In this document: positions 1-64,000 of the stretch, piece by piece
How the letters are laid out: the number at the start of each line of letters is the position of its first letter
How positions within the stretch are numbered: the stretch's first letter is position 1
DNA from: Haloprofundus salinisoli
Lineage (GTDB): Archaea; Halobacteriota; Halobacteria; Halobacteriales; Haloferacaceae
Assembly (NCBI RefSeq): GCF_020097815.1
Contig: NZ_CP083663.1
Span: forward strand, 868,001-932,000
DNA length: 64,000 bases
Direction of reading: 5' to 3'
Translations under genes and position numbers: made by a program
The notes under the pieces: model-generated
The model's database searches: none
Told to the model about the DNA's origin: nothing
The model's input: the letters and a program-made list of their open reading frames with translations, nothing else

Positions 1-1019
1 GAGCGGACGGCGAACTCGAAGTCGAGAAACTCCTCGCGGAGCGTCCGGCGGAGTCGTTCGAACTGCTCGTTCGTCGGTATTTCGCCGAAGACACCGGCGA
101 GCCCCGCGACGGAGTTCGCTCGGAGCTGTCGGTCGCCGACGCGGTCGTAGGAGACGAACGTGCCCAGGTCGTCGTCCCAGAGTCGGTCCCGAATCGCCCC
201 CCGAGAGCGGTCTGCCTGTTCGCGCCAGGTCGACGCCGCCGCGTCGTCGCCGCGTGCAGCGGCGAGCGCCGCGAGGTCGTCACACGCGCGGACGAAGATG
301 GCGTTCGTCAGCGCGTCCTCGACGAGGAACGGACACGACTCGCGGAGGGACAGTTCGTCCCAGTCGGCGGCGCGGGCCGAACGGACGAGCGAGACGTAGC
401 GGTCGTAGTCCCAGTCGGTCGGCCGCTGGTCGGCCAACTCGTCGGATTTGCGGTCCTCGCGCTCGTACTCGATTTCGCCGGGGTCGAACGCCGCGAGCGC
501 GTCGGTCCACGCCGGCGAGTCGTCCATCCCCGTCTCCCACGGGTGGCGGACGTACACCGCACCGCCGTCGGCCGACCGCTCGCGGACCCACCACTCCAGA
601 TGGCGTTCCAGCGCCGGATACACTCGGTCGAGGAAGTCGTCGTCGCCCGTCGCCTCGTAGACGCGCCGGGCCGCGGGAACGACCATCGGCGGTTGGGTGA
701 TGCCGCTGGTGGCGACCCCTTCGACGTCGACGCCCCACTCCTCGGGGCCGGGGAAGTAGCCCTCGGCGTCGGTGTGGAAGACGATGTGCGGGAGCAGGCC
801 GCTCTCCCACGTCGCCGCACAGAGCGTCTCCAGCTCCGCCGTCGCGGCCTCCGGGTCGACGCCCGCGAGGCCGAGCGCGATGAACGCCGAGTCCCAGTTC
901 CACTGGAAGGGGTAGAGCGTCGCCGACGGGATGGTGTAGCCGTCGGCGCGGTTCGACCGGAGCACGTCGAGCGCCTCGGTTCGGCGGTCGGTCGAGTTGG
1001 TCGTGTGTTCGTCACCCAT
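1..1019 (-). CDS. MGH1/GH63-like glycoside hydrolase (C-terminus beyond window)
   Basis: Open from the ATG at 1019 to the left edge (339 codons seen), so the C-terminus is missing. Near the N-terminus the protein reads YPFQWNWDSAF, the Trp-Asp-Ser signature of the (alpha/alpha)6-barrel glycosidases of the GH63/GH37 group, including bacterial mannosylglycerate or glucosylglycerate hydrolases. A later HPWETGMDDSP stretch is also typical and carries likely catalytic acids. There is no signal peptide, so it should be cytoplasmic. Its role would be hydrolysis of a small alpha-glycoside or compatible solute, but the substrate cannot be told from the sequence. It is divergent from the lipoprotein gene at 1151. 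The family assignment is firm, the specificity unknown. Confidence 0.8.
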   Translation of the reverse strand, partial: MGDEHTTNSTDRRTEALDVLRSNRADGYTIPSATLYPFQWNWDSAFIALGLAGVDPEAATAELETLCAATWESGLLPHIVFHTDAEGYFPGPEEWGVDVEGVATSGITQPPMVVPAARRVYEATGDDDFLDRVYPALERHLEWWVRERSADGGAVYVRHPWETGMDDSPAWTDALAAFDPGEIEYEREDRKSDELADQRPTDWDYDRYVSLVRSARAADWDELSLRESCPFLVEDALTNAIFVRACDDLAALAAARGDDAAASTWREQADRSRGAIRDRLWDDDLGTFVSYDRVGDRQLRANSVAGLAGVFGEIPTNEQFERLRRTLREEFLDFEFAVR

Positions 1020-1150
1020 AGTCGACTCGTGCGCGGCGGGCCGCGAGTAACTACCGGTTCCGACGACCGCGTTCATCTCTGTCGACCGGAAGGTCAAACG
1101 GATACTTGACAGTACAGAAGAGGTTTATCACCTCCCTGAGACGGCCGGGT

Positions 1151-2719
1151 ATGGACCTCCACCGACGCCGCCTCCTCGGTCTCTCCGCCGCCGGACTCGC
1201 GGGATTGGCCGGGTGTGCGACGTTTGCCGTCGAATCGGACGACCCCGCTGACCTGACGACTTCGACGCCGAATACAGGAACCGAAACGCCAACCGACGAG
1301 ACCAGCACGCCGATCAACGACGAGGACCGACCCGCGTACGCGGAAGGTATCCCGGACCTCGACTGGGCGGACGTCGTCGGCCTCGAAACCGCGCCGCTGA
1401 CGCTCGCGCTCTCGCCGACGCAGTACTACAGCGACGACGAGGCGCAGGTCATCCTCTGGTTCGCAGAGACGGCGACCGAAGAGCATCCGGCGAAGATTCG
1501 CGCACGGTTAGTGAACCAGAACGATTTCCCTAACACGTTCAGACTGCGCGAGACGCCGCCGTTCGGGAAGGGTAGCCAGTTCAGTCGTATTCCGCGGGAA
1601 CTGAACGAGGTGTACGGCAGACACGAGGGCGGATATCGAGTCGAACTCGTGCTCGCTCCGACAGAGAACCACGACCTCGTAGAGAACGTTCCGAAGTACG
1701 AACTCGCCGACGACGGCACGTGGCGACTCGCGTTGGACTCCCCAGGGGGGAACCTTCCCGAGCACGTCCGGTTGGAACCCGGCGAGTACATCGACGGCGA
1801 GTACGTCCTCGTCGGGCGACCGCAGGGCGTCGAGTACGGTCGCCCGACCGGCACGTACGAGTTCGGCTGGCGCGACGACGGATTCTCCATCACCGCGTGG
1901 GATACTGATTCGCCCGGTCCCGACGAAGAGTCTCGGTTCGCCGGAACGGACCTCCCGTCGCTCTCCAAGGAGTCGGAAGTCGCGTGGTACCACGACGCCG
2001 ACGAATCGACGCCCTCGTACGTGTTACCCGAACGTGAGGTGACCGACCTCCCCGCAGGGGTCAGGTTCACGTTCGTCAACCACGACCGCGAGTCGACGGG
2101 GTGCGGTCACTGGGATCTCTACAAGTTGGTCGACGACGAGTGGTATCACGTCGGGCCGTGGGCGCAGACTCTCGAATGTCGAGGCCTCTCACCGGGCGGT
2201 ACGGTCACGTGGACACTCCAGGCATTCCACGGGAAGTCGATACCGTACTACGAAGGCCGCGGCCTGAGCATCGGCCACATCGGCGGCGGGACGTACGCCG
2301 CGGTCGCGGGCTACGGTCACGCGACGCCGAAGAGCGGTGCCTTGCTCGAAATCGACGCACCGGAAGTAGAGATTACGCCGACCGACGACGTGACGCGCGA
2401 ACGCGACGGCGATACGGTAAGGCTCACTGCGCCGGGGTACGGCGACGACAACAAATACACCACGGATGCGACGCTCACCGCGACCGAGACAGAGAGAGAA
2501 CCCGACCAGACGCTCGTCGCCGAGCAGGTGATGCAGGAACGGTATCACGCGCTCAGAAACGTCATTGTGCAGTTCGAGGAGGAAAATGGTATCGAGCGCG
2601 TCGTCCTGCGGACCGACGACAGTGGGGTCGACGCGATTGTCGGCTACGACGATTCGCAACGACGAATTCGAGTCCGCGGAACGGCGTACGAATTGATCGC
2701 GGAGATAGACGAAGAGTAG
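1151..2719 (+). CDS. secreted lipoprotein of unknown function
   Basis: 522 residues from the ATG at 1151. An upstream in-frame start at 1106 would bury the signal, so it was rejected. The N-terminus MDLHRRRLLGLSAAGLAGLAGC has an arginine-rich Tat-like n-region, a hydrophobic core and a lipobox ending in Cys22, so the protein is probably exported and lipid-anchored. A Thr/Glu/Pro-rich linker follows (about residues 35-65) before a long, mostly beta-predicted region. A short C-terminal segment with HALRNVIVQFEEENG may be a separate small domain. No catalytic motif was recognised. It is unclear whether it binds a ligand or is a surface structure. It converges on cbiA, whose stop lies only 8 nt away. 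Confidence 0.75.
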   Translation: MDLHRRRLLGLSAAGLAGLAGCATFAVESDDPADLTTSTPNTGTETPTDETSTPINDEDRPAYAEGIPDLDWADVVGLETAPLTLALSPTQYYSDDEAQVILWFAETATEEHPAKIRARLVNQNDFPNTFRLRETPPFGKGSQFSRIPRELNEVYGRHEGGYRVELVLAPTENHDLVENVPKYELADDGTWRLALDSPGGNLPEHVRLEPGEYIDGEYVLVGRPQGVEYGRPTGTYEFGWRDDGFSITAWDTDSPGPDEESRFAGTDLPSLSKESEVAWYHDADESTPSYVLPEREVTDLPAGVRFTFVNHDRESTGCGHWDLYKLVDDEWYHVGPWAQTLECRGLSPGGTVTWTLQAFHGKSIPYYEGRGLSIGHIGGGTYAAVAGYGHATPKSGALLEIDAPEVEITPTDDVTRERDGDTVRLTAPGYGDDNKYTTDATLTATETEREPDQTLVAEQVMQERYHALRNVIVQFEEENGIERVVLRTDDSGVDAIVGYDDSQRRIRVRGTAYELIAEIDEE

Positions 2720-2727
2720 GCCCGTCG

Positions 2728-4113
2728 CTAAATGTGTCGGCACCGCCGAGTCGCCGACGCCACCGCGTCGACGAACCGGTCGAACGCGCCGCTCTCGGGG
2801 TGGACGTGCGCGTACGTGCCGAGCGTCTGATACTCCATCAACCCGTCGCGCTCGCCGTCGATACCCCTGCCGCGAATCACGTCGAAGGCGTATCGGGCGT
2901 CGGTCGCCGGGTCGGCCTCGGAGTAGTGGAACTCGTGGCCGCGGAGCGTCCGCCCCTCGGGGCAGGTGAGCGCCGTTTCTCGCCCTCGGAGTTCGACGTG
3001 GTCGAGCGCCTGATACCGCTCGCGCATCGTCACGTCGGCGGGCAGAACGCCCGCCATCTCGTAGGTGTCGCCGTCGACGGTCGTCAGCGACTCCGTGAGG
3101 GCCATCAGCCCGCCGCACTCGCCGAAGACGGGGAGTCCGTCGGCCGCGCGGTCGGCGAGCGTCGAAAGCGCCGGACTGTCGGAGAGTTCGGCGGCGTGCA
3201 GTTCGGGGTAGCCGCCGGGGAGGTAGACGCCGTCGCAGTCGGGCAGGTCGTCGCCCGCCGTCGGCGCGAACGTCACCACCTCGGCGCGCTCGCGGAGGCG
3301 TTCGCGCGTCGCCGCGTAGACGAATCGGAAGGCGTCGTCGCGGGCGACGGCGACCGTCGGTCGGTCGTCGACGTCGTCGGAGCGGGGCGACGCGTCGTCC
3401 TCCTCTTCGGCCGCCGTGAGCCACGCCGGTTCTCTCGCGGCGTCGAGGAGTTTCTCCACTCGGATACCGTCGGCAGCGGCGTCGAGCGCTTCCGCGGAGA
3501 GCGGCGACTCGTCGCCCATCTCCAGCCCGAGGTGGCGCTCGGGGATTTCGAGGTCCTCGCGCGGCGGAATCCGACCGAAGTACGTCAACTCGTCGGGAAG
3601 CGCCTCGCGGACGCCGTCCTCGTGCCGTCCTCGATGCGCGCGCGAGGCGAGCACCCCCGCGACGTCGAGATCCAGTCCCGCCCGGGCGGCGTACTCGCGG
3701 AACCCGAGCGCCGTCGCGGCGACGCTCTCCATCCCGGCGCTGGCGTCGACGACGAGGACGACCGGCAGCGAGAGCGACTCGGCGACTTTTGCGGTGCTCG
3801 TATCCATCTCGTCGACGTCAGGTCGACTCGTCGTGCTTCCGTCGTACAGACCCATCATCCCCTCGACGACGCAGACGTCTCCCGACCCGCGGGCGTAGTT
3901 GCGGCGCATCCCGGACTCGCCTTCGAGCCACGGATCGAGCGTCCGCGAGGCGCGCCACGTCGCCGCCTCGTGGTGACTCGGGTCGATGAAGTCCGGTCCG
4001 GCCTTCGCCGGTTGGACCACCCGCCCGGTCCGCTGGAGCGACCGACAGACGGCGAGCGTTGCGACAGTCTTTCCGACGCCGGAGGCGACGCCGGCGATGA
4101 CGATTCCATCCAT
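2728..4113 (-). CDS. cbiA: cobyrinate a,c-diamide synthase
   Basis: 461 residues. CbiA/CobB amidates the a and c carboxylates of cobyrinic acid using glutamine and ATP. The N-terminal dethiobiotin-synthetase-like domain opens with a P-loop GVASGVGKT (residues 8-16). The C-terminal class-I glutamine amidotransferase domain has YLPGGYPELH (about 297-306), the nucleophile Cys333 in GECGGLM and a histidine-containing HEFHYSE. Length is normal for the family. The ATG at 4113 places the P-loop at the N-terminus as in homologues; longer in-frame extensions would run into the divergent SDR gene. It is on the same strand as the larger cob cluster but separated from it by the oppositely oriented SDR gene. 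Confidence 0.93.
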   Translation of the reverse strand: MDGIVIAGVASGVGKTVATLAVCRSLQRTGRVVQPAKAGPDFIDPSHHEAATWRASRTLDPWLEGESGMRRNYARGSGDVCVVEGMMGLYDGSTTSRPDVDEMDTSTAKVAESLSLPVVLVVDASAGMESVAATALGFREYAARAGLDLDVAGVLASRAHRGRHEDGVREALPDELTYFGRIPPREDLEIPERHLGLEMGDESPLSAEALDAAADGIRVEKLLDAAREPAWLTAAEEEDDASPRSDDVDDRPTVAVARDDAFRFVYAATRERLRERAEVVTFAPTAGDDLPDCDGVYLPGGYPELHAAELSDSPALSTLADRAADGLPVFGECGGLMALTESLTTVDGDTYEMAGVLPADVTMRERYQALDHVELRGRETALTCPEGRTLRGHEFHYSEADPATDARYAFDVIRGRGIDGERDGLMEYQTLGTYAHVHPESGAFDRFVDAVASATRRCRHI

Positions 4114-4212
4114 TTCTACTCTAGTGGTTTTACTGCAACTGTATTTGAGTTGTTCGGTAGGCGGAGGCCGATACTCGTGAAATCTCGTCTCTCGGGTCGC
4201 GGCGGCCCGGAG

Positions 4213-4221
4213 GATTATATC
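4213..4221 (+). promoter_or_regulatory. TATA box, probable leaderless promoter of the SDR gene
   Basis: GATTATATC is centred about 26 nt before the ATG at 4244. This is the spacing expected for an archaeal TATA box when the transcript begins at the start codon. Confidence 0.5.
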
Positions 4222-4243
4222 ACCTCGTCGTGACCAATCGGCC

Positions 4244-5005
4244 ATGCAACTCGATGGACAGACGGCACTCGTCACCGGCGCGGCGTCGGGAATCGGGCGA
4301 GCGACCGCGGAACGTCTCGCGGACGCCGGCGCGCGCGTCGTCGTCACCGACGTCGATATCACCGGCGGCGAGGAGACGGCCGACAGAATCGAGAGCGACG
4401 GCGGGAGCGCGACGTTTCACGAGCTCGACGTGCGCGATCGGGAGACGTTCCTCTCCGTAGTCGAGGCCGTCGACCAGAAATCCGGTCTCGACGTCCTCGT
4501 CAACAACGCCGGCGTCGGCCACGTGCCGAAACCGGTCGAAGACATCACGGAGGCCGAACGCGAGTTCGTCTTCGACGTGAACATCTCGGGGGTCTGGAAC
4601 GGCTGTGCGGCCGCACTGCCGACGATGAAAGCCCGCGGGTCCGGCGCGATCGTCAACGTCGCCTCGCTCGCGGGCGTCATCGGGTCGCCGAACCTCGGCG
4701 CGTACTCGCTGTCGAAGGGTGCGGTCGTCAACTTCACCCGCACGGTGGCCGCCGAGGCGGGCCCCCACGGCGTCCGAGCGAACGCAGTCTGTCCGGGGTT
4801 CGTCGAGGGTGGCCTCGGCGAGCAGTATTTCGAGTCGTTCGAGGACCCCGAAGCGGCGCGCGAGCGGTCACGGCGCGGCTACGCGCTTCGCCGCCTCGGG
4901 GAACTCGACGAAGTCGCCGACGCCATCGCGTTCCTCGCCAGCGACGCCGCCTCGTTCGTCACCGGCGAGTCGCTGATGGTCGACGGCGGCTTTTCGATTC
5001 AGTGA
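4244..5005 (+). CDS. SDR family NAD(P)-dependent oxidoreductase
   Basis: 253 residues, a classical short-chain dehydrogenase/reductase. The cofactor motif TGAASGIG is at 11-18 and Asp36 closes the second strand, which favours NAD(H) over NADP(H). NNAG is at 87-90, and the catalytic set is Ser141, Tyr154 and Lys158 (YSLSK). The C-terminus has SFVTGESLMVDGGFS, the usual family end. Length is standard. The substrate is not predictable; related haloarchaeal genes are often annotated as 3-oxoacyl-ACP reductase or glucose dehydrogenase-like without proof. It is a single gene inserted between cbiA and the main cobamide operon, with its own probable leaderless promoter. Confidence 0.9.
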   Translation: MQLDGQTALVTGAASGIGRATAERLADAGARVVVTDVDITGGEETADRIESDGGSATFHELDVRDRETFLSVVEAVDQKSGLDVLVNNAGVGHVPKPVEDITEAEREFVFDVNISGVWNGCAAALPTMKARGSGAIVNVASLAGVIGSPNLGAYSLSKGAVVNFTRTVAAEAGPHGVRANAVCPGFVEGGLGEQYFESFEDPEAARERSRRGYALRRLGELDEVADAIAFLASDAASFVTGESLMVDGGFSIQ

Positions 5006-5051
5006 CCGCGTAACTCGACGGCGTCCTCCTGTTCGAGAGAGCTGGGCCCGC

Positions 5052-5222
5052 TTACGCTTCGGTCGGGTCGTTCTCCAGCGATTTCCAGAAGAACGTCGCG
5101 GCGACGACGGCAGAGAACGCCCAGACGAGCGTCTGCGCCGGGTTTCCCTCGATGACGAACAGCCCGGCGATAGCGATAGCGAGGAAGAACCAGAGGACGT
5201 AGAGGAGTCGCACGACGTTCAT
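5052..5222 (-). CDS. small two-helix membrane protein
   Basis: 56 residues from the ATG at 5222; an upstream start at 5255 would add 11 weakly conserved-looking residues. Two hydrophobic segments (about residues 4-22 and 26-44) are separated by a short EGNPAQT loop, followed by a charged tail ENDPTEA. This is the layout of many small haloarchaeal membrane proteins of unknown function. It lies downstream of cbiZ on the same strand (83 nt gap), so co-transcription is possible, but nothing links it to cobamide synthesis. Confidence 0.6.
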   Translation of the reverse strand: MNVVRLLYVLWFFLAIAIAGLFVIEGNPAQTLVWAFSAVVAATFFWKSLENDPTEA

Positions 5223-5305
5223 CGCGTTACTCGGTGCTGAGCCACCGCAGACCAAATCGGTTTCGTTGAAAAGCGGTCACTCCGACCGAGAGCCCCGAGC
5301 CGCGT

Positions 5306-6067
5306 TCACCCGACGCGCGACACGTCCGCTCGCTCGTCGGTGACGACGCCGTAAGGCGCGTCGGTGACGCTCGTCGGCATCGCCTCGTCGGCGTAGCGCG
5401 ACTGCAGCGACGCGACGACGGCGTCGCGGACGCAGGCCCGCGCCGCCGCGCCGACGTCGGTCGAAGTTCCCGAGAAGCGCCTGCTCTCCCCATCCGGGTC
5501 GCAGCCGACGACGACGGCGTCGCTCGTCGTCCCCGGCACGTTCGCACACGAGAGCAGCGTCGCCGCCTTCGCCTCCGCGACGACCGTCAGGAGGTTGGCC
5601 AGCGCACCGGGTTCGAGCGCCCACGTCGTCCCGACGAGGAGGTTCACCGTGCCGGGACGAGGCGGCGAGTCGCCGTCGTCGCGGCCGACGCGCCCGTCGA
5701 CGGCGTCCGCGCTCGTCTCGGCGGCTTCGTTTCCCGTCTCGACCGGTAACGCCGCCGGGTTCGACACGCCCGCCGTCGCAACGACGTCGACCGACCCGAT
5801 CCGGGCCCGCCGAGCGTGTCGCATCTCGACGCCCGTGAGAAGCGTCGGTCCGTCGTCGTCGAAGCCGACTGCGTCGCGTCGCTCGCGGGCGAACGCCGCG
5901 AGGTCGGTACGAGAGAAGCCGTCGGGGACGGTGACGTTGTACGCGGCGGCGGCGCGCGACTCGCCGCCGTCGAACCCCGAGGAGACCCAGCGCGTGTTCG
6001 GACGCGAGAAGCGGAGCACGCCGTCTCGGACCGTCGCCTCGAACGCGCCGTTCGTCGACTCAGACAT
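5306..6067 (-). CDS. cbiZ: adenosylcobinamide amidohydrolase CbiZ
   Basis: 253 residues. CbiZ cleaves the aminopropanol (or nucleotide loop) side chain of exogenous corrinoids to adenosylcobyrate, so foreign cobamides can be remodelled. Typical CbiZ stretches are TRWVSSGFDGG near the N-terminus, LLTGVEMRHARR and VDVVATAGVSNPA in the middle, then NLLVGTTWALEPGALANLL and a C-terminal segment TSDAVVVGC. It is the last gene of the leftward cob operon and overlaps cobD by 8 nt. CbiZ together with CobY is the known archaeal salvage arrangement. Confidence is high. Confidence 0.92.
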   Translation of the reverse strand: MSESTNGAFEATVRDGVLRFSRPNTRWVSSGFDGGESRAAAAYNVTVPDGFSRTDLAAFARERRDAVGFDDDGPTLLTGVEMRHARRARIGSVDVVATAGVSNPAALPVETGNEAAETSADAVDGRVGRDDGDSPPRPGTVNLLVGTTWALEPGALANLLTVVAEAKAATLLSCANVPGTTSDAVVVGCDPDGESRRFSGTSTDVGAAARACVRDAVVASLQSRYADEAMPTSVTDAPYGVVTDERADVSRVG

Positions 6068-7067
6068 CCGCCAGCGCGTCGAGCAGTCGGTCGTTCTCGT
6101 GTTCGCGCTTGACCGCGACGCGGACGTGCGAATCGAGGCCGCGGAACGTCGTCGCGTCGCGGATAGCGATGCCCTCGGCGCGCGCGGCGTCGACGACGTC
6201 CGACACCTCTCGGTGTCCGACGTCGAGCAGGAGGTACGGCGCGTCCGACGGGTAGACGTCGAACTGCTGTGAGAGCGCCGCGCGCATCCGTTCGCGTTCG
6301 GCGTCGACCCGCGTTCTGGTCTCTTCGACGAACGCGGACTGTTTGAGGCAGTGCGTGCCGACCTCCGCGGCGGGCGTCCCGAGCGACCACGCCATCCGTG
6401 CGGTGTCGAGTCGGTCTCTGAGGTCGCCGGTGGCGGCGGCGAAGCCGACCCGGAGACCGGGAAGTCCGTACATCTTCGTCAGCGAGCGAGCGACGACGAC
6501 GCCGGGCTCGCCGGCCATGCTCGGCAGCGGGGTGAAGTCGAGAAACGCCTCGTCGACCAGAAGCGTCGTGTCGGTCTCCCGGCAGCGGGCGGCGAAGGAG
6601 CGGAGCCGGTCGGGGTCGGCGGCCTCGCCGGTCGGGTTGTTCGGCGTGCAGACGACGACGGCGGCGTAGTCGACGGGGTCGGTGTCGAGCAGCTCGTCGT
6701 GGTGCAGAAAGGACGGGTCGCCGCCCTGCAGGCGAACCTCGCGGGCGTACTCGCCGAAGCTCGGCGCGGGAATCAGCACCCGGTCGCCGGGACGCACCGT
6801 CACCGAGAGCGCGAGGCGAATCGCCGCGAGCCCGCCTGACGTCGGAATCACCGACCGGGGTTCGCAGTCGACGGTTTCGGCCGCTGCGGTGCGGAACTCG
6901 CAGTAGTCGGAGGGGTAACGCCGAGCGACCGACAGCGCCGCGTCGTAGACGCCGACGACGCCCGGCGGCCGTTCCGGGTTCGTGTTGGCGCTGAAATCCA
7001 GAACGGCCGGGTCGTCTACGCCACCGTGCGGCACTCGCTCGACGGATTCGAGGGCCTCAGGGTCCAT
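6060..7067 (-). CDS. cobD: L-threonine-O-3-phosphate decarboxylase CobD
   Basis: 335 residues, fold-type I PLP enzyme of the histidinol-phosphate aminotransferase family. DFSANTNP near the N-terminus (24-31) is the usual start of the CobD/HisC core, PNNPTG is at 142-147 and the PLP lysine is Lys198 in ARSLTKMYGLPGLR. The position between cobT and cbiZ indicates CobD, which makes aminopropanol phosphate for the nucleotide loop, rather than HisC. The ATG at 7067 gives the family-typical N-terminus; the longer frame to 7202 is cobT shadow. Overlaps cobT by 11 nt. Confidence 0.9.
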   Translation of the reverse strand: MDPEALESVERVPHGGVDDPAVLDFSANTNPERPPGVVGVYDAALSVARRYPSDYCEFRTAAAETVDCEPRSVIPTSGGLAAIRLALSVTVRPGDRVLIPAPSFGEYAREVRLQGGDPSFLHHDELLDTDPVDYAAVVVCTPNNPTGEAADPDRLRSFAARCRETDTTLLVDEAFLDFTPLPSMAGEPGVVVARSLTKMYGLPGLRVGFAAATGDLRDRLDTARMAWSLGTPAAEVGTHCLKQSAFVEETRTRVDAERERMRAALSQQFDVYPSDAPYLLLDVGHREVSDVVDAARAEGIAIRDATTFRGLDSHVRVAVKREHENDRLLDALADV

Positions 7068-8046
7068 GTGCAACACCCGCGGCGTCAACCACCTTAACTG
7101 TTTTTTCGGCGACGTGTTCCAACTCGCCCGCGCGGTCGGCGAGCAGCAGCGCGCCGCCCATCCCCGCGCCCTCCTTGCCTTCGCCCGCCGCGTATCGGGC
7201 AAGCGCGTCGTCGCGTTCGCCGAACTCGGGGTCGGTGACGACCAGTTCCACGTCGAGCGACCCGGCCGCGTCGTCGAGGACGGGGACGTCGGCGGCGAGA
7301 TAGCTCGTGGTCGCCAGCGTCAGCGGCCCGGTGACGCCCTCGTGACGGACGAGCGCAGCGGCCGTGAGCATCTGGGTCCCGCCACCGAGAATCACGTCCT
7401 TGTCGGCGTCGAGCGCGCCCGCGGCGAGCCCGGCGACGACCGCCAACACGGGGTCGCCCATCGCCCGCACCGCCAACAGCGGTTCGTAGGCGAACGCACC
7501 GGCAGCGATGCCGCTGGCGTCGAGTCCCTCCGCGACGACCGACGATTTGAGTTCCATCGGGTTCTCGGGGAACGACGAGGAGACGGCCCACTCCTCGCCG
7601 AGCGCGCGGAGCGTCCCCAACGCCGTGGTCGTCCCGCCGGGAATCGTCTCACCGACGACGAGTTCCTCGTCGGGCAGAGTCCGGCCTAGTTGGCGGGCGG
7701 CGAGGAACGACCCGGGTGCGGTCGGCACCGGGTCGGCCTCGCGGATGTCGCGGCCGCGTTTCGCGCCGACGCTCACCGTCGGCGCACCCGTCGGCACCGA
7801 GAGACCGGCGTCGACGGCGAGGAAGTTGAAGTCCAGCAGTTCCCGGACCGCCCGCGTCACGGCCGCCGGAGTGGGGCACCCCGTCGGACTCACCGGCAGT
7901 TCGGGCGCGCGGACGAGCGACCCGTACTCGACGAGTTCGAGGTCGGCGCTCGGCGTGTGCGCCAGGAGGTCCGAGTCGGCACCGGCGGCGCTGATGCCGT
8001 CGATTTCGGCGGTGTCAGTCGCGCCGGCGACGAGTATCAGCCGCAC
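7057..8046 (-). CDS. cobT: archaeal-type CobT phosphoribosyltransferase
   Basis: 329 residues with a GTG start. It resembles the archaeal family TIGR00303, predicted nicotinate mononucleotide-dependent phosphoribosyltransferases that activate the lower-ligand base to its alpha-riboside phosphate. Characteristic stretches are AGATDTAEIDGISAAG at the N-terminus, SPTGCPTPAAVTRA, VPTGAPTVSVGAKRG, ELVVGETIPGGTTTALG and a C-terminal DKDVILGGGTQMLTA. The start overlaps the end of cobY by 10 nt. The base actually used is not deducible from the sequence. Confidence 0.88.
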   Translation of the reverse strand: MRLILVAGATDTAEIDGISAAGADSDLLAHTPSADLELVEYGSLVRAPELPVSPTGCPTPAAVTRAVRELLDFNFLAVDAGLSVPTGAPTVSVGAKRGRDIREADPVPTAPGSFLAARQLGRTLPDEELVVGETIPGGTTTALGTLRALGEEWAVSSSFPENPMELKSSVVAEGLDASGIAAGAFAYEPLLAVRAMGDPVLAVVAGLAAGALDADKDVILGGGTQMLTAAALVRHEGVTGPLTLATTSYLAADVPVLDDAAGSLDVELVVTDPEFGERDDALARYAAGEGKEGAGMGGALLLADRAGELEHVAEKTVKVVDAAGVAHGP

Positions 8047-8645
8047 AGCGCCTCCGCGAGCGCGATGTCTGGCGGGCGGTTCACGTTCACGGCGAGTCGG
8101 GCGTCGTAGCTCACGTGTACGTACTCACCTCCTGCGGCGACCACGTTTAGCCCCGTCGGAGCGAGAGTGCGCCCGCCACGTTCGAACGTCGTGTCCGTAC
8201 TCGCCCCGAGACGCCGCTTCAGCGCGTCGGGAACGCAAACCGTGACCGAGCGAGCGTCGTCGGCCGTTCCGCCGTCGGTCGCGACTTCGACGACTTCGTC
8301 TGCGTGCTCGGCGGCGAAAAGCGGCAGGTCGGCGGCGACGGTGACCACCGGTTTCTCCGCGGTTTCGAGCGCGAACCCGAGGTCTTCGACGTAGCCGTCG
8401 CCGGGCGCGTCGAGAATCGCTATCCGAGACGAACCGGCGCAGCCGGTGTCGGCGACACCTATGAGATGGTCGCGCGTCCGCGGCGTGTGCGGCGAGACGA
8501 CGGCGTAGACGGTGTCGACGCGGCTCGTCAGCAGCGCCGCGAGCACGCGGTCGACCATCGGTTCCCCCGCTACCTCGACGAGCGGCTTCTCCGTCTCGCC
8601 GCCGAGTCGCGTCCCCCGTCCGCCGCACATCAGAAGAGCGTCCAC
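8037..8645 (-). CDS. cobY: GTP:adenosylcobinamide-phosphate guanylyltransferase CobY
   Basis: 202 residues from a GTG at 8645. This gives MDALLMCGGRGTRLGG, a nucleotidyltransferase start with the GGRGTRLG nucleotide-binding loop at the very N-terminus; the ATG at 8630 would cut into it. EKPLVEVAGEPMVDRVL and AADLPLF complete the family core. CobY is the archaeal replacement of bacterial CobU and makes GDP-cobinamide. The start lies 15 nt inside the end of cobS, so translation is probably coupled. Confidence 0.9.
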   Translation of the reverse strand: MDALLMCGGRGTRLGGETEKPLVEVAGEPMVDRVLAALLTSRVDTVYAVVSPHTPRTRDHLIGVADTGCAGSSRIAILDAPGDGYVEDLGFALETAEKPVVTVAADLPLFAAEHADEVVEVATDGGTADDARSVTVCVPDALKRRLGASTDTTFERGGRTLAPTGLNVVAAGGEYVHVSYDARLAVNVNRPPDIALAEALCG

Positions 8646-9415
8646 GCGACCACCCCCGCGTGGAGACCGACGACGCGCCCGAGCTCGTTCGCCGCGCCGA
8701 GGACGTCGCCCGAGACCCCCCCGACCGCACCCGCCGCCCACCGGCGGAGCAACAGCGCGACGGCCGGCCCCGACAGCAGCGCACAGACGAGCGCGAGGGT
8801 CGCCGACGGGGGCGCGGCCAGCACCGCCGGGAGCGCGGCGACGGCGACGGACAGCAACCCGGTGGCGTCGTTTTCGGCGACGACGGCCGAGCCGAGACCC
8901 TCGTGGGCGGGCGCGCCGAGGCAAGCGAGCAGCGCCATCCCCGCTTTCGCCCCGACTTCGGCGGCGACGACGATGCCAAGGGCGACGATAATGCGGAGGT
9001 CGACGACCGGATTCGCGGCGGCGGCCGCGACGCCGAACGCGCCGAGCGCGAGTGTGACGACCGAGAGCGCGAGCGCGAGCGCGCCGCCGACGCCGGTCTG
9101 CGAGTCCTTCAGCACGTCGAGGCGTCGCTCGGCGTCACCGTGGACCACCGCGGCGTCGCCGACGTCCGCGAGGCCGTCGGCGTGGGTGATACCGGTCACG
9201 AGATAGAGCGTGCCGAGATAGAGCGCGGCGACGGTGCCCGGTCGCGAAACGGCGTAGAGCAGGGTGAACGGGAGCGCCGCCAGCGCGCCGACGAGGTAAC
9301 CGACGAGCGGGAACGTCGCGGGAGTGGTCCGGAAGGCGTCCCACTCGCGTTCGCCGCCGCCGACCGGCAGGCGCGTGAGGAACGCGACGCCGCCGCGCAG
9401 CGCGCTCAAAACCAC
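8630..9415 (-). CDS. cobS: adenosylcobinamide-GDP ribazoletransferase (cobalamin synthase)
   Basis: 261 residues from a GTG at 9415. This polytopic membrane enzyme joins GDP-cobinamide to alpha-ribazole (phosphate), the last assembly step. FLTRLPVGG is close to the N-terminus, followed by the acidic metal-binding motif THADGLADVGDA (Asp80, Asp84) and LKDSQTGVGGALAL. Several alanine/leucine-rich transmembrane segments follow. No ATG is available in frame; the GTG lies inside the end of cbiB (10 nt overlap). Length matches the family. Confidence 0.9.
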   Translation of the reverse strand: MVLSALRGGVAFLTRLPVGGGEREWDAFRTTPATFPLVGYLVGALAALPFTLLYAVSRPGTVAALYLGTLYLVTGITHADGLADVGDAAVVHGDAERRLDVLKDSQTGVGGALALALSVVTLALGAFGVAAAAANPVVDLRIIVALGIVVAAEVGAKAGMALLACLGAPAHEGLGSAVVAENDATGLLSVAVAALPAVLAAPPSATLALVCALLSGPAVALLLRRWAAGAVGGVSGDVLGAANELGRVVGLHAGVVAWTLF

Positions 9416-10359
9416 GTCAACACCTCTGAGACGACGGCGACGGCGGAGACGCGGGCGGCCACAAGCGTCGCCGCCAGCGCGAGCCCCCACGCGAACCCGC
9501 CCGCGACGGCGACGACGCGGATGCCGTGGTCGGCGTCGGCCGGCGTCGGGAGCGCGACGTTCCGGTTCAACACGTAGACGCCCGGTTTGTCGAGTCTGAC
9601 GTCCAGCACCGCCGCGAGCGTGGCCATCGGCCACCCCGAGTTCGGCGACGGGGGTTCCCCTGACCACCCGCGTGCGCGCGCGAGCGAGCCCAGATTGCCC
9701 GCGGCGACGGCGACGAGCGCGGCACTGAGGCGCGCCGGGAGCCACATCACCGCGTCGTCGAGTCGCGCGGGTGCCCAGCCGACGGGTTTGTCTCGATAGC
9801 CGAACATCGAGTCGAGCGTGTTCACGGCCTTGACCCACGCCGCCCCGGCCGCCGCGAGCGGAAGCGACAGCGGCGCGAGGAGCGCGAACGCCAGAAGCGG
9901 GGCGACGAGTCCGTCCGCGAGGTTCTCGGCGACGCTCTCGACGGCCGCGCTCCGCAGCTCGCCCGACGAGAGGTCGGTCGGGTCGCGTCCGGCGAGCGCG
10001 CGAAGGTTTTTCTGGGCCGCCTCGGTGTCGGTGTCGCTGTCCTCGACGACGCGCCGCGCCGCGTCGAGGAGCATCCGGAGACTCGTCGTCGAGAAGAGCA
10101 CCAAACCGGCGGCGACGAGCGCGGCCGTCGACCCGAGCCACGCTGCGAGGGCGACGACGCCCGCCGTCGCCCCGCCGGCGGCGAGCGGGAGCGCCAACGC
10201 CGCGACGACGCCGACGAGCTTCGGACGTCGCCACTGTCGGTCGGCCCGTGCGGCGAGACGACCGAACAGCGCGACCGGATGGATTCGAGCCGGCGGTTCG
10301 CGGAGCGTCCAGTCGAGGGCGGCCGCGAGCACGACAGCGCCGCTCGCGGCCGGTAGCAT
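9406..10359 (-). CDS. cbiB: adenosylcobinamide-phosphate synthase CbiB
   Basis: 317 residues, integral membrane protein that condenses adenosylcobyrate with aminopropanol phosphate. Diagnostic stretches are RIHPVALFGRL, the LRSAAVESVAENLADGLVAPLL region, VKAVNTLDSMFGYRD, and GWPMATLAAVLDVRLDKPG near the C-terminus. The start ATG shares one base with the stop of the upstream HAD gene, and the end overlaps cobS. CbiB sits in the membrane with CobS, so the two membrane steps are adjacent in the operon. Confidence 0.92.
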   Translation of the reverse strand: MLPAASGAVVLAAALDWTLREPPARIHPVALFGRLAARADRQWRRPKLVGVVAALALPLAAGGATAGVVALAAWLGSTAALVAAGLVLFSTTSLRMLLDAARRVVEDSDTDTEAAQKNLRALAGRDPTDLSSGELRSAAVESVAENLADGLVAPLLAFALLAPLSLPLAAAGAAWVKAVNTLDSMFGYRDKPVGWAPARLDDAVMWLPARLSAALVAVAAGNLGSLARARGWSGEPPSPNSGWPMATLAAVLDVRLDKPGVYVLNRNVALPTPADADHGIRVVAVAGGFAWGLALAATLVAARVSAVAVVSEVLTWF

Positions 10360-11012
10360 CACTTCACCCCCGTACTCGGACCGTCGCCGGCGGGGGCGCT
10401 TTCGAGTCGCGCGACCAGCGCGGCGAGCGACGTCTCGGTCACGTCGACGAACTCCCCGCCGACGGCTTCGACGCCGCCGTCGGTTCGGGCGTCGTCGCCG
10501 ACGTGGAGGAGGTTCTCGGGGGAAGCGCCGAGCGCCGAGGCGACCGTCTCGAACGCTCGCGCGTCGGGTTTTCGCCAGCCGCAGGCGACGCTCGTCACCG
10601 TCGCGTCGAAGGCGTCGTTCGGGATGGCCGACCGGATGAGCGTCCGACGGGCGAGTTCGGGGACGCTGCAGTTCGACAGCAGGCCGACGGGGCCGCGGTC
10701 GGCGGCGGCAGCGACGGCGGCGACCGCATTCGGCCGCGTCTCTACCACGGGGTCGAAGGCGTTGACGACGGCGCGACGCGCGGCGTTGTTCGGCGCGTCG
10801 ACGTCGCGGCTTCCGAGGGCGGCGCTGACGTGCGCCGGGAGCGGGACCTCCGCCCCCTCGGGGGCGTCGATGTGGACCTCGCGGTACGCGTCGCCCCAGT
10901 CGTCGGGGACGGCGACGCCGAGGGTTTCGAGTTCGGCGGCGACGGCGGCCGCGGGGTCGGACGGGGAGGCCGCCTCGACGAGCGTCCCGAAGAGGTCGAA
11001 CGTGACTGTCAC
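10359..11012 (-). CDS. HAD-superfamily hydrolase heading the cobamide operon
   Basis: 217 residues from a GTG at 11012, giving MTVTFDLFGTLVEA. The nucleophile is Asp6 in FDLFGTL, motif II is LLSNCS, motif III Lys is in GWRKPDARAFE and motif IV is HVGDDARTD. Position +2 after the nucleophile is Phe rather than the Asp of most HAD phosphatases, a pattern also found in haloacid-dehalogenase-type members. It is the first gene of the seven-gene operon and shares one base with cbiB. No CobC or CobZ phosphatase is visible here, so this could dephosphorylate alpha-ribazole phosphate or cobalamin phosphate, but that is inference and the missing +2 Asp argues for caution. Confidence 0.8.
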   Translation of the reverse strand: MTVTFDLFGTLVEAASPSDPAAAVAAELETLGVAVPDDWGDAYREVHIDAPEGAEVPLPAHVSAALGSRDVDAPNNAARRAVVNAFDPVVETRPNAVAAVAAAADRGPVGLLSNCSVPELARRTLIRSAIPNDAFDATVTSVACGWRKPDARAFETVASALGASPENLLHVGDDARTDGGVEAVGGEFVDVTETSLAALVARLESAPAGDGPSTGVK

Positions 11013-11114
11013 TGCACGGTGATTGGCTAAATCGAACTTGAAGATACTGATGCGAGGGCTCTCGCCCCGTCCGATAGGCGAGGCTGACAGACACGAATCG
11101 GATACAGACACGCC

Positions 11115-11126
11115 CCCGTTATTATA
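11115..11126 (+). promoter_or_regulatory. AT-rich promoter between the HAD gene and the beta-helix gene
   Basis: TTATTATAATAC is the most AT-rich stretch of the 173-nt divergent spacer. A rightward transcript would start near 11150 and carry a leader of about 35 nt to the ATG at 11186. Confidence 0.35.
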
Positions 11127-11185
11127 ATACAGAAAAGATTATGTGAATCTTAATCAAGAGCTGCGCTACTACGTTAACGAGATAG

Positions 11186-12796
11186 ATGTCCGAGAGAATC
11201 AGCCAGTACCGGGTGACGACGCTGGTCGTCGTCGCCGCGGTCGTTTTTTCAGCAGGGGCAGTCGGAGTAACGACAGCAGAGACGCCGAACGAGTCCGGAG
11301 AGGCGGTCGAGCTCTCGGAGTGCACGTCGATCTCGTCCGCCGGGACGTACCGCATCGGCGGGGACCTCCAGACGAACGGGTCCGCCTCGTGTCTGCGCGT
11401 GACCGCCGACGACGTCCGAATCGTCGGCGACGGGCACGCGCTCTCGGGTGACGGCGACGGCGTCGGCATCGTCGCCGACGGCGTGACGAACGTCACCGTC
11501 GAGAACGTCTCGGTCACCGGGTTCGAGTCGGGCGTCCGCTTCCGCGGCGTCGACGGCGGGTCACTCCGCGGCGTGGCCGCCGTCGGCAACGCCGGCGACG
11601 GCGTCCAACTGCACTCGACGACCGGCGTGCTCGTCGTCTCGACGCGTGCCGACGAGAACGTCGACGACGGTATCGTCCTCGACGACGCCGACGACAACCG
11701 CATCGAGAGCAGCGCGTTCCGCCGCAACGGCGGCGACAACGGCGGCGACGGTATCCTCCTTCGGAACGGCTCCGACGGCAACGTGGTGCGGTTCAGCGTC
11801 ACCGACGAGAACGTCGACGACGGCATCGACCTGGACAACGCCAGCGGCAACCTGCTGGAGTCGAACCTCGTCCGCGACAACGAAGGGTTGGAGAACGCCG
11901 ACGGCATCGAACTGCGCGACTCCGACGACAACGCCATCCGCCGCAACACGGTCCAGAACAGCCTCGACGACGGAATCGACCTGGCCCGTTCGGACAACAA
12001 CACCGTCTCCCGGAACACCGTCACCGGTAACCGGAACGACGGCATCCCGGTCGGCGTCGCCGAGAACAACCGCGTCGTCGGGAACGTCGTCCGCGACAGC
12101 GGTAGCGACGGTATCCTCCTCCGCGGAGAGGCGTCGAACAACCTCGTCGGGCGTAACACCGTGACCGGCAGCGTCCGCGACGGGATTCTGCTCCGTCTCG
12201 GTGCCCGCGAGAACCGCATCGTCGACAACACCGTCACCGACAGCGGCCGCGACGGAGTCGTGCTCAGAAACGTGACGGCGAACGTCGTCCGCGGGAGCGT
12301 GGTCCGCGACAACGCCGACGACGGCATCGAGATCGACTACGGCGGCGACCGAAACCTCGTCCAGCAAAACGACGTGTTCGACAACGGAGCCGAGGGTATC
12401 AGGTTCCACCGGTCGGTGGGGACGCGACTCCTCGACAACCGAGTGTGGCGAAACGGCGCAGACGGCATCAACGTGACCGATGTCCGCGGCGCGGTGCTCG
12501 CGCGCAACGTCGTCAACCAGAACGCCGACAACGGCGTCGAGCTCACGCGCGTCACGGCGTCGGCCGTCGTCGAGAGCACGACCAAAGAGAACGGCGCGAA
12601 CGGCATCAGACTCGACCACGTCCGGCGCGTCGTCGTCGCGTTGACCGACGGCGACGACAACGGCGACGGCGACGTGTCGGTCGTCGAGTCCCAGAGCGTC
12701 TGGACTATCGACCGCTCCGACCCGCGGTCGGAGCCGGCGGTGCTCGAAGCGCTGATCCGCCGGGTGACCGGCTTGGACGTACCGATTAGCGAATGA
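11186..12796 (+). CDS. secreted right-handed beta-helix repeat protein
   Basis: 536 residues. An N-terminal hydrophobic segment (about 9-30, ending AVGVTTAE) looks like a Sec signal peptide. A conserved-looking Cys-containing head (SECTSISSAGTYRIGGDL) is followed by at least fifteen parabeta-helix rungs of 22-24 residues, each carrying the marker DGI or DGV plus Asn/Arg (for example DDGIVLDDADDNRIE, GDGILLRNGSDGNVV, DDGIDLDNASGNLLE). This is the PbH1/NosD-like architecture of secreted carbohydrate-binding or carbohydrate-modifying proteins. No lyase or hydrolase active site was recognised, so a structural or surface role is as likely. It stands alone. Confidence 0.82.
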   Translation: MSERISQYRVTTLVVVAAVVFSAGAVGVTTAETPNESGEAVELSECTSISSAGTYRIGGDLQTNGSASCLRVTADDVRIVGDGHALSGDGDGVGIVADGVTNVTVENVSVTGFESGVRFRGVDGGSLRGVAAVGNAGDGVQLHSTTGVLVVSTRADENVDDGIVLDDADDNRIESSAFRRNGGDNGGDGILLRNGSDGNVVRFSVTDENVDDGIDLDNASGNLLESNLVRDNEGLENADGIELRDSDDNAIRRNTVQNSLDDGIDLARSDNNTVSRNTVTGNRNDGIPVGVAENNRVVGNVVRDSGSDGILLRGEASNNLVGRNTVTGSVRDGILLRLGARENRIVDNTVTDSGRDGVVLRNVTANVVRGSVVRDNADDGIEIDYGGDRNLVQQNDVFDNGAEGIRFHRSVGTRLLDNRVWRNGADGINVTDVRGAVLARNVVNQNADNGVELTRVTASAVVESTTKENGANGIRLDHVRRVVVALTDGDDNGDGDVSVVESQSVWTIDRSDPRSEPAVLEALIRRVTGLDVPISE

Positions 12797-12851
12797 AAAG
12801 AGCCGGAGCTGAGATAACGGAGGACCGGGAAAGCCGGAAGCGAGCGGTCGC

Positions 12852-14033
12852 CTACCGGATGATGTTCGATTCGAGGTCCCGCGGGAAGAACGTCAGCCAC
12901 TCGACTCCCCGCTCGGTGACGGCGATGGTGTCGGAGTGGCGGTAGCCGAACTCGTCGGTGTAGATGCCGGGTTCGATGGTGTACACCTGTCCGGGTGCCA
13001 TCTCGGCGTCGGCGGGGTCTTCCTGGGCCTCGTCCCATCCGCGGTCGATGTACGGCGGTTCGTGGCCGCCGAGACCGATGTTGTGGCCGACGTGGTGCTG
13101 GGCGAGGTCGGCGACGCCCTGCTCTTCGAGGTAGTCCCAGACGACCTGGTCGACGTGGCTGATGGAGACGCCCGGCCCGAGCGCCTCGATGGCGATGGTC
13201 TGGGCTTCGAGCATGAGTTCGAAGTAGTGAACCTGTTCGTCGGTCGGTTCGCCGACGAACATCGTCCGCTCCAGTTCGGAGTGGTAGCCGTCGACGTTCG
13301 CCGACGCGCCGGTGATGAGCACGTCGCCCTCCGAGAGTCGCTCGTTCGGGGTGTGACCGTGCGGGAGCGCGGTTTCGGTGCCGCTGATGTAGCCCGCGTT
13401 GACCGGGCCGTTGCCGCGCACGCGGACCGAGTAGCGGTCGCCGAGCGTGTCGAGCATCGCGCGGGAGGCGTCCGTCGACGCCTGCTGGCTGACCGTCGCC
13501 GGATGTGCGCCGACTTCGGTGTAGTCGGCGAGGTAACGGTGGCCGAGGTTCGCCCACTTCGCCGACTCGCGGATGAGGTCGACCTCGACGTCGGTCTTCT
13601 CCCAGCGCATCCGGCCGACCCAACCCTGGGATTCGACCTCGACGAACTCCGAGAGCTTCGGTCCCTCGTAACCCATCACGCCGAGTGCGCCGTCGCTGTC
13701 GGCGGCGACGGCGTCGACGCCCATCCCGCGGAGCATCGAGACCGCCGTCTTCAGCGGTTCGTCGCCGGGGTAGTCGAAGTAGTGATGGACGGCGTCGATT
13801 CGGGGGTTCGGTTCGACGCGCTCGACTTCGAGCCGCGGCACCGTAATCTCGATGCGGTTCGGCGTCACCGCGAGGACGACGGGTCGCTCGGTCTGGATGT
13901 GGTGGAAGCCGGTGAGATACTCGATACTCGTCGCGCCGAACCAGACGCCGGCGTCGGCGTCGGTGTCGGCGAGCGCGCCGCGGATGCTGTCGAGACGCGC
14001 CTCGAACTCGGAGGGCGGGAGTCTGGTTGCCAT
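12852..14033 (-). CDS. M24 family (creatinase/aminopeptidase P-like) protein with altered metal site
   Basis: 393 residues. The N-terminal creatinase domain (about 1-150) has VWFGATSIEYLTGFHHIQTERP; the C-terminal pita-bread domain has VDGYHSELERT (Asp248-Thr257), HHVGHNIGLGGHEPPY and TIEPGIYTDEFGYRHSDT. Metal-dependent members have IDxG, GYxxDxTRT and RxEDT at these places. Here the first Asp is replaced (LITGASAN), the second is Glu253, and the last Glu is Ser in RHSDT, as in creatinase-type relatives. It is probably a C-N hydrolase rather than a normal proline dipeptidase; the substrate is unknown. No operon partner. Convergent with the beta-helix gene. Confidence 0.85.
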   Translation of the reverse strand: MATRLPPSEFEARLDSIRGALADTDADAGVWFGATSIEYLTGFHHIQTERPVVLAVTPNRIEITVPRLEVERVEPNPRIDAVHHYFDYPGDEPLKTAVSMLRGMGVDAVAADSDGALGVMGYEGPKLSEFVEVESQGWVGRMRWEKTDVEVDLIRESAKWANLGHRYLADYTEVGAHPATVSQQASTDASRAMLDTLGDRYSVRVRGNGPVNAGYISGTETALPHGHTPNERLSEGDVLITGASANVDGYHSELERTMFVGEPTDEQVHYFELMLEAQTIAIEALGPGVSISHVDQVVWDYLEEQGVADLAQHHVGHNIGLGGHEPPYIDRGWDEAQEDPADAEMAPGQVYTIEPGIYTDEFGYRHSDTIAVTERGVEWLTFFPRDLESNIIR

Positions 14034-14118
14034 GGCACTGACTCATCCGAGTGGCTGAAAAACGTATGGCGTCCGGCAGGGCGCGCCGGTTCGTTCGTCG
14101 GACGCTGCCGCGCGGACG

Positions 14119-14526
14119 TTACTTGTGACCGGGACGCTGGTCGGACTGCGATTCGACCTCTTCGGCGATCTCCTGCAGATCGCGGTCGGTGTTGTACTCG
14201 TTCTCGCCGCCGGCCTCGCCGGTGAGTTCGCCGTAGACGGCTTCGCGGACCTCCTGGGCCGACTCGTACTCCTCGTCCTGTTCGAGACGGTCGAAGACGC
14301 TGCCCATCGACTCGGTCTCGTTGGCGAGGTCGGTTCCCTCCTGTCCGTACATCTCGGCGATCTCCTCGCCGCGGACGGGGAACTTCTGGCCTTCGAGGTG
14401 GCGGTCGACCTCGGCCATGATGTTCTCGACGGTGTCCGCGCGTTCGTCCTTCCGCTGCCGCGAGCTCTCGATGACGCTCTCGTGACTCGGGTCGGTCTGG
14501 GGGTTCTCGTCGGGTTCGTCGGCCAT
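14119..14526 (-). CDS. haloarchaeal acidic protein of the DUF2795/DUF5789 type
   Basis: 135 residues, very acidic, with no signal peptide or membrane segment. The core (about 35-110) alternates VENIMAEVDRHLEGQKFPVRGEEIAEMYG and DRLEQDEEYESAQEVREAVYGELTG, a repeat of short helices seen in small haloarchaeal proteins annotated DUF5789 or DUF2795-like. I recall that family name from memory. Function unknown. It sits 85 nt upstream of the M24 gene on the same strand; a functional link is not evident. Confidence 0.6.
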   Translation of the reverse strand: MADEPDENPQTDPSHESVIESSRQRKDERADTVENIMAEVDRHLEGQKFPVRGEEIAEMYGQEGTDLANETESMGSVFDRLEQDEEYESAQEVREAVYGELTGEAGGENEYNTDRDLQEIAEEVESQSDQRPGHK

Positions 14527-14602
14527 GGCTCACAGTACGGCACGGAGTCAAAAAGGCGTAGTGGCGGCGCGGGTGGCCGCGGCCGACGAACGACCCCGGA
14601 CG

Positions 14603-15625
14603 CTACAGGTTGACGCTCACCCAGTCGCCGTCGCCGCGGGCGGACTCGTACGCCGCCTCGGTGACCGCGGTGACGCGCAGGCCGTCCATCGGCGTCGCGG
14701 GCGGGGCCGTCCCCTCGCGGATGGCGCGGACGAACGACTCGGCTTTGTTCGGGTGTGACTGGCCGCCGAGATACGGCGTGTGCGTCGTGCTGTCGGCGTC
14801 GATCTCCGAGAGCTGGCGGTCCTCCCACTCGCGCCCGTCGAGATACACCGCGCCCTCGTCGTCCCAGATGTGGATGTGTTCGCGCGTGCAGGGCGTCTTC
14901 CCGTACACCGAGACGCTGGCGTTGGCACCCTCCTCGAACTCGATCCACAGCTCCGCACGCTCGTCGACGCGCTGCTCGTCGTCGACGAACGTCATGTCCG
15001 CGCGGACGGCCGTGGGCGTGAGGTCGGTCGTCCAGAGGATGGCGTCGAGGATGTGGCTCCCCGTGTCGTAGAGGTAGCCGCCGCCGCTAAGGTCGGGGTC
15101 CGACCGCCACGTCCCGCTGAACCGCTCGACCCAGTCCTGGCTGATTTCGGCGGTTATCCACTGCGGCGTCCGGTCCGTATCCGTCCATCGCTGCCGCGCT
15201 TCGACGAACGCCGGGTTGAGGTGGCGCTGGTAGCCGACCATCAACACCTCGTCGGCGTTCTGCGTGCGCTCGTAGAGGTCCTGTGCCTGTTCGAGATCCG
15301 TCGTCAACGGCTTGTCGCAGAGCACGTGGAGCCCGCGCTCCAACGCAGCGACGACCTGATCGTAGTGGAGCGTGTGCGGCGTGCCGATGAGAACCGCGTC
15401 GAGGTTCTCGCCCTCGAGCATCTCCTCGTACTGTTCGTACCGCGACTCCGGCGGCACCGAGAACTGTTCGCCCGCGTCGACGCGCGCGGACTCTGCCAAG
15501 TCGCACACCGCCGCGACGCGGGCCTGCGGGTGGTGGGCGAACTCGCCGCCGACGGTCGTTCCGATGTAACCGAGGCCGACGATACCAACTCGAATCGGGG
15601 CGTCGCTGTGTGTCTTCTCCGACAT
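14603..15625 (-). CDS. Gfo/Idh/MocA family oxidoreductase
   Basis: 340 residues from the ATG at 15625. The Rossmann motif GLGYIG (17-22) follows the first strand IRVGIV. The Lys of the family EKP motif is in LCDKPLTTDLEQAQ. The C-terminal domain carries SGGGYLYDTGSHILDAILW, with the catalytic-site Asp and His typical of inositol or sugar dehydrogenases of this family. It should oxidise or reduce a sugar or cyclitol with NAD(P). It is on the same strand as, and 120 nt from, the aldo/keto reductase; the two could act on one carbohydrate, but this is inference. Confidence 0.88.
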   Translation of the reverse strand: MSEKTHSDAPIRVGIVGLGYIGTTVGGEFAHHPQARVAAVCDLAESARVDAGEQFSVPPESRYEQYEEMLEGENLDAVLIGTPHTLHYDQVVAALERGLHVLCDKPLTTDLEQAQDLYERTQNADEVLMVGYQRHLNPAFVEARQRWTDTDRTPQWITAEISQDWVERFSGTWRSDPDLSGGGYLYDTGSHILDAILWTTDLTPTAVRADMTFVDDEQRVDERAELWIEFEEGANASVSVYGKTPCTREHIHIWDDEGAVYLDGREWEDRQLSEIDADSTTHTPYLGGQSHPNKAESFVRAIREGTAPPATPMDGLRVTAVTEAAYESARGDGDWVSVNL

Positions 15626-15745
15626 CGTGACCTGCGCTTGTACGACGACGACGAGCATAGTCGTTGGGTGAGTTCGCGGCCCCTGCGAGCGGAGCGAGGA
15701 CCGGGGAGGGTCTCGCGAACGGAAGCAGTGACCAGCACCCGGCGA

Positions 15746-16735
15746 TTACCAGCGGTGGTGGACGTGGTCGCGGACGCGCTCATCGTACACCTCGTGGATG
15801 AGTTCGTGCTGTTGTGCCGACGGTTCCGGCAGGTCCGCGGCGGCGACGTTCTGGCGGATGTGTTCGGGACTGCTCGAGCCGGGGATGACGGTGCTCACGG
15901 CGTCGAACGAGAGAATCCAGCGGAGCGTGAACTGCGCGAGCGTCGCGTCGTCGGGAACCGCCGCGCCGAGTTCGTCGGCGGCGCGGACCCCCGTCTCGAA
16001 CGGGACGCCCGCGAACGTCTCGCCCATATCGAAGGCGTCGCCGTCTCGGTTGTAGTTGCGGTGGTCGTTGTCGGGGAACTCGTCGTCGACCGAGAGATTG
16101 CCGGTGAGGAGGCCCGACGCCAACGGGACGCGGACGATGACGCCGACTCTGCGGCGGATGGCTTCCCTGAAGAACAGTTCGGCGGGCCGCTGGCGGAACG
16201 GGTTGAAGATTATCTGGACCGTCTCGACGCCGTCGTACTCGATGGCTTTCAGCCCCTCCTCGACTTTCTCGACGCTGACGCCGTAGTGGTCGAGTTTCCC
16301 GGCTTCCTTCAGGCCGTCGAGCGCCTTGAACACCTCGGGTCGGTAATACGCCTCCGTCGGCGGGCAGTGAAGCTGAAGCAGGTCGAGCGAGTCGACGCCG
16401 AGATTCTCGCGACTCCGGTCGACGAACCGCTCGAGGTTCTCGCGGGTGTACCGCTCAGCCTCGTGCGGGTCGAGGCGACGACCTGCCTTGGTGGCGACGG
16501 TAACGTCGCCGCGGGCGTCTTCCTCGTCGAGCACCTCCGCAATTCGCCTCTCGCTCGCACCGTCGCCGTAGACGTCGGCGGTGTCGATGAAATCGATACC
16601 TGCGTCGAGCGCCGCGCGGACCGCCGCGCGGCCCTCCTCCTCGCTCACGTCGCCCCAGTCGCTACCGATGTTCCACGTCCCGAGGCCGATTTCGGTCACG
16701 TCGTATCCGGTGGTGCCGAGTTCGCGGTGTCGCAT
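15746..16735 (-). CDS. aldo/keto reductase
   Basis: 329 residues, TIM-barrel NADP(H) oxidoreductase. The catalytic tetrad is Asp51, Tyr56, Lys83 and His123 (DTADVYG, VATKAGRRL, LLQLHCPP). The C-terminal SFDAVSTVIPGSSSPEHIRQN is the phosphate-binding loop for NADP(H). The ATG at 16735 yields the standard N-terminus MRHRELGTTG. Substrate not predictable. It is divergent from the FNT channel gene. Confidence 0.9.
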   Translation of the reverse strand: MRHRELGTTGYDVTEIGLGTWNIGSDWGDVSEEEGRAAVRAALDAGIDFIDTADVYGDGASERRIAEVLDEEDARGDVTVATKAGRRLDPHEAERYTRENLERFVDRSRENLGVDSLDLLQLHCPPTEAYYRPEVFKALDGLKEAGKLDHYGVSVEKVEEGLKAIEYDGVETVQIIFNPFRQRPAELFFREAIRRRVGVIVRVPLASGLLTGNLSVDDEFPDNDHRNYNRDGDAFDMGETFAGVPFETGVRAADELGAAVPDDATLAQFTLRWILSFDAVSTVIPGSSSPEHIRQNVAAADLPEPSAQQHELIHEVYDERVRDHVHHRW

Positions 16736-16904
16736 ACTGCGCCGTACGCGCGTGCGACCGTAAGTGTCCCCACGGCGGAAGGGTTTTCCCGGAATCGACG
16801 CCGGGTACATCCGCACCGAAGCGACTGTTATGCTCGCTCACGCGGCCGCTGTCGGCCTTCGAACCGTCCTGACGCTTTTCATCCTCTCGACTGATTATTC
16901 CCAC

Positions 16905-17690
16905 ATGTCAGTAGCTCCCGACCCAGCCGAGATATTCAAGCGAGCCGTGAAGGAAGGCGAGCGACGCCTCGACCAGTCGCTGCTCGAACTCGCCTCGACG
17001 AGTTTCATCGCGGGGTTCACCGTCGTGTTCGGCATCGTCGCGCTCGGCTACGTCCACGCCGCAGTGGGGCGGCAGTTCGGTCCGCTCGCCGAACTAGCGG
17101 GTGCGCTCGCCTTCGGTGTGGGAGTCGTGTTCCTCATCGTCGGGCGGACGGAACTGTTCACCGAGAACTTCTTCGACCCGACAGCGAAGGCGGTCGAAGC
17201 GGATTCGTGGATGCTCTCGTCGCTCCTTCGTCTCTGGACCGTCACCTTCGCGTTCAACCTGCTCGGCGGCGGCCTCTTCGCGTTGGTCTTCGCCGTGGAG
17301 GGGACGCTGTCGGCGCACACCACAGAGGCGCTGCGAGCGTTCGCCGTGGAGTTCGTCCGCCGAGAGCCGACCGCGGAGTTCGCCAACGGCGTCGCCGGCG
17401 GTGCGCTCGTCGCGCTACTGTCGTTTCTCTTGGCGGCCGTCGACAGCGTCAGGAGCCGTATCACGATGGCGTACATCGTCGGGTTCCTGCTGGCGCTCGG
17501 CCCGTTCGACCACGTCGTCGTCACGATGCTCCACGTCTTCTTCGGCGTGCTGTTCGGAGCGGAGATCGGCGTCGTCTCGTTCGCCGTCATGACGGCTATC
17601 GTCACGGCGGGGAACTTCGTCGGGGGACTCGGCTTAGTGACGTTCACCCACGTCACTCAGTTCAGGGGCGCGCGCGAGTCGGACAGTTGA
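16905..17690 (+). CDS. formate/nitrite transporter (FNT) family protein
   Basis: 261 residues from the ATG at 16905; the frame extends upstream but the region before the ATG is promoter-like. A cytosolic N-terminal helix (KEGERRLDQSLLELASTSF) precedes about six transmembrane segments with family features such as IVGRTELFTENFFDP, and ALGPFDHVVVTMLHVFFG near the end. FNT proteins are pentameric channels for formate, nitrite or hydrosulfide. No formate or nitrite enzyme is adjacent, so the cargo is open. The same family carries HS-, which would suit the sulfur genes elsewhere in the window, but that is speculation. Confidence 0.85.
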   Translation: MSVAPDPAEIFKRAVKEGERRLDQSLLELASTSFIAGFTVVFGIVALGYVHAAVGRQFGPLAELAGALAFGVGVVFLIVGRTELFTENFFDPTAKAVEADSWMLSSLLRLWTVTFAFNLLGGGLFALVFAVEGTLSAHTTEALRAFAVEFVRREPTAEFANGVAGGALVALLSFLLAAVDSVRSRITMAYIVGFLLALGPFDHVVVTMLHVFFGVLFGAEIGVVSFAVMTAIVTAGNFVGGLGLVTFTHVTQFRGARESDS

Positions 17691-17786
17691 CCGTCCTCGT
17701 GGTAAGGGCCTCGAATAGGACGGGTTACAGGCAGTCGATTGAACAGTCCGCTGTTCGCTTCGCTCGCGGAGCAGCGACGCAAGAAG

Positions 17787-17860
17787 TCCGCTCTCCCCGA
17801 TTTGAACGGGGGGCAAGCCGATCTACAGTCGGCTGCTCTGCCAGGCTGAGCTAAGAGCGG
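17787..17860 (-). tRNA. tRNA-Tyr (anticodon GUA)
   Basis: A 74-nt cloverleaf read on the minus strand. The acceptor stem CCGCTCT pairs with AGAGCGG before discriminator A; the D arm is GCTC/GAGC. The anticodon stem GCCGA/TCGGC encloses CTGTAGA with anticodon GTA, and the T arm CCCCG/CGGGG encloses TTCAAAT. The C1:G72 pair is the archaeal tRNA-Tyr identity element. No intron and no encoded CCA. Confidence 0.96.
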
Positions 17861-17883
17861 TGCCCTTCCGTACCGCGCTCTCG

Positions 17884-17892
17884 CGTATAACG
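17884..17892 (-). promoter_or_regulatory. TATA box of the tRNA-Tyr gene
   Basis: On the minus strand CGTTATACG lies 26-30 nt before the mature 5' end of tRNA-Tyr, the expected archaeal TATA position. Confidence 0.6.
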
Positions 17893-17976
17893 ATTACTGT
17901 TCGGCGCGTCGTGCGTGAACGAATCACGCGGATTGGGCAAGATTCAAATAGTGTGGCCGAATTCCTCTCAACGAAG

Positions 17977-18480
17977 ATGAGTAAAGTCACGTTCCGCGCG
18001 GACGACGACCTCGTCGAGCGACTGGAGGCGTTAGACGCCTCCAAGAGCGAGGTCATGCGCGAGGCGCTTCGTGCGTACCTCGACACCTCGGAGCGTGACG
18101 ACGGCGCGGCCGAACCAACGCCCGCGCACATCGACGACCTGGTGCGCGAACGCGTCGACGAACTCGTCGGCGAGTATCTCCGACAGGCCGAGAGCCGCCG
18201 ACCACAGGACGTCAACGTCAACATCAGCCTCGACGGCGCGACTGACGACGACGCCGAGCAGCGTAAGACAACCGTCGACGATGCGGAGGCGATGAACGAG
18301 AAATCCTGCAGTCAGTGCGGCGAAGAGCTGTCCGACGGGCAGATGTACTGCTCGAACTGCGGCGAGAAAGCGTCTCGTCGGCTGTTCTGCGACTGCGGCG
18401 ATGAGGTGCGGTCGGACTGGGCGTTCTGCCCGGGGTGCGGTCGACGGACCCCGGCGGCAGACGTGCTAGACCGTCGTTGA
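17977..18480 (+). CDS. cdrL: CdrL-like ribbon-helix-helix / zinc-ribbon regulator
   Basis: 167 residues from the ATG at 17977. The N-terminal 35 residues (MSKVTFRADDDLVERLEAL, KSEVMREALRAYL) form a ribbon-helix-helix DNA-binding domain. A linker of about 60 acidic residues follows, then a double zinc ribbon with CSQCGEELSDGQMYCSNCG and CDCGDEVRSDWAFCPGCG. In other haloarchaea a long RHH protein (CdrL) lies next to the short RHH protein CdrS and ftsZ2 and binds their promoter; the order here is the same, so I use that name. It may recognise the palindromic repeats at 18520-18674. Confidence 0.78.
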   Translation: MSKVTFRADDDLVERLEALDASKSEVMREALRAYLDTSERDDGAAEPTPAHIDDLVRERVDELVGEYLRQAESRRPQDVNVNISLDGATDDDAEQRKTTVDDAEAMNEKSCSQCGEELSDGQMYCSNCGEKASRRLFCDCGDEVRSDWAFCPGCGRRTPAADVLDRR

Positions 18481-18519
18481 CGCCACAATAGCCCCGCGCA
18501 AACACCGTTTCGCGGCCGT

Positions 18520-18674
18520 GTCTTACACTCGCCGTTACATTTATATCCTGTCGCTCTGTGCTTACGTTCGCGTAAGACGGTCGTCTTACGTTCCGAATCC
18601 GAGGGGGTCAAGTCGTCCTCTTCGCGCGATTTCGGCACGTGAGACGGTGTCGGGCATGCGCCCGACCGTCTTAC
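18520..18674 (+). promoter_or_regulatory. cdrS-ftsZ2 promoter with repeated GTCTTAC/GTAAGAC sites
   Basis: A TATA-like TTTATATC at about 18540-18547 suggests transcription from about 18570. GTCTTAC or its complement occurs at 18520-18526, 18572-18578, 18583-18589 and 18668-18674. The middle two form an 8-bp inverted repeat CGTAAGAC-GGTC-GTCTTACG (18571-18590). An overlapping 6-bp inverted repeat with a TTCG spacer spans 18561-18576. Symmetric 7-8 bp sites fit dimeric ribbon-helix-helix proteins such as the flanking CdrL and CdrS. Confidence 0.6.
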
Positions 18675-18689
18675 CGGGGGAATGTAAAC

Positions 18690-18878
18690 ATGGAGCGTGT
18701 GACACTACGAATTCCGAAGCAGCAGATCGAAGAGGTCGAACAGATGGTGGAGACGGGAGAGTTCCCGAACCGCAGCGAAGCCATCCGTTCGGCCGTCCGC
18801 GAGATGCTCAACGAGCAGGCCGATGAACGCGACGCGAAACGTCCCGAGCGCACCAAGCGCAGCTGGGCAAAGGTGTAA
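18690..18878 (+). CDS. cdrS: CdrS, short ribbon-helix-helix cell-division regulator
   Basis: 62 residues from the ATG at 18690: [21 protein letters not shown], then [16 protein letters not shown], a minimal MetJ/Arc-type ribbon-helix-helix domain, and a basic tail ending RTKRSWAKV. The stop lies 3 nt before the ftsZ2 start, so the two genes form one transcript. This matches the haloarchaeal cdrS-ftsZ2 operon in which CdrS controls cell-division genes. Start choice: the upstream start at 18639 would add 17 residues overlapping one of the GTCTTAC sites. Confidence 0.92.
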
Positions 18879-18881
18879 TCG

Positions 18882-20072
18882 ATGCAAGATATCGTTCAAG
18901 ACGCACTCGAAAACGCCGAAGCCGAGCAGCGCGATATGGAGGCGCAGAGCGACGACGACGAGTTCGGGGAACCCCGTATCGTCATCGTCGGCTGCGGTGG
19001 TGCCGGGAACAACACCATCAACCGCCTCTACAACATCGGCGTCGAAGGCGCTGACACCGTCGCTATCAACACCGACAAACAGCACCTGAAGATGATCGAG
19101 GCCGATACGAAGATTCTCGTCGGCAAGTCGCTGACCTCCGGCCTCGGTGCCGGCGGCGACCCCTCGATGGGTGAACGCGCGACGGAGATGGCCCAGGGAA
19201 CCGTCAAGGAGGTTCTCGGCCAGGCAGACCTCGTCTTCGTCACCGCGGGGATGGGCGGTGGCACCGGGACCGGTGCGGCCCCCGTCGTCGCCAAAATCGC
19301 CAAAGAACAGGGCGCTATCGTCGTCGGCATGGTCTCGACGCCGTTCAACGTCGAGCGTGCCCGTACGGTGAAAGCCGAGGAAGGACTGGAGAAACTCCGC
19401 AACGAGGCGGACTCCATCATCGTCCTCGACAACAACCGCCTGCTCGACTACGTCCCGAACCTCCCGATCGGCAAGGCGTTCTCGGTGATGGACCAGATCA
19501 TCGCCGAGACGGTGAAGGGTATCTCGGAGACGATCACTCAGCCGTCGCTCATCAACCTCGACTACGCCGACATGTCCACCATCATGAACCAGGGTGGCGT
19601 CGCCGTGATGCTGGTCGGTGAGACCCAGGACAAGAACAAGACCGAAGAGGTGGTCCGCGACGCGATGAACCACCCGCTTCTCGACGTGGACTACCGCGGG
19701 GCGTCCGGCGGCCTCGTCCACATCACCGGCGGCCCGGACCTCACGCTCAAAGAGGCCGAGGGCATCGCCGACAACATCACCGAACGCCTCGAAGCGAGCG
19801 CCAACGTCATCTGGGGCGCGCGCATCCAGGAGGAGTACAAGGGGAAAGTCCGCGTCATGGCCATCATGACCGGCGTCCAGAGCGCGCAGGTGCTCGGCCC
19901 GACGACGCAGAAGCAGGCCGACCGCTCGCGCGCCAGTCTCGACGGGAGCTCGGAGTTCGAGACGAGCCAGAACCGCCAGCGCCGGACAAACGCGAACTCG
20001 AACGGCTCGTGGCAGTCCGACGGCGGACGCGACGAGGTCGAACGCAACAACGGCCTCGACGTCATCCGCTAA
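18882..20072 (+). CDS. ftsZ2: cell division protein FtsZ2
   Basis: 396 residues. Tubulin-like GTPase of the archaeal division ring. After an acidic N-terminal arm (1-30) comes [17 protein letters not shown], then the tubulin signature GGGTGTG (125-131). The catalytic T7 loop follows as [16 protein letters not shown], with its conserved NxDxxD acids. A glutamine/asparagine-rich C-terminal tail ([12 protein letters not shown] to the end) follows the globular part. The placement after cdrS identifies the FtsZ2 paralogue, which in Haloferax is needed for ring constriction, rather than FtsZ1. Confidence 0.95.
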
Positions 20073-20144
20073 CTGCCGGCGACTTCGACCGTGCTCGGTT
20101 CTCAACTACTCGAATTCACGTGACGAGCGACGCCTCGTCATCTA

Positions 20145-20164
20145 CCCACGAGTAAACTCGTGGG
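20145..20164. repeat. 8-bp perfect hairpin between convergent ftsZ2 and ncsA
   Basis: CCCACGAG, four-base loop TAAA, CTCGTGGG. It lies in the 171-nt convergent spacer. It could act as a bidirectional terminator, although no T-tract follows. From memory, hairpins of this kind are also seen near the ends of haloarchaeal IS200/IS605 elements, but no transposase is present here. Confidence 0.45.
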
Positions 20165-20243
20165 CTGCCGCCTCGTAGCTGTGTGAGAGGTAGATTACCA
20201 GAACGCGGGTCAAGCGAGCGGTTTCCGCGAGTTCCGTTCGGTC

Positions 20244-21215
20244 TCAGACCGCCTGAACCGCTTCGATGAGTTTACACTTTCTGCAGACGGTGCCACCCGT
20301 CTTCGACCCGCAGCGTTCGCACTCGTTGAGTTCGACGTCCTCGTCGCCGTCGCCGCGGTACCGCTCGGCGGCCATCTGCGCGAGTTCCTCGTAGCCGGCC
20401 ATGATGGAGTGTCGCGTTCCGGGGTGGTTCTCTTCGAGTTTCAACAGCAACTGCTGAATCTCCCCCCTGTACGCTTCGCTCGCGTGTGGGCACTCGGTGA
20501 TGTGCGCCGGGAGGTCTTTGAGGTGCGCGTACAGCGCGACCTCCTTCTCGGGCACGTCGCGCAGCGGTTTCGCGCGGGGGACGAAGTCGTCGGTGAGCGC
20601 GCGCTCGTCGAACCCGCCGATGCTCGCGTCGAAGTGCTTGGCTACTTGGGTCACGTCGCCTTCGAGGAAGTTCATCAGCGCCGTCTGCGCCTCGTCGTCG
20701 AGGTTGTGGCCGGTCAGCAGCTTATTCGCGCCCAGTTCCTCGGCGTACTGTTCGAGCAGGTCGCGTCGGAAGACGCCGCAGTACGCGCAGGGGGCCATAT
20801 TCTCGGGGTCCTTCTCCACGACGTCGTCCATCCGGACGCCGAGTTCCTCCTCGTAGGAGACGACCTCGTGACGCAGCGAGAGGTCCTCGCAGAGTTCGAC
20901 GCAGGCGTCGAGGCTCTTGTCGCGGTAACCCTCGATACCCTCGTGGATGGAGAGCGCGACGAGTTCGATGCGGGGATCCCGGCCGAACGTCTCGTCCAAG
21001 ATGTGGGTGAGCACGACGCTGTCTTTGCCGCCCGAGAGGCCGATGACCCACGTGTCGGGGTCGTCGGGGCTGGCGTCGCGGGGGACGAGGCTGTCCTCGC
21101 GGACGCGCCGCCGGACGCGTTTCTCGACCGAGGCGCAGAAGTGGTTCTCGCAGAGATGCGCCCCCGAGTAGCTCGCGACCATGACGGCGTCGCGGTCGCA
21201 CTTGTCGCACTCCAT
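20244..21215 (-). CDS. ncsA: tRNA 2-thiolation enzyme NcsA (TtcA/Ncs6 family)
   Basis: 323 residues. The PP-loop ATPase motif SGGKDS is at 61-66. An N-terminal zinc knuckle (CDKCDRDA then CENHF), a central CAYCGVFRRDLLEQYA, TGHNLDDEAQTALMNF and a C-terminal knuckle CERCGSKTGGTVCRKC define the TIGR00269/NcsA group. It adenylates U34 of tRNAs and inserts sulfur to give 2-thiouridine. In Haloferax NcsA works with the ubiquitin-like SAMP2 activated by UbaA, whose gene is also in this window (52739). It converges on ftsZ2. Confidence 0.9.
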   Translation of the reverse strand: MECDKCDRDAVMVASYSGAHLCENHFCASVEKRVRRRVREDSLVPRDASPDDPDTWVIGLSGGKDSVVLTHILDETFGRDPRIELVALSIHEGIEGYRDKSLDACVELCEDLSLRHEVVSYEEELGVRMDDVVEKDPENMAPCAYCGVFRRDLLEQYAEELGANKLLTGHNLDDEAQTALMNFLEGDVTQVAKHFDASIGGFDERALTDDFVPRAKPLRDVPEKEVALYAHLKDLPAHITECPHASEAYRGEIQQLLLKLEENHPGTRHSIMAGYEELAQMAAERYRGDGDEDVELNECERCGSKTGGTVCRKCKLIEAVQAV

Positions 21216-21327
21216 TTCGTGGGTGTTGCCGTCTCACGCGTATGACCGTTTCGTCTCCGCGAGAGCGGGGTACCGCGGCACCGGCCCACATCCGAACTGA
21301 CTTCCCGCAACTCTGCGACGAACGCCC

Positions 21328-21783
21328 ATGAGCGAATCGCTCCGAACCCGTCTCACGCGCCTCGGGTTCAACCTCCACCCCACGTATCGGAGCACCGGCG
21401 GCAGAGTCCGGTACATCGCCGCCGACTGGAGTCGCGTGCAGGTCGAACTCCCGCTGACGTGGCGGACGAAGAACGTCTACGGGACGATGTTCGGCGGGAG
21501 CATGTACGCCGCCGTCGACCCGGTGTACGTCATCATGTTGAACCGACGGCTCGGCGACGGGTTCACCGTCTGGGACCGCGCGGCGGAGATCGAGTTCAAG
21601 CGACCGGGCGACCGGACGCTGTACGCCGACTTCCGCCTGCCCGACGGAGAGATCGAGACGATTGGGGAGGCGCTCGACCCCGGCGAGTCGACCGACCGCG
21701 AGTACGAGCTGCGGTTGTTCGATGCCGACGGCGACGTGTACGCCGAGGTTTCGAAGACGCTGTACGTCCGCCGCGACGAGTGA
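21328..21783 (+). CDS. DUF4442 hotdog-fold protein (putative thioesterase)
   Basis: 151 residues matching the DUF4442 type of hotdog fold related to acyl-CoA thioesterases: TYRSTGGRVRYIAADWSRVQVELP, NVYGTMFGGSMYAAVDPVYVIML and WDRAAEIEFKRPGDRTLYADF. The GTMFGGSMYAA helix is the substrate-binding segment of the fold. No activity can be assigned. It starts 112 nt from the divergent ncsA gene and ends 69 nt before the epimerase-like gene on the same strand. Confidence 0.8.
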   Translation: MSESLRTRLTRLGFNLHPTYRSTGGRVRYIAADWSRVQVELPLTWRTKNVYGTMFGGSMYAAVDPVYVIMLNRRLGDGFTVWDRAAEIEFKRPGDRTLYADFRLPDGEIETIGEALDPGESTDREYELRLFDADGDVYAEVSKTLYVRRDE

Positions 21784-21852
21784 AGCCGCTCCGGGTCGAA
21801 GCCCGCGATAGTCCGCCCCGTGTTATTTTGCGCTGACTCCTGTACATCTCGT

Positions 21853-22647
21853 ATGGCGAAGGTCGCAATCACCGGTGCGGCGGGAAACGTCGGCAGAGAG
21901 GCGCTGGACGCGTTCGAGGACACCGACCACGAGGTGACCGCGATAACCCACCGCGAGCACGACGACATCGACAGCGTCGTCCTCGACGTGACCGACCGTG
22001 AGGCGTTCTCGGACGCGCTCTCGGGACAGGACGTGCTCGTCCACCTCGCGGCGAACCCCTCGCCGACCGCCGACTGGGAGGGCGTCTTCGAGACGAACAT
22101 CGACGGGACGCGAAACGCCTACGAGGCGGCCGTCGACAACGACCTCGACCGTGTCGTCTTCGCCTCCTCGAACCACGCCGTCCACCAGTACAACGTCGGC
22201 GAACCCGACGAACCCGAGTCGATGACCGACCGCGTACGGACGGTCCGCCCCGACGACCCGACGCTACCGGACTCCTTCTACGGCGTCTCGAAAGTCTCCG
22301 GCGAGGCGCTGGGTCAGCTGTACGCCGCGCGCCACGACGTCGACGTCGTCAACCTCCGCATCGGCTGGTTGCTCACGGCCGACGACCTCCGCGACAAAGA
22401 CGCCGACGACGAGGTCGACTCGCAGTTCCTCCGCGCGATGTGGCTCAGCCCCCGCGACTGCCGAGCGGTCGTCCGCGACGCGGTGACGTCGTCGCTCGAC
22501 GGCGACGGACTCGGCGATACCGGCGGCGAGGCGGTGACCGTCCACGGCGTCTCCGCGAACGACGACCGCTACCTCTCTCTCACCGAGACCCGACACGCAC
22601 TCGACTACCGGCCGCGGGACAACTCGGCGGCCGAACTCGACGAGTGA
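21853..22647 (+). CDS. NAD-dependent epimerase/dehydratase family protein (extended SDR)
   Basis: 264 residues from the ATG at 21853. MAKVAITGAAGNVGRE gives the TGxxGxxG cofactor loop at the N-terminus. HLAANPSPTADW is the extended-SDR segment after strand 4, FASSNHAVHQYN holds the catalytic Ser, and YGVSKVSGEALGQLY the Tyr-x3-Lys pair. The pattern resembles uronate or NAD-dependent glucose-6-phosphate dehydrogenases of haloarchaea as much as epimerases, so the substrate is left open. A separate start upstream at 21820 is unlikely. Confidence 0.87.
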   Translation: MAKVAITGAAGNVGREALDAFEDTDHEVTAITHREHDDIDSVVLDVTDREAFSDALSGQDVLVHLAANPSPTADWEGVFETNIDGTRNAYEAAVDNDLDRVVFASSNHAVHQYNVGEPDEPESMTDRVRTVRPDDPTLPDSFYGVSKVSGEALGQLYAARHDVDVVNLRIGWLLTADDLRDKDADDEVDSQFLRAMWLSPRDCRAVVRDAVTSSLDGDGLGDTGGEAVTVHGVSANDDRYLSLTETRHALDYRPRDNSAAELDE

Positions 22648-22805
22648 CGGCGGAGAACCGAAGAGAGCGGACAACGGGCGCGGCTCTCAGTGCTTTGAGC
22701 CGTTGTCGACGCGCACCCTATGGGCACGGTGCCGGGCGTCTGCTCGGGAGCCGGGCCGAACCCGGTCGGAAACCGTTTTCCCCGCGGCGCGCGGATGCTC
22801 GGACG

Positions 22806-23456
22806 ATGGAGCGACAGGAAGCTCTCGACCGCGTCGAAGCGCTCGTCGACACGGTCGAGTCCGAACCGATGCCGGTGCCCGTCCGCGAGATCTGGGTGTA
22901 CGGCGACGTCGCGCTCGGACTCGACCCCATCGACCGCCTCGACGTCTACCTCACCAAGGACATCATGATGCGCGGCGACGCGGACGCGGAACGGGCGGGC
23001 GACCTGGAAGCCCGGTTCGGCGTGAAAGGCATCGGCAAGAGCGTCTCCGCCAACTGGGCCGAACAGTTCCCCGGGCACGTCCGCGCCAACGACAACGGCT
23101 ACGCCGCCCCCGAGAAGTGTCTGGCTGCGCACCTCCTCGACGACGGCGAACCCGTCCACCTCGAAGTCTGCAACGCGAGTTTCGACGACAACGTCACCCA
23201 GCGGTTGAAAGGCGCAGTCGCCCGCGACGCCTACGAGGAGATTCTCGACCCCCGCGGCGTCTGTCTCTGGCTGGACGGCCAGCGCGGCGACGAGACCCTC
23301 GAAAAACTCCGCGGCGGCGAACTCCCGTTCCCGACGCTCTCCGGTGCCTTAGAGATGCTCGGAATGGACGACGAGGAGGCGCAGGCCGCCGCGACGCGGA
23401 TGCGCGAGTACCGCGCCGAGCAGACGGGCACGACGGTCCGCGGCGACGTGGTCTGA
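22806..23456 (+). CDS. conserved haloarchaeal protein of unknown function
   Basis: 216 residues from the ATG at 22806. Soluble, no signal peptide. Recognisable stretches are MPVPVREIWVYGDVALGLDPIDRLDVYLTKD, a segment that resembles the start of a nucleotidyltransferase-like fold but lacks a clear GSxxxG motif. Later come a middle LHGEPVHLEVCNASF-like region and a C-terminal AAATRMREYRAEQTG helix. I believe it belongs to a family confined to Halobacteria (DUF7095 from memory, not verified). It lies between the extended SDR and the small lipoprotein on the same strand, with 158 nt upstream. Confidence 0.7.
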   Translation: MERQEALDRVEALVDTVESEPMPVPVREIWVYGDVALGLDPIDRLDVYLTKDIMMRGDADAERAGDLEARFGVKGIGKSVSANWAEQFPGHVRANDNGYAAPEKCLAAHLLDDGEPVHLEVCNASFDDNVTQRLKGAVARDAYEEILDPRGVCLWLDGQRGDETLEKLRGGELPFPTLSGALEMLGMDDEEAQAAATRMREYRAEQTGTTVRGDVV

Positions 23457-23523
23457 GCGCGTGACCGTCCGAGATACCTGACAGTCCGACGTTCTATTTC
23501 CCTCGACGGTGACCGTTCGCCCG

Positions 23524-23745
23524 ATGAGTCGAGACCGCACGTCGAGACGACGGTTCGTCCGCATCGCAGGCGCTACGAGTGTCGCCGCCGCAGTCGGCTT
23601 GGCGGGGTGTTCGACCCCGGGCGGCGGGGAAGGAGACGACGAGAGCGGAGAGACCGGCGGTGGCGGCGGAGGGGGAGAGAACGGCGAGGGTGGAGAAGGG
23701 GGTGAAGAAGACGACTCGCTCACCGGACCGAGCGCCGACCAGTAA
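23524..23745 (+). CDS. small Tat-type lipoprotein
   Basis: 73 residues from the ATG at 23524. SRRRFVRIAGATSVAAAVGLAGC combines a twin-arginine motif, a hydrophobic stretch and a lipobox with Cys at about residue 29. What remains is a low-complexity Gly/Glu-rich tail (GGGGGGGENGEGGEGGEEDD), so no folded domain follows. Small lipoproteins like this are common in haloarchaea and often precede or anchor other components, but no partner is evident. It converges on the methyltransferase gene, whose stop is 20 nt away. Confidence 0.68.
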   Translation: MSRDRTSRRRFVRIAGATSVAAAVGLAGCSTPGGGEGDDESGETGGGGGGGENGEGGEGGEEDDSLTGPSADQ

Positions 23746-23765
23746 CCAGAGGCCTCCGTTTCCGC

Positions 23766-24566
23766 TCACACCCGACCGACGGTCACGTCGAACGGGACCA
23801 CTTCCGCGCGTCGATACTCTTGCTGTCGCATCTGGTCGACCACCGACCGACCCATCTCGCGCCATTCAGCGCGGAGCGCGTCGAACTCGGCGTTCGAGAG
23901 CGCGCGCCGCAGTTCCGTCTCGTACCTGTCGAGACCCTCGCCGGTCGCCTTCAACCGGGCACTCTCCACGTCGCCCTCGTCGTACGGCGGTTCGACGACT
24001 TTCCGCTGGTGGTGTCGGCGCGTCCGGACGTCGGAGAGCCCCGCGTCGGCGAACAGCTCCGACACTCGACTCCCCAACGAGACGTCCGTCCGGACGCCGT
24101 CGAGATACGCCTCTCTGACGCTCCGTTCGAGCGTCACCTCGGGGTCGACCGTCGAGTCGACGCCGACCGACGCGTTGTCTGGTTCGACGGCCGCGACGAG
24201 CTCCGAGGAGACGCGGGCGAACTCGGCGACGACCGCGCTCGGGTCGGGGAGGTTGCTCAGCAGGGCTTGACAGACCACGAGGTCGGCGGCCTCGTCGGCG
24301 ACGGGGAGTCGCGTCGCGTCGCCGGCGACGACCGAGATTCCGGTCTGCTCGCGGGCGACGCGGAGGAGCGTCGGGTCGGCGTCGACGCCGGCGACCTGCG
24401 CGTCGGGCGCTTCCTCGGCGAGCACGCGGGCGAGTTCGCCCGTCCCGCACCCGACGTCGAGAATCCGACGCCGGTTCGGCAGGTCGAGGTCGGAAAGCGC
24501 CTCCCGCGACCCGCCCCACATGCCGTCACGAGTTCGTTCGAGGTACTCGGCGGAGAACCGGCGCAT
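23766..24566 (-). CDS. class I SAM-dependent methyltransferase
   Basis: 266 residues. Motif I is ILDVGCGTGELARVL (about 35-49), followed by VAGVDADPTLLRVAR (acidic residue binding the SAM ribose) and VVAGDATRLPVADEAADLVVCQALLSNLPD (motifs II/III). The C-terminal half lacks specific substrate motifs. Length is standard. Substrate unknown. It is 63 nt from the endonuclease IV gene on the same strand but there is no sign of coupling. Confidence 0.88.
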   Translation of the reverse strand: MRRFSAEYLERTRDGMWGGSREALSDLDLPNRRRILDVGCGTGELARVLAEEAPDAQVAGVDADPTLLRVAREQTGISVVAGDATRLPVADEAADLVVCQALLSNLPDPSAVVAEFARVSSELVAAVEPDNASVGVDSTVDPEVTLERSVREAYLDGVRTDVSLGSRVSELFADAGLSDVRTRRHHQRKVVEPPYDEGDVESARLKATGEGLDRYETELRRALSNAEFDALRAEWREMGRSVVDQMRQQEYRRAEVVPFDVTVGRV

Positions 24567-24629
24567 GGCCGTCGATTCGGGGGCGTCGCTGATAAGCGGG
24601 GGGATTCGGCGTCGTAACAGGGAGGAACG

Positions 24630-25460
24630 TCAGTTCTCGCGCAGTTCCTTGACGCGCGCGATGTTCCACTCGAAGCCCCTGTCGGCCTCGTTCGGCGTCT
24701 CCAGCACCAGCGGAACCTCGGCGAGGTCCGGGTGGTTGACGAACGCCGTCATCCCCTCCTCGCCGATGTAGCCTTCGCCGATGTGGGCGTGTTCGTCCTT
24801 GTTCGTCCCGCACTCGTGTTTGGAGTCGTTCAGGTGGACGCATTTGAGATGTTCGAGACCGACCTCGTCGTCGAAGGCGGCGACCGTCTCGTCGACGCCC
24901 TCCGCCGTCGAAAGGTCGTAGCCAGCGGCGAACGCGTGGGCGGTGTCGAGACAGACGTCGATGTCGAGGTTGGCCTTCTCGATGACGGTGGCGAGGTGTT
25001 CGAAGTCGCCGCCGAGTTTGGTGCCGCTGCCGGCGTCGCTCTCGACGAGCACCGTCACGCCGTCGGGGACGTCGAGTTCGTCCAGCGCCGACGCCGCGTT
25101 TGCGAGACCCTGGTCGACGCCCGCGCCGGTGTGCGCGCCGAGGTGGACGTTGACGTACTCGACGCCGAGTTGCGCCGCGGCGTCGACTTCCTTCTGCATC
25201 GAGTCGATCGACTTCTCGCGGAGGCCGTCTTTCGGCGTGCAGAGGTTGACGAGGTACGACGAGTGGATGACCCACGGGCCGTCGAGTTTCTCGACCGTCC
25301 CCTCGCGGAACGCCGCGGCGTCCTCGTCGCTGATCTCTCCGTGTTTCCACACCTGCGGAGAGTGAGTGAATATCTGCCCGCAGTTGCCGCCGACGGTCGT
25401 CTGCCGGTCGACGGCGTTGTTGACGCCACCCGCAATCGAGACGTGTGCTCCGACTCGCAT
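24630..25460 (-). CDS. nfo: endonuclease IV (AP endonuclease)
   Basis: 276 residues from the ATG at 25460 ([12 protein letters not shown] is the family N-terminus). The trinuclear zinc ligands occur in the expected order: [55 protein letters not shown] and PLVLETPNE. It cleaves the phosphodiester 5' to abasic sites in base-excision repair. Longer frame extensions were rejected. Single gene. Confidence 0.95.
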
Positions 25461-25635
25461 ATCAGCGCGGAAGAATCCAATAGGCAAAGGAACTTCGGAG
25501 TTGCGGCGACGCCCCGACGCTCCTGTTTCCCGCTCGACGAGTCGTTGACTGTTCGGTATAAGCGGGTCGGCGAAACCCACGAGGCGGTTCGCGGAACTCG
25601 GCGACGAAGAGGAGACGTTCGGGTTCTGAGTCGGG

Positions 25636-26454
25636 CTACCGCGACTCGGCTCGGCGGCGGACCCACTCGTCGGACTCGTACTTCTCTCGTGCGCGCACGC
25701 GGGCCCGCTCCAGTTCCTCGTCGGTCCACTCGCCTTCTTCGGCGTTCACCCACTCCCCGAGGGCGGCTTCGAGCGCCGATACCGCCTCGTCGCGGGAGAC
25801 GTCGGCTCGTTCGTCGATTCCCGTGACGCGTTCGCGGAACGCCTCGGCGTCGATACCGGGGTCGGCGAAGACGCCGAGGTGCCGGTCGGCGAGCACGCTG
25901 TACGTCAACGACCCGTGTTGGATGACCGCGTCTTTCCGGCGGTACTGGGCGTTACCGCTTATCTTTCGGCCGCCGGCGACGACGTCGTGGGCGGGGTGTA
26001 GTTCCCGGAGGTAGCACGCCGGTTGGTGGATGGCCGGCAGTTCCTCGTCGGCGAAGTCGGCGGCGACACCCATCCGCTCGAAGCCGTCGAGGACGGGCGT
26101 ACAGAGCAGGTGGTAACAGTCGAGCAGTCGACTCGGCAACTCCGCGGCCGGGGCGGTGATGGAGTAGGAGATATCGCCGAACCCGTCGTGGTAGATGCCG
26201 CCGCCGCCGGTCTGACGGCGCGTGACGGTGATTCCCTCGCGCTCGCAGAACGCCCAGTCGACCGTCTCGGGCGCTTGTCGGTAGCCCAAAGAGAGCGTGC
26301 TCGGCTCCCAGCGGTAGACGCGAACGGTTCGCGGGCCGCCGTCGGCGGCCGTCTCGGCGGCAATCTCGTCGAGCGCCATGTTCATCGGACCCGACCGGGA
26401 CTCCTCGCGGACGAGTCGCCACTGCCGGTCGGCCGACGGTGCGTCGTCGGTCAT
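25636..26454 (-). CDS. lipoate-protein ligase A family protein
   Basis: 272 residues of the biotin/lipoate A/B ligase fold. [10 protein letters not shown] opens the domain, the glycine-rich [11 protein letters not shown] binds the lipoyl group or ATP, and the active lysine is in [20 protein letters not shown]-terminal extension ([30 protein letters not shown]) is the short lipoate-ligase C-domain. It should ligate lipoate (or octanoate) to lipoyl domains; no lipoyl protein lies in the window. Confidence 0.88.
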
Positions 26455-26532
26455 AGACGACGGTAGGCGGGACCGTCGGAAAGCGATTACGGCGTGCGGT
26501 GAAAGAACGGAGACTCGACCGAAACCGACGAC

Positions 26533-27198
26533 CTACGGGCCGAACTGTTCGGCGGCGTAGGCCGCGAGGTGACCGTGTGCGCGGCGGAGGCGTTCCGAGA
26601 GCGCCTGGTGGCTGATGTCGAGTTCGGCGGCGAGTTCCGACAGTTCGGCCCCGCGGGGGACCTGGTAGTAGCCGCCGTCGAGCGCCGCCCGGAGCGCCTC
26701 GCGTTGGGAGGCGGTGAGCCCGAACGTGTCGTCGACGTCCGACTCGTTTCGCGCGGTGTCGAACTCGCGGATGCGCTGGACGGAGAAGCCGGCGGCCTCC
26801 TGCTCGGTGACGCGCAGCGTCCGCGACAGCGAGTCGCGGTGCGGGAACAGGATGCGGAACGTCCACGCGTCGTTGCGGGCAGAGGCGTTCATGATGGTCG
26901 CGCCCTCGTCGTCGAGCAGTCGGGCGACCGGTTCGAAGCCCTCGGCCCAGTCGAGTCGGTACAGTCGTCGCTCCCCCTGTTCTTTCAGCAGTGCGGCGTC
27001 GGTCAGTGTGTGGTCGGTGGCCAGCGCCTGGTCCAACGCCCCCCAGTCGTCGCAGCGCATCCAGACGAACGCGAGCAGCCGGTCGGTTCCGTGGGCAGCG
27101 ACGGACTCCGCTTCGATCTCGAGACCCGGGACGCTGGCGAGCGTGCTCTGGAGGGGGAACTGCTCGGTTGGATGTTTGAGGGTTGCGACGACGCTCAT
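26533..27198 (-). CDS. Bat-type HTH_10 transcriptional regulator
   Basis: 221 residues. The C-terminal 55 residues (LTASQREALRAALDGGYYQVPRGAELSELAAELDISHQALSERLRRAHGHLA) are the bacterioopsin-activator HTH domain. The N-terminal 150 residues are the sensor-like region of this haloarchaeal family, with no PAS or GAF motif that I can recognise. It is on the same strand as gvpM and lies immediately downstream of it (110 nt). A role in gas-vesicle control is conceivable because gvpD/gvpE are absent, but there is no direct evidence. Confidence 0.85.
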   Translation of the reverse strand: MSVVATLKHPTEQFPLQSTLASVPGLEIEAESVAAHGTDRLLAFVWMRCDDWGALDQALATDHTLTDAALLKEQGERRLYRLDWAEGFEPVARLLDDEGATIMNASARNDAWTFRILFPHRDSLSRTLRVTEQEAAGFSVQRIREFDTARNESDVDDTFGLTASQREALRAALDGGYYQVPRGAELSELAAELDISHQALSERLRRAHGHLAAYAAEQFGP

Positions 27199-27307
27199 AC
27201 CGAGTTCGAACGCGCTGAAAGGGGATTAGTAATGGCTCGGAAATTCGGAACGGTCTCGATTACTGAGAGCTTTCGTCGCTGGAACAGTCACGCGTTCGTG
27301 CGTAATC

Positions 27308-27619
27308 TCATCCTATCTCGTCGTCTCCGTTCGGCGTCATCGGCGTCGGCCGAGCTCCCGAAAACGGCCGTTCCCCCCGCGAGCCCCGCAAATTCTCCTC
27401 TCGCCGGCGTGCTCGCTCGCGCGTCTTCTCGTCCCAGTCCGAAAGGAGCCCGTACTCCAGCATCGTCTCCATGCCGGCGAGCGCCGCGCGCAGTTGCACG
27501 CCGAGAAGCGGGATGTCCGCCACGGTGACGATGAGGTCCGCCTGAATCATCACCCCCTCGGTGAGCAACACGTCCAGAAGGTCGACGACGGCGTCGTCGT
27601 CCCGGCGCGTCGGCCGCAC
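27308..27619 (-). CDS. gvpM: gas vesicle protein GvpM
   Basis: 103 residues from a GTG at 27619, two nt after the gvpL stop; no ATG is available at the N-terminus. The GvpA-like core DAVVDLLDVLLTEGVMIQADLIVTVADIPLLGVQLRAALAGMETMLEYG identifies the GvpA/J/M family. A basic RERARRREE segment and a proline-rich tail follow. GvpM is one of the minor accessory proteins essential for vesicle assembly in haloarchaea. Last gene of the leftward gvp operon. Confidence 0.9.
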   Translation of the reverse strand: MRPTRRDDDAVVDLLDVLLTEGVMIQADLIVTVADIPLLGVQLRAALAGMETMLEYGLLSDWDEKTRERARRREENLRGSRGERPFSGARPTPMTPNGDDEIG

Positions 27620-27621
27620 CG

Positions 27622-28509
27622 CTACCGACCTCCCGCTTCGGAGCCCCGGTCGGCCGACCCGGAACCGGTGTCGTTTGACTCCTCGTCGTCGAGCGACGGC
27701 GCGAACGTGTACGGCGGCCACGGGCCGGTGTACTGTACGTCGGTCGTCTCCGGGTTCGACTTCACCTCGTCGAGCACGTCGCCGATGGGAATCTCGTTCT
27801 CTTCGGGCGCGAGGACGGCGACCCGAAACGAGGGACCGGAGTCGGAGCCGTCGGCGTCCTCCAGCGACACCGCCGGTCGACCGAGTTCCTCCATCTCCTC
27901 GACCAGCGGGTCGAGGCGTTCTGCGAGCGCCGCGACGCGCTCCTCGCGTTCGGCGTACACGAGGTCGGAGAGGCGCTTGTCGTACTGCTTCTGGACGAGA
28001 AACGACGTTCCCTCCGAGGAGTCGTCGAGCGTCTCGGCGAGTTCGGCCAGTCGGTCGTCGGACGCCTCGACCGTCTCGGCCAGCGCGTCCTCCTCCCAGC
28101 CGACTTCGATGCGGTACTCCCACTTGCCCGCGAACGCGTCGAGATGTCGTCGCTGGGTCGCCGCGGTCTCGACAAGCCACTCTCTGACCGCCGCGTCGCC
28201 GCCCTCGACGACCGTGCCGAACCGAAGCGGCAGCGGCGTCCCGAACGCGTCGCCCGCCGCGTCGACGACGTGCTGGTGGCGGAGCAGCGACCGTTTGACC
28301 GTCGAGAGATCGTTGGGGTTGGGCGTCCGCTCGCAGCGGTGGACGACTGCCCCGATGCCGTCGGCCACGACGAGATACGCCTCCGCGTCGTCGACGGCGT
28401 TCGACTCGGTCCAGTCGGTCCCTGCCTCACCCTCGTCGACGGCGACGACGCAGTAGAGATAGCGCCCGTCGTCGACAGTCGTACCGGGGTCGGCGGCCGG
28501 CGCGCTCAT
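27622..28509 (-). CDS. gvpL: gas vesicle protein GvpL (GvpF/GvpL family)
   Basis: 295 residues. The GvpF/L hallmark stretches are YLYCVVAVDE near the N-terminus, PLRFGTVVEGGDAAVREWL, a helical middle (LAELAETLDDSSEGTSFLVQKQYDKRLSD) and DVQYTGPWPPYTFAP near the end, the same QYTGPW motif as in gvpF at 30875. A low-complexity acidic tail closes it. The start overlaps the gvpK stop as ATGA. GvpL binds most other Gvp proteins and is thought to act as an assembly scaffold. Confidence 0.93.
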   Translation of the reverse strand: MSAPAADPGTTVDDGRYLYCVVAVDEGEAGTDWTESNAVDDAEAYLVVADGIGAVVHRCERTPNPNDLSTVKRSLLRHQHVVDAAGDAFGTPLPLRFGTVVEGGDAAVREWLVETAATQRRHLDAFAGKWEYRIEVGWEEDALAETVEASDDRLAELAETLDDSSEGTSFLVQKQYDKRLSDLVYAEREERVAALAERLDPLVEEMEELGRPAVSLEDADGSDSGPSFRVAVLAPEENEIPIGDVLDEVKSNPETTDVQYTGPWPPYTFAPSLDDEESNDTGSGSADRGSEAGGR

Positions 28510-28817
28510 CTCGACTCTACCCCCAGTTCGCCGTCTCGGAGGTCGACCAGCGCGTCGTTGACGAGCGCGTCGAGGTCGCCGCGAAGGCGGTCCACGTCGT
28601 CGCCGACGTCGACCTCTTCTTTCAGGCGCTCTATCTCGGCTTCCAGTTGCGCGAGGTGGCTGCCGAGGCGCTCTATCTCCTCGTCGGTGAGCGACCCCGA
28701 CTCCATGCGCCGAATCGCCTCGCGCTCGAGCGCGTCGATCAGTATCTCGACGACGGCGACGACGAGCGCGAACAGTCCGTCGGAGGCGTCCTCGCCGTCG
28801 ATATCAACCGTCGGCAT
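28506..28817 (-). CDS. gvpK: gas vesicle protein GvpK
   Basis: 103 residues, in line with the family. ALVVAVVEILIDALEREAIRRMESGSLTDEEIERLG is the conserved GvpK core, followed by a coiled-coil LAQLEAEIERLKEEV. Overlaps gvpJ by 14 nt and gvpL by 4 nt. Essential accessory protein of vesicle assembly. Confidence 0.93.
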   Translation of the reverse strand: MPTVDIDGEDASDGLFALVVAVVEILIDALEREAIRRMESGSLTDEEIERLGSHLAQLEAEIERLKEEVDVGDDVDRLRGDLDALVNDALVDLRDGELGVESR

Positions 28818-29259
28818 CGTCGCCCTCCGGTTCGGCGGTCGCTTCGGTCGTTTCGGTGTCTCCGTCCGCTTCGACCGCTTCCTCGGCGTCGTCGCCTTCG
28901 TTCTCCTCGTTCGTTTCCTCGGTGTCGGCGTCGCCGTCGTCCTCCTCGCTCGTTTCCTCGGCGTCGCTTCCGTCGGCGGCGTCGATGACCGGCGCGAGCG
29001 GACCCTCCTCCGCTTCGGGGAGCTGGTCGCGTCCGGACGCCGCTTCGACGCGCTGCATGTTGGTTCCCTCGGGGAACTGCAGGCCGTACTGGGCGGCCGT
29101 CTCGAACGAGGCGATAGCCGCCCGCAGTTCGATGCCGAGCAGTTCCGTCTGGCCGACGGAGACGACGATGTCGGCGTTGATGACGATACCCTTGTCCAGA
29201 AGCATCTCGACGACGTCGGCGAGACTGTCGCTCGTCCGCGTGGGGCCGGCGCTACTCAT
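28804..29259 (-). CDS. gvpJ: gas vesicle protein GvpJ with acidic C-terminal extension
   Basis: 151 residues from the ATG at 29259. The GvpA-like domain (about 10-75) reads SLADVVEMLLDKGIVINADIVVSVGQTELLGIELRAAIASFETAAQYG, clearly GvpJ type. A tail of roughly 60 residues dominated by Asp, Glu and Thr follows, so the protein is longer than the roughly 110-residue GvpJ of Halobacterium as I recall it. Overlaps the gvpI-position gene by 8 nt. GvpJ is one of the essential accessory proteins and may cap or nucleate vesicles. Confidence 0.9.
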   Translation of the reverse strand: MSSAGPTRTSDSLADVVEMLLDKGIVINADIVVSVGQTELLGIELRAAIASFETAAQYGLQFPEGTNMQRVEAASGRDQLPEAEEGPLAPVIDAADGSDAEETSEEDDGDADTEETNEENEGDDAEEAVEADGDTETTEATAEPEGDDADG

Positions 29260-30121
29260 CGCCGCTCGCCTCCTTCTCGAATCGCGGGCCGTAGATTCGG
29301 TCGAGCCCTTCCACACCGGAGTGTCGAACCTGCTTCGGTACCGTCGAGTGCCGAGTCGCGCCGGTCGCCGGCTGCGAGGACGGCACCGACGAGTAGGCCG
29401 TCGGGTTCCGCGAGCTCGAGGTCGAACTGGCCCGCTGTCGGAATCGCTTCTCGTTGTACTCGCGCATCCGATCGAGTTTCCGGTGGGCGACGATGATGCC
29501 GCGGCGGAACTCCCCGATGGCCTCCTTCAGTTCCGATTGGATCACCGCCTGCGACACCTCCATCTGCACCATCGAGGTGTCCTCGTCGGAGGCGAGAAGC
29601 GAGTCGTCGCTCTCGTCGCCGTCGAGACTCCCGAAACCGCCGCCGCTCTCGTCGCCGTCGCCGCCTTCGTCGCCGGTCTGTACCAGCCCGTCGTCGGTGA
29701 ACGCGTCGACGGCCTCCTCCAGCTCGCCGTACTCCTTGCGCGTGCGCTGGAGGTCCGTCTCGGTCAGGAGTGCGCTCAGGTTGACGAGTTGGACGAGCTT
29801 CGAGAGGTTCAGCGCCGCCCGCGGATTGCCGTCGGCGAGCGCCGCCGGCAGTTCCTCGAACGAGACGGCCTCCGGCAGTTCCTCGACGTCGACGTTTTCG
29901 AGGAGCGTGTCGACGTCCACCGCCGAGAGGAGTTCGGCCGCTTCGACGGCGACGTCCACGAGCAGGTCGAGGTCCGTCGCTATCTGTTCGCCCGTGGTCG
30001 CCTCGCCACCGTCGCCGGTGAGGCTGCCGAGAATCTCGACGGCCGTGTCGTGGAGGTCGTCGACGTCGGCGAGCGCGTCCATCGGTCCGTCCTCGGGCGC
30101 CGAGTCGGCCTCGTCGCTCAT
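29252..30121 (-). CDS. gvpI: oversize protein in the gvpI position
   Basis: 289 residues; its ATG overlaps the gvpH stop (ATGA). The order gvpG-H-X-J makes this gvpI by position, but the protein is about twice the size I recall for GvpI of Halobacterium. The N-terminal 130 residues are acidic, with leucine-rich helices (DLLVDVAVEAAELLSAVDVDTLLENVDVEEL). A Gly/Asp linker follows, then a helix VSQAVIQSELKEAIGEFRRGIIVAHRKLDRMREYNEKRFRQ. A Ser/Thr/Pro-rich basic segment ends in RHSGVEGLDRIYGPRFEKE. The name is positional; sequence homology to GvpI was not verified. Confidence 0.62.
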   Translation of the reverse strand: MSDEADSAPEDGPMDALADVDDLHDTAVEILGSLTGDGGEATTGEQIATDLDLLVDVAVEAAELLSAVDVDTLLENVDVEELPEAVSFEELPAALADGNPRAALNLSKLVQLVNLSALLTETDLQRTRKEYGELEEAVDAFTDDGLVQTGDEGGDGDESGGGFGSLDGDESDDSLLASDEDTSMVQMEVSQAVIQSELKEAIGEFRRGIIVAHRKLDRMREYNEKRFRQRASSTSSSRNPTAYSSVPSSQPATGATRHSTVPKQVRHSGVEGLDRIYGPRFEKEASGDE

Positions 30122-30621
30122 GCTACCTCCCGGAGTTCGAGTCGCGCGTGAAGGACGTGGTTTCGGACCACCGTCTCGACGAGTCGCATCGGACGGTCGA
30201 ACGACACCCGACCGACGGGCTGGTCGTCGACGGTGACCACGAGCGTCCGCCCGTCGTCGCGCAACTCTGCGTCGATACGCGCCGCCGAGATTCCGGGAAC
30301 GTCGGCGACGATCTGGTAGCTGTCGCCGTCGACGCGACTGTCGAGGTGGACGTTCGAGGGGTCGAACGAGTCGTCGGAGGGGGTGTGGTACGTTCGTTCC
30401 GGTCCGTCCTCGGGTCGGTCGGAGATGCCGGTCCGAATCGAGTAGCCGAAGTCGACGTCCGCGGAGCCCACGTTCCCCTCTCCGGTGCCGATTCGCCGGT
30501 CCTCGTCGCTGCGGTCCATCGCCGCGAGCGTCTCCAGGAGCGACTGGACGCGCGCGACGATGCCCCGGGAGGGCCACTCGTCGGGGTCGTCGCCGTGTCT
30601 GTCTACTGGGTCGTCGGTCAC
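30118..30621 (-). CDS. gvpH: gas vesicle protein GvpH (Hsp20-like)
   Basis: 167 residues. An N-terminal acidic arm precedes an alpha-crystallin/Hsp20-type beta domain (about 90-165): VHLDSRVDGDSYQIVADVPGISAARIDAELRDDGRTLVVTVDDQPVGRVSFDRPM. Haloarchaeal GvpH proteins contain this domain and stabilise other Gvp proteins; deletion alters vesicles but does not abolish them. Starts in a 4-nt overlap with gvpG. Confidence 0.88.
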   Translation of the reverse strand: MTDDPVDRHGDDPDEWPSRGIVARVQSLLETLAAMDRSDEDRRIGTGEGNVGSADVDFGYSIRTGISDRPEDGPERTYHTPSDDSFDPSNVHLDSRVDGDSYQIVADVPGISAARIDAELRDDGRTLVVTVDDQPVGRVSFDRPMRLVETVVRNHVLHARLELREVA

Positions 30622-30875
30622 GTCTGTGCCACCTGTACGTTGCCGCTGAGCAGTTTCTGTTGCATCTCTTCGGCCAGTTCGAGGTCGTCTCGGAGCTGTT
30701 CGCTCCGCACTTCGTACGTCTCTCTGTCCAGTTCGCCGAGTTCGTACAGCAGTCGCGTCTCCTTCAGTTCGTCCTGAATCGCGCCCACGTCGTACACCTC
30801 GTTGACCGCCATCGTGTGCAGCGTGTCCGCGATGGTCAGAAACGGCTTCATCAACAGTCTGTCGAGGATGAACAT
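30618..30875 (-). CDS. gvpG: gas vesicle protein GvpG
   Basis: 85 residues from the ATG at 30875. The family core MFILDRLLMKPFLTIADTLHTMAVNEVYD is followed by a coiled-coil with RLLYELGELDRETYEVRSEQLRDDLELAEEM. It shares one base with gvpF at its start. Essential accessory protein; it interacts with GvpF and GvpA in haloarchaea. Confidence 0.93.
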   Translation of the reverse strand: MFILDRLLMKPFLTIADTLHTMAVNEVYDVGAIQDELKETRLLYELGELDRETYEVRSEQLRDDLELAEEMQQKLLSGNVQVAQT

Positions 30876-31492
30876 CACTGGGCCTCGATTTCGATATCGA
30901 CGAAGTTGTACGGAGCCCACGGCCCCGTGTACTGTACCTTCAGTTCGCCCTCGTACGCCTCCGTCAGGTCACCCATCACCTCGTTGAACGCTTCACGGTC
31001 CTCGTGAGCGACGAGGTAAGAGTCGTTGACGACGAGGCGGTCGCTGAACAGGTCGTTCTCGGCGCGCTCGTCGCTGACTTCGCCGAGGCGTTCGGTCACG
31101 TCCTTGCGGACGGCCTCGCGGTCCACGTCGACGCCCTCCTCGGTGACGAGTTTGACGCCGAGTTCGACTTTCCCGTCGACGTTCATCAGCGCCCGGCGGA
31201 AGGCGCGCTGGCCGCCTCGGAGGACGCCTTTCAGCGCGCGGCCGTTCTTGAACGTCATCCCGAAGCGCATCGGGACGACGGTCCGGTCTTCGATGAGCGT
31301 CTGAAGGACGTCATCGTGGAGGCGGGCGTTCTCGTCGGTCTGCTCGGGTTCCATCGTCTCGATGTCGGAGACGATAGCCGAGTACCGTCGGTAGTCGACG
31401 GTGTACACCGGCGTCGCGTTGTCGACGCCGGTGAGGTCCACCTCGAACGACCCGTCGTTGGTCACCCCGTACGCGTAGAGATACTGAGTCAT
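30875..31492 (-). CDS. gvpF: gas vesicle protein GvpF
   Basis: 205 residues, the first gene of the leftward operon. GvpF/L family: YLYAYGVTNDGSF at the N-terminus, PMRFGMTFKNGRALKGVLRGGQRAFRRALMNVDGKVELGVKLV in the middle and VQYTGPWAPYNFVDIEIE at the end. It is a monomeric beta/helical protein that binds GvpA early in nucleation. A divergent promoter spacer of 191 nt separates it from gvpA. Confidence 0.93.
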   Translation of the reverse strand: MTQYLYAYGVTNDGSFEVDLTGVDNATPVYTVDYRRYSAIVSDIETMEPEQTDENARLHDDVLQTLIEDRTVVPMRFGMTFKNGRALKGVLRGGQRAFRRALMNVDGKVELGVKLVTEEGVDVDREAVRKDVTERLGEVSDERAENDLFSDRLVVNDSYLVAHEDREAFNEVMGDLTEAYEGELKVQYTGPWAPYNFVDIEIEAQ

Positions 31493-31549
31493 GGGAATCG
31501 ACTGCCGTTGCCGTCAGTATCGGCGCCAACGCAGTGGACCCTTGTGCCG

Positions 31550-31643
31550 GCATATGCAGGGTGTTTATAAGTCGGCGGCCATCAAAAGGGACAAGAGTCG
31601 AACAGGTGCGTCCGGATAGGGTATGTACTCCCTGCATTTGCAG
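31550..31643. promoter_or_regulatory. divergent gvpF/gvpA promoter region
   Basis: GTTTATAAG at 31562-31570 is almost symmetric (TTATAA core) and could serve as a TATA box in either direction. A second TATA-like TATGTA lies at 31622-31627, about 60 nt before gvpA. ATGCAGGG (31554-31561) and CCCTGCAT (31630-31637) form an 8-bp inverted repeat around the first TATA. CTGCA-TT-TGCAG (31632-31643) and the palindrome GCATATGC (31550-31557) add further symmetric sites. These are plausible activator sites, as no gvpE is present. Confidence 0.5.
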
Positions 31644-31683
31644 GCCAAGTGGCTAACCGTCTCGTCGCTGTTTCTACGGTACG

Positions 31684-31959
31684 ATGCAAAATACTCCAGA
31701 CAGCACGAGTCTCGCGGAAGTGCTCGACCGCATTCTCGACAAAGGAATCGTCATCGACATCTGGGCGCGGGTGTCGGTCGTCGGTATCGAGATCCTCACC
31801 GTCGAGGCTCGTATCGTCGCCGCTTCGGTGGACACGTTCCTGCACTACGCACACGAGATATCGAAGATAGAGCAAGCGACGGCGGGTGACACCGACTACG
31901 ACATCAACGAGATCGAAGTCGAGACGCCCACGAGGCCGAACGGGCCGAACGCGAGCTAA
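31684..31959 (+). CDS. gvpA: major gas vesicle structural protein GvpA
   Basis: 91 residues. The core [55 protein letters not shown] is near-identical in pattern to all GvpA proteins and forms the ribs of the vesicle wall, with both strands facing gas inside and water outside. The C-terminal tail (about 20 residues, ending RPNGPNAS) is acidic then proline/asparagine-rich. It starts the rightward operon; the next gene is gvpO, not gvpC/gvpN. Confidence 0.96.
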
Positions 31960-32034
31960 GTCGGCGCACTCGCGCCGACGGGCGGTCCGGGCAGGACCCA
32001 CGGCGACAAATGAGGAATCCGACCGGAGCCATCG

Positions 32035-32556
32035 ATGCCAGAGTTAGACCCAACCAATCACACAGTCGACGAACTCAAAGACGAACTGCAGGAGATAGGC
32101 GATCAAGCGGTGCTTCGAGACGCCTACGAAGCCGAACAGTCGGAAGAAGACCGTTCGAGCGCCAAAGAAGCGATTCGTCGGCGGTTGGACGAAGTCGCCG
32201 AGGGAGAGCCGCAACCGGAGACTGACGGCTCCGGGGAAGAAGACGAGGACGAAAGCGACGACGAAGACGACCTGTCGAGCAACGGTGAAACCGCCGACAT
32301 CATGTCGGTCAAAGACTCCGTGCGCGATGTCGCCACCGAACTCATCGGCCACGAACTCGACGGCGTCACCGAACTCCGTCGGGTCGACAGCGGATGGGAA
32401 GGCATCGTCGAAGTCATCGAACGGCCGTCGGTTCCCGACACCCAGGACATCCTCGGCGCGTACGAGATCCAGCTCAACGACGGAGGTACCGTGACCGGCT
32501 ACCGGCGGGTCGACCGGTACCGCCGCGCCGACACCGACCGCGAGGAACACGTCTAG
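32035..32556 (+). CDS. gvpO: gas vesicle protein GvpO
   Basis: 173 residues. The N-terminal half is very acidic (EDEDESDDEDD), the C-terminal half is the GvpO domain: MSVKDSVRDVATELIGHELDGVTELRRVDSGWEGIVEVIERPSVPDTQDILGAYEIQL and GYRRVDRYRRADTDRE. GvpO is one of the eight genes required for vesicles in Halobacterium. It sits 75 nt after gvpA with no gvpC or gvpN between. Confidence 0.92.
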   Translation: MPELDPTNHTVDELKDELQEIGDQAVLRDAYEAEQSEEDRSSAKEAIRRRLDEVAEGEPQPETDGSGEEDEDESDDEDDLSSNGETADIMSVKDSVRDVATELIGHELDGVTELRRVDSGWEGIVEVIERPSVPDTQDILGAYEIQLNDGGTVTGYRRVDRYRRADTDREEHV

Positions 32557-32560
32557 GTCG

Positions 32561-32830
32561 ATGGCGGATTCGGCGACGCTCGCGCTGTTTTGTTGCTGTG
32601 GGCTCCTCTGCCTCGACGCCGCCCACGACGCGCAGGGACGCTACCGGCTCGGGTTTCTCGCCGGAGCGACGGCGATGTGGCTCGCGGCGCTGTCGGCGGC
32701 GGGCGTCGACGCCGCGTTGACACCCGTTCTCGCGCAACTGCTCGTCGGGGGCGTCGTCGTCGGCACTGCAATCGCCTCGCTGACGGGCGTCGCGTACGTC
32801 GTCCGCGGGCGGCGGGCGCGAACCGCCTGA
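32561..32830 (+). CDS. small membrane protein next to gvpO
   Basis: 89 residues, starting 4 nt after the gvpO stop, so almost certainly in the same transcript. Three hydrophobic stretches can be seen (about 6-22, 28-46 and 55-80). The N-terminal one is cysteine-rich (LFCCCGLLCLD), the last ends in VVRGRRARTA. No known family was recognised. Its coupling to gvpO makes it a candidate for a gas-vesicle-associated or merely hitch-hiking membrane protein. Confidence 0.6.
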   Translation: MADSATLALFCCCGLLCLDAAHDAQGRYRLGFLAGATAMWLAALSAAGVDAALTPVLAQLLVGGVVVGTAIASLTGVAYVVRGRRARTA

Positions 32831-33012
32831 GTCGGCGTCGCGTGCGTCGTCGAGATGCGTCAGCGGCCGCGTGAGCAGTTGACTGTCGGCGGGCCACGTC
32901 CGCCGGTTGTGGCCGTCATCGACACACCCTTTTTGTATCGCAGTAAAGAGTTTATCAGCACGAGATCCGGCGACACGTGGCGCTTTTAGGCGACGACACC
33001 CCACCGAAAGGT

Positions 33013-33927
33013 ATGGTGAAGAACATCGCGGGCGTGATGGTGGACCTCGAACCCGAGGACTTCTATCTCCTCTCGGGTGTCGAGCAGGGGATGCGCTTCG
33101 GAAAGTGGGTCAACCGCGAGAAGTTACCCGACTACTCGGGACTCACCGCAGAGGAGGTCGACTACCGCCTCGACCGGTGTATGCGCCGAGACCTCGTCGA
33201 GAAGCAGACCATCCAGTACGAGGGCTACCGCCTCACCTTCGAGGGGTACGACGCGCTGGCGTTGCGGGCGTTTGCCGAGCGCGATACCGTCGACGGCGTC
33301 GGCGCGCCGCTCGGCGTCGGCAAGGAGAGCGACGTGTACGAGGTGCAGTCGTACAAGCCGCTGGCGCTGAAGTACCACCGCGAGGGGTACACGAACTTCC
33401 GGGAGGTGAACCGCGAGCGCGACTACACCTCCGAGAACCAGCACGTCTCGTGGCTCTACACCGCCCGGAAGGCCGCCGAACGCGAACACGAGGTGCTTCA
33501 CGATCTCTACCCGAGCGTCTCGGTGCCACGACCCGTCGACCAGAACCGTCACGCCGTAGTGATGGAGAAACTCCCCGGCGTGGAACTCGCGCGCGCGAAG
33601 CTCCCCGACGAACAGGCCGTCGGCGTGCTCGACCTCGTCCTCCGAGAACTCGTCGTCGCCTACGGACTCGGTTACGTCCACGCCGACATGAGCGAGTACA
33701 ACGTCTCAGTCAGCGAAGACGGCATCACCATCTTCGACTGGCCGCAGGCGGTCGACACCGGCCACGACAACGCCGCCGAGTTCCTCGAGCGCGACGTGCG
33801 GAACCTGGTCGGGTACTTCCGCCGAAAATATCCCCAGTCGACGCCCGATTCGGTCGATATCGGAGCCGTCGCCGAGGCTATCGCCGACGGGTCGTTCGAA
33901 ACGGTCCGGGAGTACGAAAGTCTATAA
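33013..33927 (+). CDS. rio2: Rio2-type serine/threonine kinase
   Basis: 304 residues from the ATG at 33013. Residues 1-90 form the N-terminal winged helix that distinguishes Rio2 from Rio1. The kinase part has GVGKESDVYEV as the ATP loop, LALKYHREG with the catalytic Lys region, HADMSEYNV as the catalytic loop (HxDxxExN) and IFDWPQAV carrying the metal-binding Asp. Archaeal Rio2 functions in late small-subunit ribosome maturation. A start at 32977 (GTG) would add only 12 residues. TATA-like GAGTTTATC precedes it at about 32948. Confidence 0.93.
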   Translation: MVKNIAGVMVDLEPEDFYLLSGVEQGMRFGKWVNREKLPDYSGLTAEEVDYRLDRCMRRDLVEKQTIQYEGYRLTFEGYDALALRAFAERDTVDGVGAPLGVGKESDVYEVQSYKPLALKYHREGYTNFREVNRERDYTSENQHVSWLYTARKAAEREHEVLHDLYPSVSVPRPVDQNRHAVVMEKLPGVELARAKLPDEQAVGVLDLVLRELVVAYGLGYVHADMSEYNVSVSEDGITIFDWPQAVDTGHDNAAEFLERDVRNLVGYFRRKYPQSTPDSVDIGAVAEAIADGSFETVREYESL

Positions 33928-34242
33928 ACCACTTTTTGCGATACTAAATCGATATCGACTCCGCCACCGTTGCCGAGAGCCAGTACTTTCCGAGACGAGC
34001 GGTAGAGAGACCTGTAGTCTGTGAGAGCGGCCGACCGAGAGATGAGACCCCGTGAGTGACGTACCGGCGACGAACCGACGGGGACTCGGCCACGCCACTA
34101 CTACCCCGAAGCGAACGGAGGAAAGGACAGTCTGACGTTCGATATCGATTCAATGGGGCAAACTCACCTGGCGATAATCGGGAAGTCGTGGATCTGTCGG
34201 CGAGATAGGAACGGATAACCGACCGTGCGCAGAGCAGTTGAC
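33928..34242. other. 315-nt spacer, no gene recognised
   Basis: Between rio2 and the SDR gene, more AT-rich than its surroundings. It contains AATCGATATCGA (33947-33958) and its inverted copy TCGATATCGATT (34139-34150), about 200 nt apart. No ORF, tRNA or transposase was recognised inside. It may be a small non-coding RNA region, a mobile remnant or the SDR promoter. Confidence 0.5.
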
Positions 34243-35040
34243 ATGGACTTGTCACTCGACGGGAAGCGAGCGTACGTCGTGGCTGCCAGCAGCGGTCTCG
34301 GCCGAGCGGTGGCTGAACAGTTCGTCCGAGAGGGCGCGTCCGTCGTCATCTCCTCGCGGAGCAAGGAGCGACTGCTGACGGCGACCCACGAAATTCGAGC
34401 GGCGACGGACTGCGAGCACGACGCTATCGACGCCGTCGTCTGCGACCTGAGCGACGAAGACCAGGTGCGCGAGGTGACCGAGGAGGCGATAGGCCGTCTC
34501 GGCGGCCTCGACGTTCTGGTGACGAACCACGGCGGTCCCGAGACGACCCCGTTTTCGGGTCTCTCGGTGGCGGATTTCGACGACGGGTATCGAAGCGTTC
34601 TCCGAAGCACCATCGTCGCGTGCAAGACTGCGTTACCGGCGCTTCGAGAACGGGGCGGCGCGATTACGCATCTGGTCGCCGCGTCCGCGCTCGAACCGTC
34701 GGCCCGAGGTGCGCTCGGGAACGTGTTTCGACCGGGGATATACGGCCTCTCGAAGGTACTCGCGGAGGAGTACGGCAGCGACGGTGTTCGCGTCAACTGT
34801 GTCTCCCCGCGGGGCGTCGTGACCGGTCGCATCGACCAGAAAATCGCGGAACGGGCCGAACGCGAGGGAGTGAGCGAGGCGGAGGCGACGCGGCAGCGGA
34901 CCGCCGAACTACCGCTCGACGACCTCGGAACGCCGGAGTCGTTCGCACGGGCGGTGGTATTCGTCTCGTCGCCCGCCGCGGAGTACGTGACGGGGGCGAC
35001 GCTCCCGGTCGACGGCGGATGGCACCGCCACGCGTTCTGA
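34243..35040 (+). CDS. SDR family oxidoreductase
   Basis: 265 residues from the ATG at 34243. VVAASSGLG (12-20) is the cofactor loop in a slightly unusual form (AASSGLG instead of TGxxxGxG). Arg39 after the second strand suggests NADP(H), NHGG replaces NNAG at about 95, and catalytic residues are Ser148, Tyr167 and Lys171. The C-terminus has SPAAEYVTGATLPVDGGWHRH. It resembles 3-oxoacyl-ACP reductase-like SDRs of the 'NHGGP' subgroup. Substrate unknown. Single gene after the 315-nt spacer. Confidence 0.87.
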   Translation: MDLSLDGKRAYVVAASSGLGRAVAEQFVREGASVVISSRSKERLLTATHEIRAATDCEHDAIDAVVCDLSDEDQVREVTEEAIGRLGGLDVLVTNHGGPETTPFSGLSVADFDDGYRSVLRSTIVACKTALPALRERGGAITHLVAASALEPSARGALGNVFRPGIYGLSKVLAEEYGSDGVRVNCVSPRGVVTGRIDQKIAERAEREGVSEAEATRQRTAELPLDDLGTPESFARAVVFVSSPAAEYVTGATLPVDGGWHRHAF

Positions 35041-35113
35041 GACGTAGACGGCGCCGAGTTGGGCGAACGAAGGCGGCGACAAGAACGATACGCTCGGCGC
35101 GCGTAGGAAGCCC

Positions 35114-35779
35114 GTGCCTTCCGGACTCACCCAGACGGCGCTAGACCTCGTCGCCCAATACGGCTATCTCGCCATCTTCGTCTTCACGTTCCTCGAATCC
35201 TCGATGCTGTTTCCGCTGTTGCCGAGCGAGGTGGTCCTCCCCGTGGCCGCCGGCCTCTTGGTCACGGACCCGCTCTCGTTCGCGCTGTTCGTCGCGTCGA
35301 CGACGACCGGCGTGACCGTCGGCAGCGTCGTCGCCTACCGGTTCTTCGGCGAGAAGGGACACGACGCACTGGAGGCTCACGGCGGTGCGGTCAACGTCTC
35401 CGAGCGACGGCTGGCGTTCGCCCAGCGGTGGTTTGAGAAGTGGGGCGAGAGTTCGGTGCTGTGGGGACGACTGCTTCCCGTGCTTCGGTCCGTCATCTCG
35501 CTGCCCGCCGGATTCGCCAGGATGCGGATGTGGAAGTTCCTCCTCTACACCACCGTCGGCGGGGTGGTGTTCAACGCCGCGGTCGCCGCCGTCGTCTACT
35601 ACGGGCGGCGGCAGTCGGTGTACCACGTCGCAAGCGAGATGCTCCGAACGCAGTTCGACCGACTTCTCGGGGTCGCCAGCGCGAATCCGGCGTTGTCTGC
35701 CATCGTGGTCCTCGCCGTCGTAACCGTGGCCGTCGTCTGCTGGCGCGTCGTCCAGAGAGAGGTAGACGGAACTCGGTGA
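35114..35779 (+). CDS. DedA family membrane protein
   Basis: 221 residues from a GTG at 35114. An amphipathic N-terminus precedes FTFLESSMLFPLLPSEVVLPVAAG, the typical DedA re-entrant loop with acidic and proline residues. WGRLLPVLRSVISLPAGFARM carries the conserved Arg of the second loop. About five membrane segments are present. DedA/VTT proteins are lipid scramblases or undecaprenyl-type flippases; archaeal roles are unknown. It lies 73 nt after the SDR gene. Confidence 0.85.
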   Translation: MPSGLTQTALDLVAQYGYLAIFVFTFLESSMLFPLLPSEVVLPVAAGLLVTDPLSFALFVASTTTGVTVGSVVAYRFFGEKGHDALEAHGGAVNVSERRLAFAQRWFEKWGESSVLWGRLLPVLRSVISLPAGFARMRMWKFLLYTTVGGVVFNAAVAAVVYYGRRQSVYHVASEMLRTQFDRLLGVASANPALSAIVVLAVVTVAVVCWRVVQREVDGTR

Positions 35780-35867
35780 GCGCTTCCGTGCGGTGACGTC
35801 CGTCGTGACCGACCAGCGATGGTGGTCGCCTGGTCAAGATCATGCGTGCGGAGTTCTCACATGGTCC

Positions 35868-36120
35868 ATGACGGACGTAGCAGTCATCGCCGGCGGTCTG
35901 GCAGGCTTGAGCGCGGCGCTGTTCGCCGCGAAAAACGGCCTGGAGACGAGCGTCGAGGGTGCGTACGCGACGGGTGCGATGATTCGCGACCAGGAGTGGC
36001 AGGCGGTCATCTCGGCGGGCGAGGGCGGCGCTGGACATCCTCTCGAAGGAGAAAGTCGAGCACTACCACGATTTCGACACCCCCGGCGACGTGCCGTCGC
36101 TGCGCGACGAGAAAGCGTAG
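35868..36120 (+). pseudogene. collapsed FAD-dependent oxidoreductase (thioredoxin reductase-like)
   Basis: The ATG at 35868 begins MTDVAVIAGGLAGLSAALFAAKNGLETSV, the FAD-binding start of a thioredoxin reductase-like flavoprotein with GGPAG altered to GGLAG. About 30 residues in, it jumps to EGAYATGAMIRDQEWQAVISAGEGG, which is the C-terminal end of that protein class. After a frameshift near 36030 it continues in another frame as AALDILSKEKVEHYHDFDTPGDVPSLRDEKA with a stop at 36118-36120. The central roughly 100 or more residues are missing, so the gene is non-functional. Confidence 0.75.
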
Positions 36121-36154
36121 CGAACTAAGTGAGTCGGCGGCACACGCATCGGCG

Positions 36155-36832
36155 ATGGTCGGTCCCGATACGCTCGCGGCGTTCGTCCCCGCGTCGCTCG
36201 CGCTGATTCTCGCACCCGGCCCCGACACCATCTACGTGCTCTCGCAGTCGGTCGGCAGTCGCCGACGCGTCGGCGTCGCCGCCGCCGCCGGCGTGAGCGT
36301 CGGCGTCCTCGTCCACACGGCGGCGGCCGCCGTCGGTCTCTCGGTCTTGCTCCGCGAGTCGACGCTCGCGTTCCGACTCGTGAAGTATCTCGGTGCGGCG
36401 TATCTGGTGTATCTCGGTATCCAGACCCTCCGTGGAACCGACGCCGAGCGTTCTGAGTCGCCGAGTCGCGGCGGGGCCGATGCCGACGCCGTCGAGAGCG
36501 TCGTCGACTCTCGTGACGGCGCGGCGTCGACCCACGTGCAGAGCGGCTTCCTCCGCGGCGTCGCGGTCAACGTCTCGAATCCGAAGGTGGCGCTGTTCTT
36601 CCTGGCGTTTCTGCCGCAGTTCGTCAGCAGTGGCGGAACGACGGCGCAGTTGGCGACGCTCGGGTGCGTGTATGCGGCGCTGACGCTCGCGTATCTCGGC
36701 GGTGTCGCGCTGTTTGCGACGCGAGTCGGCGCACTGGTCGGTGACGACGGAGACGGGCGAGCGTTTCGGTGGCTCAGCGGCACCGTGTTGCTCGCGCTGG
36801 GTGGGTCACTGCTCGCCGAGACGACCGGATGA
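36155..36832 (+). CDS. LysE family translocator
   Basis: 225 residues from the ATG at 36155. The pattern is LysE/RhtB: AAFVPASLALILAPGPDTIYVLSQS at the N-terminus with the APGPD signature, VKYLGAAYLVYLGIQTLR, then FLRGVAVNVSNPKVALFFLAFLPQFV. Five to six membrane segments. Exporter of an amino acid or derivative; substrate unknown. It lies 34 nt after the flavoprotein remnant and converges on the TrmB-family regulator. Confidence 0.88.
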   Translation: MVGPDTLAAFVPASLALILAPGPDTIYVLSQSVGSRRRVGVAAAAGVSVGVLVHTAAAAVGLSVLLRESTLAFRLVKYLGAAYLVYLGIQTLRGTDAERSESPSRGGADADAVESVVDSRDGAASTHVQSGFLRGVAVNVSNPKVALFFLAFLPQFVSSGGTTAQLATLGCVYAALTLAYLGGVALFATRVGALVGDDGDGRAFRWLSGTVLLALGGSLLAETTG

Positions 36833-36904
36833 AAACGGCGAACGATGCGGTGAAAACGGCAGACGATACGGCGAACCGACCGCGGCGCGGTCCGTACGGT
36901 CAAT

Positions 36905-37978
36905 CTACGAGTCGTCCGTCTCTCGGATCTCCGCGAGTTCGAGCGTCACGCTCTCGGCTTCGACGTCTTCGACGAACGCCCCGCCGCCGCCGACGGTGAC
37001 CAGCCCGTCGGCCGTCTCGACGACCAGCGTGTTCTCGACCGGGAAGGAGTTGTTCGAGGGCGCGGCGAGCCCCTGTCGAACGTCGACGACGTGGCCGACG
37101 AGTTCGTCGGAGCCGTTTCGGCCGCGGGTACGGCGGCCGCGGATTCTCGCGCGAAGCGGCGTGTTCGCCCGGAGGTGAAGCGTCGTCTGGAGAACGGCCT
37201 GGCGGAAGTTCGTGTACGTCGCCGGCAGCGAAACTGGCTCCGTGACGTACACCTGCTGGGCCATCGGCCAGTAGTTGCCGAGAAACGACCCGACGATGAC
37301 CGGACCGAGACGCGGTTCGGTGAAGGCGATGGCGCGCACGCCGCTGTTCGTTCGGGTTATCATCTCCGTCGGCGCGACCAGTCCGACCCGCTGGTCGGCG
37401 GTGAGCATCGTCGGCATCGGTTCGGTCCACGCGCGCGCGACGCTCGCGACGCCCTCCAACCTCGTCTGCGGGGTGCTGTCGGTGTCGGCGACGACGAGCA
37501 ACACGAGCACCCCGCGTTCGACGGCCCCCCGGAGCGAATCCGCGACCTCGTCGAGGTTCGCCGCCGGAATCGACAGCGTCACCTCCTCGTCGGCGTCGTC
37601 GATGAGCGAGCGAATCCGTTTGAGCACCGTCACGCGCGACTTGATGACCTCGAACCGCTCGGTCTGCGGGGCGGCCTGCGAGTAGCGCGCCTCCAGCGCC
37701 GGGCGCATCGTCTCGATGTTCTTCGTCAACGACTCGATGACTTCATCCGGTGGGTTCGCCCGAATCGTCGTCGGCACGACGTGGTCGTTCACCGAGACGA
37801 AACCGCGGTCTTCGAGCTTCTCGCTGATGCTGTAGACGTAGCGCTTCGAGACGCCGGCGGCGTCGGCGACGGTGCTCGCCTTCGCCTCCCCGTGTTCCAA
37901 GAGCGTGAGGTACGTGTCTATCTCCTTGTCCGAGAGACCGAACTGTTGGAGCACGTTTCCGAGTGCGGCGTCGTCCAT
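36905..37978 (-). CDS. TrmB family sugar-responsive transcriptional regulator
   Basis: 357 residues from the ATG at 37978; an extension to 38074 was rejected. The N-terminal TrmB winged helix (about 1-80) has LGNVLQQFGLSDKEIDTYLTLLEHGEAKASTVADAAGVSKRYVYSISEKL. The C-terminal half is the sugar-binding TrmB domain (about 110-260). TrmB-like proteins repress or activate maltose, glucose and gluconeogenic genes according to sugar binding. Placed next to the alpha-amylase, glucoamylase and MalEFGK genes, it is the likely local regulator. A candidate own-operator GTGAT-AGA-ATCAC (38014-38026) lies upstream. Confidence 0.88.
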   Translation of the reverse strand: MDDAALGNVLQQFGLSDKEIDTYLTLLEHGEAKASTVADAAGVSKRYVYSISEKLEDRGFVSVNDHVVPTTIRANPPDEVIESLTKNIETMRPALEARYSQAAPQTERFEVIKSRVTVLKRIRSLIDDADEEVTLSIPAANLDEVADSLRGAVERGVLVLLVVADTDSTPQTRLEGVASVARAWTEPMPTMLTADQRVGLVAPTEMITRTNSGVRAIAFTEPRLGPVIVGSFLGNYWPMAQQVYVTEPVSLPATYTNFRQAVLQTTLHLRANTPLRARIRGRRTRGRNGSDELVGHVVDVRQGLAAPSNNSFPVENTLVVETADGLVTVGGGGAFVEDVEAESVTLELAEIRETDDS

Positions 37979-38116
37979 ACGTGTATGAATCCGGGTGGGG
38001 TACTTAAGACACAGTGATAGAATCACCGCGAGAGAGTATATTGCCGGGGATAGCTGCCAAAACCGGGGAGTCACGCAGGGCGAGGCGGAGTCGGGATTAC
38101 ACAGGGCGAGTCGGAG

Positions 38117-40246
38117 TTACGCCGCGCGGAGGACGACGGCGTCGACGACGTCGAGGTCGTCGCCGGCGACGACCGCTTCGCCGGTCAGGAGGTCCGTCGC
38201 CTCGACGGGGTCGTCCAACGACACCGTCGCGGGGTCGGCGTCGAAGTTGAGCACGACGACGTACCGGCCGTTCTCGTCTTCGCGCGCGTAGGCGGTCACC
38301 GCGTCGGCGTCGCCGTCGACGACGTCGTACCCGACGGCTTCGACGCTACCGTCGCGCAGCGTCGGCGTCGCCGCCCGGAGCGACGCGAGCGCGCGGTGGA
38401 ACTCCGTGAGGTCGGCGTCGCCATCGTGCCAGCGCATCGGGCCGCGCTGCTCGGGGACGCCGCGCTCCTGACCGTAGTAGATCATCGGCGCGCCGGGGAC
38501 GGTGAACGTCGTCGCCGCCGCCGCGCGCAGCGACGCCTCGTCGCACTCGTCGATGTAGCGGCCCTCGTCGTGGTTCTCGACGTACCGAAGGTGAACCGCC
38601 GAGTCGGGGAACCCGGCCCACGCCGCGTCGTCGAGCGCGTCGAGGACGGCGTCGGCGGGTTTCTCGCCTTCACCGACGTCGCGGAGCGTCTCGTACAGCG
38701 TCGTGTCGTAGTGCATGTGGAACTCGCCCTCGTGGTAGTCGGCGTCCCGCGGGATGGTCTCGTCCAGGAGGAGGAAGTCGTCGGGGACGCGGTCGCGGAC
38801 CTCCTTCCAGAAGGCGTGCGAGACGCCCCACGCAACGTCGCAGCGGAAGCCGTCGACGACGCCGGCCCACTCGTCGACGACGTCGAGCATCCACGACCGA
38901 ACGGCGAGCGAGTCGTAGTTGAGGTTCGGGATGCGCTGCCAGTTGAAGTAGTACTCCGGAACATCGTCGCCCGCCCAGTCGACGTCGACGACGTTTCGGT
39001 CGGCGTCGACGCGGCGGAAGTGGTCGGCGTACTCCTCGACGCCCGCGGCGTGCAGCTGGAACGCGGGGTGGTCCCGCGAGGCGTGGTTGACGACGAGGTC
39101 GAAGACGACCTTGATGTCGGCCTCGTGGCAGCGGTCGACGAGCGACTCGAACGCCTCGCGCGACCCGAGGTCCGAGGCGGTGTCGAAGTAGTCGGTGATG
39201 TGGTAGCCGTGTGTCGTCGGGCTGGCGAGCACCGGCGTCAGCCAGAGACAGTCGACGTCGAGCGACTGGAGGTACTCGACGCGGCGCTCTATCTCGGCGA
39301 ACGTCGTCGGGAGCGTCTCGCCGGCGAACGAGCGGACGAAAATCTCGTACACGGTCGGCGACTCCGCCCACTCTGGGGGGTCGTTCGGGCGAGTAACGCC
39401 GACGGACTCCGAACCAGTTGCGTCGAGGACGACGGTGTCGCCGATGCTTCGTCGCTCGCCGACAGTGACGGCGTGGATTCGGGCGCGATGCGGTAGCGCG
39501 TCGGCGGGGACGCGCAGCTCGCGCCCGGCGATCTCCACGTCGTCCTCACCGAGGTCGTCGCGGCCGTCGAGGTAGAACTCGACGGGGAGGTCGGCGTCCG
39601 AGAACCCGCTGTCGGGGGCGCTCTTCGGCGTCGCGGTGACGACCACCTCGTCACCGTCGACGCTCGCGTCGAGTCGGACGCGCGGGCGGCCCAGGCCACC
39701 GACGTCGACGCTGGTTCGGACGCCCTCCGCGAGGTCGTCCTCGACGGAGAAGGCAGCGGTGTGTTCGCCCGGCAGCAACCGGACGTCGAGCACGTAGTCG
39801 TCGCCGACACGACGCGGGCGGTCCGTCGCCATCAGGTGGTTGTTGAACGGTCCGCTGACCGAAATCGGGGTGTCGTCCAGTTCCGACTCCGGGAGCGGGA
39901 GGTCCTCGGCGGCGACCGAGAACTGCGCGTCGCGACGCTCGTCGGGGAAGGCTCGAACCGTCAGTTCGTGAGTCCCGTCGGGCGCGTCGAGTTCGACGGC
40001 GTACGCGCCGGGAACGTCCGGGTGGAAGTGGACGACCGGGCCGCTCTCCTTGTTGTTCTCGTCGTCTTCGGGTTCCGGGTAGCCTGCGGGCGTACCGACG
40101 GACAGCTCGTCGCCCGCGTCGAAGGTACTCTCCTCGGGCGCGGCGGCGACCGACCAGCGGTACGACCCCGCCGGGTCGGGGTTCCGCGGGGCGAGTTCGA
40201 CGGATTCACCGACCGAGACGAAACGAGGCGGACCGGGATGGTGCAT
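38117..40246 (-). CDS. cytoplasmic GH13 alpha-amylase / maltodextrin hydrolase
   Basis: 709 residues, no signal peptide, so it acts inside the cell on imported maltodextrins. The first 270 residues hold beta-sandwich modules. The (beta/alpha)8 barrel has DLVVNHA (region I), GFRCDVAW with nucleophile Asp470 (region II), LLDETIP with acid/base Glu496 (region III) and ENHDEG with Asp560 (region IV). A C-terminal beta domain closes it. The layout suggests a cyclomaltodextrinase or neopullulanase-type enzyme. It is divergent from the GH15 gene. Confidence 0.9.
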   Translation of the reverse strand: MHHPGPPRFVSVGESVELAPRNPDPAGSYRWSVAAAPEESTFDAGDELSVGTPAGYPEPEDDENNKESGPVVHFHPDVPGAYAVELDAPDGTHELTVRAFPDERRDAQFSVAAEDLPLPESELDDTPISVSGPFNNHLMATDRPRRVGDDYVLDVRLLPGEHTAAFSVEDDLAEGVRTSVDVGGLGRPRVRLDASVDGDEVVVTATPKSAPDSGFSDADLPVEFYLDGRDDLGEDDVEIAGRELRVPADALPHRARIHAVTVGERRSIGDTVVLDATGSESVGVTRPNDPPEWAESPTVYEIFVRSFAGETLPTTFAEIERRVEYLQSLDVDCLWLTPVLASPTTHGYHITDYFDTASDLGSREAFESLVDRCHEADIKVVFDLVVNHASRDHPAFQLHAAGVEEYADHFRRVDADRNVVDVDWAGDDVPEYYFNWQRIPNLNYDSLAVRSWMLDVVDEWAGVVDGFRCDVAWGVSHAFWKEVRDRVPDDFLLLDETIPRDADYHEGEFHMHYDTTLYETLRDVGEGEKPADAVLDALDDAAWAGFPDSAVHLRYVENHDEGRYIDECDEASLRAAAATTFTVPGAPMIYYGQERGVPEQRGPMRWHDGDADLTEFHRALASLRAATPTLRDGSVEAVGYDVVDGDADAVTAYAREDENGRYVVVLNFDADPATVSLDDPVEATDLLTGEAVVAGDDLDVVDAVVLRAA

Positions 40247-40350
40247 ACACGGGGAGACGAGTGAGAGAGTATCACTGTTGCGCTTTGCCCGAAAACTGTG
40301 AACAACAATTACACCAAGAGTTATTACCCCGGCGCGGCGTCACACTCTCA

Positions 40351-42417
40351 ATGCAACTCCGCGACGCCCTCGACGACTACAAGCGACACGAGGGTCACAA
40401 CACGCGATTTCCGGGCGAACGCCGGTCAACGACGGGTCTCTTCTCGGGATTCGGCGGGCGACTCGTCCACGTCGACCGCGACGGGTCGCTCCGGGACTTC
40501 GGCTACCCGCTGACCGGGCGCAACGGAATCGACCGGAGCCGCCTCGGCCTGCGCGTCGACGGCGAGGTTCAGTGGTTCGATGCCGACGAGACCGTCTCAC
40601 AGGCGTACCACGAGGGGACGGCGCTCGTCGCCACCGAACGCGAGACGCCCGTCGGAGCGCTCACGCAGTACGACCTCACCGTCGACGACGCGCACGTGAC
40701 GCACGTCGAACTCGACGAGGAGAGAGAAAACGCCGAACTCGTCGCCTACGCGGGTTTCGCACCGAACGCACAGGACACGCGAATCGGCCAACTCCGCCAC
40801 GAGAACGCCGTCGAACTGTACCACACGACCGAACACGACTTCGTCGGCAGCGCGACCGGCTTCTCGGACCTCCACGGGCAGGTTCCGGCGCGCTTCGCCG
40901 AGGTGCTCGATGACGCGGCGGTCGAACTGCCCCGACCGGCCTCCGAGGACCGATACGAGGAGGACCGACTCAGCGGCGACCTCGTCGCGTTCCTCCCGCT
41001 CGACTCGGGTCGCGCGACGCTCGTGACGCTGCTGACCGACGAGCACGCGACGGACCGCGAGGCGGCGCTCGGGCGGGTGGACGAACTGACGTCGGCGTAC
41101 GCCGACGCCGACGCGCTCCGACGAGCCGCCGACGCGGAGACGCTCTCGATCCCCGACGACGCGCCGAACCCGGAGGCGGTGACGGCGGACGTCCGCGTGC
41201 TTCGTCTGCTGTCGGCGGAGACCGGCCTGCGCATCGCCGGCCCCGACTTCGACCCGTACTACGCGCACTCCGGCGGCTACGGCTACACCTGGTTCCGCGA
41301 CGACGCCGAAATTTCGCTGTTCGTCGACGAGGCGTCCGACTACGTCGGACTCGACCTCGGCTCGTGGACCGACCGCAGTGCACGCGCGTATCTGTTCACC
41401 CAGCAGCGCGACGGCACGTGGGCGCATCGCGTCTGGCCCCGCGACGGAACGCTCGCGCCCGGGTGGGCCAACGGCCGCCTCGAAGCGGGTGACGGCGTCG
41501 ACTACCAGGCCGACCAGACCGGCAGCGTCGTCACGTTCCTGGCGTCGGTGGTCGACGAGGTGGACGCGGAACTCCGCGAGGACCTGGTCGCGGCGCTCGA
41601 TGACGCGCTCGACGGCCTCGACGACACACTCGCGGCCGACGGTCGTCCCATCGCCTGTCAGAACGCCTGGGAGGACGCCAACGGACGGTTCAGTCACACC
41701 GCGGCGACGTTCCTCGAAGCGTACGCGGCAGTCGCGAACGCCGACCTCTCGGCGGAGACGACGGCGCACGCGAGAGAGCAGGCCGACCGCATCTACGAGG
41801 CGCTCGACGACCTCTGGGTGGCCGACCGCGGAATCTACGCGCTCCGCGAGTGTGTGGAGGCCGACGAGGACGAGGGACTCGGCGCCGGCGAGTTGGACCC
41901 CCGCTACGACTCGGCGACGTTGGCGCTGGCGGCAGCACACCGGCAGTACGTCCGCATCGGCGAGGTGGACGCGACGCGGCTCGACCGCCTCGTCGCCCAC
42001 GTCGAGAACACCGTCGACGGTCTCTGGCACGACCCCGAGGAGAGCGAGGTGCGCGGGCTCGTCCGGTACGAGGGCGACGGCTGGCGGCAGCGCGGGCAGG
42101 GCAACGAGAAAATCTGGTCCGTCTCGACAGCGTGGGGCGCACACGCCGCCGCGAGCACCGCCGCACTGCTCGACGCGTGCGACGATAGCCGGGCGGTGGC
42201 GTTCGAGACGATGACCGAGGAGTTGCTGTCGCTCGTCCTGCCGGACGGTCCGCTCTGCATGGAGACGGGGTATCTGCCCGAGCAGGTGTTCGACGACGGA
42301 ACGCCCGACAGCGCGACGCCGCTCGGATGGCCGCACGCACTCCGACTGGCGACGGTGGCGCTCGCGGACGAGCTCGGAATCGACGTGGGCGTCCGCGCGG
42401 CGACGCTCGCCGACTGA
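40351..42417 (+). CDS. GH15 glucan 1,4-alpha-glucosidase (glucoamylase)
   Basis: 688 residues from the ATG at 40351. An N-terminal beta-sandwich domain (about 1-280) precedes the (alpha/alpha)6 barrel. GGYGYTWFRDDAEISLF is the GH15 substrate-site stretch, LEAGDGVDYQADQTG carries the general acid region and QGNEKIWSVSTAWG the catalytic base region near the C-terminus. No signal peptide, so it should release glucose from intracellular malto-oligosaccharides. Divergent from the alpha-amylase gene with a 104-nt spacer. Confidence 0.92.
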   Translation: MQLRDALDDYKRHEGHNTRFPGERRSTTGLFSGFGGRLVHVDRDGSLRDFGYPLTGRNGIDRSRLGLRVDGEVQWFDADETVSQAYHEGTALVATERETPVGALTQYDLTVDDAHVTHVELDEERENAELVAYAGFAPNAQDTRIGQLRHENAVELYHTTEHDFVGSATGFSDLHGQVPARFAEVLDDAAVELPRPASEDRYEEDRLSGDLVAFLPLDSGRATLVTLLTDEHATDREAALGRVDELTSAYADADALRRAADAETLSIPDDAPNPEAVTADVRVLRLLSAETGLRIAGPDFDPYYAHSGGYGYTWFRDDAEISLFVDEASDYVGLDLGSWTDRSARAYLFTQQRDGTWAHRVWPRDGTLAPGWANGRLEAGDGVDYQADQTGSVVTFLASVVDEVDAELREDLVAALDDALDGLDDTLAADGRPIACQNAWEDANGRFSHTAATFLEAYAAVANADLSAETTAHAREQADRIYEALDDLWVADRGIYALRECVEADEDEGLGAGELDPRYDSATLALAAAHRQYVRIGEVDATRLDRLVAHVENTVDGLWHDPEESEVRGLVRYEGDGWRQRGQGNEKIWSVSTAWGAHAAASTAALLDACDDSRAVAFETMTEELLSLVLPDGPLCMETGYLPEQVFDDGTPDSATPLGWPHALRLATVALADELGIDVGVRAATLAD

Positions 42418-42531
42418 GCGGCGCAGCACGGGCTCCTGCGGCTACGGTTACCTACCGGACGGCGTTCCCGCGGCTACGACTGCGTGAGTTTCCGAAACGA
42501 AGAGAACTGAAACCGGACCCGACCGCCGCGG

Positions 42532-43659
42532 TTACGCCGACGGGGTCGTGACCGTCTCGGTCTGCCGTCGGTACGCCAACGACTCACCGCTGGTGCCGTC
42601 GAAGAGGTGGGCGTCGCTCTCGTCGAACGTGATGGCGACCGAGTCGTCGGGTTCGGGTTCGACGCTGGAGTCGACGCGGGCGATGAAGTCGGGCGCGAGG
42701 TCCAAGTAGAGGTAGTTGTCGCTCCCGATGGGTTCGATGACCTCGACGGTCGCCTCGATGCCGTCGGGGGCGTCGGTGACGAACACGTCCTCGGGACGGA
42801 TACCGAACGAGAGTCGGTCACCGTCGGAGACGCTCGGGTAGTCGGCGGCGTCGAGACGGTAGTCGAACCGTCCCGAGTCGTCTTCGAGACGAACCGTGTT
42901 CCCGGAGACGCCGGCGAGTACGTCGATGAAGTTCATCGACGGCGACCCGACGAACCCGCCGACGAACTTGTTGGCGGGGGTCTGGTAGACGTCCTTCGGC
43001 GCGCCGACCTGCTGGAGCTCGCCGTCTTTGAGGATGACGATGCGGTCGCCCATCGTCATCGCCTCCTCCTGGTCGTGGGTGACGTAGATGGACGTGGTAC
43101 CGAGGTCGTTCTGGAGTCGCTGGATCTCGGTTCGCATCGTCGTCCGGAGCTTCGCGTCGAGGTTCGACAGCGGTTCGTCGAAGAGGAACACGTCGGGTTC
43201 GCGGACGATAGCACGGCCGAGGGCGACGCGCTGTTTCTGCCCGCCGGAGAGCTCGTTCGGCCGGTCGTCGAGGAGCTCTTCGATGCCCATCATCTCGGCC
43301 GTCTCGCGGACGCGTTCGCGCCGTTCGTCCTTCGAGAGGTCGGTGCTCATCCGGAGGCCGAACGCCATGTTCTGTCTGACCGTCTTGTGCGGGTAGAGCG
43401 CGTAGTTCTGGAACACCATCGCCACGTCCCGCTTGCGGGCGTGGACGTTCGTCACGTCCTCGCTGTCGATGGTGATGCGCCCCGAGGTCGGTTGCTCTAA
43501 CCCCGCGAGCATCCGCAGCGTCGTCGACTTCCCGCACCCCGAGGGACCGACGACGGTGATGAACTCGCCGTCGGCGACGTCGAGGGAGACGTCGTCGACG
43601 GCGACGATCTGGCCGTTGTCGAACTCCTTTCTGAGATTATCGAGCGTTACAGTTCCCAT
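42532..43659 (-). CDS. malK: maltose/maltodextrin ABC transporter ATP-binding protein (MalK-type)
   Basis: 375 residues from the ATG at 43659. Walker [10 protein letters not shown] (38-46), Q-loop [14 protein letters not shown], signature [16 protein letters not shown], Walker [17 protein letters not shown] and switch His in [17 protein letters not shown]-terminal TOBE-type regulatory domain (about 240-375) is typical of MalK/UgpC, which energise sugar importers and bind regulators. It faces malEFG across a 245-nt divergent spacer, so it probably powers that permease. Confidence 0.92.
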
Positions 43660-43833
43660 TGTCTCCACGAGTGGAGAGCCGATGGTATAGTTCTTACTCT
43701 CAAATCGGAATTTGTGACGCATAATTTCGTAGTAGATTTCGGCGAGACGGGGGACGAACCGGGATTTATTTGTCGTGAAAGTTGGCGGAGGATACGGAAT
43801 TCGGGCTCTAAACGGCCCAACGGTTCCGAACTC

Positions 43834-43851
43834 TGATTGTGTTAACAATCA
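43834..43851. promoter_or_regulatory. inverted repeat upstream of malEFG
   Basis: TGATTGT-GTTA-ACAATCA, 7-bp perfect arms with a 4-bp spacer, in the malK/malE spacer. A TATA-like TTTTAA lies 15 nt further on at 43866-43871, about 35 nt before malE. The position just upstream of the TATA box and the symmetry suit a dimeric sugar-responsive regulator. Confidence 0.5.
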
Positions 43852-43904
43852 TGCCATATCCGAAGTTTTAAGGTGTGAACTACTTATTCATCTCATATTC
43901 ATCC

Positions 43905-45203
43905 ATGACAATGGACCGCAGAACCGTGCTAAAGAACCTCGGCGTCGCCTCCGGTATCGGCGCGCTCGCGGGTTGTGTCGGTGTACAAGAGCAGGGCGAG
44001 ACGGACTCCTCTGGCGGCGACGGCAACTCCGGCGGAGACGGGGGCGGTAACCAGAGCGGCTCCGACGGCACGGAGTCGTCCGGCCCGGCCGGGACTGCGA
44101 AGGCGTGGTACGCGCTCTCCGATACGGAGCTTCCGACCCGTGAGCAGAACATCGAGAAGTTCAACGAGCAGTCTCAGCACACCATCGAGGGTGCGGACAT
44201 CTCGGACATGCGCAAGAAGACGACCAGCGCCATCCCGGCCGGTCAGGGTCCGAAGACGTTCGAGTGGGCGCACGACCTGGCGGGCGACTACCTCGACCGC
44301 GGGTTCATCGTCGACCGCAGCAACTCGCTGAACGTCAGCCTCGACGAGTTCACGGGGACGGCCGCAGAAGCGGCGCAGTTCGACGGCAACGTCGTCGGTC
44401 TCCCGCACACCGCCGAGACGGTCGCGCTCATCTACAACACCGACATCGTCGACGAAGCCCCGGAGACGGTCGCCGACATGCAGTCGGTGATGGACGAGTT
44501 CCACGACCCGGCGAACAACCAGTACGGCATGGGGATGCCCTTCGCGGACCCGTACTTCCTGAGCGCGTGGGCGCACGCCTTCGGCGGGTACTACTTCGAC
44601 TTCGAGAAGGACGAGCAGCTCGGCGTCGACAAGGACGAGACCGTCCGGGGCGTCCGGTTCGCCGTCGACAACTTCGTTCCGTACATGCCGAACGACCCGG
44701 CGTACGAACCGCAGGCGTCGGCGTTCGCGGAGGGGAACGCCGCCTTCGCCATCAACGGCCCGTGGTACCTCAACACGCTCAACGAGAAGGGCATCAACTA
44801 CGAAGTCGTCAAACTCCCGAAACCGGAGGGCGGAGAGCCGCGTCCGTACACCGGTATCACCCTCTGGTACTTCTCGAAGGGTATGGAGGAGGACGACGCC
44901 GGCACCGCCGCCGCCCAGGAGTTCATCGAGTGGTACGTCACCAACGAGGACATCCAGCGACAGGCCGCCGAGGAGACCGGGAGCATTCCCGTCCTGAAGA
45001 GCGTCGCCGAAAGCGGTGACCTCTCGGAGAACGTCCAAGGGTTCTCCGATTCGGTCGCCCAGGGCTACCCGATGCCGGCGCACCCGAAGATGAACCAGGT
45101 GTGGGACCCGGTGAAAGCGGCGCTCACGAAGGGTTTCAACGGCAAGGACGTCGAACAGGCGATGAACGCGGCCGCACAGGAAATCCGTAACAACTGGGAG
45201 TAA
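43905..45203 (+). CDS. malE: maltose/maltodextrin ABC transporter substrate-binding protein
   Basis: 432 residues. MTMDRRTVLKNLGVASGIGALAGC is a Tat signal with lipobox (Cys at about 24), so the protein is lipid-anchored outside. A Ser/Gly/Glu-rich linker (about 30-65) is followed by an extracellular solute-binding domain of the MalE type: KAWYALSDTELPTREQNIEKFN, GNVVGLPHTAETVALIYNTDIV, FAINGPWYLNTLN and IEWYVTNEDIQRQAAEETGSIPV. The ATG at 43911 is an alternative two codons later. First gene of malEFG. Confidence 0.9.
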   Translation: MTMDRRTVLKNLGVASGIGALAGCVGVQEQGETDSSGGDGNSGGDGGGNQSGSDGTESSGPAGTAKAWYALSDTELPTREQNIEKFNEQSQHTIEGADISDMRKKTTSAIPAGQGPKTFEWAHDLAGDYLDRGFIVDRSNSLNVSLDEFTGTAAEAAQFDGNVVGLPHTAETVALIYNTDIVDEAPETVADMQSVMDEFHDPANNQYGMGMPFADPYFLSAWAHAFGGYYFDFEKDEQLGVDKDETVRGVRFAVDNFVPYMPNDPAYEPQASAFAEGNAAFAINGPWYLNTLNEKGINYEVVKLPKPEGGEPRPYTGITLWYFSKGMEEDDAGTAAAQEFIEWYVTNEDIQRQAAEETGSIPVLKSVAESGDLSENVQGFSDSVAQGYPMPAHPKMNQVWDPVKAALTKGFNGKDVEQAMNAAAQEIRNNWE

Positions 45204-45215
45204 TCACGACGAACA

Positions 45216-46181
45216 ATGAGCACCGTTTCACGCGTTGCGCGGCGGGTCGAGGACGTTCCCTTCCTCGACAAGCGGGACGCGTCGCTTCTCTTCGTTCTGC
45301 CGGGACTGTTCATCTTCTCGGCGTTCATGCTGTTTCCGATACTGTACCTCATCGGCATCTCGTTCACGGACGCCGCGCCGTCGAACCTGTTCGCCGGCGA
45401 GGGTGCGCTGTCGGTTCTGACGTTCGGAGAGGCGACGTTCATCGGCATAGAGAACTACGTCGACGTACTCACGGATCCGGTCTTCTGGAACTCCTTCGGG
45501 GTGACGTGGCTGTTCGTCGCCACGAGCGTCACGCTGAAAATCGCACTGAGCCTCGGCATCGCACTCGTCGTCACCGGCGAGCGCGTCCGTGGCAAGCGCG
45601 TCATGCGCTCGCTCATCATTCTCCCGATGGGTTTGCCCGCGATTTTCACGATCACCGTCTGGCGCGGTATCTTCAGTTCCGCGCAGTTCGGGTTGGCCAA
45701 CCAGATACTGCGTTCGCTCGGCTTCGACACCGTCTCGTGGTTGAGCGACCGCTGGATGGCGTTCCTGGCGTACAACGTCACGGAGGCGTGGCTGGCGTAC
45801 CCGTTCATGGTCATCATCACCGTGAGCGCGCTCCAGGACGTCCCGGACGAACTGCACGAGGCGGCGATGGTCGACGGCGCGGGGTACTTCTCGCGCTTCC
45901 TACACGTCACACTCCCGTCTATCAAGAAGCCGGTGCTGTTCGCCTCCATCCTGACGGCGGCAGCGTCGTTCCAGCAGTTCCTCATCCCGTTCGTCTTCAA
46001 CGAGGGCGGGCCGGCGAGAGCGAACGAACTCATCGTCGTCTACGGCTACCGCGAAGCGCTGTCGTTCGCCGAGTACGGCCGCGGGGCGGCGATTAGCATC
46101 ATCGCCGTCGTCTTCATCGGCGCGTTCATGTGGCTCAACGTCAAACGCGGCCGCCTCGCCGACGGGGTGAGCGACGCGTGA
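45216..46181 (+). CDS. malF: maltose/maltodextrin ABC transporter permease MalF
   Basis: 321 residues with six or so membrane segments. The binding-protein-dependent transport EAA loop reads DVPDELHEAAMVDGAGYFSRFLHVTLPSIKKPV, the coupling site for the ATPase. LPGLFIFSAFMLFPILYLIGISFTD is the usual MalF-type first segment. Starts 12 nt after malE. Confidence 0.9.
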   Translation: MSTVSRVARRVEDVPFLDKRDASLLFVLPGLFIFSAFMLFPILYLIGISFTDAAPSNLFAGEGALSVLTFGEATFIGIENYVDVLTDPVFWNSFGVTWLFVATSVTLKIALSLGIALVVTGERVRGKRVMRSLIILPMGLPAIFTITVWRGIFSSAQFGLANQILRSLGFDTVSWLSDRWMAFLAYNVTEAWLAYPFMVIITVSALQDVPDELHEAAMVDGAGYFSRFLHVTLPSIKKPVLFASILTAAASFQQFLIPFVFNEGGPARANELIVVYGYREALSFAEYGRGAAISIIAVVFIGAFMWLNVKRGRLADGVSDA

Positions 46182-47326
46182 GCCTCCTTGACGGCGTCGG
46201 CCGGAAACTGAAAGAGGACGCGCACAACGTCGTCACGACGCCTATCGAGGCGCTTCGTGACGCGCGCTACACCGTCGGTGCGATCCGGCGCGGCGAGGTG
46301 TCGCCGGTCAAACCGCTGAAGAGCCTCGGCGCGACCATCGGCGCGCTGCTTCTGGTGTCGGCGTTGTTGTTCCCCATCTACTGGATTCTCATCGCGGCAC
46401 TGTCGGGTACCGGCGGCTCCATCTACTCGTCGAGCGGCCTGCGACTGCTGCCCGAGCAACCGTCGCTCGTGCCGTTTCTCTGGGTTATCGGCGACCTCAT
46501 CGTCCCCGGATACTCCATCAGCGTCAACGTCCCACTGAGCGACCTCGCGGTCGTGTTCAACACGCCGCAACTCGTCTTCCTGGACGTGAGCGCGATCGAA
46601 CCGCGGACGGTCGGTCGCGTCGTCGTCGGCGGCGTCGAGATGTTCCCCGGTTTCGAACTCGCGCCCGTCGAGAACCCCTCGACGTTCAAGCAGTTCTTCG
46701 GGAACAGCCTCTCGGTGGCGATTCCGACGGTCGTCCTGGCGATGTGTCTCATCATCCCGGCGTCGTACGCGCTGTCGCGCCGCGAGTTCATCTTCCGCCG
46801 CAAAATTCTGTTCCTCTACGTGCTGTTGACGCAGGTCGGCGGCGGCCTCGGCATCGCGCTGCTGATCGGACTGTACACGGTGTACGTCCAACTCGGCATC
46901 AACGACAGCAAACTCGCGCTCGCAGTCTACTACGCGGCGACGGCGGTGCCGTTCAACACGTGGCTGTTGAAAACGTACATGGATGGGATCCCCGTCTCCT
47001 ACGAGGAGGCAGCCGTCGTCGACGGCGCGCCACCGTGGCGCGTCGTCACCGAGGTCATCCTGCCGCTGTCGGCGGCGGGGCTGGCGACGGTGTTCATCTT
47101 CACCTTCCTGACGGGGTGGACGGAGTTCGTCGTCGCACAGACGCTGCTCGGGACGGATAACTACACGTTGCCGGTGGGACTGTTCTCGCTCGTCAACGAG
47201 TACTCCATCCCGTGGGCGCGGTTTTCGGCGTTCGCGCTGACGTTCGCCGCACCCATCATGCTCGTCTACCTGTTCGCCCAGCGCTACATCGAGGGCGGCC
47301 TGTCGTTCAGCGGCATGGAAGGGTAG
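46178..47326 (+). CDS. malG: maltose/maltodextrin ABC transporter permease MalG
   Basis: 382 residues from a GTG at 46178 that overlaps the malF stop (GTGA). The EAA loop is GIPVSYEEAAVVDGAPPWRVVTEVILPLSAAGL. A roughly 100-residue periplasmic-side insertion between the first and second membrane segments (PEQPSLVPFLWVIGD to ENPSTFKQFF) is a MalG trait. With MalE, MalF and MalK it completes the importer. Confidence 0.9.
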   Translation: MSLLDGVGRKLKEDAHNVVTTPIEALRDARYTVGAIRRGEVSPVKPLKSLGATIGALLLVSALLFPIYWILIAALSGTGGSIYSSSGLRLLPEQPSLVPFLWVIGDLIVPGYSISVNVPLSDLAVVFNTPQLVFLDVSAIEPRTVGRVVVGGVEMFPGFELAPVENPSTFKQFFGNSLSVAIPTVVLAMCLIIPASYALSRREFIFRRKILFLYVLLTQVGGGLGIALLIGLYTVYVQLGINDSKLALAVYYAATAVPFNTWLLKTYMDGIPVSYEEAAVVDGAPPWRVVTEVILPLSAAGLATVFIFTFLTGWTEFVVAQTLLGTDNYTLPVGLFSLVNEYSIPWARFSAFALTFAAPIMLVYLFAQRYIEGGLSFSGMEG

Positions 47327-47371
47327 CGAGCGAACCGACGACCTCCGATTTTCCGGTAGGAATCGCTCGCT
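47325..47371. terminator. 9-bp inverted repeat after malG
   Basis: AGCGAGCGA (47325-47333) and TCGCTCGCT (47363-47371) bracket a loop containing a TTTT run. A possible terminator or RNA hairpin at the malG 3' end; archaeal terminators do not always form hairpins, so confidence is low. Confidence 0.3.
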
Positions 47372-47598
47372 GACGCGGTGGACGCGCGACGGGAGAACGC
47401 GCGCGCATCGTGCAAGATGATCACACGCGAACCGCTCGGATTCGAAGTTCTTAAACGGCGATGACGGAAACTACGAACAACTCGCTGGACGACGGGCCGC
47501 CAGTGGGCACCCGACCCCGCCACGTGCGGACGGGACGAAATGTGGCCACCGAGGTCTCGTACCTCCCGGCTGAATCGCAAGCGCCCGTGGTGATACAC

Positions 47599-48189
47599 AT
47601 GGCAAAAAGCTTCTACTCCCACATCAAGGACGCGTGGAAGACCCCCGGCGACGGCAAACTCGCCGAACTCCAGTGGCAGCGAAAACAGGAATGGCGCCGA
47701 CAGGGCGCAATCGAACGCATCGAGCGCCCGACGCGCCTCGACAAGGCCCGAGAACTCGGCTACAAGGCCAAGCAGGGTATCGTCGTCGTGCGCGTCTCGG
47801 TGCGCAAAGGTAACGCCCGCAAGCGCCGCCACAAGGCGGGTCGCCGCTCGAAGCGTCAGGGTGTCAACCGCATCGGTCGCCGCAAGAGCATCCAGCGCAT
47901 TGCCGAGGAGCGCGCCTCCCGGAAGTACGTCAACCTCCGCCTGCTCAACTCCTACTGGGTCGGCGAGGACGGTTCGCAGAAGTGGTTCGAGATGATCCTC
48001 GTGGACCCGAACCACCCCGCGATTCAGAACGACGACGACCTCAACTGGATCTGCTCGGACAAGCACAAGGGTCGCGCCTTCCGCGGCCTCACCAACGAGG
48101 GCAAGAAGAACCGCGGCCTCAACAACCGCGGCAAAGGCACCGAGCACAACCGCCCGAGCGTCACCAGCGGCAAGAGTCGCGGCAAGTAA
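47599..48189 (+). CDS. rpl15e: ribosomal protein L15e (large subunit)
   Basis: 196 residues from the ATG at 47599, preceded by GGTGAT 5-10 nt upstream as a Shine-Dalgarno sequence. MAKSFYSHIKDAWKTPGDGKLAELQWQRKQEWRRQ, RVSVRKGNARKRRHKAGRRSKRQG, NLRLLNSYWVGEDGSQKWFEMILVDPNHP and KHKGRAFRGLT are the conserved L15e blocks. The frame also has an upstream ATG at 47461, rejected because the L15e N-terminus is invariant. A TATA-like CTTAAAC at about 47450 would give a leader of about 120 nt. Confidence 0.95.
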   Translation: MAKSFYSHIKDAWKTPGDGKLAELQWQRKQEWRRQGAIERIERPTRLDKARELGYKAKQGIVVVRVSVRKGNARKRRHKAGRRSKRQGVNRIGRRKSIQRIAEERASRKYVNLRLLNSYWVGEDGSQKWFEMILVDPNHPAIQNDDDLNWICSDKHKGRAFRGLTNEGKKNRGLNNRGKGTEHNRPSVTSGKSRGK

Positions 48190-48230
48190 CCCTCGCCCGC
48201 CTCCGGTCCGCGGTGCACCGATTCTCCCCG

Positions 48231-48437
48231 TTATCGTCGCTCGTAGCGACCGCTCTCGCTCCGTCGACGCACGAAGCGCCGAGCCTCAGCCGAGAACACC
48301 CTCTTCGACCAGTTGTAGGCCTCTGCGACGCGCTCGGCCAGTTCCTCTTTCGAATGAAACACCGAGAGGTGGTGAGCGAGGTCGGTTACGTCCTTACGAC
48401 AGGTCGGACACCGGCTAGGAAAGCTCTCTCCCGCCAG
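48231..48437 (-). pseudogene. C2H2 zinc-finger ORF without a usual start codon
   Basis: On the minus strand, 31 nt after the DoxX gene, one frame reads GESFPSRCPTCRKDVTDLAHHLSVFH, a C2H2-like finger, then SKEELAERVAEAYNWSKRVF, SAEARRFVRRR and a stop at 48231-48233. No ATG, GTG or TTG precedes the finger in frame. A CTG at 48437 is the first available leucine start. It is either a decayed small zinc-finger gene or one with a rare start. Haloarchaea have many small proteins of this kind. Confidence 0.5.
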
Positions 48438-48468
48438 GATTCGAAGCTCGACGGAAAAGAAAGACCGC

Positions 48469-48933
48469 TTATTCGATCGTGTCGACCGTCTCGGCGGGTT
48501 CGGCCACGTCGTCGGTCGATTCGGTCGCGGGCGAGGCCGCAGGGTTCGCCCGTTTGCCGCTTCCGAGAAGCGACAGCGCCGCGCCGAACAGCGCGGCGTT
48601 TTTGATGAACGCGTTTCGCTCGTTCATGCGATCCTCGTCCTCCATGTTCCAGAAGTCGTGTATCGTCGGCGTGACGCCCGCGAGAAACGCCGCGACGCCC
48701 GCCGCGGCGAGACGCGGGAACTTCCAGAGTGCGATGCCGACGCCGCCGGCAAGGAGTGCGCCGCTCGACGCGGGAACCAGAATCTTCGCGTTCGGCACCT
48801 CTTTCGCCTCGGCGTACGCGATGCGCCCGCTCATCTCCTGGAAGTTTTTCACGCCCATGTACGCCAGCAGCCCGCCGAACAGCGTACGGCCGAGGACGAA
48901 CACCAGTCGCCCAACTGCGCTGCCGACGCTCAT
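48469..48933 (-). CDS. DoxX family membrane protein
   Basis: 154 residues, four membrane segments. GRTLFGGLLAYMGVKNF, SSGALLAGGVGIALWKFPRLAAAGVAAFLAGVTPTIHDFWNMEDED and NAFIKNAALFGAAL are DoxX/SURF4-type motifs. DoxX relatives are membrane subunits of thiosulfate:quinone oxidoreductase or of unknown redox systems. A clear paralogue lies at 50038, separated only by a CPBP protease gene. Confidence 0.85.
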   Translation of the reverse strand: MSVGSAVGRLVFVLGRTLFGGLLAYMGVKNFQEMSGRIAYAEAKEVPNAKILVPASSGALLAGGVGIALWKFPRLAAAGVAAFLAGVTPTIHDFWNMEDEDRMNERNAFIKNAALFGAALSLLGSGKRANPAASPATESTDDVAEPAETVDTIE

Positions 48934-49059
48934 TCGTCGCCGCTCCTGTCGAGACGAACAGTTCGCTTCGTGAGAATGTACATTTCGTCCGTATATAAGG
49001 GCCGAAAACGGATAATCGTTGCTTCAGCGGAAGAGAAGTCGGGTACCGAACGCCCGCAC

Positions 49060-49920
49060 TCAGAGCAGAATCGCTAACACCGACGACCCGACGAGAACGG
49101 CGTGTGACGCGGCGTGGCCGACCATCGCGGCTTCGAGACTCCGTCGCCAGAACAGCCAGCCGAACGCGACACCGCCGACGGCGTTCAGCAGTACCGTCCG
49201 CGCGACGAGTCCGGGACTCACCGGGATGCCGAGCGAATCGGCGGTCCCGAGGAGCGCCGGCAGGTGTCCGACGCCGAAGGCGACGGCGGCGATGAGAATA
49301 CCCGCCCAGACCACTCCCTCGGATGGGCCGACACCCGTCCCGAGCAGTCGCCACCCGAGATAGACGAGGAGCGAGACCAGCCCCCACCGCAACAGCAGTT
49401 CCTCGACGATGCCGCCGTAGAGAAACCGAAGCGGCACCGTCGCCAGTAGCTCGGCGACGGACGGCGTCGCGCCGCCTCCATGGAGTTGCGCGACTTCGGG
49501 GACGACGAGCGCCGCGGCGGCGTCGAACCCGACGATGGCGACGCCGGCGGCGAGGCCGACGCCGACGGCGGTCGAGAGTTCGGAGCGGAGATTCGAGAGC
49601 AGCGGCGTCCCGCGGGCGACGCGTTCGTCGACGTGCGAGCGAAATCCGGCGCGAGGCGCACAGTAGGCCCCGACGACGACGGCCACGAGCAACAGCAGCG
49701 TGTTCGGAATCAGCGAAGCGGCGACCAGAAGCGAGAGCGGCAGGTCGACACCGGGCGGCAGCGGTGTCGTACCCAACTGGGTCGCGAGGGTCATCCCGAG
49801 CGCTGCGATACCGAGGAGACCGAGCGCGAACAGTGCGAGAACGCGGCGGAGAAACGAACCGCGGTCGGAGTCGACGGACGGCGTTTCGTCCGCCGTAGCG
49901 GAGTCGGACGGCGAGGACAT
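49060..49920 (-). CDS. CPBP family intramembrane glutamic protease
   Basis: 286 residues with about eight membrane segments. GGIVEELLLRWGLVSLL contains the EExxxR motif, followed by FGVGHLPALLG and a C-terminal AAMVGHAASHAVL, the three conserved elements of the CPBP (Rce1/abortive-phage) family. Substrate unknown; archaeal members may process lipoproteins or prenylated proteins. Located between the two DoxX genes. Confidence 0.88.
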   Translation of the reverse strand: MSSPSDSATADETPSVDSDRGSFLRRVLALFALGLLGIAALGMTLATQLGTTPLPPGVDLPLSLLVAASLIPNTLLLLVAVVVGAYCAPRAGFRSHVDERVARGTPLLSNLRSELSTAVGVGLAAGVAIVGFDAAAALVVPEVAQLHGGGATPSVAELLATVPLRFLYGGIVEELLLRWGLVSLLVYLGWRLLGTGVGPSEGVVWAGILIAAVAFGVGHLPALLGTADSLGIPVSPGLVARTVLLNAVGGVAFGWLFWRRSLEAAMVGHAASHAVLVGSSVLAILL

Positions 49921-50037
49921 GGTCGACAGTGGTTCACGGTCGGTGATAAATTGAGAGGAGCGAAGCGCTCTCCGAAGCGACGACGCGACCCGAGAGTCGC
50001 AGTTCTACGCTCGGTACCGACCCGGCGAGAACCCGTC

Positions 50038-50493
50038 TCAGCTCCGGAGGGCGCGGACGAGGTAGCCGATAGCCGCGCCGAACAGCGCGAGGTTCTTCAT
50101 GAAATGAATCTGCTGGTCCTGTCGCCCCTCGTCCTCGTCGAGGTTCCAGAAATCGTGTATCGCCGGCGTGACGCCCGCGAGAAACGCCGCCGCCGCGCCC
50201 GCGGCGAGCACCGGTAGTCGCCAGAGGGCGATGCCCGCCCCGCCGAAGACGGCCATCCCGCTGGCGAACGGCACCAGTTTTTCGGCGTTCGGCACGCCCT
50301 TCGACTCGGCGTACCCCACCATCTCCTCGAGGTTCTGGAAGTTCGTCGCGGCCATGAAGCCGAGCGTGGCTCCGAACAGCAGGCGGCCGAGCAGAAACGG
50401 CTTGTCGGACGCTGTCGCCGACGACGCCGTCTCCGGTCGTTCGCCCGTCGATTCCGTCGTCTCGTCGTGTGAGTACAGTTCGAGCAGGCTCAT
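50038..50493 (-). CDS. DoxX family membrane protein (second copy)
   Basis: 151 residues, four membrane segments. GRLLFGATLGFMAATNF, SGMAVFGGAGIALWRLPVLAAGAAAAFLAGVTPAIHDFWNLDEDEG and MKNLALFGAAIGYL closely parallel the DoxX gene at 48469, so the two arose by duplication. A 40-residue acidic N-terminal arm (ETASSATASDKP) is extra. It is 101 nt from the rhodanese gene on the same strand, which supports a link to sulfur chemistry. Confidence 0.86.
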   Translation of the reverse strand: MSLLELYSHDETTESTGERPETASSATASDKPFLLGRLLFGATLGFMAATNFQNLEEMVGYAESKGVPNAEKLVPFASGMAVFGGAGIALWRLPVLAAGAAAAFLAGVTPAIHDFWNLDEDEGRQDQQIHFMKNLALFGAAIGYLVRALRS

Positions 50494-50594
50494 ACGAGCG
50501 ATACAGCGCGCACAGTGTTACCTACTGTCTGGTTGTGCGCGGCCCGCGTCAACCCGTCGGCGTCGAACGCGCGAGAAGAGCGGTGTCGTCGCCG

Positions 50595-50900
50595 TCAGGC
50601 GTCGTCCCACGCCTCGTAGCCGCCGGTCATGCTGGCCACCTCGGCGTCGTCGGCGTAGTGGTCGATGAGTCGCGCCGCCTGCACGGACGTCTCGCCGATG
50701 TAGCAGGAGACGATCACCTCGTCGGCCCACTCGCGCTCTTCGACGACGGCCTCCAGTTCGTCGACCGGGACGTTCTCCGCGCCGTCGATGGGCGCGTCCT
50801 CGAAGTCCTCCCGGTCGCGGATGTCGACGAGGTCGATCTCCGCGTCGGCGGCGAGTCGGGCGCGCACTTCCTCGGGCGTGCGTTCGTCGACCCCGCTCAT
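50595..50900 (-). CDS. single-domain rhodanese (sulfurtransferase)
   Basis: 101 residues. Rhodanese fold: VDIRDREDFEDAPIDGAENVP, then the active-site cysteine in VSCYIGETSVQAARLI and the C-terminal GGYEAW. It should carry a persulfide on that Cys. Starts in an ATGA overlap with the TusA-like gene, so the two are translationally coupled. Confidence 0.9.
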   Translation of the reverse strand: MSGVDERTPEEVRARLAADAEIDLVDIRDREDFEDAPIDGAENVPVDELEAVVEEREWADEVIVSCYIGETSVQAARLIDHYADDAEVASMTGGYEAWDDA

Positions 50901-51196
50901 CGTTTTCTGAGGAAGATGCGGTACAGTCCGCCGCCGCTGCGCCAGACGCGCGCGTCGGCGTCGTCGCCGACGGCGCGGGGGACGTTCTCCGTCGAGGGAA
51001 CGTGGTCGGTCTCCTGGACGAGGAGTTCGCCCGAGTCGAGCGACTGGATGGATTTCTTCGCTTCGACCTGCGGGTACGGACAGACCTCGCCGGTCATGTC
51101 CTGGGTTTCGCTGGCTTGGTCTGCGAGCTGTTCTGCCGTCTCGTCGTCGACCTCGTCGGGCATCTCGACGAAGTCGTCCAGTGATGGTCCGCTCAT
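50897..51196 (-). CDS. TusA-like sulfur carrier (TsuB/YeeD type)
   Basis: 99 residues. The Cys-Pro motif CPYPQVEAKKSIQSL is the TusA/SirA/YeeD sulfur-accepting cysteine; the middle LLVQETDHVPSTENVPRAV and the C-terminal RVWRSGGGLYRIFLRK are the betaalphabeta fold. The N-terminal 35 residues are an acidic extra helix. In bacteria such a protein (TsuB) hands sulfur from the YeeE-type thiosulfate transporter; here the transporter gene follows at 51300. Four 9-bp TCGGTG-type repeats lie just upstream. Confidence 0.85.
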   Translation of the reverse strand: MSGPSLDDFVEMPDEVDDETAEQLADQASETQDMTGEVCPYPQVEAKKSIQSLDSGELLVQETDHVPSTENVPRAVGDDADARVWRSGGGLYRIFLRKR

Positions 51197-51213
51197 GGTT
51201 TGTGTGAGTATTA

Positions 51214-51249
51214 TCGGTGAGTTCGGTGGATTCGGTGTGGTCGGTGATT
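51214..51249. repeat. four tandem 9-bp repeats upstream of the TusA-like gene
   Basis: TCGGTG recurs exactly every 9 bp at 51214, 51223, 51232 and 51241, with varying 3-bp fillers. The array is 18-53 nt before the TusA-like start and after the transporter stop. It may be an operator array or a microsatellite. Confidence 0.5.
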
Positions 51250-51299
51250 CAGTGCGTTCGCGTCGAGTGTGAGGGTGGCGGGTTGAGTGTCTTTGGAAC

Positions 51300-52493
51300 T
51301 CAGATGGCGCAGCCGACGTCGCGGTAGATCCAGTGGGTCATCACGTAGACGCCGGCGATGATGCCGGCGGTGGCGATGAACGAGTGGACCGACAGCTCCG
51401 CGAGGCCGGAGTAGATGTTCCCGATGTTGCATCCGGGGGCGAGACGCGAGCCAGCGCCCATCATGAAGCCGCCGACGACCGCGTTCGGGACGCGGCGGCG
51501 CTTCGGGATGCGAACAGAGAAGTCGCCGCTCCAGATGGCGGCGAGGAACGCCCCGAGGATGACCGCCGCGATCATGATCATGTCGACGGTGAGGCCGACG
51601 CCCTGGCCCTGAAAGAGCACCGAGCCCCAGTACTCGAAGCTTCCGACGTCGACGCCGACCTGCTGGAGCAGGTAGCCGGTCCACCGCGCCTCCGGGCCGG
51701 TGACGCCGACGATGGACACCTGCGTGAACCAAAGCACCGCCAGCGCCGTGATACCGAGCGCGGCGGTCCGGGGGTCCCACGGCCGCTTCGAGGCGGCCTT
51801 CCAGTCGTCTATCTCGGCGAAGCCGCGGAAGTACGCGCGCGTCCCGGCGACGAACTGTCGGAGGCCGACGACAGGGGCCGACGCGCCCAGCCCGCGGCTG
51901 GTCGGCGTGCCGCCATCGGCGCGGACCGCCGCCCCGTCGTCGGTTCCACCTGCACCGCCCGCGGCGGAGCGGCCGACGATCGTCGCGTACGCCAGGAGGA
52001 CGACGCCGGCGACGCCGAGCGCCAACACGGGCGCGGGAACCGGCGACACCGCAAAGAGGGTGACGCCCCCGCCGACGGTCAGCGGCTCGAAGTAGGCGGA
52101 CTCGAGCGTCGGGAAGGCGGCGGTGAACGCCGCGTAGCCGACGCCCATGAACGTGAGCGTGAGCCAGAAATGCAGGTAGCCCTGTCCGGCGCGGTAGAGC
52201 GTCCCCGAGGCGCAACCCCCGGCGTAGGTCATCCCGACGCCGAAGACGAACCCGCCGACGAGGCCGGTGAGCCCCCATCCGGGCGTCCAGAAGCCCTGGT
52301 AGTAGCCCAGGGCGTAGGCGATGCTCCAGAACACCATCGTGAGCGTCGTCGCGACCAGGACGGCCTTCGTCACCCGCGAGTCCTTGAACGCGAAGAAGTC
52401 GCGGAAGGCGTGTACGAAGCAGAAGCGGCCCTTCTGCAGGAACACGCCGAGGCCGACGCCCACGACGAGTGCGGTCAGTACGTTCGACACCAT
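51300..52493 (-). CDS. YeeE/YedE family (TsuA-like) thiosulfate/sulfur transporter
   Basis: 397 residues, two fused homologous halves with about ten membrane segments. The conserved cysteines occur in GGCASGTLYRAGQG and PGCNIGNIYSG, and GRFCFVHAFRDFF is the N-terminal sulfur-binding stretch of TsuA homologues. Bacterial YeeE (TsuA) imports thiosulfate by relaying it over such cysteines, with YeeD (TsuB). An acidic, glycine-rich loop (about 180-215) separates the halves. TATA CTTATG lies 28 nt before the ATG at 52493, so the transcript is probably leaderless. Confidence 0.88.
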   Translation of the reverse strand: MVSNVLTALVVGVGLGVFLQKGRFCFVHAFRDFFAFKDSRVTKAVLVATTLTMVFWSIAYALGYYQGFWTPGWGLTGLVGGFVFGVGMTYAGGCASGTLYRAGQGYLHFWLTLTFMGVGYAAFTAAFPTLESAYFEPLTVGGGVTLFAVSPVPAPVLALGVAGVVLLAYATIVGRSAAGGAGGTDDGAAVRADGGTPTSRGLGASAPVVGLRQFVAGTRAYFRGFAEIDDWKAASKRPWDPRTAALGITALAVLWFTQVSIVGVTGPEARWTGYLLQQVGVDVGSFEYWGSVLFQGQGVGLTVDMIMIAAVILGAFLAAIWSGDFSVRIPKRRRVPNAVVGGFMMGAGSRLAPGCNIGNIYSGLAELSVHSFIATAGIIAGVYVMTHWIYRDVGCAI

Positions 52494-52708
52494 TCAGGCC
52501 GTGGTAGTCGCCTCCGACGCATAAGCCGCCCCGTCTGACGAACGCCTGCCGTGGCCCATCACGTCCGTTCACATTCGTTTCGTCCATATTCTGTCGAAAA
52601 GAGGCGTTTCAGGACCTGAAGGCGAAGAATGTGGGCGAGAAGTCGGTAACGGTGACGACACAGGAACCAGACACACTTGCCGGGTCGCGTGCGACAGGCT
52701 CCCGCACC

Positions 52709-52714
52709 CTTATG
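52709..52714 (+). promoter_or_regulatory. TATA box of ubaA
   Basis: CTTATG starts 30 nt before the ubaA ATG at 52739. The same hexamer occurs on the other strand (52519-52524) 28 nt before the transporter ATG, so both divergent genes appear leaderless. Confidence 0.45.
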
Positions 52715-52738
52715 TCTGTCAACCGCAAACGCCCAGCA

Positions 52739-53554
52739 ATGAGCGACCTCTCTCTGGACGCGACGCAGTTGGACCGCTACTCGCGGCACATCATCATGGA
52801 CGAGGTGGGCCCCGAGGGACAGAAGAAACTGCTCGACGGGCGCGCGCTCGTCGTCGGCGCGGGCGGCCTCGGCGCGCCGGTCGTACAGTATCTCGCGGCG
52901 GCGGGCGTCGGCACCATCGGCGTCGCCGACGACGACGTAGTCGAACGCTCGAACCTCCAGCGACAGGTCATCCACGCCGACGCCGACGTCGGCGTTCCGA
53001 AGGTCGAGAGCGCCGCGAACTTCGTCGAACGGCTGAACCCCGACGTGACCGTCGAGCAACACCACCTGCGCGTCGGCCCCGACAACGTCGAGGAACTCGT
53101 CGCCGACTACGACGTAGTGGTCGACGCCTCCGACAACTTCCGGACGCGCTACCTCGTCAACGACGCCTGTCGCCTCGCGGGGATTCCGGTCGCTCACGGC
53201 GCGATTTACAAGTTCGAGGGACAGGCGACGACGCTCGTCCCCGACGGCCCCTGCTATCGGTGTCTGTTCCCCGAAGCGCCCGAACCCGGCACCGTCCCCG
53301 ACTGCGCGACGACGGGCGTCCTCGGCGTTCTCCCCGGCACGCTCGGCTGCATCCAGGCGACCGAGGCGGTGAAACTCCTCATCGACGCGGGCGAACCGCT
53401 CGCCGGGAAACTGCTGTTCTACGACGCGATGGAGATGAGCTTCGAGACGGTTCCGTACCGGCAGAACTCCGACTGCCCGGTCTGCGGCGACGACCCCATC
53501 GCCTCCGTCGACGAGGTGGAGTACACCGGCGGCTGCGCGGTACAGGCGGACTGA
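52739..53554 (+). CDS. ubaA: E1-like ubiquitin/SAMP-activating enzyme UbaA (MoeB/ThiF family)
   Basis: 271 residues from the ATG at 52739. VVGAGGLGAPVVQYLAAAGVG binds ATP, DDDVVERSNLQRQVIH has the conserved Asp/Arg set, KVESAA and VDASDNFRTRYLVND follow. Zinc cysteines are CYRC (172-175) and a C-terminal CPVCG. The active cysteine is Cys189 in PDCATTGVLG. UbaA adenylates small ubiquitin-like archaeal modifiers (SAMPs) and thereby supplies sulfur for molybdopterin and tRNA 2-thiolation (NcsA). It is divergent from the sulfur operon. Confidence 0.93.
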   Translation: MSDLSLDATQLDRYSRHIIMDEVGPEGQKKLLDGRALVVGAGGLGAPVVQYLAAAGVGTIGVADDDVVERSNLQRQVIHADADVGVPKVESAANFVERLNPDVTVEQHHLRVGPDNVEELVADYDVVVDASDNFRTRYLVNDACRLAGIPVAHGAIYKFEGQATTLVPDGPCYRCLFPEAPEPGTVPDCATTGVLGVLPGTLGCIQATEAVKLLIDAGEPLAGKLLFYDAMEMSFETVPYRQNSDCPVCGDDPIASVDEVEYTGGCAVQAD

Positions 53555-53572
53555 GTTCTTCCACCTTCACTG

Positions 53573-54427
53573 TCACCCGAACCCGAGCAGCCAGCGGACC
53601 GCCTCCGACCCGACGAGCAACCCACCTTCGGGACGAATGAGCCGTCGTCCCGACCACAGCGCGACTGCCAGCAGCGCCGTCAGCCCCGCGAGCCACAGCG
53701 CCCCGTCGAACGCGGCGGCACTGGCGGCGAGCGGTCGAATCGTCGCCGCGAGACCGAGCACGACGAGCACGTTCAGGGGGTTGCTCCCGAGCACGTTACC
53801 GACGGAGACGCCGCTTCGCCCGCGGGTGAGCGCGACGACCGAGACGGCGAGTTCCGGCGTCGAGGTGCCGACGGCGACCACCGTCGCGCCGATGACGTAG
53901 TCGGAGACGCCCGCGAACTCCGCGAGCGTCACCGCGGAGTCGACGAGAAGCTGGCCGGCACCGACGACGAGCACGAGGCCTCCGACGAGACGGAGCGCGT
54001 CGAACCGTTTCGGCGGGTCAACGTCCGTGGGCGCGTACGTCGGAGCGTCGGCGAAGCGCAGCAGAACGACAACGTACGCCGCGTACACCGTGAGTAAACC
54101 CAACCCTTCGATGCGAGACACCTCGCCGTCGAAGAGGACGGCCAACAGGAGACCGGTCGCTCCCAGAACGGCGAGCACGTCTCGGTGGAGCACTCGCTGG
54201 GAGACGCGAATCAGTCGGACCAGCGCGACCAATCCGAGCACGACGGCGATGTTGTAGATGTTGCTGGCGACGACGGTCGCCGAGACGCCGAACCGGTGGG
54301 CGAGGCGAACCGCCGCCTCGACGAACTGCTCGGCTCCGACCCAGAGGACGGCGACGGCGACGACGAGCAGCGCGAGCGAAACGAGAATCGCGACGTTCAC
54401 GTCGAAACGATGCGCCGACGGCGGCAT
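53573..54427 (-). CDS. CaCA family cation antiporter lacking the alpha-1 core
   Basis: 284 residues, ATG at 54427. The second half is a normal Na+/Ca2+ antiporter: alpha-2 repeat GATVVAVGTSTPELAVSVVALTRGRSGVSVGNVLGSNPLNVL. In the first half the alpha-1 repeat reads FGVSATVVASNIYNIAVVLG. Compared with the neighbour at 54435 (LTVVAVGTSSPEIAVS through VGNVVGSNIFN), 29 residues are absent between TVVA and SN. That removes the ion-binding GTSxPE motif. The reading frame is intact. It is either a recent in-frame loss of function or an unusual half-active protein. Confidence 0.85.
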   Translation of the reverse strand: MPPSAHRFDVNVAILVSLALLVVAVAVLWVGAEQFVEAAVRLAHRFGVSATVVASNIYNIAVVLGLVALVRLIRVSQRVLHRDVLAVLGATGLLLAVLFDGEVSRIEGLGLLTVYAAYVVVLLRFADAPTYAPTDVDPPKRFDALRLVGGLVLVVGAGQLLVDSAVTLAEFAGVSDYVIGATVVAVGTSTPELAVSVVALTRGRSGVSVGNVLGSNPLNVLVVLGLAATIRPLAASAAAFDGALWLAGLTALLAVALWSGRRLIRPEGGLLVGSEAVRWLLGFG

Positions 54428-54434
54428 AAATCTG

Positions 54435-55433
54435 TTACAGCAACGAACTCAGCCACCGAACGGCCTCGGACCCGACGAGGAGCCCTCCCTCCGGACGCGA
54501 GAGGCGGCGGCCGGACCACAGCGCCGCGACGAGCAGCGCCGTCAACCCGAAAAGCCACAGCGCGCCGTCGAAGGCGGCCGCTGCGACCGACAGCGGCGTG
54601 ATGGTCGCCGCCAGCCCGAGGATGAACAGGAAGTTGAAGATGTTGCTCCCGAGTACGTTGCCGACGGAGACGCCCGCCTGCCCGCGTTTCAGCGAGACGA
54701 TTGAGACCGCGAACTCCGGCGAGGAGGTGCCCGCCGCGACGATGGTCGCGCCGATGACCCACTCGGAGATGCCGGCCGCCCGCGCGAGCGACGTCGCCGA
54801 GTCGATGAGCAGTTGTCCGCCGCCGACGACCAGCGCGAGACCGACGACGAGCAGTACCGCCTCCCGGAGGCCGAACTCGGTGGGTCTCCCTCCGTCGCTG
54901 TCGGCCTCTTCTCCGCCCCCGTCTGTCGCACCGACAATCGGGGGCGGAAGGTCGACCGGGTCGGGGTGGTCGGGGAGGTCCGGCGAGAAACGAAATAGCA
55001 CGTAGAGGTACGCGCCGAAGAGCGCGACGAGCGCGAGTCCCTCGATTCGGGAGACGACGCCGTCGAACAGCACCACGACGCCGAGGATACCCGTCGCCAG
55101 CACCGCCGCGCCGTCGCGTTTGACCAGTTCCCGAGAGATAGGAAGCCACTGGACGAGGGTGACGACGCCGAGGATGACGGCGATGTTGAAGATGTTGCTG
55201 CCGACGACGTTGCCGACGGCGATGTCCGGGCGCGCTTCCAGCGCCGCCTCCAGCGAGACGGCGATTTCGGGCGAGGAGGTGCCGACGGCGACGACCGTGA
55301 GACCGATGGTGAGCTCTGACAACCCGAGACGGCGGGCTGCGTTCACCGCCGAATCGACGAACAGGCGCGCGCCGGCCCAGAGGGCGAAGATGCTAACGAC
55401 GATAACTATGACGTCGACGACTTGACTCGGCAC
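54435..55433 (-). CDS. calcium/sodium antiporter (CaCA/YrbG family)
   Basis: 332 residues from a GTG at 55433; a TATA-like TTTATTT about 25-30 nt upstream on the minus strand suits a leaderless start, and the frame extends much further but out of conservation. It has both repeats: TIGLTVVAVGTSSPEIAVSLEAALEARPDIAVGNVVGSNIFNIAVI (alpha-1) and VIGATIVAAGTSSPEFAVSIVSLKRGQAGVSVGNVLGSNIFNFL (alpha-2), each with GTSSPE. About ten membrane segments, with an acidic cytosolic loop (DLPPPIVGATDGGGEEADSDGG). Ends 8 nt before the defective paralogue. Confidence 0.9.
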   Translation of the reverse strand: MPSQVVDVIVIVVSIFALWAGARLFVDSAVNAARRLGLSELTIGLTVVAVGTSSPEIAVSLEAALEARPDIAVGNVVGSNIFNIAVILGVVTLVQWLPISRELVKRDGAAVLATGILGVVVLFDGVVSRIEGLALVALFGAYLYVLFRFSPDLPDHPDPVDLPPPIVGATDGGGEEADSDGGRPTEFGLREAVLLVVGLALVVGGGQLLIDSATSLARAAGISEWVIGATIVAAGTSSPEFAVSIVSLKRGQAGVSVGNVLGSNIFNFLFILGLAATITPLSVAAAAFDGALWLFGLTALLVAALWSGRRLSRPEGGLLVGSEAVRWLSSLL

Positions 55434-55610
55434 GGACCCGATTACGATAGCCACTGAAATAAATCTCGGTTCGAATACCGTCGACGTTCCGCCGAGCCGT
55501 CGCGCGACGGCTCCCCGAGCGCCACGCTGACCCGAGTGCCATGCTGACCCGAGTGCCGCGCGAGAGCCGACCGTCACGTGAATTATCACTCTTGCCGCCG
55601 ACTGTCGAGT

Positions 55611-56252
55611 ATGCCGACCGAACTGCTCTCTGGCGTGTACGACGTCACCGTGATGGAGGGAACCGACCGCCGACTGCGCGCGTATCTCTTCGACGACCCG
55701 ACGCCGACGCTCGTCGACACCGGTCTGGGGGCGACGACGGACAGCCTGTTCTCGGGTCTCGACGAACTCGGCGTCGAGCCCGAGCGCGTCGTCATTACGC
55801 ACGGCGACGGCGACCACGTCGGCGGCCTCCCGGCCGTCGTCGACCGGTTCGACCCCGAGGTGTTCGTCCCCGAGCAGACCGACCTCTCGGAACTCGACGG
55901 CGTCGAGGACGGCGACGTGGCCCGCTACGGCGACGGGGACGAAATCGGTTCGTTCGAGGCGGTCCACGTGCCGGGTCACGAACCGGATAATCACGCGCTC
56001 GTCGACGCCGACCGCGGCGCCGTCGTCGCCGGCGACGCCGTCTCGGGGTCGGACCAGCGCGGTCTCTCCGAGGGCTACCTGATTCTGCCGCCCGCGGTGT
56101 TCTCCGACGATCTCAACGAGGCCGAGGAGAATCTCGAACGCCTGCTGGCGTTCGAGTTCGACGCCGTGCTCGTCTTCCACGGCTCGTCGGTGCTGGAGAA
56201 CGCGCGGGAGAAACTGGACCGGTTCGTCAACTTCCCCGGCAAGCCGTCGTAG
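55611..56252 (+). CDS. MBL-fold metallo-hydrolase
   Basis: 213 residues from the ATG at 55611. The metal-binding motif reads THGDGDHVGGLP, so one position of the usual HxHxDH is Gly-Asp. HVPGHEPDNHALVDADRGAVVAGDAVSG supplies the further ligands and VFHGSSVLENAREKLDRF the C-terminal His. The first His is replaced in the HGDGDH motif as in several glyoxalase II or quorum-type members. Substrate unknown. Confidence 0.87.
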   Translation: MPTELLSGVYDVTVMEGTDRRLRAYLFDDPTPTLVDTGLGATTDSLFSGLDELGVEPERVVITHGDGDHVGGLPAVVDRFDPEVFVPEQTDLSELDGVEDGDVARYGDGDEIGSFEAVHVPGHEPDNHALVDADRGAVVAGDAVSGSDQRGLSEGYLILPPAVFSDDLNEAEENLERLLAFEFDAVLVFHGSSVLENAREKLDRFVNFPGKPS

Positions 56253-56345
56253 AGCGGCCGCGAGCGGAGCGCACGCACGGCAAACCCCGAGGCGGTTGTC
56301 TCGGGGTCCGACACGCGTTTACCGCACCGCCGAGACGCCCGTCCG

Positions 56346-56486
56346 ATGGGTCTGGAGTCTCTGTTGAACGATCTGCCGTTCGTCGAGCACCTCGGCATCG
56401 AGATCGAGGCAGCCGAGGAGGGCTACGCCAAGGGTCACGTCGAACTGACGGGCGAATTCGACGAAAGCGGCGGACTCGACGGGTGA
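56346..56486 (+). pseudogene. truncated PaaI-type thioesterase
   Basis: 46 residues: MGLESLLNDLPFVEHLGIEIEAAEEGYAKGHVELTGE, the N-terminal strand and helix of hotdog-fold PaaI-like thioesterases. It stops after EFDESGGLDG, where intact members continue through the HGG catalytic segment. The following DNA is the 3' end of the DsbA gene on the other strand. Remnant after a deletion. Confidence 0.6.
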
Positions 56487-56490
56487 GCGC

Positions 56491-57129
56491 TCAGACGCCT
56501 TCGACGAGTCGTTTCAGTTGTTCCGGCGGGACCGCGCCGCGGGCACCGTAGCCGTCGTAGGCGAACGTCGGCACGCCCGTGACGCCCTGTTGCTGGGCCT
56601 CGGTGAACTTCCCGCGGAGTTCCTCGCGGAGCGCGTCGTCGTCGAGCGCCGACCGGATCTCCTCTGAGTCGATGCCGGCGTCTTCGGCCAGGTCCACGAG
56701 TACCTCTTCGTCGCCGATGTCGCGCGTGTCGTGCCACAGCGCCGCGAAGATAGCCTCGTCGAATTCGAGCCACGTCTCGTGGTCGTAGTGCTGTTTGACG
56801 TAGTAGGAGGCGACCTGCGCCGGCAGCGAGTCCACCTCGCGGGCGATATCGAGCGACATCTCGTCGGCGTCGTAGCGCTCCTTGAGGCGCTGAACGTTCT
56901 GTTTCGCCTGCTCGAAGTACTCGTCGTCCTTACCGTCGTCGGCGCTCTGATCGATTTCCCCGTCGAGACCGCGTTTCTGACTACGGAGGTCGAACGGGTG
57001 CCAGTCAATCTCCAGTTCCTCCTCTCTGGTCTCCTGGTACCGGTCGAACGAACGTCGGCCCAGGTAGCAGAACGGGCAGACGTAATCGGAGAAGATGGTC
57101 ACCGTCTCGGCGTCGGCACTGTCGCTCAT
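56491..57129 (-). CDS. DsbA family oxidoreductase (FrnE-like)
   Basis: 212 residues, no signal peptide. Active-site CPFC (18-21) in DYVCPFCYLGRRSF, a large helical insertion (EYFEQAKQNVQRLKERYDADEMSL, LPAQVASYYVKQHYDHE), and a cis-Pro segment GVTGVPTFAYDGYGARGA. This is the thioredoxin-like FrnE/2-hydroxychromene isomerase group, a cytosolic disulfide or isomerase enzyme. Substrate unknown. Confidence 0.87.
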   Translation of the reverse strand: MSDSADAETVTIFSDYVCPFCYLGRRSFDRYQETREEELEIDWHPFDLRSQKRGLDGEIDQSADDGKDDEYFEQAKQNVQRLKERYDADEMSLDIAREVDSLPAQVASYYVKQHYDHETWLEFDEAIFAALWHDTRDIGDEEVLVDLAEDAGIDSEEIRSALDDDALREELRGKFTEAQQQGVTGVPTFAYDGYGARGAVPPEQLKRLVEGV

Positions 57130-57213
57130 GGTATCCCGTCTTCGGGCGGGGGACAGAAGAAGTCGACTCGGGTGTGAGCGGCCGACGCACCAGCGTCGAA
57201 GCCGCCGGTATCC

Positions 57214-58962
57214 TCAGCGGCGGAACTTGGTCCGCTCTTCGAGTTGCGTCTCGAACCACTGCCACTCGCGGGAGAACTGCCCGCTCTCGCGGAGGTTCCA
57301 CACGTCGGCGTCGGTGACGATGGGCCCGAGGCGGTACGACTGCACTAGGTTGGTGAGCCAGATGACGACGCCGACGCCGATGATGACCGCGCCGAACGAC
57401 GATATCTGCTGCAGCGGTTCGAACGCTGCGGGATACGACGCGAATCGTCGCGGGAGGCCGCCGTAGCCGATGAGAATCAACGGCATGAACGTGACGAACA
57501 CGCCGACGATGCTGAGGTAGCCGTGGATGCGGCCGAGCCGTCGGTTGAACATCCGGCCGGTGAGAAGCGGGAACCAGTAGTAACTGGCGGCGAAGGCGGC
57601 GAAGGTGATGACGCCCATCACGATGAAGTGGAAGTGACCGACGACGTAGTAGGTATCGTGCAGCACGAGGTCGACGGGGATGGAGGCGAGGAAGACGCCC
57701 GTCACGCCGCCGACGATGAACGTCATGATGCCGCCGACGCAGAAAATCTGCGGCGCGGCCCAGCGGACGTTGCCGCCCCAGAGCGTCGCCATCCAGTTGA
57801 ACGTCTTGACGGCGCTGGGGATGGCGATAGCCAGCGAGACGGCCATGAAACTCGCTCGGAGACGCGGGTCCATGCCCGTCGCGAACATGTGGTGCGCCCA
57901 GACGCCGAACGAGAGCACGCCGATCGCCAGCGTCGAGTAGACGATGAACTTGAAGCCGAACAGTTTCCGTCCCGCGAACTTCGGGAGGATGAGGCTCACG
58001 AGACCGAACGCCGGCAAGACGAGGATGTACACTTCGGGGTGACCGAAGAACCAAAAGAGGTGCTGCCAGAGGATGGGACCGCCACCCTCGACGGCGAAGA
58101 ACGTCGTGCCGAAGTTCCGGTCGGCGACGAGCATCAAAAGCGAACTCCCGAGCACGGGGAACGCAAAGAGGATGATGCCGCTCGTCGTGAGCAGCGTCCA
58201 CGAGAAGATATCGAGGTTCGCCCACGTGATCTGCTCGCCGCGTTCGGTGAAGATGGTGACGATGATGTTGATGGCGGCCATGACCGTCGCCAGCCCGCTC
58301 AGATGTAGGCCGAGGAGCACGAGATCCACCTGCGGATTAGCGAGCAGCGCCGAGTGCGGCGTGTACAGCGTCCACCCCGTCGTCGGCGGCTTCAACGAGA
58401 ACAGTAGTTCCCAGCGCACGCCGACGGTGGCGAGCATCTTGCCGAGCACCTCCGTGACGAGTCCACCGCGCACGAGCAGAAGCGAGGGCGGGAGCAACCA
58501 GAAGGCGATGGCGTTGATGCGCGGGAACGCCATGTCGTCCGCGCCGACGAGAATCGGGATGAAGTAGTTCGCGAGGCCGGTGAACGCGGGCGTCGCGAAG
58601 AAAAACAGCATCGTGAACCCGTGGGCCGTAAAGAGCGCGTTGTACGTATCCGGACTCCACACGTCGGTTCCGGCGGTGAACAGTTCGGTGCGTATCATCA
58701 TCGCGTCCGTCCCGCCCCACAGCGCGGCACCGGTGGCGAAGACGATGTAGAGGACGCCGATATCCTTGTGGTCGACCGTCGTCAACCATCGGAAGAGACC
58801 GGTCGGTTTCTCGGACTCGAACCCCAGCCCCGAGAGGTAGCCACCGTCGGCCGCGACGCTTCGCAACTGCCAGTTCTGTCTGTAGCCTGCGTATATCGCC
58901 AACCCGAGCAACGCCCAGGTGACGACGAGTAGGCCGGGAATCTCTGTGAACACGCTAATCAC
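57214..58962 (-). CDS. coxA: cytochrome c oxidase subunit I (heme-copper oxidase)
   Basis: 582 residues from a GTG at 58962. Twelve or more membrane segments. TAHGFTMLFFFATP carries the low-spin heme His, WFFGHPEVYILVLPAFG the Cu ligand His, Glu and cross-linked Tyr of A1-type oxidases, GVWAHHMFATGM the two further Cu histidines, and VVGHFHFIVMG the heme a and a3 histidines. Subunits II and III are not adjacent. Downstream of it on the same strand is the DsbA gene; upstream the small membrane protein at 59079. Confidence 0.93.
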   Translation of the reverse strand: MISVFTEIPGLLVVTWALLGLAIYAGYRQNWQLRSVAADGGYLSGLGFESEKPTGLFRWLTTVDHKDIGVLYIVFATGAALWGGTDAMMIRTELFTAGTDVWSPDTYNALFTAHGFTMLFFFATPAFTGLANYFIPILVGADDMAFPRINAIAFWLLPPSLLLVRGGLVTEVLGKMLATVGVRWELLFSLKPPTTGWTLYTPHSALLANPQVDLVLLGLHLSGLATVMAAINIIVTIFTERGEQITWANLDIFSWTLLTTSGIILFAFPVLGSSLLMLVADRNFGTTFFAVEGGGPILWQHLFWFFGHPEVYILVLPAFGLVSLILPKFAGRKLFGFKFIVYSTLAIGVLSFGVWAHHMFATGMDPRLRASFMAVSLAIAIPSAVKTFNWMATLWGGNVRWAAPQIFCVGGIMTFIVGGVTGVFLASIPVDLVLHDTYYVVGHFHFIVMGVITFAAFAASYYWFPLLTGRMFNRRLGRIHGYLSIVGVFVTFMPLILIGYGGLPRRFASYPAAFEPLQQISSFGAVIIGVGVVIWLTNLVQSYRLGPIVTDADVWNLRESGQFSREWQWFETQLEERTKFRR

Positions 58963-59078
58963 ACCTATCTACCGCGTTGGGGACCACACCCTCATCTTAG
59001 AATTGTACCGTGATATAGGTGGGGTCGCGCTCGCAGTACCCGCGCGGACTCGGTCCCGTCCGCGAGGTCGGATCGCGC

Positions 59079-59537
59079 TCACTGCGAGACGTCGCTCGGG
59101 TCGTAGCGCTCCGGCTCCAGCGGCCCCTCGCTGGTGAGACGTCCGTACACCGCCCCGAGGAGGAAGCCGTAACAGAGGTGCGCCAGTAGCGTGAAGATGA
59201 CGTAGATGGCGAGCAGGCCGCCCGAGAGGCCGCCGCGTCCGGTGAGGACGAACACGACCCAGAGCGCGACGGCGAGCACCATCCCGCGCGTCGCCGGGTC
59301 GGGGCCACCGGGGATGTACCGCTCCAGCGCCATGAACGCGAGCGGCCACGCGAAGACCCCCGCGAGGACGAACAGGATGAAGCCGAACGTGACGTTGCCG
59401 GGCATTCCGGCGAAGCGGGCGACGGATTCGAAGATGGCGAGATTCGAGCGTGTCTCTACCTCCAGAAACAGCAACAACAGAGACATCACGGCGATACCCG
59501 TGACACCCCCGGCGATCGCGCTGAGTGGGCGGTTCAT
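59079..59537 (-). CDS. DUF6789-like small membrane protein next to coxA
   Basis: 152 residues from the ATG at 59537. Four hydrophobic segments with VMSLLLLFLEVETR, FAGMPGNVTFGFILFVLAGVFAWPLAFMALERYIPGG and ALWVVFVLTGRGGLSGGLLAIYVIFTLLAHLCYGFLLGAVYG. From memory haloarchaeal proteins of this layout beside oxidase genes are called DUF6789. It lies 116 nt upstream of coxA on the same strand and may be an oxidase accessory subunit. Confidence 0.7.
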   Translation of the reverse strand: MNRPLSAIAGGVTGIAVMSLLLLFLEVETRSNLAIFESVARFAGMPGNVTFGFILFVLAGVFAWPLAFMALERYIPGGPDPATRGMVLAVALWVVFVLTGRGGLSGGLLAIYVIFTLLAHLCYGFLLGAVYGRLTSEGPLEPERYDPSDVSQ

Positions 59538-59776
59538 GGTGAGCGGTAGTTCGTGACACTCGGTTAAAAGCCTCGCCCGTCGCGGCGTTGCGTCGTCGGG
59601 TTCTGGCATTGCGTCGCCGGGTCGCGGCGTCGCGCCGAGCGACGCCCGGCGGCAAGGCAAAAAGGAGAAACGGCTCCCGCCCGCAGTTTCGGTGTCGCGG
59701 TGCCGGACCGAGGGTAGGGGCTTTCGGTCGGCAAACCGCGACCTCATCCGCGGTCGGCGTCGAACGAACCCGCATC

Positions 59777-59783
59777 GTTTTAC
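59777..59783 (+). promoter_or_regulatory. TATA-like box of mutS
   Basis: GTTTTAC begins 30 nt before the mutS ATG at 59807, consistent with a leaderless or short-leader transcript. Confidence 0.4.
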
Positions 59784-59806
59784 CCGCGCAATTCCCGAGA
59801 AAACGT

Positions 59807-62539
59807 ATGACCGCACAGGGAATCGTCGGGGAGTTCCTCTCTCTCAAAGAACAGACGGACGCCGACCTGTTGGCGATGCAGTGCGGCGATTTCTACGAGT
59901 TCTTCGCCGACGACGCGGAGTTCGTCGGCGAGGAGCTGGACCTGAAGGTATCACAGAAGTCCTCGCACGGGTCGTCGTACCCGATGGCGGGCGTGCCGCT
60001 GAACGACCTCACGCCATACCTGAAGGTGCTCGTCGAACGCGGCTACCGGGTCGCCGTCGCCGACCAGTACGAGACCGAAGACGGCCACGCGCGCTCCATC
60101 ACGCGCGTCGTCACGCCGGGAACGCTGTTGGAGACGACCGAAGCCGACGCGAAGTACATCGCCGCCGTCGTCCGCGGCGACGGCGACGACGGGTTCGGGC
60201 TAGCCTTCGCCGACGCCACCACCGGGCGCTTTCTCGTCACCGACACCGAGGCCGAAGCCGACGCCCACGCCGAGCTCTACCGCTTCGCGCCGGTCGAGAT
60301 CCTCCCCGGCCCCGAGATTCGCACCGACGACGAGTTCCTGAACCGACTCCGCGAGGCGAGCGACGCCTCGCTCTCGCTGCACGACACGGAGAGTTTCGCG
60401 CCCGGCCGGGCCAGACACGCCCTCCGCGAGCAGTTCGGCCGCGAGGCGCTCGACAGCGTCGGTCTCGACGGTGACCGCGCGATTCGCGCCGCGGGCGCGG
60501 TGCTGTCGTACGTCGAGGAGACGGGCGTCGGCGTCGCCCAGTCGATGACGCGCCTGCAGGCGTACCGCGTCGCAGACCACCTCGAACTCGACGCCACCAC
60601 ACAGCGAAATCTGGAGCTCACCGAGACGATGCACGGCGACCGCTCGGGGTCGCTTCTCGACACCATCGACCAGACGGTGACGAGTCCGGGCGGCCGTCTG
60701 CTCAAAGAGTGGCTCACCCGCCCCCGACGCTCGCGGGTCGACATCGAACGACGCCTCGACAGCGTCGAAGCGCTCGCGGCGGCGGCGCTGGACCGAGAGC
60801 GCGTCCGCGACACCCTCGACGGCGCGTACGACCTCGAACGGTTGACGAGTCGTACCGCCTCGGGAAGCGCTGGCGCGCACGACCTGCTGTCGGTGCGGGA
60901 CACGCTCGCGGTACTGCCGGCACTTCGGAAAGCCGTCGAGGGCCGACTCGCCGACTCCCCGCTCTCGGACGTCGTCGCCCGGCCGGACCACGAGGCCGCC
61001 GCGGCGCTCCGCGAGGAACTGGCGGCTGCGCTCGCCGAAGAACCGCCGAAGACGCTGACGCAGGGTGGACTCATCTGCCGCGGCTACGACGACGAACTCG
61101 ACGAACTCATCGACCGCCACGAGGAGGCCAAGCGCTGGATAGACGGCCTCGCCGAGCGCGAGAAGTCGCGGCACGGCCTCCACCACCTCTCGGTCTCGCG
61201 CAACAAAACTGACGGCTACTACATCCAGGTGGGGAAATCGCAGACCGACGGCGTTCCCGACGAGTACCGCGAGATAAAGACGCTGAAGAACTCGAAGCGC
61301 TACGTCACCGACGAACTGGAGGAGAGAGAACGCGACATTCTCCGCCTCGAAGAGGTCCGCGGCGAGTTGGAGTACGAGCTGTTCAAAGAGCTTCGCCGAC
61401 GCGTCGCCGACCACGCGGCGCTGTTGCAGGACGTAGGTCGGACCATCGCCGAAGTCGACGCCCTCGCCTCGCTCGCGACCCACGCCGCCGGCAACGACTG
61501 GGTCCGACCGGAACTGACGGAGGCGGGTCCGCTCCGAATCGAGGCGGGGCGACACCCCGTGGTCGAGACGGCGACCGATTTCGTGCCGAACGACCTCTAT
61601 CTCGACCGCGAACGCGCGTTCCTCATCGTCACCGGGCCGAACATGAGCGGGAAATCCACGTACATGCGACAGTCGGCGCTCATCACCCTGCTCGCGCAGG
61701 TGGGGAGTTTCGTCCCCGCGCGGTCGGCGACGGTCGGTCTCGTCGACGGCATCTACACCCGCGTCGGCGCGCTCGACGAACTCGCGCAGGGTCGCTCGAC
61801 GTTCATGGTCGAGATGCAGGAGTTGAGCAACATCCTCCACTCGGCGACGGAGGACTCGCTGGTCATCCTCGACGAGGTGGGGAGAGGGACGGCGACGTAC
61901 GACGGCATCTCAATCGCGTGGGCGGCGACGGAGTATCTACACAACGAAGTTCGGGCCAAGACGCTGTTTGCGACGCACTACCACGAACTGACGGGGCTGG
62001 CCGACCACCTCGATAGAGTCGAGAACGTCCACGTCGCCGTCGACGGCGAGCCACGCTCGCCGTCTGCAAACGGGACGAAGTCCCGCCCTGCCGACGAGAA
62101 GGACGGCGACGTGACCTTCCTGCGCACCGTCCGCGAGGGCCCGACCAATCGGTCGTACGGAATTCACGTCGCGGAACTGGCGGGCGTGCCCGACCCGGTC
62201 GTGACGCGCGCGACGGACGTGCTCGGCAAACTCCGCACCGAGAAAGCTATCGAGGCGAAAGGCGGCGGAGGCGGCGAACCCGTGCAGGCGGTGTTCGACC
62301 TGTCGAGCGGGCAGTTCGCCGCCGGCGACGGCGGGGACGCCAACGCCACGACGAGGCAGGTGAGCGACGCCAGCGCCGACGGCGAGGCCGCGAACGGCGC
62401 AGCGAACCCGCTCGCCGAGTACGACGACCCCGAACCGGTGCTCGAAGCGCTCTCGGAGACGAACCTCGAAGAACTCTCGCCGATTGAACTTATGGCGAAG
62501 GTACAAGAGTGGCAGGCGCACTTACACAGGGAGAGATGA
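59807..62539 (+). CDS. mutS: DNA mismatch repair ATPase MutS
   Basis: 910 residues from the ATG at 59807; a longer frame starting at 59588 is not conserved. The mismatch-binding Phe-x-Glu is at 29-31 (GDFYEFF). The clamp and lever domains occupy about 260-540. The ATPase has Walker A GPNMSGKST (610-618), then DELAQGRSTFMVEMQELSNIL, Walker B LVILDEVGRGTATYDGISIAWA and ATHYHELT. A Gly/Ala-rich linker precedes a C-terminal helical SPIELMAKVQEWQAHL. First gene of the mutS-Nudix-mutL operon. Confidence 0.96.
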   Translation: MTAQGIVGEFLSLKEQTDADLLAMQCGDFYEFFADDAEFVGEELDLKVSQKSSHGSSYPMAGVPLNDLTPYLKVLVERGYRVAVADQYETEDGHARSITRVVTPGTLLETTEADAKYIAAVVRGDGDDGFGLAFADATTGRFLVTDTEAEADAHAELYRFAPVEILPGPEIRTDDEFLNRLREASDASLSLHDTESFAPGRARHALREQFGREALDSVGLDGDRAIRAAGAVLSYVEETGVGVAQSMTRLQAYRVADHLELDATTQRNLELTETMHGDRSGSLLDTIDQTVTSPGGRLLKEWLTRPRRSRVDIERRLDSVEALAAAALDRERVRDTLDGAYDLERLTSRTASGSAGAHDLLSVRDTLAVLPALRKAVEGRLADSPLSDVVARPDHEAAAALREELAAALAEEPPKTLTQGGLICRGYDDELDELIDRHEEAKRWIDGLAEREKSRHGLHHLSVSRNKTDGYYIQVGKSQTDGVPDEYREIKTLKNSKRYVTDELEERERDILRLEEVRGELEYELFKELRRRVADHAALLQDVGRTIAEVDALASLATHAAGNDWVRPELTEAGPLRIEAGRHPVVETATDFVPNDLYLDRERAFLIVTGPNMSGKSTYMRQSALITLLAQVGSFVPARSATVGLVDGIYTRVGALDELAQGRSTFMVEMQELSNILHSATEDSLVILDEVGRGTATYDGISIAWAATEYLHNEVRAKTLFATHYHELTGLADHLDRVENVHVAVDGEPRSPSANGTKSRPADEKDGDVTFLRTVREGPTNRSYGIHVAELAGVPDPVVTRATDVLGKLRTEKAIEAKGGGGGEPVQAVFDLSSGQFAAGDGGDANATTRQVSDASADGEAANGAANPLAEYDDPEPVLEALSETNLEELSPIELMAKVQEWQAHLHRER

Positions 62540-62943
62540 CCGAAGAACCACTCCGGGCGACAGTGAGCCTGCGCGGCGTGCTGTTCGGCCCCGAGGGCGA
62601 GGTACTGGTGGTTCGCCGCGCGAGCGACGGCGGGTGGGAACTCCCCGGCGGTCGCCTCGGAGCGGGCGAGCCCGTCGTCGAGGGGCTGCACCGCGAAATC
62701 GAGGAGGAGACGAGCATCGAGCCGGACGTCGAGGAACCCGTCCACACGCATGCGTGGCTCAACGACGCGGGTCTCGGCCGCTTCGCCGTCTACTACTACT
62801 GCACCGTCGAGGGGAAGTCGGTGTCGCTGAGCCCCGAACACACCGACTACGACTGGATCGTCGTCGAGACGGCCACGGAACGACTGAGCGAGACGCAGAG
62901 CGAAGCGGTCGCCTGCGCGTGGGAGGTCCACGACGATGGGTGA
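62536..62943 (+). CDS. Nudix hydrolase between mutS and mutL
   Basis: 135 residues from the ATG at 62536, which overlaps the mutS stop (ATGA). The Nudix box is GGRLGAGEPVVEGLHREIEEETSI (about 38-61); the signature Gly near its end is Ser. It hydrolyses nucleoside diphosphate-linked compounds. The setting between mutS and mutL suggests pool sanitation like MutT, but the substrate is not shown by sequence. Confidence 0.9.
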   Translation: MTEEPLRATVSLRGVLFGPEGEVLVVRRASDGGWELPGGRLGAGEPVVEGLHREIEEETSIEPDVEEPVHTHAWLNDAGLGRFAVYYYCTVEGKSVSLSPEHTDYDWIVVETATERLSETQSEAVACAWEVHDDG

Positions 62944-64000
62944 GACGGGCGACTCGCCCGACGACGACCCGCACATCCGCGCGCTCGACGACGCGACGGT
63001 TCGCCAAATCGCGGCGGGGGAGGTCGTCGAGCGACCCGCCTCGGTCGTCAAGGAACTCGTCGAGAACAGCCTCGACGCCGATGCCTCGCGCGTCTCGGTC
63101 GCCGTCGAGAACGGCGGGAAAGGCGGTATCCGCGTCCGCGACGACGGCGTCGGGATGAGCGAGTCGAACCTCCAACGCGCCGTCGAGAAACACACGACGA
63201 GCAAGATACGGGACATCTCGGACCTCGACGCCGGCGTCGGCACGCTGGGCTTCCGCGGCGAGGCGCTGCACACGGTCGGTGCGGTGTCGCGGCTCACGGT
63301 TCGCTCGAAACCGCGCACCGACGGTGCCGGCGGCGCAGGGGCCGAACTCACCGTCGAGGGCGGGGACGTCGGCGAGACGCGACCCGCCGGCTGTCCGGCG
63401 GGGACGACCATCGAAGTGGACGACCTCTTCTTCAACACGCCCGCCCGCAAGAAGTTCCTCAAGACCGACCCCACGGAGTTCGACCACGTCAACACCGTCG
63501 TCACGCAGTACGCGCTGGCGAACCCCGGCGTGGCGGTGTCGCTCGAACACAACGGCAGAGAGGTGTTCGCCACCGAGGGCAACGGCGACCTGCCATCGGC
63601 GGTTCTTTCGGTCTACGGCCGCGAGGTGGCCGAGGCGATGGTCCGCGTCGACTACGACGCCGACGGCCCCGGACCCGTCGAGTCGGTGTCGGGCGTCGTC
63701 AGCCACCCCGAGACGACCCGCGCCGGACGCGAGTACCTCTCGACGTTCGTCAACGACCGCTACGTCACCGCCGCGACGCTCCGCGAGGCAGTGTTGGACG
63801 CCTACGGCGGGCAGCTCGCGCCCGACCGCTACCCGTTCGCCGTCCTGTTCGTCGACGTCGAACCCGACGCCGTCGACGTGAACGTCCATCCCCGCAAGAT
63901 GGAGGTGCGGTTCGACGACGAGTCGAGCGCCAAGCGCGCCGTCGCCGACGCCGTCGAGGAGGCGCTTCTGGACCACGGGCTCGTCCGGTCGTCGGCCCCG
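62936..64000 (+). CDS. mutL: DNA mismatch repair protein MutL (C-terminus beyond window)
   Basis: 355 codons seen, open at the right edge. GHKL ATPase: IAAGEVVERPASVVKELVENSLDADA (motif I, catalytic Glu and Asn), DDGVGM (II), TSKI and GTLGFRGEAL (III), then FFNTPARKKFLK. Further on, DRYPFAVLFVDVEPDAVDVNVHPRKMEVRFDDE is the MutL transducer domain. It starts 8 nt inside the Nudix gene, so the three genes are translationally coupled. The endonuclease C-terminal domain is outside the window. Confidence 0.95.
   Translation, partial: MGETGDSPDDDPHIRALDDATVRQIAAGEVVERPASVVKELVENSLDADASRVSVAVENGGKGGIRVRDDGVGMSESNLQRAVEKHTTSKIRDISDLDAGVGTLGFRGEALHTVGAVSRLTVRSKPRTDGAGGAGAELTVEGGDVGETRPAGCPAGTTIEVDDLFFNTPARKKFLKTDPTEFDHVNTVVTQYALANPGVAVSLEHNGREVFATEGNGDLPSAVLSVYGREVAEAMVRVDYDADGPGPVESVSGVVSHPETTRAGREYLSTFVNDRYVTAATLREAVLDAYGGQLAPDRYPFAVLFVDVEPDAVDVNVHPRKMEVRFDDESSAKRAVADAVEEALLDHGLVRSSAP

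Follow-up and report, generated by a model that had tools for sequence, protein, structure and literature searches.

The cdrS-ftsZ2 Promoter Region

The window, which here means the whole 64-kb stretch of Haloprofundus salinisoli DNA that was analysed, carries the gene pair cdrS-ftsZ2 together with cdrL directly upstream of it. Around the promoter between cdrL and cdrS lies a group of sites with the heptad GTCTTAC or its complement GTAAGAC, designated A to F. The genes and sites are as follows:

17977-18480, (+): cdrL, encoding a protein with an RHH domain (Pfam RHH_1), the CdrL middle region (CdrL_M, PF24252) and a double zinc ribbon (DZR)
18263-18269, (-): site F, an exact heptad within cdrL, which encodes RKT as CGT AAG ACA
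18520-18526, (+): site A, a lone heptad upstream of the TATA box and outside the predicted cdrS transcript, exact in 115 of 148 loci
18540-18546, (+): TATA-like box TTTATAT of the cdrS-ftsZ2 promoter
18569-18692, (+): predicted 5' UTR, modelled as a three-way-junction RNA leader; the last bases of the modelled stretch are the start codon
18571-18590, no strand: B/C palindrome CGTAAGACGGTCGTCTTACG, spanning the predicted transcription start
18572-18578, (-): heptad B, as RNA the 5' strand of stem P1, with E as partner
18583-18589, (+): heptad C, as RNA the 5' strand of stem P2, with D as partner
18639-18645, (-): site D, GTGAGAC here (one mismatch), the RNA partner of C that closes P2; exact in 108 of 148 loci
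18649-18666 (limits approximate), (+): region of the P3 hairpin between D and E, whose interior was compared with shuffles for folding
18668-18674, (+): site E, the RNA partner of B that closes P1; exact in 144 of 148 loci
18676-18680, (+): conserved G-run, Shine-Dalgarno-like, whose G columns are near-invariant in the leader alignment
18690-18878, (+): cdrS, encoding a 62-aa RHH regulator (Pfam RHH_1), with the N-terminus MERVTLRIP in 153 of 154 loci
18882-20072, (+): ftsZ2 (Pfam Tubulin and FtsZ_C)

Upstream of cdrL there is also a tRNA-Tyr gene (17786-17860, (-) strand), and an Rfam tRNA match about 0.8-1.2 kb upstream of cdrS was seen in loci L007, L033, L052 and L053 as well.

Four heptads, two of them forming a palindrome, had been reported between 18520 and 18674 in an earlier note on this DNA, and they are present there. 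When exact heptads were counted on either strand, five were found in the window, all inside 412 bp around the promoter, the fifth being site F, which is absent from that note. The number is ordinary (4.1 expected for the whole window), but the clustering is not: the Poisson probability of four heptads per 155 bp is about 4e-10 for a single 155-bp stretch and about 3e-7 across the window. The central inverted repeat reads CGTAAGACG-GT-CGTCTTACG; its position was given correctly before, but its arms measure 9 bp and not the 8 bp then stated.

The TATA-like box of relatives begins 30-34 bp ahead of the palindrome. This distance predicts that transcription starts at the palindrome or immediately before it, in line with the previous suggestion that the repeat lies where transcription should begin. 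The layout of palindrome, A, D and E recurs in ftsZ2 loci. Site A stands in (+) orientation 51-53 bp before B in one group of loci, and in (-) orientation 61-65 or 73-74 bp before B in other clades; these spacings of about 52, 63 and 74 bp correspond to roughly five, six and seven helical turns, which is no more than suggestive of helical phasing. Across loci, site D follows B by 59-64 bp (plus spacer) and site E precedes the cdrS start codon by 19-33 bp. In L011, L022, L036, L038 and L141-L144 (Halobaculum and others), an extra GTAAGAC was observed beyond site A, preceding the palindrome by about 103-115 bp.

Conservation of the Palindrome

The 3.4 Mb genome to which the window belongs contains one copy only of the pattern GTAAGAC-N4-GTCTTAC. 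In a sample of 392 genomes from the order, 306 carry it, nearly always as a single copy, while the reversed-pattern control was found in one of the 392. Among genomes lacking the N4 form, 58 of 77 carry identical arms separated by a different spacer, 3 to 6 bases long, and a spacer of 2 was found in one further family of loci. At least 364 of the 392 haloarchaeal genomes thus have the palindrome or a spacer variant of it, and in all 30 loci located through the pattern it lies upstream of cdrS; the motif is therefore kept in related haloarchaea, which was the check that the earlier note had proposed. The loci themselves give the same picture. Most of the 79 ftsZ2 loci with a recognised cdrS, by a large majority, have the exact palindrome with the 4-base spacer and the remainder have the same heptads spaced one base wider; in the pooled cdrS loci an exact palindrome with a spacer of 2-6 is present in 148 of 154, the other six having degenerate forms at the same place. 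Outside the haloarchaea, one of 101 genomes of the phylum matched, which is a chance-level result not above control, and apart from this match both the palindrome and CdrL are confined to haloarchaea.

A Structured RNA Leader

In Haloferax volcanii, cdrS-ftsZ2 was reported to be transcribed as a bicistronic mRNA of about 1,500 nt with a marked 5' UTR (Liao et al., 2021, PMC8406309). In the window, the predicted 5' UTR reaches a folding energy far lower than that of shuffled sequences (z -4.2), and in this fold the partners are B with E and C with D. The same comparison across 148 loci gives a mean z of -4.3 for complete shuffling; if only the sequence outside the heptads is shuffled, the mean is -2.5, and this z is negative in 96% of loci. 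The architecture is a three-way junction composed of P1 (B:E), P2 (C:D with an extension that makes it a long hairpin) and P3 (formed between D and E). The P3 hairpin is variable and absent in some loci, so it is not universal; in 37 of 46 loci the segment between D and E has a better fold than its shuffles, and the interior of the C-D segment also folds better than shuffled sequence. For 44 of 46 loci, the energy of the structure with B:E and C:D is no more than 1 kcal from that of the best fold. A covariance model of the leader (R1) matches 23 of the 24 haloarchaeal genomes in a 148-genome sample of the phylum and none of the 124 non-haloarchaeal ones, and no Rfam family matches the leader at gathering score.

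Covariation shows that B:E and C:D form a common secondary structure of the leader. In 48 aligned leaders, both sides of the pair are changed in 60 cells of P1 and P2, where shuffles give 31.9 +/- 4.0, and the covariation score is 0.138 against 0.076, neither value being reached in any of 500 shuffles; these shuffle tests ignore relatedness, for which the slid controls and a count on a tree correct in part. No slid version of the P1 and P2 pairing reaches the covariation of the true one, and the count on the tree, which comprised 121 loci, gave 34 compensatory double changes for the P2 extension and 4-14 for slid or alternative pairings. In 46 anchored leaders, covariation was located at positions 1-5 of the P2 extension and at inner positions 2 and 3 of P1, and none was seen at the alternative pairs; its restriction to inner pairs in P1 is explained by the fact that the P1 heptads hardly vary. 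RNAalifold on a plain sequence alignment returned only the invariant B:C hairpin because the variable arms were misaligned, and it was therefore necessary to take the structure from folds of individual sequences and to anchor it on the heptads. The alternative set of pairs, B:C with D:E, has a mean energy 6.3 kcal/mol higher than that of the best fold and shows no excess in paired percentage or score, its values being reached by 268/500 and 162/500 shuffles.

On the covariation, the reading of D and E as DNA-only sites is rejected. The earlier note had taken the heptad near the ribosome entry, site E, for a further DNA site; the heptad is there, but it is not merely another such site, because E pairs with B as RNA. 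The heptad in E is more invariant than RNA pairing alone requires, so E may double as a DNA site. Several loci show that either of the two elements, palindrome and RNA stems, can be lost on its own: L115 and L193 keep A and the palindrome while D and E are missing, L182 has a broken palindrome and keeps B:E (P1), and in one group D reads GTAAAC, by which the heptad is lost and most of the pairing to C is kept.

CdrL and the Probable DNA Operator

In Halobacterium salinarum, the cdrS-ftsZ2 promoter was the sole reproducible target of CdrL by ChIP in both growth phases (Darnell et al., 2020, PMC7439475), a result that supports the promoter region and whose resolution is too coarse to point to the heptads. 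A sole target fits with the palindrome being found once per genome. The CdrL beta strand K[IV]TFR is near-invariant.

Of 77 cdrL genes, 38 also contain the heptad within their coding sequence. The RKT tripeptide was found 37 times in CdrL, each time encoded by CGTAAGAC, i.e., CGT-AAG-AC[A/G], and CGT makes up 14% of Arg codons in the same genes; the naive probability of such uniform codon choice is vanishingly small, a value made less extreme by shared ancestry. This codon choice, at a single spot in a poorly conserved linker, seems hard to explain by protein function. From the sequences, a DNA operator at the cdrS promoter is well supported by site A, the palindrome and site F with its forced codons, and repeated and palindromic half-sites do lie at the promoter that CdrL targets. 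CdrL is the best candidate for the regulator that would read the heptads. L074 has an intact palindrome and no cdrL within its 6 kb locus; in L187, a cdrS locus with a degenerate palindrome, cdrL was likewise not seen in the locus DNA examined.

CdrS and Its Own Target Sites

Joint control of the operon by CdrL and CdrS had been suggested in the earlier note. The part that concerns CdrL is borne out by the binding of the region in vivo in H. salinarum (PMC7439475), and the part that concerns CdrS is not: CdrS ChIP in H. volcanii gave 18 sites, and the cdrS promoter is not among them (Liao et al., 2021, PMC8406309). At the ftsZ1 promoter, a CdrS target, the best match is of the type GTCnGAC-N4-GTCnGAC with at most two mismatches in 34 of 34 loci; half-sites GTCnGAC are found in most of the 34, and GTAAGAC in none. 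In the Haloferax psmB and dacZ promoters, GTCAGAC precedes the start codon by about 73 and about 48 bp, which nearly matches the published positions -72 and -47 if the genes are leaderless, since those positions count from transcription starts; only this one half-site, and not a complete GTCnGAC palindrome, was found at each. The half-site GTCnGAC is derived here from the target promoters and not from the published logo. GTCnGAC-N4-GTCnGAC is not present at the cdrS promoter, where the half-sites read GTAAGAC. As judged from these half-sites, the codes of CdrS and of the palindrome are one base apart per half-site. On half-site sequence and the published ChIP list, CdrS was rejected as the palindrome's main ligand, a role for which it makes a poor candidate.

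Proposed Mechanism and Alternatives

Taken together, the region probably exerts two-layer control over cdrS-ftsZ2, with an operator for which CdrL is the presumed binder and an RNA leader with a presumed regulatory function. Half-sites for an RHH regulator, most likely CdrL, would be provided by site A, by the B/C palindrome and also by site F, which about half of the examined cdrL genes contain. CdrL dimers would control initiation by occupying the palindrome at the transcription start as well as A on the far side of the TATA box, and, judged from the position, repression is likelier. Once transcribed, B:E and C:D would build the three-way junction of P1, P2 and usually P3, in which P1 may hold or shield the 5' end of the mRNA and the G-run before the cdrS start codon would be left free. 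From its position, the leader most likely sets the stability or the translation of the operon mRNA.

It seems rather unlikely that every heptad is purely a DNA site through which CdrL and CdrS jointly control the operon. In its favour are the conservation and RHH-like character of the heptads, the binding of the promoter region by CdrL (PMC7439475) and the similarity of the strands RVTLR of CdrS and K[IV]TFR of CdrL, both RHH proteins; against it, D and E follow RNA pairing, the cdrS promoter is missing from the CdrS ChIP table (PMC8406309), and the CdrS targets ftsZ1 (34 loci), psmB and dacZ carry GTCAGAC/GTCnGAC. The opposite reading, in which the repeats serve solely as an RNA leader and there is no DNA operator, draws on the strong covariation and folding of the leader but is considered very unlikely, because the same heptad recurs in A, upstream of the TATA box, and in F, within the cdrL coding sequence, the palindrome persists in lineages without D and E, and a CdrL ChIP peak lies at the promoter (PMC7439475). 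Chance clustering of a common heptad would agree with the chance-level total in the window; the probability of about 3e-7 speaks against it, and conservation across the order rules it out, leaving it a practically negligible explanation.

The leader might also be a two-state switch between B:C with D:E and B:E with C:D, flipped by a ligand, a protein or the speed of transcription. The sequence permits both pairings, and as the RNA is made B:C could be the earlier of them, but the flanks of the alternative pairing do not covary and its energy lies well above that of the best fold; when tested, the switch received no support from covariation, and we regard it as improbable. It is hardly probable either that CdrL or CdrS reads the heptad twice, in promoter DNA and in the RNA helix of P1/P2, and so couples initiation and translation. 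The two-layer reading is preferred.

Comparison With Known Systems

The cdrS-ftsZ2 operon is among the few regulatory entry points to the timing of archaeal cell division. In Halobacterium, mRNA level and ribosome occupancy of cdrS and ftsZ2 were decoupled in a comparison of Ribo-seq with RNA-seq (PMC8303175), and the leader is a candidate explanation for this mismatch. Structured leaders are judged not typical of haloarchaea, 72% of H. volcanii transcripts being leaderless (Babski et al., 2016, PMC4983044); the cdrS leader is a conserved structured one in a group with mostly leaderless mRNAs, and stem loops in 5' UTRs matter for translational control in the genes tested by Brenneis and Soppa (PMC2636863). 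Like riboswitches and r-protein leaders, the cdrS leader is a conserved structured 5' UTR directly ahead of a coding region; unlike known leader RNAs, it has no Rfam match and two of its stems reuse DNA operator sequence. Relative to the open-access literature and Rfam, both the motif and the leader are new.

One of the closest systems is the CdrL region of H. salinarum (PMC7439475), with the same promoter and the same protein family, although the main text of that study contains no motif, palindrome or leader RNA; the half-sites, their spacing, the intragenic site and the RNA leader are described here. For CdrL this yields a base-level operator hypothesis and a one-base distinction from the CdrS half-site. 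The RHH operators relO (PMC2812701) and the Arc operator are similar to the proposed CdrL operator in having tandem RHH dimers on one helix face with short half-sites. relO tolerates no added spacing, whereas the spacer of the cdrS palindrome varies from 2 to 6 bp, and, unlike these operators, the cdrS repeats also form RNA stems.

The motif of CdrS, the RHH protein of the same operon, in H. volcanii (PMC8406309) is symmetric as well, and at ftsZ1 its two heptads are four bases apart; it differs in the half-site GTCnGAC and in that the ftsZ1 site lies upstream of the TATA box. The genome to which the window belongs contains five matches to GTCnGACN4GTCnGAC and none to the reversed control, and these are candidate CdrS regulon sites. 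Among the candidate sites (L195-L209), one lies upstream of ftsZ1 (L199) and another precedes a PRC-barrel gene; genes of this class are included in the published CdrS targets.
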